A stretch of 32,137 nucleotides of DNA from a virus. Numbering within the stretch: the stretch's first letter is position 1; each line of letters starts with the position of its first letter. The stretch spans positions 1-32,137 of IMG/VR virus record IMGVR_UViG_3300034375_003618. One strand, given 5' to 3'. Shown piece by piece: positions 1 through 32,137 of this stretch. The notes under the pieces were generated by a model. That model was not told where the DNA came from. It searched no databases and worked only from the letters and a program-made list of their open reading frames with translations. Both the position numbers and the translations under genes were made by a program.

Positions 1-2021
1 CCAGCACGTGCAGGTACAGAAATACTAGTTGCTGGACGAGATACTTTAGAAACTAAATTAACTGAGTTTTGCCAATCTGCTGTTCCATCTGTTTCTTCAC
101 TAAATCTTAATTGATAGTATGCTAAATCTAAATCTGGTATTTGTGACCAACTTAGATGAGCTTCTTGACCAACAATATTACATGAAAAATCTTCTACATC
201 ACTCGGTGGTGCAATAGCACCTATTACAGTTCTTGAAGCTGAAACATAACTTGAAGAAACACCAATACTTGAAACTGCTTTAACTCTTACGTCATAAGTT
301 TCTTGGTCTATTACGTTTAATACTCTATGAGTTAATCCTGAACCTTGTGCATAAATAATATAATTTGTATCTGTACTTTTTTTGTATTCAACTTGGTAAT
401 AATCAACAAAACTATCTGGCGAAGCACCTATAGTTACATCTAATGCTACAATTACAGTTCCATCATTGTATTCAATAAGTTGATCGTCTAATGTTACACT
501 TGCTGGTGGTTGAACAACAAAAGGATTAGGAAGATTTGTACTAGGTGCAGTTGTTTGTTGTGATTTTTCTGCCCAAGAAAAATGACTGTTTTGGTGTTCC
601 ACTAAATCTAATCCTAATGTGTAATCTGAATTAAATTTAATTGATAAAATTCTAAAAGGTTTAGCAGAATATCCTAATGAACTGTGTGTAACATTAACAA
701 TATCTCCAATCGCTAAATCATAAGCACTAAATGAAACATTAATTGAAAGTCTTGTTGCTTCTCTAGTTCGTCTTAAAATTACTTCCGCCATTTCTTCAGC
801 TTGATATGGAGAAGTTATTACTTTACCAAAATCAAATCTACCCTCTAATAAAAACCCACCATCACTAGCTTTCATTGTTGCGTGTTGATCTTCACTTGGC
901 AAACCAGAATCATCTATAGGTGGATATTGAACTTCATTTACTTGCCAATTACGATCTGGGTCTACATATGAAACAATAACTCTATTATATTTTTCATTTT
1001 TACTTGGACTTGATAAATTATAACCACCAATAATATCATCTTCAGTTAAAGTTATAGAAGCTGTTCCAGTTGTTTCGATAACAAGACTATATTTACCTTG
1101 TGTATAAGGTAAGTAGCCTCTACAACCTTTTAAAAGTTCTCTAACATTTTCTAATATTTTTTTAGAAGTATCTAAAACTGCATTTGCGTCAAATAAATTA
1201 ATATCGCTTCCACCTGAATATGGCGTTACTTGTGTTTCGCAAACTTGTGAAGCATCATAAAAACTTTGTAAATCTATTTCATCAGTTGATAAACCTTTTC
1301 CATATCTTTCATTAGTTAAATAATCTAACAAACACCAAGCGGGATTAGTTGTGAAAGAAGCAGATTGTTCTACTAAACTTGCATTATAGGTTTTAACTTT
1401 TCTACCTTGAACTACAGCTTGTATTTTAGGAATTGAATTAAAAATATCTTGATTCCATTTAAACTTTAAAGCTAAATAAGAAATACCAGATAATTTATGA
1501 TTAGCACCCCAACTATCTAATTCAGATAACAAACTTGATGAAGCTTGACCATCTGTTCCAAAATGAGGCTCTACCGTAATTAAACTTTCATCATCTCTAT
1601 AATAATTTTCATCAGAACTATCAACTTCAACTTGTGTATTATCTGCAAAAGCACCATCAAAAGTAACTACTCTATCATCAATTCTTATTTCACTAATTCC
1701 ATTTATTTCCCCCTCACTCATTACTAAAGCAACGTATAAGTAATTATTATCCTCTCCCGAAGATTCTATAAAAACTCTCGTTCCACCAAGTAATCTTGTT
1801 CCATACACAACTGGAATATTAGCGTCATTAGATTGTTTATTAATTAAAATACCTTTTTCAAAATCATCAAATTCTGATGTACCGAAATCTGGTAGATCTG
1901 GTGTTTTAGGTCGAAACACCCAAGCCAAAGCAACTGTTGCAATTATTTTTACAACAGGATTCATATTAGAAAAGAAACTTGTAACAGAACTTATAAATCC
2001 ACCGAAACCACCGAAGCCCAT
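1..2021 (-). CDS. Tail tip / host-specificity protein, J-like (3' end outside window)
   Basis: Open from an ATG at 2019-2021 to the window edge (673 complete codons), so the C-terminus is missing. The N-terminus is Gly/Phe-rich and followed by a hydrophobic stretch (VVKIIATVALAWVF, about residues 23-36), as in lambda gpJ-type proteins. A long tail-tip domain follows. From about residue 495 to the edge the sequence looks like fibronectin type III repeats (for example DYYQVEYKKS and AYYQLRFSE). The role would be the central tip at the distal end of the tail that contacts the receptor. The start overlaps the stop of the upstream gene as TAATG. Family assignment rests on the N-terminal pattern, the FN3 repeats and the position after the tape measure and distal tail genes. 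Confidence 0.85.
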   Translation of the reverse strand, partial: MGFGGFGGFISSVTSFFSNMNPVVKIIATVALAWVFRPKTPDLPDFGTSEFDDFEKGILINKQSNDANIPVVYGTRLLGGTRVFIESSGEDNNYLYVALVMSEGEINGISEIRIDDRVVTFDGAFADNTQVEVDSSDENYYRDDESLITVEPHFGTDGQASSSLLSELDSWGANHKLSGISYLALKFKWNQDIFNSIPKIQAVVQGRKVKTYNASLVEQSASFTTNPAWCLLDYLTNERYGKGLSTDEIDLQSFYDASQVCETQVTPYSGGSDINLFDANAVLDTSKKILENVRELLKGCRGYLPYTQGKYSLVIETTGTASITLTEDDIIGGYNLSSPSKNEKYNRVIVSYVDPDRNWQVNEVQYPPIDDSGLPSEDQHATMKASDGGFLLEGRFDFGKVITSPYQAEEMAEVILRRTREATRLSINVSFSAYDLAIGDIVNVTHSSLGYSAKPFRILSIKFNSDYTLGLDLVEHQNSHFSWAEKSQQTTAPSTNLPNPFVVQPPASVTLDDQLIEYNDGTVIVALDVTIGASPDSFVDYYQVEYKKSTDTNYIIYAQGSGLTHRVLNVIDQETYDVRVKAVSSIGVSSSYVSASRTVIGAIAPPSDVEDFSCNIVGQEAHLSWSQIPDLDLAYYQLRFSEETDGTADWQNSVNLVSKVSRPATSISVPARA

Positions 2022-2587
2022 TATTCCCTACCCCATCTTACATCTAAAACTGTTTGGGAAGCAAAATCCATTCCTACATCTGTACTAAAAAATCTTTGTT
2101 GTGATGTATTGTTTGTTTTTCTTCCATTTTTTTTTTCAAAATCAGCCCAATGTGAAACTACTGTTAAATTAACAACACTATCTTTATCACTTTCATTAAC
2201 TGCAAAATTTTCTATGTTGCCTTGATATAATAAAAAAGGATCAGCGATTAAAGAATTGTTGGTATCTAATAAACCTCTAAAAATAGTAACTTCATCATTT
2301 GTAATATTTTCATTAAGAACAGTTGATATAAAAGTTTGGTCAGCACCAGATAATGAAATAGTTAAACTTGATTTCGTAACGTCTATTTCTTCTGAAAAAT
2401 CTGAAACACCAATAACAAAATCTGATGGATTATAAGTAACTGAACTACCTGAAACTGAAGATGTTAATGAAAAAGAACAGTCAGTAAAATTAACAGGAGT
2501 ACTGAACCCAATAGTGAGAAGATGAACGGGTCTAATATCATTTGTCGCTAGAGCCGTCTTTATTGCTGAAGTTAAGTTTCTCGTCAT
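2021..2587 (-). CDS. Distal tail / minor tail protein next to the J-like gene
   Basis: 188 aa, mostly beta-rich by composition. The C-terminal block carries a pattern common in proteins encoded beside phage tip genes: a KKNGR motif, a TSQQRFF segment, then GMDFA and a final WGRE. In other phages such proteins are annotated as DUF2163-like or lambda gpL-position minor tail proteins; the exact family is not certain from sequence alone. The stop overlaps the J-like start (TAATG), and the 5' end overlaps a small upstream gene by 50 bp. Probable role: part of the tail-tip complex between the distal tail ring and J. Confidence 0.7.
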   Translation of the reverse strand: MTRNLTSAIKTALATNDIRPVHLLTIGFSTPVNFTDCSFSLTSSVSGSSVTYNPSDFVIGVSDFSEEIDVTKSSLTISLSGADQTFISTVLNENITNDEVTIFRGLLDTNNSLIADPFLLYQGNIENFAVNESDKDSVVNLTVVSHWADFEKKNGRKTNNTSQQRFFSTDVGMDFASQTVLDVRWGRE

Positions 2588-2768
2588 ATTTCTCGTAAGT
2601 TGTTCGTTCTATTTTCTCAGTTCCTTTTATCATAACAAAACTAAAACTTCCATCAGGAATAGTATTTTGTTTTAGATCATTCTTTGTTTGGTCTAACTGA
2701 GATTCATCAATAACTTTTTCTGCTATGAAGTCAGCACTGACCCAATGTTTCACTAAATATTTTGTCAT
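2538..2768 (-). CDS. Small hypothetical protein in tail-tip module
   Basis: 76 aa, charged, with no recognised domain. It starts on the base right after the TAG stop of the upstream distal tail gene and overlaps the next gene by 50 bp, as in the other packed tail genes here. A long overlap is somewhat unusual but the start position argues for a real gene. Function not recognised; possibly a tail assembly accessory protein. Confidence 0.55.
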   Translation of the reverse strand: MTKYLVKHWVSADFIAEKVIDESQLDQTKNDLKQNTIPDGSFSFVMIKGTEKIERTTYEKYDEKLNFSNKDGSSDK

Positions 2769-3368
2769 CTATAACGCTTCTTCAACGTCCATTTCGAATT
2801 GATACAATAAATTTCCATCTTTGTCATTACCAACTACGCCAAATTCTTGTATATCGTTAGTAAGATATACGGTAAATGGAACATTATCGAATTGAATATC
2901 TGAATTAGTTATCGCTGTTGTTAAAGGTGGCTCTATAGTTAAAGTTCCTGTTGAAATATCTGATTGATCTGCAACGACCATATAAACTTTATCATGCGAA
3001 GCAAATTTAATAAAATCTCCAGCTTTTAATGTTCCTGTTCCTGTTCCAGCAAGTGTAATTGAAGTAGCACCAGCACTAGCTGTTCCATTTGGTGTACCAG
3101 AAGCTGTTCCTCTAGCGTCTTCTATTTCTGGTGGAACGATTGTAAAATTTTCTTTACCAGAACGTTGCTTAACAATAAACGCCATAAGTTCTCCATAAAC
3201 ATCAGATCGTTTAGCGGCAATTATTTCAACAGTAAAAGACCAACGTTGATTATCTATTTGTCTTGAAAGTTTTTTACCAGAAACAGATTTAGAAATAATT
3301 GTACTTTGGATTGATTTAATTCCTAAAGTTCTAAATTGAGCAGTTGATATTGGAAAAGCACCAGCCAT
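2769..3368 (-). CDS. Distal tail protein-like structural protein
   Basis: 199 aa beta-rich protein. The N-terminal segment (FPISTAQFRTLGIKS, then a DNQRWSFTVEI strand) and the middle loop rich in Gly/Thr/Ala (about 88-115) resemble small tail proteins placed right after the tape measure in marine siphoviruses. The C-terminal part has a strand FTVYLTNDIQEFGV and ends FEMDVEEAL. By position it is a distal tail (Dit-like) or lambda gpM-position protein at the tail tip. Its start overlaps the stop of the tape measure (TAATG). The Dit label is positional, not proven. Confidence 0.65.
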   Translation of the reverse strand: MAGAFPISTAQFRTLGIKSIQSTIISKSVSGKKLSRQIDNQRWSFTVEIIAAKRSDVYGELMAFIVKQRSGKENFTIVPPEIEDARGTASGTPNGTASAGATSITLAGTGTGTLKAGDFIKFASHDKVYMVVADQSDISTGTLTIEPPLTTAITNSDIQFDNVPFTVYLTNDIQEFGVVGNDKDGNLLYQFEMDVEEAL

Positions 3369-5053
3369 TATATTAAACTTTCTCTACCACGTTCATTGAC
3401 AGCGTTATTAATTAATTGTGTTATAGTTCCTCTTGATCTAACTAGCAAGTCTTCAAAACCAGAAGCATCTAAAGTATTTATATTAAAATTAACTGTAGTT
3501 TGTCCACCGCCTGTTCCTCTAGCACTTTGAGTTATTTGACCAGATTGATTAGGAATGAATAATTCTGCACCACGCTCTCCAACTACTATTGGTTTTCCTT
3601 TTGATACTGCACCACCATTAGCAAAACCATCAAAAAATGATAAAGCTGTACTTACTAAAGAACTTCCCATTGAAGAACTACCACCAGAACTGTATGCCGC
3701 CTGTTTTCTTTTTTCTTCTGTGATTAATTGTTCGATTGCTAATTGCCCACTTAATTGTGTTAATTTGTAATTATTTAAACTAACTAAAATTTTTTCTCTA
3801 ACTATTTGTTCTATTAAAGTAGAAAGAATATTAACTAAAATATTTCTGGCTAAATTTGCCAATACATCTTGTAAGCTTTCTCCGAAAACTATTGATCTTG
3901 CTAAACCTTGTGACATTTGAGTTATGCCAGAATTAATACCCTCAGCAATAGTCATCTCAACATTATTTAATTTACTATTTAATTTATTTAATTCACCCTC
4001 GTTAAGTTCTCTAAATTTCGCAATAGCTTTATCTGTTGCACTTGGTATTTCAACAGAAAGTTCATGTTCAAATGCATGTATTGGAACTAAAATAGATTCT
4101 TGAATTTCATGTAGTTTCATACCAGCATGTATTGCGCCATCATAAGGATTTGTGATAGACATTCTGTAGATTGCTTTTTGGATTTCATCTACACTTATAT
4201 AAGTTCTTCCTAATATTAATGCCATTGCTTGAAATACTCTTGGGTCTAAACTTTCTATACTGAAACTTAGATTATCAATCGCATCTGAAATTTTAACTAT
4301 TACATTAGCGGTTTTGTTTGCAAAGCCTGTTGTTTCGTTAAATTTTTTAGTTAAGTTAGTAAAACTATTTACTATTCTTGTTGTGGCTTGTCCTAGCGTT
4401 GGTGCTAATTTTGAATAAGCTTCATTAATATTTTCTGTTTCAACTAATAATGCTTTAGCAATAACTTCAGAAGTAATTTTACCCTCTGATCCTAATTTCT
4501 TTAGTTCTCCTCTAGTAACACCTAATTGTTTTGCAAATATATCAAGTAACGGTGGAATGTTTTCAGAGATACTTCTAAATTCATCCCCTTGTAATCTTCC
4601 TGAGGCAAAAGCCTGTGATAACTGTAGAATACCAGAACTTGCCTGTATAGAGCCTACACCCGCTATACCAATAACTTTGTTAACGTTTTCTGTAATCTGT
4701 AATAAATCTTCACTTGCTAAACCTAAACTTTGAGATTGTAATGCAAGTTTTTGATAAAGTTCAACTGTTTCTGCTAAACCCCCTCTAGTTCTTCTAGAGA
4801 TTTGAAATAGTTCATCATAAACTTTATTAAGTTGTTCAGTAGAAGTTGTTACAAGTTTTAATCTATTTTCTAATTGTTGAACTGTATTTGAAAGTGTAAA
4901 AAATTGTTTGATGATAACAGATGACCCAATAGCAATTAAAGCATTCTTTAAATTAAAAACAGAAACTTTGCTTTTATTTAAATTTTTGTTGAGATTGTTT
5001 AAAGCCTTTTGGGATTTATCTCGTGCTATTATGTCTATCTTAATATCTGCCAT
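3368..5053 (-). CDS. Tape measure protein
   Basis: 561 aa. Residues about 60-250 match the N-terminal domain of phage tape measure proteins (TMP_3-like): QLENRLKLVTTS, a GLAETVELYQKLA segment, the Gly/Ser region and GDEFRSISENIPPLL. The C-terminus contains the usual VGERGAELFIPNQSG block. The protein sets tail length and is threaded through the tube; at roughly 1.5 angstrom per residue, 561 residues suggest a tail of about 80 nm (inference from the general rule). The ATG overlaps the stop of the frameshifted T reading frame (TAATG), the classic order G-T-tape measure. It is short for a tape measure, but both ends look intact. Confidence 0.93.
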   Translation of the reverse strand: MADIKIDIIARDKSQKALNNLNKNLNKSKVSVFNLKNALIAIGSSVIIKQFFTLSNTVQQLENRLKLVTTSTEQLNKVYDELFQISRRTRGGLAETVELYQKLALQSQSLGLASEDLLQITENVNKVIGIAGVGSIQASSGILQLSQAFASGRLQGDEFRSISENIPPLLDIFAKQLGVTRGELKKLGSEGKITSEVIAKALLVETENINEAYSKLAPTLGQATTRIVNSFTNLTKKFNETTGFANKTANVIVKISDAIDNLSFSIESLDPRVFQAMALILGRTYISVDEIQKAIYRMSITNPYDGAIHAGMKLHEIQESILVPIHAFEHELSVEIPSATDKAIAKFRELNEGELNKLNSKLNNVEMTIAEGINSGITQMSQGLARSIVFGESLQDVLANLARNILVNILSTLIEQIVREKILVSLNNYKLTQLSGQLAIEQLITEEKRKQAAYSSGGSSSMGSSLVSTALSFFDGFANGGAVSKGKPIVVGERGAELFIPNQSGQITQSARGTGGGQTTVNFNINTLDASGFEDLLVRSRGTITQLINNAVNERGRESLI

Positions 5054-5585
5054 TATTTTTTAAACCTTTTTGCTTCAGCTAATGATTTACTTGTTTTATA
5101 TTGTTCTTGCTCTTTTTTCAAGTAGGCTAACCAAAGATTATAATGGCTGACAGGCATATCTAGTACTTTTTGAATAGGAACTTTTAACCTATCAGCGATC
5201 ACTAATATATTTAGGGTATCAGTGTCGCTTTCTACTTTTTTTCAGCGTCCTCGTAGAATGTGCCTTCAAGAATTTTTGAAGCGATAAAACCAATAACTTG
5301 TACGTCAGCTTTTTTCTTTAAAGCAAACTTATCTTCTGGTTGAAAGGCTTTGACTAAATCACCTTTTTCATTTTTAACTAACAGCTTCATCACTAGCAAA
5401 TCAGCTAAAATACTAGAATCGTTTGAACCAGAACTTTTTAATTGTAGTTTAGTTTTTTCTTCAAGTGTTATAGGCTCACAATAAAAGACTGATGGATTTC
5501 CATTTTCATCTTTCCATTGTTCTACTTCGATTTGAATATGCTCAATACTTTCAAAATGAGATTTAACTCTATCAATGACTGACAT
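5053..5585 (-). CDS. Tail assembly chaperone GT fusion made by -1 frameshift
   Basis: The G reading frame (117 codons) ends GAA AAA AAG TAG. The heptamer A-AAA-AAG (5241 down to 5235) is an ideal bacterial -1 slippery site. After slipping back one base the ribosome reads GTA GAA AGC and so on for 60 more codons, with no stop until a TAA at 5055-5053 that overlaps the tape measure ATG. The product would be 177 aa. The T part includes HYNLWLAYLKKEQ and a Lys-rich end. In lambda and many siphoviruses G and GT bind the tape measure during tail assembly and do not enter the virion. I read the frame by hand; length, slippery site and exact TAATG ending all agree. Confidence 0.88.
5232..5585 (-). 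CDS. Tail assembly chaperone G (unshifted product)
   Basis: 117 aa, lying between the major tail protein gene and the tape measure, the usual position of gpG. It is acidic/charged, with an EPITLEEKTKLQLKSSG segment and a helical second half ending EGTFYEDAEKK. No sequence-level match to lambda gpG is claimed; the identity follows from gene order, size and the frameshift at its 3' end. Most ribosomes would stop at TAG 5234-5232 and give this short form; a minority give the GT fusion. Confidence 0.85.
   Translation of the reverse strand: MSVIDRVKSHFESIEHIQIEVEQWKDENGNPSVFYCEPITLEEKTKLQLKSSGSNDSSILADLLVMKLLVKNEKGDLVKAFQPEDKFALKKKADVQVIGFIASKILEGTFYEDAEKK
5235..5241 (-). promoter_or_regulatory. 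Programmed -1 frameshift slippery site A AAA AAG
   Basis: On the minus strand the codons are GAA AAA AAG TAG; the heptamer in the X XXY YYZ register is A AAA AAG, the same site used by E. coli dnaX. The zero-frame stop follows at once, and the -1 frame stays open for 60 codons. No clear stimulatory stem-loop was identified downstream. Confidence 0.85.
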
Positions 5586-5593
5586 AAATTAGA

Positions 5594-5980
5594 TTAGACA
5601 GTTCCTACAGTTAAAGCACCTGTTCCTTGAAAAGTAATACTTCTAGCAACAACACCATCTAAAGTAGAGTTGATAGACATACCTGTTACAATACCAGAAC
5701 CTGAATAAGACGCATCTCCACTTGAATCACCCTCTGGTAATAATGTGAAAGTTAAACTTGATCCTACTGTGCATTCTTCTTGAGAAGTATCTGTTTCGTC
5801 AAAATGACATTCGATAGTTCCTGAAAATGAAGTTCTTCCAGCAAGGAAAGTTTTTGCTGAATCTGATAATGCAGTATCTTCAACTACATCTGCTGTTGTT
5901 TCTAAAGTGAACGAAGTAACTTCTCCAGTAGTGTTAGCTCCTGTCTTTACTACGCCCTCTTTTCCGTGATGAGTAGCCAT
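5594..5980 (-). CDS. Major tail (tube) protein
   Basis: 128 aa, Thr/Ser/Gly-rich and beta-rich. The N-terminus MATHHGKEGVVK is typical of small tail tube proteins, followed by strands such as VTSFTLETTADVVEDT and, near the end, GDASYSGSGIVTG and ARSITFQGTGALTV. It lies directly before the G/GT chaperone gene, the standard place for the major tail protein. A strong AAGGAG Shine-Dalgarno sequence sits 6 bases upstream of its ATG, inside the end of the preceding small gene. The family name is by pattern and position. Confidence 0.82.
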   Translation of the reverse strand: MATHHGKEGVVKTGANTTGEVTSFTLETTADVVEDTALSDSAKTFLAGRTSFSGTIECHFDETDTSQEECTVGSSLTFTLLPEGDSSGDASYSGSGIVTGMSINSTLDGVVARSITFQGTGALTVGTV

Positions 5981-6116
5981 AATTATTCTCCTTTAATTCT
6001 TCTTGTTGTATGGTTTCTTTAGTAGTCTTATATCCAAGTTTTTCATAATGTGCAAGATTGTTTTCATTGATTGTAATCTCGTCAGTTCCTTTATACATTT
6101 TAATATCTTTAGCCAT
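5934..6116 (-). CDS. Small hypothetical protein before major tail gene
   Basis: 60 aa. The N-terminal part (KMYKGTDEITINENNLAHYE, then KLGYK) looks like the short 'YKG ... YEKLGYK' proteins often found in this neighbourhood of marine phages. The C-terminal 15 residues overlap the start of the major tail gene by 47 bp and are basic (SSRKRGRSKDRS). The overlapped end may be shaped by the tail gene's coding and RBS. Function unknown. Confidence 0.55.
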   Translation of the reverse strand: MAKDIKMYKGTDEITINENNLAHYEKLGYKTTKETIQQEELKENNYGYSSRKRGRSKDRS

Positions 6117-6135
6117 AATAACCTTTATAAATTAT

Positions 6136-6318
6136 TTATTCATCTTCTTCAAGTTCATCTTCTTCTAATAAATCTTCATCTAAATTTTCTTCAATCATAT
6201 CTGGGTTTTCTTCAAGTTCTTCTAAAACATCTCTTAGTTCCACACAAAGCGTAGAAACTTCATCAGCTTTTTTTTCTATCTTATCAATTTTCTTATGTAA
6301 TTTATCAAAAATATTCAT
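6136..6318 (-). CDS. Small acidic coiled-coil protein
   Basis: 60 aa. The first half is a Lys/Glu heptad-like helix (IFDKLHKKIDKIEKKADEV); the second half is extremely acidic, ending EEDELEEDE. The start overlaps the stop of the upstream tail terminator-like gene (TAATG). No family recognised; acidic coiled coils in morphogenesis blocks are often assembly accessories, but this is inference. Confidence 0.6.
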   Translation of the reverse strand: MNIFDKLHKKIDKIEKKADEVSTLCVELRDVLEELEENPDMIEENLDEDLLEEDELEEDE

Positions 6319-6755
6319 TATGCAGTTCCTGATTGATGTTCATATATTACTCTTACAACCATTGAAATAGCACCGTAAGGAAATAATTGTCCAGCATCAG
6401 TTTCTATTTCAATAACTTCTGTATCTAAAGCATTTCCACCTCTTGTAATATCTTCTTCAAGTTTGTTTTCTAATGCTTCAGCTAATTCATTTCTTGCTGT
6501 GTCTATATTAGATTCTGCACCTTTAGTATAACCTGTAATTAAAAATTCTAATGTATTAATTCTTGTTCTAGCACCACCGCCTAATTCTTGATCTTCTTTT
6601 GTTTCTAATTGTGTTTGAACTAGAACTGCTGGATATTGTTGTTCAGATAATTCATCTAATGGAAAAGGTTGTCTTGTAGCTTTTTTAATAGTTGGACTAC
6701 TAATAGCTTGAATTGAAGTTAATATGTTACTTGCAATATCTTCTCGTACACTCAT
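6318..6755 (-). CDS. Tail terminator / tail completion-like protein
   Basis: 145 aa. The pattern fits small tail terminator proteins (lambda gpU-like, Gp37-type): an N-terminal helix (SVREDIASNILTSIQAI), a strand with YPAVLVQTQLET, an ITRINTLEFLITGYTKG-type core, a helix NIDTARNELAEALENKLEED, and final beta strands ending in VIYEHQSG. It lies between the virion morphogenesis protein and the tail tube genes, which is the expected position. It would cap the tail tube and join it to the neck. The start overlaps the previous gene's stop by 4 bases (ATGA). Confidence 0.68.
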   Translation of the reverse strand: MSVREDIASNILTSIQAISSPTIKKATRQPFPLDELSEQQYPAVLVQTQLETKEDQELGGGARTRINTLEFLITGYTKGAESNIDTARNELAEALENKLEEDITRGGNALDTEVIEIETDAGQLFPYGAISMVVRVIYEHQSGTA

Positions 6756-7213
6756 AATCCCAATCCTCTAATTTGTTTAGTTATATATTTAACAAAGTTT
6801 TTTTGAATTACACGTCTTAATTTTATATCATGATCAAAAAATCTTCTAACAGGTAAATTACCCGCACCTGTTTGATGATACATTGCTTTTTCTGCTTCAA
6901 GGTTACTTCTAAAATAAACTGAAGCCCTTTTTCTATTAACTATCCTTGAAGAAATATTTTGTAACATTCTATTTGTGTCTTGTAAATCAACTCTAGTTTT
7001 ATTTTTTAATTTTGAATAAGCTTCTGAGTAAGGTAGAAATCTTTTTCTTTTGTAATCTAATCCAGCAGAAGTTCTTCTAATTATTACTTCTTTTAAATTT
7101 TCTCCCGCTTGTTCTAAACCTCTAGTAATTATTCTAGGAAGCTTACCAATAAATTTGGAATATCTACTTTGAACGTTGTTAAGATTTGTATTAACTTTAA
7201 TATCTAACGCCAT
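6752..7213 (-). CDS. Neck / virion morphogenesis protein (HK97 gp10- or Mu gpG-like)
   Basis: 153 aa, strongly basic. The helix KLPRIITRGLEQAGENLKEVI, followed by GLDYKRKRFLPYSEAYSKLK and later HQTGAGNLPVRRFF, is typical of phage virion morphogenesis or HK97 gp10-like proteins, which shape the head-tail interface. The start overlaps the stop of the connector gene (TAATG at 7211-7215) and the end overlaps the terminator-like gene by 4 bases. Confident that it is a neck or tail-completion protein; the exact family is less sure. Confidence 0.72.
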   Translation of the reverse strand: MALDIKVNTNLNNVQSRYSKFIGKLPRIITRGLEQAGENLKEVIIRRTSAGLDYKRKRFLPYSEAYSKLKNKTRVDLQDTNRMLQNISSRIVNRKRASVYFRSNLEAEKAMYHQTGAGNLPVRRFFDHDIKLRRVIQKNFVKYITKQIRGLGL

Positions 7214-7698
7214 TATCTAATCAATCTACCGTAGCCGTGTAAATTTTCTCTTTCTGCAACTGATATAGTTTGATTATCATCAGCGTCATATTCAACACCA
7301 TCTTCTAATATTTTTTGAAACTCAACATTATATTGACTGTTATAATGTTCAATCATTCTTTCAAATCTATCTTTATCAGCTTCTGGTCTAAATTTTGTTA
7401 ATGCTGGAAAAAAGAATTTAGATAAAAATAAATAAACACCAGCACGTTTGAATTGATCTAGGTTAACTCTATCTGGCTCTAACTCTACAGTATTTAAAAC
7501 TGTAATATCTGTATAAACATTTGTCTTATATGTTTGCCACCATCTAATTCTTAAATCTCTTAAAATATCGTTTGTTGTTTCTGTAATCCAAGTTGTTACT
7601 TTTGAATCTCCTGAAGCTATACCAAAATCAAAAGCATCTGGCTGATAAGCTGTTACGTCAGAAGTTGTAATTACATTTAGCCCAGTAAAATTCGTCAT
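7213..7698 (-). CDS. Head-tail connector / adaptor protein
   Basis: 161 aa, mainly helical. It contains a Trp-rich segment (DLRIRWWQTYK), a helix around KRAGVYLFLSKFFFPAL and an acidic C-terminus. Located first after the major capsid gene in transcription order, the usual place for a head-completion or adaptor protein that joins portal and tail. Preceded by a bistable hairpin region that may lower its expression relative to the capsid gene. A Shine-Dalgarno-like AGGAG lies 8 bases upstream of the ATG. Confidence 0.65.
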   Translation of the reverse strand: MTNFTGLNVITTSDVTAYQPDAFDFGIASGDSKVTTWITETTNDILRDLRIRWWQTYKTNVYTDITVLNTVELEPDRVNLDQFKRAGVYLFLSKFFFPALTKFRPEADKDRFERMIEHYNSQYNVEFQKILEDGVEYDADDNQTISVAERENLHGYGRLIR

Positions 7699-7717
7699 AA
7701 TAAAATCTCCTAATTGT

Positions 7718-7753
7718 TAGCGGGGGAAATACCGCTAGGCAAGATCCCCCACT
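7718..7753 (-). terminator. Hairpin region after major capsid gene (attenuator-like, two alternative stems)
   Basis: On the minus strand a 9-bp stem with one G-U pair can form between 7745-7753 and 7719-7727 (AGTGGGGGA with TCCCCCGCT). An alternative 6-bp stem pairs 7732-7737 with 7718-7723 (TAGCGG with CCGCTA). The two exclude each other because they share 7719-7723. No U-run follows, so it is not a textbook intrinsic terminator. Lying between the capsid and connector genes, it would suit partial termination or mRNA end protection. Confidence 0.55.
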
Positions 7754-7765
7754 AAAGAACACTAA

Positions 7766-8617
7766 TTAAAGTGCCGCATCAGTTGTTACTTGGCAACCAA
7801 AGTCATCTTTGATAACTCCAGTACCGTAAGTAACTGTACCAACAATCTCAGTTGCTCTTAATGAAGCATCTCTTTGAGTTTCAACTTTGAAATCTGATTT
7901 CATAGCTAAGCCCAAAGCTTGAGGGTGGAATACACCACCAACTGCGTCATCGTATTGGTCAGCCGCAATGTTTGCATTTTCGAAAAGGTCGATACCAAAT
8001 ACAGTACCTACATAACCAGTTCTTAATGTTTCTTCTGCACCCATGCTTAAAGCATTAGCACCAGTTGAGTAACCAGCATTAGTTAAAGATTTCTTTAAGT
8101 TAAACATAGCCTTAGGAGAAAATACTCCGTAGTAAGGTCTTGGAATGTTTAATGATCTTAAAGTTGCTTCAGCTTTTAAAAGTAGATCAGCAGTTAATTC
8201 AGTTGCCGCCGCACCTAAATCGTTACCAGTTGCAAAAGATGCAAATAGTGCCGCTAAGTCAGAGTCTACTTTTTTCGCAATAGCTTCTCCAAATAACTTA
8301 CCAATGTCAGCCGCAACATCTCTTGAAGCTGTATCTCTACCTAGATCTGTAAGCGTAGTCATTACACCTACTTCACTCGCAGTAATAGTAGCTTCAGTTG
8401 GGTTGATAGCTGTGTTTGATAAATCAGTTGCTTCAGATACTGAATCTGCCGCAATTACTGGATAAACTGGAACAGCAACTTGTTTGCCTTGACCAGTGAT
8501 ATTATAAGTCGTAACTAACGGTCTCATAACAGAAGTTTCTTGGAAGTTAAAAATCGCTTCTTGAATAATTTCTGTATATAGTTCCGATAGCGTTGACGAT
8601 GTTGTTTCGTTTGCCAT
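7766..8617 (-). CDS. Major capsid protein
   Basis: 283 aa, typical length for an HK97-fold capsid protein without a large cleaved N-terminal arm. Visible blocks: an N-terminal helix (TLSELYTEIIQEAIFNFQET), VPVYPVIAADSVSEATDL (E-loop region), a central spine helix around GKLFGEAIAKKVDSDLAAL, the A-domain segment PRPYYGVFSPKAMFNLKKSL, and a C-terminal block with VGGVFHPQALGLAMK and VGTVTYGTGVIK. It follows the scaffold gene. Codon use is more G+C-rich in this gene (GCC/GCA Ala codons), as often seen for the most highly expressed late gene. Confidence 0.9.
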   Translation of the reverse strand: MANETTSSTLSELYTEIIQEAIFNFQETSVMRPLVTTYNITGQGKQVAVPVYPVIAADSVSEATDLSNTAINPTEATITASEVGVMTTLTDLGRDTASRDVAADIGKLFGEAIAKKVDSDLAALFASFATGNDLGAAATELTADLLLKAEATLRSLNIPRPYYGVFSPKAMFNLKKSLTNAGYSTGANALSMGAEETLRTGYVGTVFGIDLFENANIAADQYDDAVGGVFHPQALGLAMKSDFKVETQRDASLRATEIVGTVTYGTGVIKDDFGCQVTTDAAL

Positions 8618-8633
8618 TTTAATTACCTATATG

Positions 8634-9338
8634 TTAGTTGTTAATTGTTAATTTAGGATTTAGTTTAAAACCACTTCTAGACTTACGCATTTCTGCATAA
8701 ACTTTTCTATCCGCAGGATTATTTAAATCCAAGTCGCCAATATTTCTTGGTTTTTGGCTATTACCACCGATAGCACTCTGGCTTCCTGAACCAGACAGTG
8801 ACCCTTGACGGAAGTGTGGGTTGCTATCTAAAAACTCCTTAACTCTTTCTTCAATCGTTAAAGCTTGTCCTTTGTCGTTATATCTTACATTTCCATTTTG
8901 ATCAAGAACTTCTGGTCTACCATCATCAGCTAATTGGATTTCTGATTTTAGCAAAGCAACAACTTGATCTGGGTTAACCGCTCTACTTGAAGAAGCAACA
9001 GAAAGTATTGATTTATCAATCTTTTCCATTTGCATTTGTTGTTTAAAAGTAGAAAGTTCTTTTTCTTTTTCAGCTAATCTATCTTGCATAATCTTTTCTA
9101 TTTCTGCTTTTGTTTTAGCTTCCTCTACTTGTTTTTGTTTAACAAGTTCTTCTTTCTGCTTTTCTTCTTCTTGAAGTTTCTTTTCGTATTTTTTTCTTTC
9201 AGCCATAACTCTAGATTCAATTATGTTATTTAATTGATCTTGTGTGAAAGTTTTTGTTTCTGTATTTCTTTCCGTAGTTTCTTGTTTTACTTCTGCATTC
9301 TCATTTTGAGTTTGAGCAACTTTATTTTCGTCAGACAT
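8634..9338 (-). CDS. Capsid scaffolding protein
   Basis: 234 aa, very rich in Glu, Lys and Gln, with a long predicted coiled coil at about 45-110 (KKYEKKLQEEEKQKEELVKQ and onward) and a Ser/Gly/Gln-rich linker near 175-200 (GSLSGSGSQSAIGG). The composition, coiled coil and place just upstream of the capsid gene are the hallmarks of scaffold proteins, which organise capsid assembly and then leave. No separate prohead protease was recognised here. Gap to the capsid gene is 16 bp. Confidence 0.85.
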   Translation of the reverse strand: MSDENKVAQTQNENAEVKQETTERNTETKTFTQDQLNNIIESRVMAERKKYEKKLQEEEKQKEELVKQKQVEEAKTKAEIEKIMQDRLAEKEKELSTFKQQMQMEKIDKSILSVASSSRAVNPDQVVALLKSEIQLADDGRPEVLDQNGNVRYNDKGQALTIEERVKEFLDSNPHFRQGSLSGSGSQSAIGGNSQKPRNIGDLDLNNPADRKVYAEMRKSRSGFKLNPKLTINN

Positions 9339-9347
9339 TTATACTCC

Positions 9348-10376
9348 TTATTCTATTATTAGTTCACCGTTATCGTCATACCAATCTGGGTTGACGTAAC
9401 TCCACTGATGACGACAATTATACCCACCTCGAACAATTAAAGGATCGCCAGATTTTTTACCCGACCAACTTTTTCTTCTCCAAAGTTCCTTGACTTCATC
9501 AATCGTAAATAGTCCACTTTTTCTTTTATCATATCTTCCGTTTCTGACAAGTGCGCAATGTTCTCTAGTTGTAGCAATAATACTGCCAAAATATTTAACC
9601 ATTTTAAGACCCGCTTGATCAGATTTAAAAGCGTTTAATTCAGCGTCAAATTCTCTTAAAGTGTCGTTTAATAGCTGTCCTGAATACTTTTTCATGTTTT
9701 CTCCAGCACGATCACTAGCGTATTGCGATTGTAAGATTGATACGTTTTTGTCTATTTTAGTTTTGAGAGCCTTTGCCGTAGCAGTTCTTTTATCTAAACC
9801 TCTGTATTTAATTTCGTCTAATTTGATTTGTTCTACCAATGTTCTAATCTCTCTCTGATCTGCTCTATGGTATATTCCGTTAATAGATTTTCTTAATTCA
9901 AATTCTAGTTCTGTTGGACTGTTTCCAAGTAAAGTATATTGATAAACTTTCTGGTTTAATGTTCTAGTAAAAGTATTTGATATATCTTTAAACTGTGTGA
10001 AAGATTGTTTTTTTAAGTTTTGAATTAAAGTTAAATCAGCTTGAGTTAGTTGTTGAAACTCTACAGGAATATTTCCAATTCTTTTAAAAGCTTTTTCAAC
10101 TCTTTTAGCTTGTTTGTTAAAACCCTCTCTAACAACTTTATCTGCCCAAGGTAAATATTCTTGGTCTAAAACTTTTCTTATTTCTGGTTGGAAATTTACT
10201 GCTGATTTTAAATTAAATAATTTATTACCCTCTGTAGGTAATTTAGTATTAACAAGATTAGCAACTTGTCTTTCGATCTTATCTAGAGTTTCTATTAGTT
10301 GTTCATAATATTCAGCTTCAGCAATTTCAACTTGCCTTATACGGTAGTTTGCAACATTTTCTATTAAGTCCGCCAT
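9348..10376 (-). CDS. Minor head protein (Mu gpF / SPP1 gp7-like)
   Basis: 342 aa, largely helical and basic, with a characteristic C-terminal domain of about 85 residues: TREHCALVRNGRYDKRKSG, then ELWRRKSWSGKKSGDP and GGYNCRHQWSYV. This Arg/Cys/Trp/His arrangement is that of the phage minor head (Mu gpF) C-terminal domain, found in proteins co-packaged with the portal. It lies right after the portal, as in Mu and SPP1. Role: head morphogenesis and possibly DNA ejection. Confidence 0.85.
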   Translation of the reverse strand: MADLIENVANYRIRQVEIAEAEYYEQLIETLDKIERQVANLVNTKLPTEGNKLFNLKSAVNFQPEIRKVLDQEYLPWADKVVREGFNKQAKRVEKAFKRIGNIPVEFQQLTQADLTLIQNLKKQSFTQFKDISNTFTRTLNQKVYQYTLLGNSPTELEFELRKSINGIYHRADQREIRTLVEQIKLDEIKYRGLDKRTATAKALKTKIDKNVSILQSQYASDRAGENMKKYSGQLLNDTLREFDAELNAFKSDQAGLKMVKYFGSIIATTREHCALVRNGRYDKRKSGLFTIDEVKELWRRKSWSGKKSGDPLIVRGGYNCRHQWSYVNPDWYDDNGELIIE

Positions 10377-10379
10377 TCA

Positions 10380-11801
10380 TTAAATTTCTTCTTCTTCTAC
10401 TTCTTCTTCAACTTGTGGTGCTTGAACTTCATCTTGTGTGAATTGTCCTACTTCAGCTTGTGTATCAATTTCATCAAAAATAATTCCAAGTTTTTCATCA
10501 TTATCAACAACTGATCTTGCAATTTCTTTATCAATTTCTTTTTGTAAAGTTGGAGATGGTACGTTAACTGATTTAGCTTGTTGATAGAAAATTAAATCTG
10601 AAGCGTAATCTCTAATGTTGAAACTATCTGGGTAATCTATCTCTCCGTCAAATTCTCTATTTTGAAACTCTGCAAATAATTTAAATAATTGTTCTTCTGC
10701 TAGTTGCATGTAATCTGCTTTTTCAGAAAGTCTTGCATTAAGTAATTCAAATTCTGTTTGAAGTGCTATACCAGATGAAACTTGTGTTTTAGTATTTCTT
10801 ACTGCACCTATGTGTGAAATTCTGTTTATAGCATCAACTTTAGTTTTAATTGAATCCATTATTGCGGCTAAAGATTGACCAGATGGTTGAAGTAAATATG
10901 GTTTTAAGTTTGAATCCATTTCTTCTGGCATTTCAATAATAGCACCAGCACCCGCAGAAGCATTAACTCCTGGAGTTTTAACTAATGACGGGTGGTTAGT
11001 TAATCTGATAAGTTGTTCTATTTCTGAATACTCATTGTAAATAGCTTTTTGAAGATCAGCAATATCTGTAAGATCGCTTTGACCAATTCCTCTTTTGTGA
11101 GATTTAGAATTGTACAAAATAACTGCGGGTATTTTGCCTAAGCGATTAGGAACAGTATCTATTGTAGTTGGCTCGTCATAGTTTGCTTTTTGATAAACAG
11201 TTTCTATAACATCTGGTTTCCATACTCTAAAATATGTACCACCATCTCTATCTACTTCTTCTCTAACTTTTAAATAGTTTAAAACATACTTGCCATTTAT
11301 TTGTCTTTCAAAATTCCAATCAAAAACATTTTCAGGAGTTACGATTGTAACGTAAGGTTTAATGTCAGCTTCAATTTCTTCTGCTAAAGTATTTGTTGTT
11401 ACATTTGGTTTGTCTAACATTAAAAATACATGACCGTAAATAGAAGCAAAGTTTTGAGCCTGTTGCATTACTGTATTAAAGCTATTACCCTCTAAGTCAG
11501 CATCTTTTAAAAAATTTTGTAAAGCTACATCATCTTCTAAAGTTCCAAAATCTCTACTTGGTTTAACTCTAAATAAAAATGATGAATAAATTTGAACTAC
11601 GTTTTTACAGTGATTGTCTAAAGCTGTGTTACCTAATCTCTTTGCGTATTCGTTGTCAAGTTCAAGATTGTATCTATGTAAGTATTGACCAGCAGAATAA
11701 TCGAAGCCACCGTTATAAGAACGAATGTAGAACTCCCATTTATTTACTGACTCTTGATAATCTTTATGTGTTTCTAAAATTTCTTCTCTTGCGTATGCCA
11801 T
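10380..11801 (-). CDS. Portal protein
   Basis: 473 aa, a normal size for siphovirus portals. It shows an N-terminal clip/wing start (YAREEILETHKDYQESVNKW), a YSSFLFRVKPSRDF segment, a central RVWKPDVIE/VPAVILYNS type region, IADLQKAIYNEYSEIEQLI (stem helix region) and a C-terminal helical crown with a strongly acidic tail (EVEEEEI). It follows the large terminase with a 1-bp gap and precedes the minor head protein, the standard order. The portal forms the dodecameric ring through which DNA is packaged. Confidence 0.88.
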   Translation of the reverse strand: MAYAREEILETHKDYQESVNKWEFYIRSYNGGFDYSAGQYLHRYNLELDNEYAKRLGNTALDNHCKNVVQIYSSFLFRVKPSRDFGTLEDDVALQNFLKDADLEGNSFNTVMQQAQNFASIYGHVFLMLDKPNVTTNTLAEEIEADIKPYVTIVTPENVFDWNFERQINGKYVLNYLKVREEVDRDGGTYFRVWKPDVIETVYQKANYDEPTTIDTVPNRLGKIPAVILYNSKSHKRGIGQSDLTDIADLQKAIYNEYSEIEQLIRLTNHPSLVKTPGVNASAGAGAIIEMPEEMDSNLKPYLLQPSGQSLAAIMDSIKTKVDAINRISHIGAVRNTKTQVSSGIALQTEFELLNARLSEKADYMQLAEEQLFKLFAEFQNREFDGEIDYPDSFNIRDYASDLIFYQQAKSVNVPSPTLQKEIDKEIARSVVDNDEKLGIIFDEIDTQAEVGQFTQDEVQAPQVEEEVEEEEI

Positions 11802-11802
11802 A

Positions 11803-13035
11803 TTATACTGCCCATCTTTGCGGTGAAAAAGATTTACTTTCTGAAATCAAAGGTTTAACTATTTCTACTAAATATCCGATACTGTCATTCATATGGTCAA
11901 ATCCCTCAGCCTTGTCAGGAATATTTGTATTTTCCTTGTATATCTGCCTTTGTAACCCTTTTATGATCGTTTTGCAAGTTGGATTAACATAAATGTATCT
12001 TTTGCCGTTTGAATCTTTTAGCCTAGAGTTCACAGCGTTAACTCGATCTCTAATTAAACTGTGTTTAAATTTACATTTAACATTAAATCCAGCGTTTTGT
12101 AATATTGTTAAATCTGTTTTACCACCAGCAGAAGTTTTTCTTTGTCTACAGGCGGGGTCGGGATAAACAAATATTTTGCTTTTGCTACCGTATCTATTTC
12201 TGATTTCTTCTACCATTTCATCTGTGTTTGAAGAATAAATAACAATCTCATCAACAAAATGAATTATATCTCGATCAATCTGGCAAACGGAAGCTGACAT
12301 TGGATCCACGTTAAAGTCTAAGCCAATATGAATTGGTTTTGACCAATCTATTTGTTTGTGTTTAACATTTTCTACAGGGTGGAAATTATAATAAACTGCA
12401 CCAGCATAATTTTCAAACGTACCCTCAAATTCTTGTCTAAATGTTCTAATGTCAATATCTTGTTTAGCTTGTTCGATTTCTTCTTTAGAAACCATGCCAC
12501 CCTCTAGTGTAGTAAATTGAAAACTATCCCACTCTCCATCTTCTTTGCCTTTAAGATACATACGGTAAGACCAATTACCATAACCTTTAGGAGAACCACA
12601 CATCAATACATGCCCTTGAGTATCTGCAACAGAAGCCCTTAAAACTTCAGTCCAAGCTTTTTCGTCAATATCAGCAAACTCGTCCATGATTAAAAAATCT
12701 AATCCAGCACCCCTTAGTCCATCATAATTTTCACAACCTTTTAAAGTAATCTTGCTTCCTGTTTTCTTAATCGTTATTGATAGATTAGATTCATTTATAG
12801 TTTCTATCCAATTAAACGCATGAAGCATTTCTTTAAGTTTAGACCAAACAATTTCTCTAGCCATTTTGAAAGTAGGTGCAACATACCAGATATTTTGTTT
12901 AACTTTTGTTGCGTATTTCATCATTTCAGTAATACAAAGATAAGTCTTACCAAATCTTCTTCCTGAAACTAAAACTCTAAATCTTTTTTTACTTGTTGAA
13001 ACCTTATGTTGGGGTTTTGTTAATGTTATTTTCAT
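11803..13035 (-). CDS. terL: Terminase large subunit
   Basis: 410 aa. ATPase domain: Walker A SGRRFGKT at 24-31, adenine-binding YVAPTFKMAR at 51-60, Walker B LDFLIMDE at 112-119 and the coupling motif GSPKG at 147-151. RNase H-like nuclease domain: HIGLDFNVDPMS (Asp240 and Asp244), an acidic centre near DE262-263, YPDPA (Asp293), and a final DHMNDSIGYL (Asp380/384). All key residues are present, so it should be active in ATP-driven packaging and DNA cutting. The 5' end overlaps a small upstream gene by 32 bp. Confidence 0.95.
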   Translation of the reverse strand: MKITLTKPQHKVSTSKKRFRVLVSGRRFGKTYLCITEMMKYATKVKQNIWYVAPTFKMAREIVWSKLKEMLHAFNWIETINESNLSITIKKTGSKITLKGCENYDGLRGAGLDFLIMDEFADIDEKAWTEVLRASVADTQGHVLMCGSPKGYGNWSYRMYLKGKEDGEWDSFQFTTLEGGMVSKEEIEQAKQDIDIRTFRQEFEGTFENYAGAVYYNFHPVENVKHKQIDWSKPIHIGLDFNVDPMSASVCQIDRDIIHFVDEIVIYSSNTDEMVEEIRNRYGSKSKIFVYPDPACRQRKTSAGGKTDLTILQNAGFNVKCKFKHSLIRDRVNAVNSRLKDSNGKRYIYVNPTCKTIIKGLQRQIYKENTNIPDKAEGFDHMNDSIGYLVEIVKPLISESKSFSPQRWAV

Positions 13036-13225
13036 TACAGAAATAAGATATATATAATTTTTCGCTATTGATTTCTTTCTCTTTTAACTCTGCAAATTTA
13101 ATAGTCAACTGTGAACCAGCAACTACGCATTCTGTCCATGTATCATAAGCGGGTTTAATTGTCATGGTGTTATTACAAAAGCCTGTGATTGCTGAGCAAA
13201 TAGTAAAGGCTAGAACAAATTTCAT
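13004..13225 (-). CDS. Small secreted-type two-Cys protein
   Basis: 73 aa. Begins with a hydrophobic signal-like segment (MKFVLAFTICSAITGFC), then a domain with an E-C-V motif (TWTECVVAGSQL) and a late Cys (YISYFCNEN). The layout matches the protein at 13583-13807, so the two look like distant paralogues. The ATG overlaps the TGA of the 36-aa gene upstream (ATGA), supporting translation, and its 3' end overlaps terL by 32 bp. Function unknown; export to the periplasm or inner membrane is inferred. Confidence 0.6.
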   Translation of the reverse strand: MKFVLAFTICSAITGFCNNTMTIKPAYDTWTECVVAGSQLTIKFAELKEKEINSEKLYISYFCNENNINKTPT

Positions 13226-13332
13226 TTATGCTTTCTTTTAAGCTTTTTACCTGTAGCCCACCAAATAAGCTTATAGCAAACCCTAACTACAAAATTATAA
13301 AACCAATTAATCATTTTAAAAACCTTTTTCAT
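13222..13332 (-). CDS. 36-aa membrane-associated peptide
   Basis: Short gene starting 2 bp after the preceding stop and ending in an ATGA overlap with the next start. The peptide has an aromatic hydrophobic core (MINWFYNFVVRVCYKLIWW) and a basic tail (GKKLKRKHK), compatible with a single membrane helix with a cytoplasmic basic end. The tight junctions on both sides are the main evidence that it is real. Function unknown. Confidence 0.55.
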   Translation of the reverse strand: MKKVFKMINWFYNFVVRVCYKLIWWATGKKLKRKHK

Positions 13333-13334
13333 AA

Positions 13335-13493
13335 TTAAGGATGTAACAGCATTTCTTCTGATTCCTTTTTTAATTCCTTTATTTTCTTTTTTAGTTCTTG
13401 TATTTCATGATCTTTTAAATCAATACAAGTTTTAAGAGTATCGCATTCTTTTTCTAAAACATCAATTCTTTTTTGATAATCTTGTTTCGCCAT
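13335..13493 (-). CDS. 52-aa coiled-coil protein
   Basis: Reads MAKQDYQKRIDVLEKECDTL at the start and continues as a nearly continuous Leu/Ile heptad helix with Lys/Glu (IQELKKKIKELKKESEE). It is 2 bp upstream of the next small gene. Coiled-coil peptides like this often lie near packaging genes, but no family is recognised. Confidence 0.6.
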   Translation of the reverse strand: MAKQDYQKRIDVLEKECDTLKTCIDLKDHEIQELKKKIKELKKESEEMLLHP

Positions 13494-13593
13494 TAAGATA
13501 CTTATCTCTTATTTTGATCGCTAATGCAAACTTTCCTTTTTCTCTACACTTTTGAATTAAACTTTTTATTTTGAATAAAAAATTATTGTTCAT
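13462..13593 (-). CDS. 43-aa basic hypothetical protein
   Basis: Begins ATG at 13593 with AAAG just upstream, inside the end of the previous gene (11-bp overlap), and ends overlapping the following gene by 32 bp. Basic helix with KFALAIKIRDKYLNGE near the end. It fills the space between two better supported genes without leaving a gap. Function unknown. Confidence 0.45.
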   Translation of the reverse strand: MNNNFLFKIKSLIQKCREKGKFALAIKIRDKYLNGETRLSKKN

Positions 13594-13807
13594 CTTTCTG
13601 TTTTATATCAATTATTCTGATACTTCCACTATTCCAATCTTCTTCAACAATAGCTTCAACTTCTCCGCACATCCAACGAACATTATCTCCAGTATTTCTT
13701 TCAGCTATTCTTTTTGATTTCAAACAATCAGATAATGAATCTTTATAAGCGTGTTCTAATAAATTTCCATTTAAAAACATACATAAGGCTATTACAGTTT
13801 TTATCAT
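13583..13807 (-). CDS. Small secreted-type two-Cys protein
   Basis: 74 aa. Hydrophobic N-terminus (MIKTVIALCMFLNG) like a signal peptide, then SLSDCLKSKRIAERNTGDN and WMCGEVEA. Proteins with this pattern (short signal, DC..K, later CG) recur beside packaging genes in marine phages, in my recollection, without known function. Its start overlaps the stop of the coiled-coil membrane protein gene (TAATG). The two conserved Cys could form a disulfide after export (inference). Confidence 0.65.
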   Translation of the reverse strand: MIKTVIALCMFLNGNLLEHAYKDSLSDCLKSKRIAERNTGDNVRWMCGEVEAIVEEDWNSGSIRIIDIKQKDEQ

Positions 13808-14184
13808 TAGTGGTTACCATTTAATTTGCCAATATTTGCTCTTACAGAATCTTTTAGTTTTTCAACATCAATTCTTAATCTTTCTACATCTAATTGTAAT
13901 CTTTCAATATTAACTTTATTGGTCATGTTTTGTTCTTGAGTTAATTCTAATTTTTCAACTTGTTCTGCAATATGTTCTAGCAACATAAACTGTTCTTGAT
14001 CTATAGGCTTTTGAACTGAAGCTTCTAGTAAATCTTGTTCGAATAATTGATTTTTAGTTTCTAGGTTATTTAATCTTTCAACTATGCCAAAATAAGCCCA
14101 TACACCTATCGCTACGCCCACGACAATCGCAATCAAATTTCTTATTGGCAAACCAATCTCTGTATCTTCTGATAATCTTTTCAT
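13807..14184 (-). CDS. Membrane-anchored coiled-coil protein
   Basis: 125 aa. After a short polar start (MKRLSEDTEIGLPIRN) comes one transmembrane segment (LIAIVVGVAIGVWAYFGIV, about 17-35). The rest is a long coiled coil with regular Leu spacing (for example NKVNIERLQLDVERLRIDVE). This type is common near packaging and lysis genes of marine phages. It could be an inner-membrane accessory of lysis (spanin-like in topology) or an exclusion factor; neither is proven. The start overlaps the previous stop by 4 bases. Confidence 0.68.
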   Translation of the reverse strand: MKRLSEDTEIGLPIRNLIAIVVGVAIGVWAYFGIVERLNNLETKNQLFEQDLLEASVQKPIDQEQFMLLEHIAEQVEKLELTQEQNMTNKVNIERLQLDVERLRIDVEKLKDSVRANIGKLNGNH

Positions 14185-14345
14185 TCAGCAACTTTACCTT
14201 TGTTAACGCCTTTTTTAATAACATACTTTTGAGTTCCATTAGCACCTGTATTAACTTCTTTACGAAGATGTTTAAATATATTCTTTTCTTTTAGTTCTCT
14301 TTCTATTCTCTTTAAAAAACTTTCTAATGATTTTGAATCTCTCAT
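14181..14345 (-). CDS. 54-aa basic hypothetical protein
   Basis: Found between two ATGA overlaps: its ATG overlaps the stop of the 34-aa gene and its TGA overlaps the start of the 125-aa gene. It starts MRDSKSLESFLKRIERELKE and ends with a Gly/Lys-rich tail. The helix-then-basic-tail layout suggests nucleic acid contact, but no family is recognised. The perfect coupling at both ends is the main evidence. Confidence 0.58.
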   Translation of the reverse strand: MRDSKSLESFLKRIERELKEKNIFKHLRKEVNTGANGTQKYVIKKGVNKGKVAE

Positions 14346-14446
14346 TTTTTCTTCCTTTTCTTTGTAGGTTTAATAAATTGTTTATCTACCCAATCAAACC
14401 AAGTATCTATCAAACCAAAAAATGTGTATAACCATCTATCAATCAT
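14342..14446 (-). CDS. 34-aa aromatic/basic peptide
   Basis: Reads MIDRWLYTFFGLIDTWFDWV, then a basic end with KPTKKRKKK. The first half is amphipathic and aromatic and could lie on a membrane. It is joined by ATGA overlaps to the genes on both sides. Similar in layout to the 36-aa peptide at 13222-13332. Function unknown. Confidence 0.55.
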   Translation of the reverse strand: MIDRWLYTFFGLIDTWFDWVDKQFIKPTKKRKKK

Positions 14447-14700
14447 CGCCAACTCTTTATAGCCCAATATACAGGGGAAAGTGATTTCTGCCCCTTAACC
14501 TTAGCAAGTATAGGCTTAAACCTTGCCATAAAACTTCTCTTTCTGGCTGGAATATGTTTTTTGATAGACATTGTCTTTGAGCCAAAATTAACTTTTTTAA
14601 TTCTGCCTGAACTTCTATCTTTTACGAAAACTTTAAACTTCTTAACGTCACCACGTTGTATTTTATTAAGTTTAACTGTACGTCCTCTATATTTAGCCAT
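14443..14700 (-). CDS. DUF5872-like small basic protein
   Basis: 85 aa, highly basic. Starts MAKYRGRTVKLNKIQRGDVK, then KKFKVFVKD, then KKVNFGSKTMSIKK, PARKRSFMARF and a final YWAIKSWR. This order (KFKVYVKD, KVxFG, parRxSFxARF, yWxxxxW) is that of the DUF5872-type proteins seen in many marine phages. Here the usual Cys residues after the SFxAR motif are replaced (ARFKPILAKVKG). Function of the family is unknown; a DNA-binding or virion role is possible. Confidence 0.72.
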   Translation of the reverse strand: MAKYRGRTVKLNKIQRGDVKKFKVFVKDRSSGRIKKVNFGSKTMSIKKHIPARKRSFMARFKPILAKVKGQKSLSPVYWAIKSWR

Positions 14701-14712
14701 GAGGCATAAATA

Positions 14713-14841
14713 TCACACTAGCAATTTTAAATCTAATAATTTTTTTACTTGTCCTAATAATTTTAACAAACTATCTCTTTGTTTTTTTACTTCTTGGAGT
14801 TCCCATCTTAGCTGTGCAATTAACTTACTTTCCTTGTCCAC
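14713..14841 (-). CDS. 42-aa coiled-coil peptide with GTG start
   Basis: GTG at 14841-14839 opens a frame reading DKESKLIAQLRWELQEVKKQ and ending LLKLLGQVKKLLDLKLLV, a strong Leu-zipper-like helix. It overlaps the end of the upstream 51-aa gene by 17 bp and fills an otherwise empty stretch. No clear Shine-Dalgarno sequence precedes it, so the start is unsure; translation could depend on coupling. Confidence 0.45.
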   Translation of the reverse strand: MDKESKLIAQLRWELQEVKKQRDSLLKLLGQVKKLLDLKLLV

Positions 14842-14980
14842 GGTATTTATTCTTACCTTTCTGTCTACGTTTGTTCTTGTTCATAGTTGAAGTAATTGGT
14901 TTTCTGCCAATGGAAGTACCTTTTTCAGTTTTGGTGTACTCAATAGTACTACCGAATAAATTACCCTTTTTCTTCGCCAT
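14825..14980 (-). CDS. 51-aa very basic protein
   Basis: Starts MAKKKGNLFGSTIEYTKTEK and ends with RRQKGKNKYRGQGK. About one third of residues are Lys or Arg. Its ATG lies 20 bp inside the end of the small terminase-like gene, with an AAAAAAGATG context. Short basic proteins like this occur beside the terminase in related phages and may bind DNA or RNA; function unknown. Confidence 0.58.
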   Translation of the reverse strand: MAKKKGNLFGSTIEYTKTEKGTSIGRKPITSTMNKNKRRQKGKNKYRGQGK

Positions 14981-15329
14981 CTTTTTTTTCTTCAACAGCT
15001 TCTATCACTAAAGGCAAAGGCTCGTTATAATTTGTTTGTTCAATCTTATCTCTTTGGTCAAGATGTTGTTTCCCTAACCATATCTGCATAACAACATTAC
15101 CGCTTAAAGCTTTTTCAAACTGTGCACGTCTTAAACTTATATTGCCCGTCTCTCTACCCTTTTTAATGAGGTGGACATAATTACGTTGTAAGGTCTTTGT
15201 AGATACCCCTACGAAAGAAGCAATTTCATCATAAGTACAGTGTAGTTGAGCCAATTTTTGGATAGTTTGCTCGTCTACTTGTTTCATTGGTCTTGCCATA
15301 GTTTTGTCCATTTTTACTTTCTCATACAA
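14961..15329 (-). CDS. Small terminase-like HTH protein
   Basis: 122 aa. An N-terminal helix-turn-helix (IQKLAQLHCTYDEIASFVGV, then STKTLQRNYV) recognises DNA, followed by LRRAQFEKALSGNVVMQIWL and GKQHLDQRDK, a segment common in phage small terminase or packaging HTH proteins. The acidic/basic tail ends EEKKDGEEKG. By position it belongs to the packaging operon ahead of terL, although many small genes lie between. The ATG chosen at 15329 overlaps the FkbM gene by 16 bp; in-frame ATGs at 15311 and 15299 are alternatives, and 15311 has a better-placed GAGAAAG. Confidence 0.7.
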   Translation of the reverse strand: MYEKVKMDKTMARPMKQVDEQTIQKLAQLHCTYDEIASFVGVSTKTLQRNYVHLIKKGRETGNISLRRAQFEKALSGNVVMQIWLGKQHLDQRDKIEQTNYNEPLPLVIEAVEEKKDGEEKG

Positions 15330-16012
15330 TATATGATTGTATCAATAAATCCACCCCAATAACCCTCTTTACCTTGATGTTTTTGATTATAGTAACTTGG
15401 TTGAATATCTACAAAAAAGTGTTTTGATAGCCTGTCCATTCTTTTAAAGAAGTTGTCCATTAATCTGTCTTTAGTAAATGAATATTCAAATACAAGTTTG
15501 TTAATGTTGGCGAAATTGTGTTCGTTATCAAATATTTCTAATTCTGAGCCCTCAATATCTAACTTAATAGCGTTTAAATCTGGGTGTCTTGTTAATATTT
15601 CGTCAAACTTCATGCACTTAATTTCAACTGTAGGTAACTTTTTCTTATAGTGTGAAACTAAAGAGTGTCGCCAAGTGTTAGGTGCGATTGTGAACTGTCC
15701 TGTTCCACCTGTTTGATTAACCGCATATTGGAAACATTCTAAACTAGTAGGATATTTTGAGTTAATCATTGTAGCGTTTTGTTGTAATATTTGGTAATTT
15801 TCTGTTTCTGGCTCGTAGCAATAAACTTTCTTTGCACCTTTTGTAGCCGCATATAATCCAAATACTCCTATGTGCGCACCACCGTCAAGCCATACATCAT
15901 TAGATTCTACGGCAAAATTAAGCTTCTTTTTTCTGTAAGCTTCTTTTGTTATAATTTCTTTAATTACATTCTCGTCAGTTGTATTTTTTCTATATATAAA
16001 ATTATCTAGCAT
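15314..16012 (-). CDS. FkbM-family SAM-dependent methyltransferase
   Basis: 232 aa, the usual size for the FkbM domain. SAM-binding motif I is VWLDGGAHIGVFG (about 40-52), the acidic loop is YCYEPE (64-69), and the FkbM signature KLDIEGSE lies at 150-157, with VFEYSF further on. FkbM enzymes usually O-methylate hydroxyl groups on sugars or small molecules. Here the gene overlaps the TET/JBP dioxygenase gene by 11 bp and the packaging HTH gene by 16 bp. The coupling suggests its hydroxyl substrate may be a hydroxylated base or a sugar attached to it; that is inference. Host glycan methylation is the alternative. Confidence 0.88.
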   Translation of the reverse strand: MLDNFIYRKNTTDENVIKEIITKEAYRKKKLNFAVESNDVWLDGGAHIGVFGLYAATKGAKKVYCYEPETENYQILQQNATMINSKYPTSLECFQYAVNQTGGTGQFTIAPNTWRHSLVSHYKKKLPTVEIKCMKFDEILTRHPDLNAIKLDIEGSELEIFDNEHNFANINKLVFEYSFTKDRLMDNFFKRMDRLSKHFFVDIQPSYYNQKHQGKEGYWGGFIDTIIYCMRK

Positions 16013-16910
16013 GTTTAATCCTTTTTAGTTCTTCTTGTGCTGTTCCACACTCAATCATTTTTTCCCTGTAATAACAAATAACAGATATTCTTTCGTATGG
16101 TTGGTTTGATTTAGTTTCTGTGTTACCGTGTAATTCGTGGACATCAAATAAAGCTACATCACAGCTTCTAACATTAACAGCAACCCCATATTTAGGAATA
16201 ACTGTATAAGCACCTTTATAATCCCCTGTTTGTAACACGGCTAAATTTCCAAAACCATCGTGCAAATCTCCTTTATCATAATGTGCGGCAGTTCTGAAAT
16301 TTTTATTTACTGTAACGGTAGTAAAAACTGTATTGTGTATTTTAAAATCTTTACTTGTTTTATCCCACTGTTTTTTTTGATTAGCAAATCTTTCTGGTAA
16401 AGATTCTTCAAAAACTTTAGAGATACTTTGAATATAAGGTAATGCGTTTTTATAAGTGTTAAAATGTTTTTCAGTAAAAGCTGTTTGACGGCAATAAGGT
16501 ATTCTTGGGTATCTATCAGCATAACCAATTATACTTGAATATACGTTTCTAGCTTTTGGGGAATTAGAAAGAGTTCCATCTTTTTTTAAAGGTAGAAATC
16601 TATTACCGCCTAAAACTTTACCTACTACGCTACCATCAACTATATCTCCAACTTGAATATTAAAGTTTCCACCCGCTTTTGCTCTATTACTTGTTTTGCC
16701 AATAGCTTTTTTTAAAACAGGATATGCTTTTTCTGCAACATTACTTGGAATACAATTTTTTCTGAAAACTACTAACGGCTCTCCTTTTTCATTATAAACC
16801 ATAGTATCTTCTGAAACTAAATGTTTTATGTGGCTTTCATCTAAAAAAGTACCTTCTAATTTTTTTACTTCTTCATCTGATAATATAGGCTTAACGTGGA
16901 TTGTGTTCAT
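16002..16910 (-). CDS. TET/JBP-family 2-oxoglutarate/Fe(II) dioxygenase
   Basis: 302 aa. The catalytic core shows FRTAAHYDKGDLHDGFGNLA (about 205-224) with the iron ligands His210 and Asp212, the GDYKGAYTVIPKYGVAV strand pair, a second part DVALFDVHELHGN giving the distal His (261, or 258), and Arg274 in PYERISVICYY for 2-oxoglutarate. This arrangement matches phage TET/JBP proteins, known to oxidise 5-methylpyrimidines in DNA. All metal and cosubstrate residues are present. It is coupled to a ParB-like gene upstream (ATGA) and a FkbM methyltransferase downstream. No cytosine-5 methyltransferase was seen in the window, so whether it acts on 5mC or thymine is open. Confidence 0.85.
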   Translation of the reverse strand: MNTIHVKPILSDEEVKKLEGTFLDESHIKHLVSEDTMVYNEKGEPLVVFRKNCIPSNVAEKAYPVLKKAIGKTSNRAKAGGNFNIQVGDIVDGSVVGKVLGGNRFLPLKKDGTLSNSPKARNVYSSIIGYADRYPRIPYCRQTAFTEKHFNTYKNALPYIQSISKVFEESLPERFANQKKQWDKTSKDFKIHNTVFTTVTVNKNFRTAAHYDKGDLHDGFGNLAVLQTGDYKGAYTVIPKYGVAVNVRSCDVALFDVHELHGNTETKSNQPYERISVICYYREKMIECGTAQEELKRIKHAR

Positions 16911-17542
16911 TTTGCACCAACTAATTCTTCCTTATAATTTTTATATTCACGTTCAACAACAGCAAAAACAGTATCAGTTAAATTGTCTTTGTTATATTCA
17001 ACTTGTAATTCCTTAATCATTTGTTTAAATTTTTGTTCAGTTTCTGTATCAAGAAATAGTTGCACCATTTTAACAGTTGAAGTAGGTGCTTGAATATCAT
17101 CAAGATTAATATCTGTTTTTAAATCATTAGTAGGTTTGAACTCTAATTTTTCTTCTGTAAAATTTTGTATTTCATCAAAGCCTAAACCTGTAAGATCAAT
17201 ATCAAAGTTTGCGTCTTGTAACGCTAACAGTTCTTGTTTTAATAAATCCTTTTCCCATTTAGATTCATCGCCAGATCTGTTGTCCATGATACGGTAGGCG
17301 GTAGCTTCTTGTTTAGAAAAATTTCTTTTTAAAACAAACGCCTTATTCTTGCCTAAATTTTTAAGTGCTTTCCAACGAGTATGACCGACCACTATAACAT
17401 TATCTTGATCTAAAACGATAGGTTGATTATTTCCGAACTCTTTGATAGACTTCATGACTTTTTCAACCGCTTCAATAGGTATTTCTCTAGGATTGTTTTT
17501 ATAAGGTTTGATTTCGTTAATATCTATTTCTTCAATGTTCAT
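16907..17542 (-). CDS. Stand-alone ParB/Srx-like protein
   Basis: 211 aa. The N-terminal ~95 residues are a ParB/sulfiredoxin-fold domain: DINEIKPYKNNPREIP, SIKEFGNNQPIVLDQDN, then VIVVGHTRWKALKNLG (the GxxR box). In many phages this domain is fused to a DNA methylase. Here the methylase is absent and the C-terminal ~100 residues form another small domain with FLDTETEQKFKQMIKEL. The gene overlaps the TET/JBP gene by 4 bp, so it may target or license modification of DNA. A role as a partition protein is less likely. The nuclease/NTPase activity of such domains is family knowledge, not shown here. Confidence 0.78.
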   Translation of the reverse strand: MNIEEIDINEIKPYKNNPREIPIEAVEKVMKSIKEFGNNQPIVLDQDNVIVVGHTRWKALKNLGKNKAFVLKRNFSKQEATAYRIMDNRSGDESKWEKDLLKQELLALQDANFDIDLTGLGFDEIQNFTEEKLEFKPTNDLKTDINLDDIQAPTSTVKMVQLFLDTETEQKFKQMIKELQVEYNKDNLTDTVFAVVEREYKNYKEELVGAK

Positions 17543-17549
17543 TATCTCC

Positions 17550-17849
17550 TCATATTAATTTAGTAAGTTTTTTAAAAAGTTTAGGGTTTTGTTTAAATAT
17601 TTTGGTAAAACCATTACCAACAGCGATTGCGATAGTTTCCTCGCCTTTGTGATTGACGTTAATTTTTTCAAAGTAAATGATGATATGAAAAAGTTCATGA
17701 ATTACTGTATTAAATAATTTAACGCCTTTAATGGTTTTGTCAATAACAAGTAAATGTTTTTTGGTTTCAAAATAACCGTCATAATTTTTAAGTTTTTTGA
17801 ACTCAACCTTTATGATACTTCTACCATAACGAATACGATCTAAATTCAT
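17550..17849 (-). CDS. HExxH metalloprotease-like protein (ImmA/IrrE-type pattern)
   Basis: 99 aa. A helix contains HELFH (His51, Glu52, His55), with a following acidic pair (Glu70/71) in GEETIAIAVGNG that could give the third zinc ligand. This short HExxH-E layout resembles ImmA/IrrE-type or SprT-like minimal proteases found in phages. It is in the operon headed by the XRE regulator, so cleavage of a repressor is one idea. It overlaps the DUF1376 gene by 4 bp (ATGA). Substrate unknown. Confidence 0.7.
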   Translation of the reverse strand: MNLDRIRYGRSIIKVEFKKLKNYDGYFETKKHLLVIDKTIKGVKLFNTVIHELFHIIIYFEKINVNHKGEETIAIAVGNGFTKIFKQNPKLFKKLTKLI

Positions 17850-18652
17850 TCGTCAGGAATTATCATATTTTTTTCATCATTAATATCTATTTTATACTTC
17901 TTACCATCTTTGCTAAATTTTTCATAGTTTTTATCTCTACCATTGTGGGTGTAGCCAAGATTAATAAGCCTTTGGGTTATTGATTTTATTGCGTCCTCGT
18001 TATTATCTTCTATTTCCCACCTTCTTTGAGATAGCCAAGTGCTGAAATGTGGCACAAATTTGTCATCTTCTATACCTTTGATTTGGTTGTTATAGATTCT
18101 AGCAACATCTTCTAGATCGTTTTCAAAATATATCCAAAGTTTTTGAAAAAGTTGGTGTGCTTTAAATTTTGAGCCTTTTTTCTTGTTAAGCAAACTCCAA
18201 AGCTTTTCAAATGCTGGGTCATATATATTATTATTAGGTATAGGACTAGGACTAGGTATAGGTGCTACGTTTTTGCTTGTAGCATTATCACGTTTTGCTA
18301 GACCACCTTTTTTACCCGCTTCAGATCGTCTTTTATACTTATTAATAAGATAGTTATGTTCTTGAACTAATCTTTTGTGTGTCCAAGTTTTTTTATTTCT
18401 ATCATCACATTCACGTTCAACCTTAAAAAATTCCTCAAGAATTTCATAAACTTCTATATGGCAATCATCAGTACGACATTGACATATTCTAAAAGCAGAT
18501 TCAGTTGTAAATGGTTTAGCGTTTTTAGTCCAAGCAAAACAAAGTAATCGAATATAAATACCTATTTGACTATTTGTTAAATGAACTGTTTCAGCCGCAA
18601 ATGTATCTGTGAATAATTGCAAGGCGTGAAATTTGTTAATCTCCTTTTCCAT
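17846..18652 (-). CDS. DUF1376-type replication protein
   Basis: 268 aa. The N-terminal ~110 residues show the DUF1376 pattern: an FTDTFAAETVHLTNSQIGIY helix, then IRLLCFAWTKNAKP, and a basic linker RRSEAGKKGGLAKRD. A Pro/Ser linker (IPSPSPIPNNN) separates a second domain with a FVPHFSTWLSQRRWE motif, seen in phage replication initiator or DnaT/O-like proteins. It probably recruits the host replication machinery to the phage origin. No origin repeats were recognised within the gene. Overlaps the nuclease gene by 17 bp. Confidence 0.72.
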   Translation of the reverse strand: MEKEINKFHALQLFTDTFAAETVHLTNSQIGIYIRLLCFAWTKNAKPFTTESAFRICQCRTDDCHIEVYEILEEFFKVERECDDRNKKTWTHKRLVQEHNYLINKYKRRSEAGKKGGLAKRDNATSKNVAPIPSPSPIPNNNIYDPAFEKLWSLLNKKKGSKFKAHQLFQKLWIYFENDLEDVARIYNNQIKGIEDDKFVPHFSTWLSQRRWEIEDNNEDAIKSITQRLINLGYTHNGRDKNYEKFSKDGKKYKIDINDEKNMIIPDE

Positions 18653-18947
18653 AAAATATACTCTCTCTTTCTAGTTCTTCGATTTTTATATTGGTTAATT
18701 TTAAAAGTTCATCTTCTGTACCGAACAGATGATTAAACAGTTTCTTATTTAAATGTACTGAAGCGTTTCCCATATTGTGATGAAATGGACACAAAGGAAT
18801 TGTTTCAGTATGTTTTGGTCTTAATGATAAACCTGTATGTTTTCGAATATGATGTATAACAGGATCAGTAAATCTACCTTTTTTATGACAAGCTATACAA
18901 CCGATTCTTTTTAGTTTATCAAATCTTTCTTTATCTTTTTTCTTCAT
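18636..18947 (-). CDS. Ref/HNH-like nuclease (RecA-assisted type)
   Basis: 103 aa. Zinc and catalytic pattern: CIAC (Cys17, Cys20), VIHHIRKH (His32/33), RPKHTETIPLCPFHH (Cys53, His56/57), ASVHLNKKLF and the FGTEDELL ending. This matches the small Ref/DUF968-type HNH family; phage P1 Ref cuts DNA in RecA D-loops. Role inferred: recombination or degradation of host DNA. Start chosen at the ATG of MKKKDKERF. Confidence 0.78.
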   Translation of the reverse strand: MKKKDKERFDKLKRIGCIACHKKGRFTDPVIHHIRKHTGLSLRPKHTETIPLCPFHHNMGNASVHLNKKLFNHLFGTEDELLKLTNIKIEELERESIFYGKGD

Positions 18948-19017
18948 ATAAAGTAATTAGCTTTTCTCCATCATAATAATAACCACTAACTTTTTTCTTT
19001 CTTAATTTTCTCGACAT
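18931..19017 (-). CDS. Possible 28-aa basic peptide
   Basis: ATG at 19017 reads MSRKLRKKKVSGYYYDGEK and stops 16 bp inside the nuclease gene. It overlaps the end of the 52-aa gene on a different frame. Basic, no domain. Kept only because it could couple translation to the nuclease gene, which lacks a good ribosome-binding site; it may well be chance. Confidence 0.25.
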   Translation of the reverse strand: MSRKLRKKKVSGYYYDGEKLITLYEEKR

Positions 19018-19144
19018 ATTTTTTATATTCTTCTTGAATTTTTTCATCTTTTCCAAAAGTATCTTCATAGTTAAGTTCCTTATTAAGTTTAAACTCTAAA
19101 TAACTAACAACTTCATTCTGAAATTTTTTGTTTGATTTTTTCAC
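18986..19144 (-). CDS. 52-aa charged hypothetical protein, GTG start
   Basis: From a GTG at 19144-19142 the frame reads KKSNKKFQNEVVSYLEFKL, then NKELNYEDTFGKDEKIQEEY, to TAG at 18988-18986. The start lies 32 bp inside the end of the upstream gene. It fills most of the 165-bp gap between annotated genes and has the Lys/Glu-rich composition of its neighbours. No domain recognised; no in-frame ATG is available. Confidence 0.5.
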   Translation of the reverse strand: MKKSNKKFQNEVVSYLEFKLNKELNYEDTFGKDEKIQEEYKKYVEKIKKEKS

Positions 19145-19397
19145 AATGATGTATGATTGAATCTAATTCATCTTTAACAAAACTACTCTTACTATTTCCA
19201 TCATAGTCAGAAAGTTCTATCAACTGACCTAATCTAATCATTCTCAATAATCTTTTGAAAGCCCTACGAACGTGCATATCTGACATATCAGAAACATACA
19301 ACCAAGTATTTTTTGATCTTGAAAAATATTGTTCTTCAGGTGTAGATTGTTGAGTTTCATCAGTTTTAGGAATGTCTAAAAAATCTTCGCCACTCAT
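19113..19397 (-). CDS. Hypothetical protein in early leftward operon
   Basis: 94 aa. Polar N-terminus, then a helical part with MHVRRAFKRLLRMIRLGQLI and an ending HHCEKIKQKISE. It has a strong AAAGGAG Shine-Dalgarno sequence 6 bases upstream. No family recognised. Between the small unknown gene and the recombination/replication genes in a leftward operon. Confidence 0.65.
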   Translation of the reverse strand: MSGEDFLDIPKTDETQQSTPEEQYFSRSKNTWLYVSDMSDMHVRRAFKRLLRMIRLGQLIELSDYDGNSKSSFVKDELDSIIHHCEKIKQKISE

Positions 19398-19660
19398 AAT
19401 AAACTCCTTTGATTTGTATTTTCTTCTTTATAAGGCTTCCATTCAAAATCTACAAGTCTATATTCTTTACCATCAAACTTACTTTTAAAACTTTGATCAG
19501 TAAAAATTTTAGCAGTTTTTAATTTATCGTAAGGTATAAACATATATTCGTTACCGTATGTAATACCTAGCGATTCTTTTTTCCTTAAAGCTTTTTTATA
19601 AATATGCTCTCGGACTGATACTTTCCCCAACCATATTTTTTTCACTTCTACTTTTATCAT
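19394..19660 (-). CDS. Hypothetical protein downstream of XRE regulator
   Basis: 88 aa, basic, beta-rich by pattern (YGNEYMFIPYDKLKTAKIF, EYRLVDFEWKPYKEE). Its ATG has a GGAGAAATATA leader and lies 65 bp inside the 3' end of the XRE gene, an unusually long overlap. Its stop overlaps the next start (ATGA). No family recognised. Confidence 0.62.
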   Translation of the reverse strand: MIKVEVKKIWLGKVSVREHIYKKALRKKESLGITYGNEYMFIPYDKLKTAKIFTDQSFKSKFDGKEYRLVDFEWKPYKEENTNQRSLL

Positions 19661-19955
19661 TATATTTCTCCTCTAGTTCGTCAATCTTTGACATTGCTTT
19701 TTCTTTCATGAGAATTGAAATATCCGCACCATCTATAACTTGATATGGATCTCCGATTTGAAATTGATTTAACGGAATATCCAACGCCTCACAAAATACT
19801 AATAATTTTATTGCATCAATTTTATTAATTGTTTTTTCAAATTTTTGTACTTGTTGAAAAGTTACGTTTAATATTTTTGCAATCTGCATTTGAGTTTTGC
19901 CTTTTGCATAACGATAAGCAACAAGCATTGAAGCTATCTTAAATCTTTTATCCAT
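19596..19955 (-). CDS. XRE-family (Cro/C1-type) transcription regulator
   Basis: 119 aa. HTH at about 12-60: YRYAKGKTQMQIAKILNV, then TFQQVQKFEKTINKID and AIKLLVFCEALDIPLNQF, a clear XRE fold. The C-terminal half is helical and lacks a LexA/CI-type protease domain. First gene of the leftward operon, facing a divergent control region with repeated AAATCGGT-type words, one inside its own leader hairpin. AAAGGA lies 5 bases upstream of the ATG. Probable role: autorepressor and switch between leftward and rightward transcription. Confidence 0.82.
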   Translation of the reverse strand: MDKRFKIASMLVAYRYAKGKTQMQIAKILNVTFQQVQKFEKTINKIDAIKLLVFCEALDIPLNQFQIGDPYQVIDGADISILMKEKAMSKIDELEEKYNDKSRSEKNMVGESISPRAYL

Positions 19956-19974
19956 GATTTTCCTTTGAGGTTAA

Positions 19975-20003
19975 GGGGTGGGAAATCGGTAAAAACCCAC
20001 CCC
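19975..20003 (-). promoter_or_regulatory. Leader hairpin of XRE mRNA with operator-like loop
   Basis: GGGGTGGG (19975-19982) pairs perfectly with CCCACCCC (19996-20003), an 8-bp G/C-rich stem with a 13-base loop. The loop contains AAATCGGT, the word repeated at the divergent promoters. It stands about 20 bases upstream of the XRE ATG and no U-run follows on either strand. It could act as an operator, an attenuator or an mRNA 5' stabiliser. Confidence 0.55.
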
Positions 20004-20052
20004 ATATAACTAGAGAGAGCGAAAATGAAAAAAAATCACTCACAACTTTTTT

Positions 20053-20077
20053 AACCGATTTGAACATATAAGTCTAT
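20053..20077. repeat. Operator-like repeat cluster 1
   Basis: Contains AACCGATT (20053-20060, reverse of AATCGGTT), AACATATAA (20063-20071) and TAAGTCTAT (20069-20077). The same three words recur at 20208-20249 in a different order and orientation. The cluster overlaps the -10 region of the leftward promoter candidate, as expected for a repressor site. Confidence 0.5.
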
Positions 20078-20101
20078 ATATCGTAATAAGAGTGTTTTGA
20101 A
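20073..20101 (-). promoter_or_regulatory. Candidate leftward sigma70 promoter
   Basis: On the minus strand TTCAAA (20101-20096) and TATAGA (20078-20073) are separated by 17 bases. The match is moderate. It points at the XRE operon, about 115 bases upstream of the ATG, and overlaps repeat cluster 1. Confidence 0.35.
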
Positions 20102-20179
20102 TCTTTAAAAATTTTGAATAATTTAATATTTTTTTACTAAAACGCTAGTATTTGCTAGAAATAAAAGGTTTTGCGATTT

Positions 20180-20208
20180 TTGGCAAATCAGTCATAGTCT
20201 TGTTTAAT
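20180..20208 (+). promoter_or_regulatory. Candidate rightward sigma70 promoter (distal)
   Basis: TTGGCA (20180-20185), 17-base spacer, TTTAAT (20203-20208): five of six consensus bases in each box. Repeat cluster 2 begins at the last base of the -10 and continues over the start point, so a repressor bound there would block it. Confidence 0.55.
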
Positions 20209-20249
20209 AAGTCTATGTTAAATCGGTACTCGACTTTTTAAACATATAA
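20208..20249. repeat. Operator-like repeat cluster 2
   Basis: TAAGTCTAT (20208-20216), TTAAATCGGT (20218-20227) and AACATATAA (20241-20249). These repeat the words of cluster 1 (20053-20077), with the AATCGGT word inverted relative to it. Placed at the start point of the distal rightward promoter. Confidence 0.5.
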
Positions 20250-20285
20250 AAACTGATTCAGAGCCGTTGGCGTTAATTCTAAGTT

Positions 20286-20314
20286 TTGACCTTGCATGAG
20301 TTTCGGGCATTAAT
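20286..20314 (+). promoter_or_regulatory. Candidate rightward sigma70 promoter (proximal)
   Basis: TTGACC (20286-20291), 17-base spacer, ATTAAT (20309-20314). Five of six and four of six consensus matches. It would give a leader of about 125 bases that includes the hammerhead-like structure before the gene at 20447. Confidence 0.4.
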
Positions 20315-20370
20315 CAACGGGGATCCTCAGAGAGTGTGTGTTAAGACCTACGATCTAGATTGTTAGAAAT

Positions 20371-20429
20371 TAGTTTCTGCAACCTTAAGCAAGTTGCACT
20401 GATGATGTTAGCTTAAATACGAAAAACTA
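20371..20429 (+). ncRNA. Hammerhead-like RNA leader (incomplete stem II)
   Basis: Read as RNA: stem III UAGUUU (20371-20376) with AAACUA (20424-20429), a UH site ending in C20377, stem I UGCAAC (20378-20383) with GUUGCA (20393-20398), core CUGAUGA (20399-20405) directly after stem I, and core GAAA (20421-20424). Order, spacing and adjacency are those of a hammerhead ribozyme. The 15 bases that should form stem II (20406-20420) pair poorly, lacking the normal first G-C pair. It may be a degenerate or non-catalytic relative, or a coincidence; predicted cut would be after C20377. Confidence 0.35.
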
Positions 20430-20446
20430 TAACTAGGAGAAAAAAA

Positions 20447-20665
20447 ATGGATAAAGATATAAATCTTTTATACCCTTACTTAAATGAGGAAAAAGAAGAA
20501 TTAAGCAAAACAAGTTTAATTCATATAATTGACAACATGTTTTACAATATCGAAAATATTGAAATACAAGCATCAGTATTAAGAGATATATTAAATAATG
20601 TATGTTGGAACGATCTAGTAAAATTAAAAAGCCAGATTGAAACAGTAATTAAAAATAAAAAATAA
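20447..20665 (+). CDS. Hypothetical early protein
   Basis: 72 aa, helical and acidic in the first half (LYPYLNEEKEELSKTSLIHI), then a Leu/Ile-rich helix and Lys-rich end. First gene of the rightward block, with a strong AGGAGA 7 bases before the ATG. No family recognised. It is preceded by the structured leader and followed by a coupled 34-aa membrane peptide (TAATG). Confidence 0.65.
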   Translation: MDKDINLLYPYLNEEKEELSKTSLIHIIDNMFYNIENIEIQASVLRDILNNVCWNDLVKLKSQIETVIKNKK

Positions 20666-20769
20666 TGAAAAAAATATTAGACGCTTTAGAGTATGTAACT
20701 ATTGCTTTGATCTTTGCTTATTTTTTTTTAGGCGGTTTCAAATGGACGATAGATTATTTAATGATGTAA
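20665..20769 (+). CDS. 34-aa single-span membrane peptide
   Basis: The ATG overlaps the TAA of the previous gene (TAATG). The peptide reads KKILDALEYVTIALIFAYFF, then LGGFKWTIDYLMM, so residues about 10-24 can span the membrane. Such early phage membrane peptides may affect host membrane enzymes, holin timing or exclusion; nothing more can be said from sequence. Confidence 0.6.
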   Translation: MKKILDALEYVTIALIFAYFFLGGFKWTIDYLMM

Positions 20770-20775
20770 GACGAA

Positions 20776-20839
20776 AGGCGGATCATTTCCCGCCTCTACT
20801 TATCTTGGTCGGTAAGTACTGATGATGTCAGCCACATCA
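20776..20839 (+). promoter_or_regulatory. Three consecutive hairpins in leader of DUF932 gene
   Basis: (a) AGGCGG (20776-20781) with CCGCCT (20790-20795). (b) TACTTATC (20797-20804) with GGTAAGTA (20811-20818), one G-U pair. (c) TGATGT (20823-20828) with ACATCA (20834-20839). Hairpin b is directly followed by CTGATGATGTCAGC, the same word that follows the stem I hairpin in the leader at 20378-20412. No U-run follows any stem. Possible roles: mRNA processing, translation control, attenuation. Confidence 0.5.
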
Positions 20840-20860
20840 ATTATAACTAAAGGAATGAAA

Positions 20861-21904
20861 ATGAAAAAAGGACAAGAAATAAGAAGCATGTTAAAAAGAA
20901 TTAACAATGATGTCGAATTTAAAAAAGATGTTATTGTTGATTTAAGATCGTTAGATGTAAGTCAAAATGATAGAGTAGTCTATCCCGATTTACATTATGC
21001 GGGTGGACAAGGTTATTATCAAATGAATGATAATTCTTTAAACCACTTATGTAACAGATTAGAAATCGGTACAAGATACATTTCTAAATGTTTAACAGTT
21101 AGCCAAGAATTAGTTACACATAATTTAAATTTTTGGATTAACAAAAACAAAAACAAAAAATTAATGTTAAGAACTATAGAGGGTCACGACATTAATAGAG
21201 TAAGAGCAATAATGTCAGATAGATACAAAAGAATTGATTCTGATGTTGTTGCTAATTCTTGTTTATCAAAATTGATGGATATGAATGCTGAATTAAAATA
21301 TTCATATTACGATGGAGATAACATGAATATCACTGCTGTACTTCCTAAGTTAGAGGGTGAAGTAGTTGAGGGTGATTTTGTTCAAGGTGGTATCACTATT
21401 ACAAATTCTGAAATAGGTAACGGCTCTTTAATTGTTAAGCCGTTTATCTACAGATTAGTTTGTACTAATGGTATGGTTGCACCAGAATATCTAAATCAAT
21501 TTTATGCAAAACACGTTGGTAAAATGATTATAGATGTTGAGCAAGATGATCAATGGAAAGTGATTGTTGATAAAATGGGTCAGCAGTTAGAACTTGTTAG
21601 TAATCCTGAATTGTTTCAGGAAAATGTTGATAAGTTAAAACAAGCTACTGAGCAAAAAATCAACTCACATCAAATAGAAGTTCTTGCAAAAAAACATGGT
21701 CTTTCTGACGAGGAAAGATCGGGAGTATTTGAAAGACTTAATCATTATTATGGAGAAACTTTTGTTACTTCTAAATATGATGTTGCCAATGCGATTACAA
21801 ATATTGCTAATGACGAAAACAAGTCAGATGAAAGAGCAAGATATTTGCAAGAACTTGGTGGCTTGGTTATTTTTTCAAACAACCCAATAAGTGCAAGAAT
21901 ATAA
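20861..21904 (+). CDS. DUF932-type protein
   Basis: 347 aa from the ATG at 20861, chosen because AAAGGA lies 6 bases upstream; in-frame ATGs at 20822, 20825 and 20855 are less likely and would run through the leader hairpin. The protein has the DUF932 look: a LHYAGGQGYYQMNDNSLNHL block, a KLMLRTIEGHDINRVRAIMS segment, YKRIDSDVVANS, NITAVLPKLEGE and YRLVCTNGMV. DUF932 proteins occur in phages and plasmids; their function is unresolved, with links to replication or recombination. Expressed early here. Confidence 0.8.
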   Translation: MKKGQEIRSMLKRINNDVEFKKDVIVDLRSLDVSQNDRVVYPDLHYAGGQGYYQMNDNSLNHLCNRLEIGTRYISKCLTVSQELVTHNLNFWINKNKNKKLMLRTIEGHDINRVRAIMSDRYKRIDSDVVANSCLSKLMDMNAELKYSYYDGDNMNITAVLPKLEGEVVEGDFVQGGITITNSEIGNGSLIVKPFIYRLVCTNGMVAPEYLNQFYAKHVGKMIIDVEQDDQWKVIVDKMGQQLELVSNPELFQENVDKLKQATEQKINSHQIEVLAKKHGLSDEERSGVFERLNHYYGETFVTSKYDVANAITNIANDENKSDERARYLQELGGLVIFSNNPISARI

Positions 21905-21915
21905 ATCAATCAATC

Positions 21916-21936
21916 GGTGGGGTGCAATTCCCCACC
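21916..21936 (+). terminator. Hairpin after DUF932 gene
   Basis: GGTGGGG (21916-21922) pairs perfectly with CCCCACC (21930-21936) around a 7-base loop, 12 bases after the stop codon. No U-run follows, so it is more an mRNA stabiliser or partial terminator than an intrinsic terminator. Downstream genes have their own Shine-Dalgarno sites. Confidence 0.5.
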
Positions 21937-21949
21937 ATGAAAGGCAATC

Positions 21950-22051
21950 ATGATAGTATGTGGAAAGCCTATACATCGTAGATATGTAAAGGCATTTACA
22001 ATTACAATCGTATCAATGGTAACAATAGGAGTAATGATATGGTTAATTTAA
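21950..22051 (+). CDS. 33-aa single-span membrane peptide
   Basis: ATG at 21950 with AAAGG 5 bases upstream. The peptide starts MIVCGKPIHRRYVKAFTITI and continues VSMVTIGVMIWLI, a positively charged head followed by a hydrophobic span of about 19 residues. It ends 13 bp inside the next gene. A second tiny early membrane peptide, like that at 20665-20769. Function unknown. Confidence 0.5.
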   Translation: MIVCGKPIHRRYVKAFTITIVSMVTIGVMIWLI

Positions 22052-22236
22052 AAACTGCATTTAAAGATATTACTAAAAGAGCAAAACTAACTGAAAGGTT
22101 ATTTACTCTTTATGAGTTAAGAAATATCCTAAATGAAAAAATAAATAAAACAGAAGCTAAAATAGTTGAACTAGATATGGAGATAGCAAAAGATGAAAAT
22201 AAACGAGATAGCGCAGACGGAAGCGATAAAGAATAG
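22039..22236 (+). CDS. Small coiled-coil early protein
   Basis: 65 aa. Heptad-like helix (LFTLYELRNILNEKINKTEA, then KIVELDMEIAKDE) and a polar end. AGGAG stands 7 bases before the ATG. Overlaps the next frame by 44 bp. No family recognised. Confidence 0.58.
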   Translation: MVNLKTAFKDITKRAKLTERLFTLYELRNILNEKINKTEAKIVELDMEIAKDENKRDSADGSDKE

Positions 22237-22444
22237 AAGAATGGATATTATAAATCGTATTTCTAAAAGACGTCATTGGACTTTTAGTGATATGAATCCA
22301 TACTTCGTTGAGGTCTATGAGATAATGCCAAAAATTACTAAAGCTTTATCTTATAGAAGTTACAAAAAACAAATCAAACTAGAGAGGAAGAAATATGAAA
22401 AAATGGCTATGCTTAATTCTATTCGTACAAGCTTGTGCGTATAA
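22193..22444 (+). CDS. Hypothetical basic early protein
   Basis: 83 aa from the ATG at 22193; an in-frame ATG at 22241 (67 aa, MDIINRISKRRHWTF) is an equally good choice since neither has a clear Shine-Dalgarno sequence. The protein is basic, with a SDMNPYFVEVYEIMPKI middle and KKQIKLERKKYEK near the end. The last 50 bases overlap the lipoprotein gene. The KKQIKLE stretch recurs at the end of the HTH gene 580 bp downstream. Confidence 0.5.
   Translation: MKINEIAQTEAIKNRRMDIINRISKRRHWTFSDMNPYFVEVYEIMPKITKALSYRSYKKQIKLERKKYEKMAMLNSIRTSLCV
22364..22384 (+). repeat. 21-bp direct repeat, copy 1
   Basis: An exact 21-bp repeat (core CAAATCAAACTAGAG) of 22945-22965. Both copies encode KKQIKLE in frame and supply the Shine-Dalgarno region of the next gene. 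Confidence 0.7.
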
Positions 22445-22661
22445 GCCTGTGATTGATACTGCGGGGAGAAGCGGTACTTTCAATGAGCCTAAGGCTGTAG
22501 AAATAACTAACGATCTACAACATTGTAAAACTATCGCCAAAGAAAATACTACATTCATTAGTAATATTTTTTATTGGTCAGTTAGTCCAACAATGGACAC
22601 AAAGTACGAAGCGTTAGTTAGAAAATGTTTAAATAACCGTGGACATAGCGTTCTTAATTAG
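22395..22661 (+). CDS. Small lipoprotein
   Basis: 88 aa. Signal peptide MKKWLCLILFVQAC with a lipobox-like LFVQAC, so Cys14 may be lipidated. The mature part (AYKPVIDTAGRS ... LQHCKTIAKEN ... CLNNRGHSVLN) follows a known layout of small bacterial and phage lipoproteins (YxPVVD.G, DxxxC, CLxxRGyxVL), but lacks the central Gly zipper. A GAGAGGAAG Shine-Dalgarno sequence precedes it. Early expression plus lipoprotein nature suggests superinfection exclusion or receptor masking (inference); T5 Llp is the classical example of that role. Confidence 0.68.
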   Translation: MKKWLCLILFVQACAYKPVIDTAGRSGTFNEPKAVEITNDLQHCKTIAKENTTFISNIFYWSVSPTMDTKYEALVRKCLNNRGHSVLN

Positions 22662-22671
22662 AGAGGTAGAT

Positions 22672-22989
22672 ATGAATAAATTTATCAAATCTGATTATAT
22701 CGCTAAAGGTATGTTGGTGGATTTTTTAAAGAAGCCAAACCCAAAGTTGTTTAATCAAATAGTCGGTATTCAATTTAAGAATATTCGACTTAAAAAAAAA
22801 CTGACTGCAGAAGCTGTAGTACAGGATAACAAACGATACTTTAATACAATTTATGATTTATATAAATTCGAAAAAGGTATCAAAACCGATGTTTCTAAGT
22901 TCATTGCTTTAAGTTGTTATTACGGTTACAACATTGATGAATTGAAAAAACAAATCAAACTAGAGGATAAAAATGTATCAAGAACATAA
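22672..22989 (+). CDS. Cro/C1-type HTH-like protein
   Basis: 105 aa from the ATG at 22672, chosen over an upstream in-frame start because GAGAGG lies 6 bases before it. After a polar N-terminus, FKNIRLKKKLTAEAVVQDN and IYDLYKFEKGIKTDVSKFI, then ALSCYYGYNIDELKKQI, have the XRE-type helix pattern and ending. A second candidate regulator for the early region, or an antirepressor. The match is moderate. The 3' end overlaps the nuclease gene by 17 bp. Confidence 0.55.
   Translation: MNKFIKSDYIAKGMLVDFLKKPNPKLFNQIVGIQFKNIRLKKKLTAEAVVQDNKRYFNTIYDLYKFEKGIKTDVSKFIALSCYYGYNIDELKKQIKLEDKNVSRT
22945..22965 (+). repeat. 21-bp direct repeat, copy 2
   Basis: Exact copy of 22364-22384. Here it encodes the KKQIKLE near the end of the HTH-like protein and its TAGAGGA serves as Shine-Dalgarno sequence for the nuclease gene at 22973. 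Confidence 0.7.
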
Positions 22990-23722
22990 ACTAAAAAACG
23001 GTCTTACTTTAACTTTTGATGATGAAAAACATATTTATTATCATGAGGGTAAGAAAGTAGAAAGCGTAACTGGAATATGCGGTAATGGTGTTCCTAAACC
23101 CGAACTAACAGGGTGGTTAATATCAACACCGATACGTGAAATCAAAGACGGTATTAATGCAAGATTAAATACAGGAGATGGCATTGATAGAGTTTGGTTA
23201 GAACGTATCATAGATAAAGCCAAAAACAAAACCGAAGAAGTAAAAAAAGATGCGGGTCTTGTTGGAACAGTTGTTCATGGTTTGATCGAAGACTTTCTAC
23301 AAGGAAAAAAAATTCCAAACCAATCTGATTTTAAAGTTGTAAATTGTTGGAACTTGTTTTTAGATTGGTGGAATAAACAAGAGTATGAAGTTGTAGAATT
23401 AGAAAAGAAAATATTTTCTAAAAAATACAATTACGCAGGTACTCTTGATCTTGTTTTAAAAGATAAGCAAGGAAATTTAATTCTTGCTGATATTAAAACA
23501 AGTAACCAAATATCATTTGACTATACGTTACAGTTAAATGCATATAAGGAAGCGTATGAGGAAGAAACTAAAACTAAAATTTCCAAAGGTTTAATCATAA
23601 GATTACCTAAAAAAGATGGAAAGATTGAAGTTAAAGAACTTCCTTTAAATAAACAAATGTTTAATGCTTTTCTAGGTGCTATGCATATTTGCATTGCTAA
23701 AGAACTGCATAAACAAAAATAA
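22973..23722 (+). CDS. PD-(D/E)XK nuclease, RecB/Cas4-like exonuclease
   Basis: 249 aa. Early His (GTVVHGLIEDFL, His102), a Glu in VVELEKKIF (Glu142), then the core YAGTLDLVLKDKQGNLILAD (Asp159, Asp173) with DIKTS (Lys175) and the QLNAYKEAY motif (Gln187). This is the RecB-type active site in order and spacing. Probably a recombination exonuclease that works with the next gene's product or resects DNA ends; host DNA degradation is also possible. Confidence 0.82.
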   Translation: MYQEHKLKNGLTLTFDDEKHIYYHEGKKVESVTGICGNGVPKPELTGWLISTPIREIKDGINARLNTGDGIDRVWLERIIDKAKNKTEEVKKDAGLVGTVVHGLIEDFLQGKKIPNQSDFKVVNCWNLFLDWWNKQEYEVVELEKKIFSKKYNYAGTLDLVLKDKQGNLILADIKTSNQISFDYTLQLNAYKEAYEEETKTKISKGLIIRLPKKDGKIEVKELPLNKQMFNAFLGAMHICIAKELHKQK

Positions 23723-23746
23723 AAACAGAAACAATAAGGAAAAAAC

Positions 23747-24232
23747 ATGCAAACACAAAGACAAAGTCTACCCTTTGCGGGTTTGACGCTTACAATGTAC
23801 AGCACAGGCAATAGAGCACCAAAGATGGAATATCAAGCTTCATCTAATAAGGCTCAATTCAAGTGTAGTTTAACTAAACAAATGTTTGATTTAACAAATA
23901 TTCAAGCTTGGTTAAACTCTCCGCAAATACAAGAATACGTTAGAGCGGGTTATGTTGCTAAATGGGGATCTAAAATAACTCAAAGTGAGCCTACGCAATA
24001 TAGCAATGGAATGAAATTAGAAATAACTTATTATATGGTTAAGCCTTATAATAAATCTGGTTACACTCCACAAAACCAAATGCAACAACCACAGCAAGGC
24101 TACCAACAAGCTAAGCAAGGTTATCAATTAACTGATGATAAGTTGCCAGAAAGTCCAAGACAAGAAATTGACTGGGCTAAAGAAAGTCCTACTGATTTTA
24201 ACCCAGATCAGTATGAACGAGAACTTGGTTAA
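23747..24232 (+). CDS. Possible ssDNA-binding/annealing protein
   Basis: 161 aa. A compact beta-rich N-terminal part (FAGLTLTMYSTGNRAPKMEY onwards, to about 105), then a Gln-rich flexible stretch (NQMQQPQQGYQQAKQGYQ, about 110-130) and an acidic tail (TDFNPDQYERELG). Folded domain, Gln/Gly-rich linker and acidic tip is the layout of single-strand DNA-binding proteins, and it sits right after an exonuclease gene. No OB-fold signature can be shown by eye, so the role is inferred. AAGGA precedes the ATG. Confidence 0.45.
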   Translation: MQTQRQSLPFAGLTLTMYSTGNRAPKMEYQASSNKAQFKCSLTKQMFDLTNIQAWLNSPQIQEYVRAGYVAKWGSKITQSEPTQYSNGMKLEITYYMVKPYNKSGYTPQNQMQQPQQGYQQAKQGYQLTDDKLPESPRQEIDWAKESPTDFNPDQYERELG

Positions 24233-24603
24233 TGAGTGACGAGCCTAAGTATATAGAAATAAGACCAAAGACTTTTGATCCTCATAGAATCATAGCTTAC
24301 GTTGATGCTTTAGATAAAAGATTAGTTAAAGCAGAAATTGCATATGATGAAGTGAAAGATCAAGCACAAGAAGTTTTTGATTATGTCGTTAATGAAAAAA
24401 TGACTAATGAATCTCTTTCTGTATCACTTGCTAAAGTTAAAGCTACGAATGATGAAAGATATAAGAAAGTTAAAAAAGAACTTTCAGATAAAAAAAAATT
24501 ATATCTATTTTCAAAAGTCGAAGCTAAAAACGGACATTCATATTGCGATCATTTAAAACAACAATCTATAAATGATATTGCAACTGAAAAACTTACAAAA
24601 TAA
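24232..24603 (+). CDS. Hypothetical protein, last gene of early rightward block
   Basis: 123 aa. Start MSDEPKYIEIRPKTFDPHRI, then a long charged helix rich in Lys/Glu (YDEVKDQAQEVFDYVVNEKM and further) and a late Cys. TAATG overlap with the previous gene. No known family; by position it may be a partner in recombination. Confidence 0.6.
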   Translation: MSDEPKYIEIRPKTFDPHRIIAYVDALDKRLVKAEIAYDEVKDQAQEVFDYVVNEKMTNESLSVSLAKVKATNDERYKKVKKELSDKKKLYLFSKVEAKNGHSYCDHLKQQSINDIATEKLTK

Positions 24604-24609
24604 TATTTC

Positions 24610-24627
24610 TGGGGGAGAAATCCCCCA
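24610..24627. terminator. Bidirectional terminator-like hairpin between convergent operons
   Basis: TGGGGGA (24610-24616) and TCCCCCA (24621-24627) form a perfect 7-bp stem with a GAAA tetraloop on the plus strand (UUUC on the minus). It lies between the stop of the plus-strand gene at 24603 and the minus-strand stop at 24628, so it serves both directions. T-rich bases follow on each side. Confidence 0.75.
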
Positions 24628-24873
24628 TTAATTTCTAGTAACTTCTAAATTACTTAAATCAGTATCTTCATGTATTCCTGTATAACTATATTCATAGTCA
24701 ATCAATTCCACATCATTTCTACTTTTAATTTCAGCAACCATTTCATTTACTTTTGTAAAATAAGGAAAGACATCAACGAAGCGAAAACAAACATAAGACC
24801 CATAAGGGTTGTTTGGTGCTTCAAGTTGTAATTCTAAACTTGTAATAACTGCGTCTACTTTGATCTTGTCCAT
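24628..24873 (-). CDS. Hypothetical protein, last gene of late leftward block
   Basis: 81 aa, alternating strand/helix, acidic, with YGSYVCFRFVDVFPYFTKV in the middle. Its stop abuts the bidirectional hairpin. No family recognised. Spacing to the holin-like gene is 11 bp. Confidence 0.55.
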   Translation of the reverse strand: MDKIKVDAVITSLELQLEAPNNPYGSYVCFRFVDVFPYFTKVNEMVAEIKSRNDVELIDYEYSYTGIHEDTDLSNLEVTRN

Positions 24874-24884
24874 TAGACAAGTTA

Positions 24885-25262
24885 CTATTTTTTACGCATG
24901 ATGTCAGCACCTTTTAATCCATAGATCGCAGAAACTACACCAATAAAAATAGCTTGATACCAATAAGGTAAGTTTGAAAAATATTCGAAGAACGTATCTA
25001 GCTTATTACGAATTTCAGGATCGTCAGAAAACACAGACCACCCCAATAACAAAATAGGAATAGATACGAGAATAAGGACAAATTCGTCTTTGTAACCATT
25101 GTCATTACTTTCAATAATTTTTGCCTTATACTCAATCTCGCCTTTCGCCATACGCTCAGCATGAAGCATTTGAGCATCTGACAACAACTGTTTTGTTTTT
25201 TGTTTATTTTGGTAAATCTTTCCAGCAGTCTTTACACCTAAAGATAATAAATTCAACCACAT
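24885..25262 (-). CDS. Holin-like membrane protein
   Basis: 125 aa. N-terminal amphipathic segment, a Lys-rich middle (KIYQNKQKTKQLLSDAQMLH), then two hydrophobic spans: EFVLILVSIPILLLGWSVF (about 60-78) and WYQAIFIGVVSAIYGLKGAD (about 100-119), with a short basic tail RKK. Two-span proteins of this form occur in lysis regions of marine phages and are usually called holins. AAGGA precedes the ATG. The endolysin candidate lies about 3.4 kb upstream in the same transcript, so the assignment is likely but not sure. Confidence 0.6.
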   Translation of the reverse strand: MWLNLLSLGVKTAGKIYQNKQKTKQLLSDAQMLHAERMAKGEIEYKAKIIESNDNGYKDEFVLILVSIPILLLGWSVFSDDPEIRNKLDTFFEYFSNLPYWYQAIFIGVVSAIYGLKGADIMRKK

Positions 25263-25263
25263 A

Positions 25264-25548
25264 TTAATCCTTTTTGATTAATTCTATTTGCATATCAATT
25301 ACATGCTTTGCTTTTTCTAAATCTTTAATCTGATCTTTTTTATCTTTCCACTTTTTGTTGTATCTTGATATGTACTTTACAACGTGAGTTTGACAGGCAT
25401 TAAAATCGTTAGCCATCGAATACTCTAAAGGCTGAATTTTAAGCGTTTTATAGTGATTTCCTTGCACCTGTTCAGAAAATGCTGAATTGTCGTTCTGCGT
25501 GGCTCTATGGCTCTTTAAAAGGGTATTTTTTAGCTTGTTTGAGGTCAT
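25264..25548 (-). CDS. DUF3310 protein
   Basis: 94 aa from the ATG at 25548, which overlaps the TGA of the phosphoesterase gene (ATGA) and has GGAAAG upstream; a longer TTG-started frame to 25566 is less likely. The second half has the DUF3310 pattern: VQGNHYKTLKIQPLEYSMAN, then CQTHVVKYISRYNKK and DLEKAKHVIDMQIELI. DUF3310 proteins are common in phages and linked to nucleotide metabolism in annotation, without firm function. Confidence 0.82.
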   Translation of the reverse strand: MTSNKLKNTLLKSHRATQNDNSAFSEQVQGNHYKTLKIQPLEYSMANDFNACQTHVVKYISRYNKKWKDKKDQIKDLEKAKHVIDMQIELIKKD

Positions 25549-26246
25549 ACTATCTTTCCTATCCAATTTCCTTGTTTATCTAATACCATCGGTAATAATC
25601 TTGGTACACCATTTAAAATAATCCCACAACCCAAAATAAATCTAGTTTTAAAATTTTTCGCATAAGCAAACGCCATTGATTTTTGATTAATTAAACAACC
25701 GACATTCATACCAAAGAATAAGTTATCTGGGTTAGCCCACCATGATATTACAAATTTCGTATGGTAATGTCCTTGCACAGTAGACATAGACATTGCTTGA
25801 GATGTTTTTAGAACATCAGCACTGCGACCATGCGTAAAAAAACAACGCTGTCCATTTGACATTGTTAGAGTTAAATCGTCTACCCATTTCCATTTTTTAG
25901 TTCCTAAGAAATCTCCGTAATCTTTTAAAAATTCTTTAGACATTCCAAACTTTAATGCTCTACGATAAACTAAACTTGAATGATTGCTATCAACTTCAGT
26001 TACTTCAGGAAATATGTTTTCTAATTCTTTAACGTAAAGTCTAGCTTGTTTTAATTCATGTCCAGCAGAAAATAAATCTGGGTTATGTTCATGCATACTG
26101 ATTGCATGGAAGTCCAAGCTATCTCCAATATTCACGACCCTATCTGGTTTAAACTCTTTTTTAATCTCAGCCAAGAACTTTATACTATCCTTATGATGAT
26201 AAGGTATATGCATGTCACTGATTACAAGAATGCGATTATTAGCCAT
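25545..26246 (-). CDS. Calcineurin-like metallophosphoesterase
   Basis: 233 aa. All metal motifs are visible in order: VISDMHIPYHH (Asp11, His13), VNIGDSLDF (Asp42), VDSNHS (Asn88, His89), FFTHGRS (His139) and VQGHYHTKF (His160, His162). Active-site residues are complete, so an active phosphodiesterase or phosphatase is expected; DNA nuclease, cyclic nucleotide and protein phosphatase roles are all possible. Phage members of this type often lie in accessory or lysis regions. Confidence 0.83.
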   Translation of the reverse strand: MANNRILVISDMHIPYHHKDSIKFLAEIKKEFKPDRVVNIGDSLDFHAISMHEHNPDLFSAGHELKQARLYVKELENIFPEVTEVDSNHSSLVYRRALKFGMSKEFLKDYGDFLGTKKWKWVDDLTLTMSNGQRCFFTHGRSADVLKTSQAMSMSTVQGHYHTKFVISWWANPDNLFFGMNVGCLINQKSMAFAYAKNFKTRFILGCGIILNGVPRLLPMVLDKQGNWIGKIV

Positions 26247-26264
26247 ACAATTTATTGTTGTATA

Positions 26265-26498
26265 TTATTTAGTTAAAAAGTAAAGAGTTTGACTGATGAA
26301 CAATAAAGCCACAGCACCAACTCCACCGATTATCCAAAATAAAAGTTTATCAAATTTGTCGTTTATCTTTTCAACATCTTGGTGCAAGTGCACAAGATGA
26401 TTTGTTTTGATTAGATTGATCTCTCTTTTAAGACCTGTTATGTGTCCATAAACATCTTGAATAGTACCATCTAATGTTTTTGGAACACGCTTAGTCAT
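26265..26498 (-). CDS. XhlA/haemolysin-like small membrane protein
   Basis: 77 aa. Helical N-terminal part with coiled-coil spacing (HLHQDVEKINDKFDKLL), then one C-terminal membrane span (WIIGGVGAVALLFISQTLYF). This coiled coil followed by C-terminal TM matches the XhlA type seen beside holins. Probably a lysis helper or membrane anchor. Its start overlaps the stop of the virion protein gene (TAATG). Confidence 0.58.
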   Translation of the reverse strand: MTKRVPKTLDGTIQDVYGHITGLKREINLIKTNHLVHLHQDVEKINDKFDKLLFWIIGGVGAVALLFISQTLYFLTK

Positions 26499-27223
26499 TA
26501 ATGATAATCCTCTAAATATAAACTGAACGAACCAGAAATAGCTGACGTTGCATCTGCTTTGGCTCTTAACTCTATATCACTTTTTTGATCTACTAAAATT
26601 GGTATTTCAAATTTTCTATAAACAGGTACACCAAAAGTTGTTTGATAGCCTACTGTATTCCACACGTTACCATTAGAAACTTGTTTTTTTAAAATTTTAG
26701 ATTCTACCTCTTTTTGTTTGCTCATTCCAATAGAAGCTGAAACAATCCAACCTCTTTTATTTCTTGGAATAGTATAGATTGCAGATAAAGAAGCACCATA
26801 AGTTGCTTGAACATAAGCTACAGTTTTTGAATCTACTGTTACAGTTAAGTTTCCAACATTAGCATTACCTGTGTTTGCTGTAAGCATTCTTGCAGTAAAA
26901 ACTCTAATGAATGTAATCGAACCAGCACCGCCACCGATTGTTAAAGTTTCTGAAGCTAAATCATAATTTTCATCTAAACCAGAAACTAAAACTGTTCCTG
27001 TATTATCTGATGCAGTATTGGAAGAAGTAACTGTAGCTGTAGTTGCAGTTGTTGGATAAGAATAAACACCACCTACTGATGAAACAGTTTCAAATGAAGT
27101 TGATACATCATCATTATAACCGAAAGTTCCAACAGCAGAAAAATTTTCTATTAATCCTTTTTGAACATTGATACCAAAATCAAATTCTACAAAGGGTTTG
27201 CTATTTTGAATATTGAAAGTCAT
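26498..27223 (-). CDS. Virion structural / tail accessory protein
   Basis: 241 aa, Thr/Ser/Gly-rich and beta-rich. The stretch ASDNTGTVLVSGLDENYDLA, then GGGAGSITFIRVFTARML and NTGNANVGNLTVTVDSKTVAY is typical of a structural protein family common in marine phages, including cyanophages. The C-terminus IPILVDQKSDIELRAKADAT and FSLYLEDYH suggests a jelly-roll-like end. Probably a head decoration, tail or fibre protein. AAAGG precedes the ATG. Confidence 0.6.
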   Translation of the reverse strand: MTFNIQNSKPFVEFDFGINVQKGLIENFSAVGTFGYNDDVSTSFETVSSVGGVYSYPTTATTATVTSSNTASDNTGTVLVSGLDENYDLASETLTIGGGAGSITFIRVFTARMLTANTGNANVGNLTVTVDSKTVAYVQATYGASLSAIYTIPRNKRGWIVSASIGMSKQKEVESKILKKQVSNGNVWNTVGYQTTFGVPVYRKFEIPILVDQKSDIELRAKADATSAISGSFSLYLEDYH

Positions 27224-27246
27224 AAACCTTTAATATCAGATATAAT

Positions 27247-27810
27247 TTAAATTTCAATAAAGTTTAATTTGCCTTGATCGTGCCATCTTTTAATCCAGTA
27301 TTCATCTTTTTCCATTTCGTGTGATGGATAAGCGTAAGTTTTAGAAACATTATGAACTTCTCTAGTATATTTATTACAAGTTTTAAAAAAATTATAACCA
27401 GTAACATTAAGATCACATTTAATATTATTCAAAATCCAATAAACAGAAACCAATCCTGTTGTTGGTCTATAGTAATCTAATTGCTCTTGCATTTTAGTAT
27501 ATTCTTTTAAGTTCCATAACCATGCGTGAGGTTTATACAAATCTGGCATTCGTTCCATACGCTTAGCACCTTTTTCAGCATTAAGTCTTATAATGTTTTT
27601 AAATTCTGGGTAAAATCCTAATTTATCATAAAGAAATTTATGTGCTTGATTAACTAAATTATTAATCCAAACATCACAAGGTTTATCTAATATTCCTAAG
27701 TTTAATCTTATGATACAATCATATTCAGAATAATTAGGCTCAGTTTTTAAATCTGCGTTTCCAATTAATAATATTTTTTTATTTGATAGATATTCAAACG
27801 GGTCGAACAT
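27247..27810 (-). CDS. GT29-like (sialyltransferase-type) glycosyltransferase
   Basis: 187 aa. The start KKILLIGNAD and IIRLN (35-37) followed by DVWINN (46-51), then RPTTGLVSVYWIL (115-127), NVTGYNFF (135-142) and YPSHEMEKDEYW (His164) reproduce the order of the L, S and later motifs of the GT29 family. Such enzymes move a sugar from a CMP-linked donor. It is coupled to a methyltransferase gene (TAATG) in the fibre/lysis region. Likely targets: host surface glycan or a phage component; DNA with hydroxylated bases is a bolder option. Length is short compared with animal GT29, common for phage forms. Confidence 0.72.
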   Translation of the reverse strand: MFDPFEYLSNKKILLIGNADLKTEPNYSEYDCIIRLNLGILDKPCDVWINNLVNQAHKFLYDKLGFYPEFKNIIRLNAEKGAKRMERMPDLYKPHAWLWNLKEYTKMQEQLDYYRPTTGLVSVYWILNNIKCDLNVTGYNFFKTCNKYTREVHNVSKTYAYPSHEMEKDEYWIKRWHDQGKLNFIEI

Positions 27811-28280
27811 TAAGAATACATTACAGTATATCTAGAATAATCTTTTAATTTATCGTTCCACCATTCTTCAGGTTTAACAGTTGCGTGTGCGTTCATTCCA
27901 TTAGGTAATATTTCTCTAGCTTCTCTAGTACAAATAGTTAAGAAAACCCATTGGTCAGAATAATTAAATATATCTTGTAATACTTCATCAATACTTTCTT
28001 CGGGAATATGTTCCAAAACATCTGTTGAAATAACTAAATCAAATCTTCTATCTGGTTTTACAGAAAACTCTGGTACTGCTGGATCATATTTAGATGCATT
28101 CCATTCTTTAGGGTGGTTTTGTGCTTTGCCACAACCATAATCTAATATTGTTTTTATTTGTTTAGATTTTATTATTTCGTTAATGATTGGAATATATTTA
28201 ACGACAGTTGTGCCTCTCCACTTTTTATCGTTTTGATGTACTAATTTAGCTTGTTCTAGATATGTTTCGTATTCGTTCAT
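27810..28280 (-). CDS. Class I SAM-dependent methyltransferase
   Basis: 156 aa. SAM motif I ILDYGCGKAQ (46-55) and motif IV FDLVISTDVLEHIPEES (80-96), as in Methyltransf_11/12-type enzymes. The C-terminal part is short, so the enzyme is minimal. Its start overlaps a Lys-rich 33-aa gene (ATGA), and its stop overlaps the glycosyltransferase start. Together they form a glycan-modifying pair; the substrate is not shown. Confidence 0.8.
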   Translation of the reverse strand: MNEYETYLEQAKLVHQNDKKWRGTTVVKYIPIINEIIKSKQIKTILDYGCGKAQNHPKEWNASKYDPAVPEFSVKPDRRFDLVISTDVLEHIPEESIDEVLQDIFNYSDQWVFLTICTREAREILPNGMNAHATVKPEEWWNDKLKDYSRYTVMYS

Positions 28281-28378
28281 TTTTTCTTTTTCTTTTTCTT
28301 TTTTCGAACTTTATATCTACCTTTAGTAAATTTTTTTGTGTAAAGTTCTTTTAATAATGTTGAAGTAGTTATAGCCAT
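28277..28378 (-). CDS. 33-aa lysine-tail peptide
   Basis: Reads MAITTSTLLKELYTKKFTKG then RYKVR and eight Lys codons to TGA, which overlaps the methyltransferase start. Its ATG overlaps the stop of the 65-aa gene (TAATG). The coupling on both sides supports it as a real gene. Probably a nucleic-acid-binding peptide; function unknown. Confidence 0.6.
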   Translation of the reverse strand: MAITTSTLLKELYTKKFTKGRYKVRKKKKKKKK

Positions 28379-28575
28379 TATTTTTTTCTTGGTTTGTATT
28401 TTTTTATAGCTTTAGAAATATATAAGTTCTTAACAAAACTTACTTTTTTTCCAAACTTACGATCTGCACTAGCTTTAGCAGATTTATAAGCACGACTTTT
28501 TTTATTAAATGATTTTGGCTTTCCTAAACCTTTAGGTCTAGCTTTTTCCCAAATCATTTTCTTTCTTCTAGGCAT
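28378..28575 (-). CDS. 65-aa lysine-rich basic protein
   Basis: Starts MPRRKKMIWEKARPKGLGKP and is about 40% Lys+Arg, ending KYKPRKK. Both ends are TAATG overlaps. Composition suits a small DNA-condensing or RNA-binding virion protein; no domain recognised. Could also be an internal head protein. Confidence 0.65.
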   Translation of the reverse strand: MPRRKKMIWEKARPKGLGKPKSFNKKSRAYKSAKASADRKFGKKVSFVKNLYISKAIKKYKPRKK

Positions 28576-28667
28576 TACTTCTTCTTTTTCTTTTTACCCA
28601 TCATTTTAGATTTCTTTTTTGGTGGTCTACCTCTACGGCTACCGTATGTACCTATTCCTCTTGGCAT
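28575..28667 (-). CDS. 30-aa lysine-tail peptide
   Basis: Reads MPRGIGTYGSRRGRPPKKKS then KMMGKKKKKK. The GRPPKK stretch resembles an AT-hook and would bind the minor groove of AT-rich DNA. AGGAG stands 5 bases before the ATG. Short peptides like this are frequent before fibre genes of marine phages and are usually left unannotated. Confidence 0.62.
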   Translation of the reverse strand: MPRGIGTYGSRRGRPPKKKSKMMGKKKKKK

Positions 28668-28679
28668 AATTATCTCCTA

Positions 28680-29159
28680 TTAGTTAGTTATTTTTCCACC
28701 CGACCACTTTGCATCGGGTAATCCATTTGTATATTTCTTGCCATCAAATGTCAAAACCTGTTTTCTATTACTTCCATCTTTGTATGAAACATGAATCCAA
28801 CCACTATTTTGTTCTCCTGTATAATACTCTAAAATTAGTTGGTCAAAATCTACATTGTTTTGAATCCATAAAGCTACTTCAAGATTAGAAACTCCTAAGA
28901 CTTCCATATCACAAGCCTCGCCAAGACAATGCTGTGATGTTGCTTTTGAGCCTATTGCCTCTGATAATTCTGGGCTACGATAACCAGATGTGATTGTGAT
29001 TGGCTTTTCAAACTTTGCTCTAACAGGCTCTAATACTTCATAACAAAGATCGCCTAAGTTTTTAATCTCTCCAGCACCAGCTTTGTTTTTGATACCTTTT
29101 CTTGTAGCTGTTTGGCTTTTTTCAAATTCTTCTAAAGTAAAATGTTTAGAAAGTTGCAT
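28680..29159 (-). CDS. Peptidase M15-type endolysin candidate
   Basis: 159 aa. Zinc ligands are all visible: SQHCLGEACD gives His77 and Asp84 (HxxGxAxD), and SGWIHVSY gives His123. The GYRSPELSEAIGS loop (59-71) fits the M15_3 fold. M15 enzymes cut peptidoglycan stem peptides, so this is the most likely endolysin; a tail-associated lysin is the alternative. Full-length single domain without signal peptide, so it needs a holin. Confidence 0.85.
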   Translation of the reverse strand: MQLSKHFTLEEFEKSQTATRKGIKNKAGAGEIKNLGDLCYEVLEPVRAKFEKPITITSGYRSPELSEAIGSKATSQHCLGEACDMEVLGVSNLEVALWIQNNVDFDQLILEYYTGEQNSGWIHVSYKDGSNRKQVLTFDGKKYTNGLPDAKWSGGKITN

Positions 29160-29161
29160 TA

Positions 29162-30211
29162 TTACCTCGCAGTAGTTGGTATTCCTGTAGATGTAACAAA
29201 AGGGGATTCAGCAAATGCAATTCCTACATAAGTTGCACCAGAACTATTCATACTACTACTTGTTCCTCTTCCTTTAAATCCATTACTTAAAATATCTATA
29301 TCTCTACCAACAGAAACAACTTCGGCATTATCTTTATGTGGTTGTAATGTAAGATTAACCACATTATATTCTGGTCTTTTATTATCCCAAATACCCCAAT
29401 CACTATAAATACTTGTACCTTTAATCATAATAAATGCTGGACGAAACCCTAGATAGCAGAAGCTTCCGTCCGAACTGCCGTTGCCAGTATAAGAAAATGC
29501 CTTACTAAATCCTTTTTTCTCTGCGAAGCAGTAGGCTATGTAAGTTCTACCACTTCCATTTGTATCGTTTGATGTTCCTACTGAAAATACACTTGATGTT
29601 GGCGAGGTACTATTCCAAAAAGCAGGTTCACTTAAAGCATTATAATTTGCATTTAAAAACAATCCGTTAGAATTTCCTATATTTTCGTTATAAACTGCCC
29701 AAACTCCTGTATCACTTCTACTTTTAACTATAATCATTTTAGGAACAAAACCAAGAGAGTGTCCAATCGTTGCACCAGCAGTTCCATTACCTGTATAAGA
29801 CACAATACTAAATCCACTTACAGTTGATGCTGAAACTGTTGATGTGATACTTCCATCTGTGTTTGATGATGCTGTGCCACCAGCTAACCAACCCCAACCA
29901 ACATAAGTATCTCCTGTTTTATTAACTCCAGAATTACTTCCAACTGAAAAACCATTTGTGTCAAAAGATAAAGTATCATCAGATTCTGTTGTTTCAGCAC
30001 CATTAGTATCAGATCGTAAAATTTTTGTTGCACCTCTAACTGAATCTGCAAGTCTGTGGTTAGCAGTATCTGATCTTCTTTTTACCCATATCCAATCAGG
30101 TTGCATGTTATCAGTTTCTGTCCAAGTAATTTCTCTATCTGCTGAATTATTGCCTGACCAAGTTTGTATTCTTATATAATCTGATGGTTTATCTATATCT
30201 GTGTAAGCCAT
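29162..30211 (-). CDS. Tail fibre-type protein, DUF7483-like
   Basis: 349 aa, Ser/Thr/Gly/Asn-rich, composed of repeated beta blocks: VSYTGNGTAGATIGHSLGFV with PKMIIVKSRSDTG, and later FSYTGNGSSDGSFCYLGFRP with AFIMIKGTS. The YTGNG...GFxPxxxxxK module is the DUF7483 pattern, present twice here. These proteins form fibre or lectin parts of marine phage tails. TAATG overlap with the gene upstream. Confidence 0.75.
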   Translation of the reverse strand: MAYTDIDKPSDYIRIQTWSGNNSADREITWTETDNMQPDWIWVKRRSDTANHRLADSVRGATKILRSDTNGAETTESDDTLSFDTNGFSVGSNSGVNKTGDTYVGWGWLAGGTASSNTDGSITSTVSASTVSGFSIVSYTGNGTAGATIGHSLGFVPKMIIVKSRSDTGVWAVYNENIGNSNGLFLNANYNALSEPAFWNSTSPTSSVFSVGTSNDTNGSGRTYIAYCFAEKKGFSKAFSYTGNGSSDGSFCYLGFRPAFIMIKGTSIYSDWGIWDNKRPEYNVVNLTLQPHKDNAEVVSVGRDIDILSNGFKGRGTSSSMNSSGATYVGIAFAESPFVTSTGIPTTAR

Positions 30212-31611
30212 TATCCATACTCCGCTAAATTTTTTGTGTTAAGTGCATAATATTCTGATGGTACAGAATATTCAAAGTTTCCATAGCCATTACCATCACT
30301 ATTTCCTGATGAGATTGTAAATGGTGGGTTGCCAAAGTTGTAGGAAACAGTTAAAACTCCACTTGATGTGTTATCTGAAATTGAAAAGAAATAAACTCCA
30401 GCAGTTGTAGAAGAAGCTGATGATATTGTTTCTCCACCTGTTCCAGCAGATGGGTCAGCACTATTTTGCCAAGTTCCATTTTTTGAAAAATATATTTTGT
30501 TATTATCTAAATCTAAACCTATTCCAATAATATCTCCTGTTGTATATGTAGAACCCCAAGAAGAAGTTAATGTTCCCTCAACATCAAGATTTCCATTATT
30601 TTCATAATAAATTTCATAGTTTCCACCATTAAGACCATCTGTACTTGATGTTGCTGTTTTTCCAGCAACTCCAATTCTTGCACCACCAACACCAGAAATA
30701 TATTTTACCTCACAATAATATTTACCAGAAGAAACTCCTAATGTAGTTGAAGTATGAGCATATTCAGAAGCACCAGTTGCAATAGTAGTATTCCCATTTG
30801 AATATGTTGAATTAGAATTATTATCTAAAGAATTAGCAGTAGCATAATTATTAGTCGGTGTATCAGTAGTTTGGTCTATGCTAGTTAAATTATTTACAGT
30901 AAAGTTATTTCCATTACCTGATACATCATTTCCCAAAGAGCCTGAAGATTCAAAATCAAGGTAAAATCCATTTGTGCCAAAGGTTAAACCAGATACATCA
31001 ATGGGTTTCCATATTCCTGTGTCTTCGTCAAATTCTCCAAATGATGTTGGTTCTAATGCTTGACCATCAATTAAAACTATTTCTGACATATAGCCATTAA
31101 AATATTTAGATGCACCATCACTTCTTCTTCCTATTGTATGTAAAGAATTATCATTAACAAAAGTATCTTGGTTTTGAGATGGATAAATTGTTGCACTAAA
31201 ACTTGTTTCTTTTTGTCCATTTACAAACATTTGTATTGAATTTGTATCAGGAGTTGTAACTGTACTATCGTATGAAATTACTATATGATACCATGCACTA
31301 ACATCTCTAAATACTCTATTTGTCCAAAGTCTTGTATTTGTTGAGTTTGATACAGTATTTTGAAATCTAAAAGTATCACTTTCAAAATAAAATCTTGTAT
31401 CATTATCAGCACTTTCTCTTGAATAAAAAACAAATTCTTCACTACCTAATTTACTTCGTTTTATCCAAGCACTCCATGTCCATTTTTTTCTATTTCCATC
31501 ACTTGCTGGTGTTCTTTCTAAATAATCACTACTTCCACTATTAAATCTTAATGAGTTATCTACTTCATATCCACCAGCAGATATTGAATTACTTGGAAGT
31601 ATTAAAGGCAT
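30211..31611 (-). CDS. Lectin-like tail fibre protein (LamG + SPRY)
   Basis: 466 aa. N-terminal half is a concanavalin A/LamG-like domain: KKWTWSAWIKRSKLG, then SAWYHIVISYDSTV, IQMFVNGQKETSF and FNGYMSEIVLIDGQALEP. The C-terminal half (about 255-445) is a SPRY-like domain: GKYYCEVKYISG, GDIIGIGLDLDNNKIYFSKN and GTWQNS. Both domains bind carbohydrates or proteins, so this probably contacts the host surface. An Asn/Thr-rich linker joins them. TAATG overlap on both sides. Confidence 0.82.
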   Translation of the reverse strand: MPLILPSNSISAGGYEVDNSLRFNSGSSDYLERTPASDGNRKKWTWSAWIKRSKLGSEEFVFYSRESADNDTRFYFESDTFRFQNTVSNSTNTRLWTNRVFRDVSAWYHIVISYDSTVTTPDTNSIQMFVNGQKETSFSATIYPSQNQDTFVNDNSLHTIGRRSDGASKYFNGYMSEIVLIDGQALEPTSFGEFDEDTGIWKPIDVSGLTFGTNGFYLDFESSGSLGNDVSGNGNNFTVNNLTSIDQTTDTPTNNYATANSLDNNSNSTYSNGNTTIATGASEYAHTSTTLGVSSGKYYCEVKYISGVGGARIGVAGKTATSSTDGLNGGNYEIYYENNGNLDVEGTLTSSWGSTYTTGDIIGIGLDLDNNKIYFSKNGTWQNSADPSAGTGGETISSASSTTAGVYFFSISDNTSSGVLTVSYNFGNPPFTISSGNSDGNGYGNFEYSVPSEYYALNTKNLAEYG

Positions 31612-32137
31612 TATATTACCTCAGTTGGAAATTCAGGTAGTGGTCTTGTAAATACAGGATTAGCTTCTGTTCCTGTATTAGTGTATTCGTATAATGCTTT
31701 TAGTTCATCAACTGTTGTGCAGTTATTAATCATAGTTTCCATTTCATTAGATTTAGTTCTAACATCTGCTCTAAAAGATAATATGTTTGCTGGAATATCA
31801 TAGTCAGCAACTTCAGTTGATTTAACTACATACCAATCAGTAGGTGCTAATAAATTACTAGCTTGTTGTTTAACTATTTTTTTCTTTTCAGTTTTTAAAC
31901 CATAGTTAATAACTTGAACACCATTTTCTAAAATATTATTACCATCTTCATCTACTGCATTTTCATCATTTAATCTTTTAGCAGTTGCAGTTCCCCAAGA
32001 TTTAGTAACTTGACCATTTGCAAAAGTATATTGTTCGTTAGTGTTAATATAATATGCTGGGTCTTTGTAATTAGTTGAATCAGTTATAACTTCATAAATT
32101 CCAATAGCTTCTTTTTCAGCTTGTGACCACATTGTGA
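31611..32137 (-). CDS. Tail fibre-region / assembly protein (5' end probably outside window)
   Basis: 173 codons are present from an ATG at 32132, but the frame stays open to the window edge and this segment (TMWSQAEKEAIGIYEV) looks like the middle of a longer protein, so the start may lie upstream. Later parts: LLAPTDWYVVKSTEVAD (about 95-111), IPANILSFRADVRTKSNEME and CTTVDELKALYEY. This layout resembles tail-fibre assembly or fibre-associated small proteins of marine phages (DUF4376-like, uncertain). Stop overlaps the LamG gene. Confidence 0.6.
   Translation of the reverse strand, partial: TMWSQAEKEAIGIYEVITDSTNYKDPAYYINTNEQYTFANGQVTKSWGTATAKRLNDENAVDEDGNNILENGVQVINYGLKTEKKKIVKQQASNLLAPTDWYVVKSTEVADYDIPANILSFRADVRTKSNEMETMINNCTTVDELKALYEYTNTGTEANPVFTRPLPEFPTEVI

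Follow-up and report, generated by a model that had tools for sequence, protein, structure and literature searches.

Organization of the locus

The window, meaning the whole stretch of DNA analyzed here, is a virus record of 32,137 bases (IMGVR_UViG_3300034375_003618). Its minus strand carries a compact four-gene cassette, with the terminase large subunit gene further downstream:

16907..17542, minus strand: ParB_N-domain protein, 211 aa, opening the cassette (Pfam ParB_N, E-value 1.5e-9; phrog_620, 3.7e-40)
16002..16910, minus strand: TET/JBP-type 2OG-Fe(II) dioxygenase (TET), 302 aa, with residues H210, D212, H261, R274, Y280 and R282 singled out (Pfam Tet_JBP, 2.7e-27; AlphaFold2 model; PDB fold matches)
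15314..16012, minus strand: FkbM-family SAM-dependent methyltransferase, 232 aa, type a, filling the slot described below (PF05050, 1.2e-12; TIGR01444, 3.8e-20; class I fold)
14961..15299, minus strand: small-terminase-like HTH protein (TerS), closing the slot (phrog_309, 3e-10; conserved downstream gene)
11803..13035, minus strand: terminase large subunit (TerL), given as context (PF03237, 4.2e-12; phrog_2, 1.4e-47)

As the preliminary description had it, the first three reading frames overlap end to end, by 4 nt between ParB and TET (ATGA, 16907-16910) and by 11 nt between TET and FkbM (16002-16012), and lead into the small-terminase-like gene. The profile match of this last gene is weaker than those of the other cassette genes. 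Because its relatives begin with MARP..., its true start is likely the ATG at 15297-15299, 14 nt past the FkbM stop, rather than the TTG of the reading frame as listed (14961-15329). Scanning for promoters and terminators yielded nothing beyond chance expectation. Elsewhere in the window, by the tail genes (27247-28280), a gene pair encodes a Methyltransf_23 protein and a 187-aa protein without a Pfam hit that looks, by eye, like a sialyltransferase-type glycosyltransferase.

A close cultured relative of the window is Pelagibacter phage HTVC112P (complete genome, 32,478 bases), which carries the same four genes. The window belongs to a virus of SAR11 bacteria, which are among the most abundant in the ocean and whose phages are common. 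The HTVC112P proteins are 83% (TET) and 77% (FkbM) identical to those of the window, with dN/dS values of 0.125 and 0.086, respectively, indicating purifying selection. GenBank wrongly labels the HTVC112P TET homologue "DnaJ chaperone/SNF2 DNA repair protein". HTVC112P also has a different, GT9-like glycosyltransferase close to its tail fibre gene.

A neighbourhood survey of the kind proposed in the preliminary description was carried out on 113 distinct related loci from viral contigs and phages; only eight relatives were found among 84,980 cellular genomes. ParB lies immediately upstream of TET in 92 of the 101 relatives with room for it, and the order ParB-TET-FkbM-TerS is kept in all close relatives whose neighbouring sequence is present. 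Pairwise distances of TET correlate more strongly with those of ParB (r = 0.82) than with those of TerS (r = 0.54). Given this conservation and the purifying selection on TET and FkbM, the arrangement is not a chance one. Small phage genomes are generally compact, and unrelated passenger genes could have come together near the terminase genes; the ParB-TET pairing, a divergent lineage that again has the order ParB-FkbM-TET (see below) and the purifying selection make this highly improbable, and the survey largely refutes it.

The TET/JBP dioxygenase

The profile searches suggested in the preliminary description place the two enzymes in the families named there. For the dioxygenase, the match to PF12851 (Tet_JBP) scored 95.4 bits against a curated cutoff of 34.9. 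The HxD motif, distal histidine and 2OG arginine noted earlier are indeed present (H210-x-D212, H261 and R274) and are near-invariant in 95 relatives. A direct sequence search against the PDB gave no useful match, whereas a fold search succeeded: for an AlphaFold2 model built from 55 relatives (mean pLDDT 92.3), the 26 best PDB matches were all TET-family DNA dioxygenases (TET2, CcTet, NgTet1 and CMD1), followed by FTO. The match to TET2 (7ne3) had an E-value of 7e-13 and a TM-score of 0.64. We predict from fold and catalytic residues that the enzyme oxidizes 5-methylpyrimidines in DNA. The motif R274-I-S-V-I-C-Y280-Y-R282 aligns, on our reading, without gaps to the TET2 segment containing R1896, S1898, Y1902 and H1904. 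On the basis of this motif line-up, rather than of a structure superposition, R282 putatively takes the place of the base-contacting histidine of TET2.

An exchangeable slot downstream of TET

While ParB and TET are fixed, the slot downstream of TET is exchangeable. It holds FkbM, a TET-associated glycosyltransferase (TAGT; PF20691, Pfam "TET-Associated Glycosyltransferase"), a P-loop kinase, or a kinase together with a homologue of the amino acid:DNA transferase of phage Vi01 (orf00247; Pfam "Amino acid:DNA transferase"). Slots of the last type add a glutamine amidotransferase, an amidoligase-like protein, a GNAT protein or an unknown 246-aa protein. As the slot is filled elsewhere by known or predicted DNA-base tailoring enzymes, the assignment of FkbM to a modification cassette is strengthened. 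Together with the DNA-oxidizing fold of TET, these enzymes support the earlier proposal of a compact system for modifying phage DNA.

Mapping slot state onto the TET tree requires a minimum of 23 changes, compared with a mean of 58 when states are shuffled; the slot is therefore inherited yet frequently swapped. Different slots are found beside near-identical TETs (98% for L048/L050, 98% for L082/L085 and 93% for L104/L106). In one phage lineage with differing slots, ParB and TET fall to 49-57% identity while the genes on either side hold at 76-92% (TerS) and 79-90% (TerL), which argues that the module is, judging from these identities, also exchanged as a whole block. An apparent slot class with no tailoring gene proved to be an artefact of ORF picking, as these loci hold a kinase; correcting for this left the number of changes at 23.

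Several slot proteins deserve separate mention. The 246-aa protein (L070, 5188-5928, and 12 similar loci) has a Rossmann-like motif, matches nothing in Pfam, PHROG or NCBIfam and, in almost every locus visible in full, is found with both the kinase and the homologue of the amino acid:DNA transferase; it is a candidate new tailoring enzyme. Further tailoring candidates, both without a Pfam match, are an amidoligase-like 289-aa protein (L065, 3922-4791) and a 322-aa protein (L047/L048). One slot kinase (L081, 3983-4513) matches phrog_800, "terminase small subunit", a misannotation.

Exchange in the slot also bears on whether the oxygenase writes or erases a modification. An eraser acting on RNA or on another base, such as N6-methyladenine at GANTC, would fit the crystallization of CcTet with N6-methyladenine DNA, the position of FTO as next fold match and the GANTC methylation of Pelagibacter, but it would have no use for a changing set of partners (glycosyltransferase, kinase or amino acid:DNA transferase), and we regard it as improbable.

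A second, divergent lineage of cyanophages shows a related pattern. Prochlorococcus phage MED4-184 has the order ParB-FkbM-TET, its TET sharing just 20% identity with that of the window, and most of the 80 further contig loci of its clade share this order. In two loci of the clade, TAGT stands where FkbM sits; this repeated exchange supports equivalent roles for the two enzymes. The MED4-184 protein annotated in GenBank as "DNA methylase" (L150, 3324-3965) is actually a ParB_N protein.

The FkbM methyltransferase

The window FkbM scored 48.7 bits against PF05050 (cutoff 22.7) and 72.8 bits against NCBIfam fkbM_fam, TIGR01444 (cutoff 37.7). Fold searching returned a generic class I methyltransferase and nothing more specific, and sequence comparison with the PDB gave weak matches through the SAM motif, mainly to arginine methyltransferases. 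Two types occur among the loci. Type a, that of the window, is the sole recognized tailoring gene of the slot in 26 loci, and TAGT was absent where it was looked for (the window, complete HTVC112P, complete MED4-184 and three further contigs). Type b, approximately 25% identical to type a, was found only beside TAGT. The most economical interpretation is that a hydroxymethyl base is the target of type a and a sugar that of type b; O-methylation of a hydroxyl is accordingly the predicted activity of the window enzyme.

Small molecules are the usual substrates of FkbM enzymes, however, and TET might make a hydroxymethyl base while FkbM methylates a base-attached sugar, a small molecule or a structural protein. 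The pairing of type b with TAGT fits sugar O-methylation. We nevertheless think such a target unlikely for the window enzyme, as its type lacks a TAGT in the slot and in the genomes tested, and FkbM swaps with TAGT and kinase in a single slot.

Thymine or cytosine as the substrate

The preliminary description saw no cytosine-5 methyltransferase. This was confirmed for the window and extended to the complete HTVC112P genome (PF00145); none was found in 140 window-type loci or in the complete genomes of P12024L, Cr30, DLP6, S-CBWM1, C48C1, MED4-184 and Zemanar. A published restriction digest of DLP6 DNA was set aside as evidence, since its outcome is ambiguous as described. The thymidylate-synthase-family hydroxymethylase (PF00303) is likewise absent from the window and HTVC112P. 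Phages Vi01, M6 and PhiW-14 have PF00303 and lack TET, the reverse of the window and HTVC112P. In a divergent Melnitz-type clade, 61 of 62 loci have a C5-methyltransferase gene immediately upstream of TET, and 61 of 64 TETs carry Asp at position 282, compared with Arg in all 109 window-type enzymes (109/109). Arg282 is not a universal mark, since the cyanophage TET has Leu there. Based on the missing C5-methyltransferase and thymidylate-synthase-type hydroxymethylase and on the difference at position 282 in the C5-methyltransferase-linked clade, thymine, previously offered as one possibility, is the favoured and fairly likely substrate.

The identity of the base does not follow from the slot enzymes by themselves, because T-even TAGTs use hydroxymethylcytosine and homologues of the slot kinase (29-35% identity) occur in the C5-methyltransferase-linked clade. 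For the latter reason, the presence of the kinase was not accepted as proving thymine. The amino acid:DNA transferase of Vi01 belongs to a pathway of thymidine hypermodification. In Caulobacter phage Cr30, TET, a homologue of this transferase and a kinase are encoded within 9 kb (L004; KF301602, 51.8-60.7 kb), and the phage also has an ordinary-looking thymidylate synthase. The Melnitz-type phages (L033, 3137-5321; L169-L239) pair an HhaI-like C5-methyltransferase with their divergent TET, and some also encode a P-loop kinase related to that of the slot.

The same module could instead act on host-made 5-methylcytosine (5mC), giving 5-methoxymethylcytosine. A host may in principle supply 5mC, a divergent related clade carries a C5-methyltransferase beside TET, and D215, presumably at the position of an NgTet1 base-contact residue, is common to the window-type and Melnitz-type enzymes. 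Characterized phage TETs are also reported to act on 5mC, according to the passage of PMC11404850 that cites Burke et al. 2021. Against this, no window-type locus or complete genome tested has a C5-methyltransferase, the homologous Vi01 transferase belongs to a thymidine pathway, and Pelagibacter is reported to have GANTC methylation and no restriction-modification systems (PMC9516812, a study not concerned with 5mC). A cytosine substrate therefore seems unlikely to us.

The ParB-like protein and the link to packaging

The ParB_N match (38.2 bits, curated cutoff 26.3) is clear, while the partition-protein profile TIGR00180 scored 39.6 bits, below its cutoff of 58.45. Given this sub-cutoff score, and as no ParA was recognized among the genes examined, the cassette was not classed as a ParABS partition system. 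The protein probably binds or targets DNA for the oxygenase. Of the 88 loci in which the gene after the slot can be seen, 73 have a terminase small subunit there, and 13 lack it. Because of these 13 loci, the terminase link may reflect genome layout only. The earlier suggestion that DNA is modified just before packaging may hold, a timing link between the two being possible.

Proposed pathway

We propose that the cassette is a post-replicative DNA-hypermodification module. TET would convert thymine in phage DNA to 5-hydroxymethyluracil by oxidizing its 5-methyl group, FkbM would use SAM to O-methylate the new hydroxyl, giving 5-methoxymethyluracil, the ParB-like protein would bind or target DNA for the oxygenase, and the modified base would hide the phage DNA from nucleases. 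We put the probability of this reading at about 0.5. To our knowledge, 5-methoxymethyluracil has not been described as a DNA base. The wider proposal, that a thymine-acting phage TET replaces the usual thymidylate-synthase-type hydroxymethylase, that FkbM yields 5-methoxymethyluracil and that the slot rapidly switches methyl, sugar, phosphate and amino acid decorations, is more tentative, at slightly less than an even chance.

If this is correct, a widespread marine phage lineage varies its DNA chemistry by a one-gene swap, and a thymine-acting phage TET would parallel JBP in viruses of prokaryotes and might be useful as a tool enzyme. Comparing the C5-methyltransferase-linked and window-type clades offers a direct way to test what sets the base specificity of TET, and the cassette is present in phages already in culture (HTVC112P and MED4-184/P-HS2).

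Comparison with known systems

Phage TET hypermodification is already known and is established for cytosine. In these 5mC systems, as far as the cited sections describe them (PMC11404850; also PMC12730594), TET makes a hydroxymethyl handle for tailoring enzymes, and glycosyltransferases are involved. As in the window, where FkbM is in the slot, TET and a tailoring enzyme share one cassette; unlike them, the window has no C5-methyltransferase, and FkbM is its only slot enzyme. In the loci of Burke and colleagues, a phage C5-methyltransferase reportedly supplies the 5mC. The contrast at position 282 is one with the C5-methyltransferase-linked Melnitz-type clade examined here.

Vi01 of Salmonella, M6 of Pseudomonas and PhiW-14 of Delftia are similar in that 5-hydroxymethyluracil is the expected handle, and Vi01 has the amino acid:DNA transferase homologous to a slot gene of related loci. 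They differ from the window in carrying a PF00303 gene and no TET; in the Vi01-type pathway, an enzyme of the thymidylate synthase family provides the hydroxymethyl group ahead of replication. In base J of kinetoplastids, the TET/JBP fold of JBP1/2 oxidizes thymine in DNA, which is then decorated (PMC12730594), although that system is eukaryotic and the decoration is glucose, not methyl. A ParBc-domain gene, of unknown function according to the authors, recurs near the base-modification genes of CmoX/CmoY phages (PMC12783734), whose handle, unlike that proposed here, is carboxymethylcytosine made by a C5-methyltransferase homologue.

The Coopervirus mycobacteriophages follow the same gene order and logic. 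Zemanar gp1-gp5 comprise an annotated ParB, a protein with a weak Tet_JBP match, an amino acid:DNA transferase (ADDT), a P-loop kinase and a terminase in the same order, and Zemanar also lacks a C5-methyltransferase; Cooper gp2 is a named TET/JBP member. Zemanar gp4, annotated as "adenylate kinase" (L323, 2875-3465), is really a Ploopntkinase3 protein. These phages differ from the window in having ADDT and kinase instead of FkbM in the slot and a distant TET. The ParB-TET-transferase-kinase-terminase order thus already exists in cultured phages, and what is new here is the FkbM version, the mapped exchange of the slot and the probable specificity for thymine.
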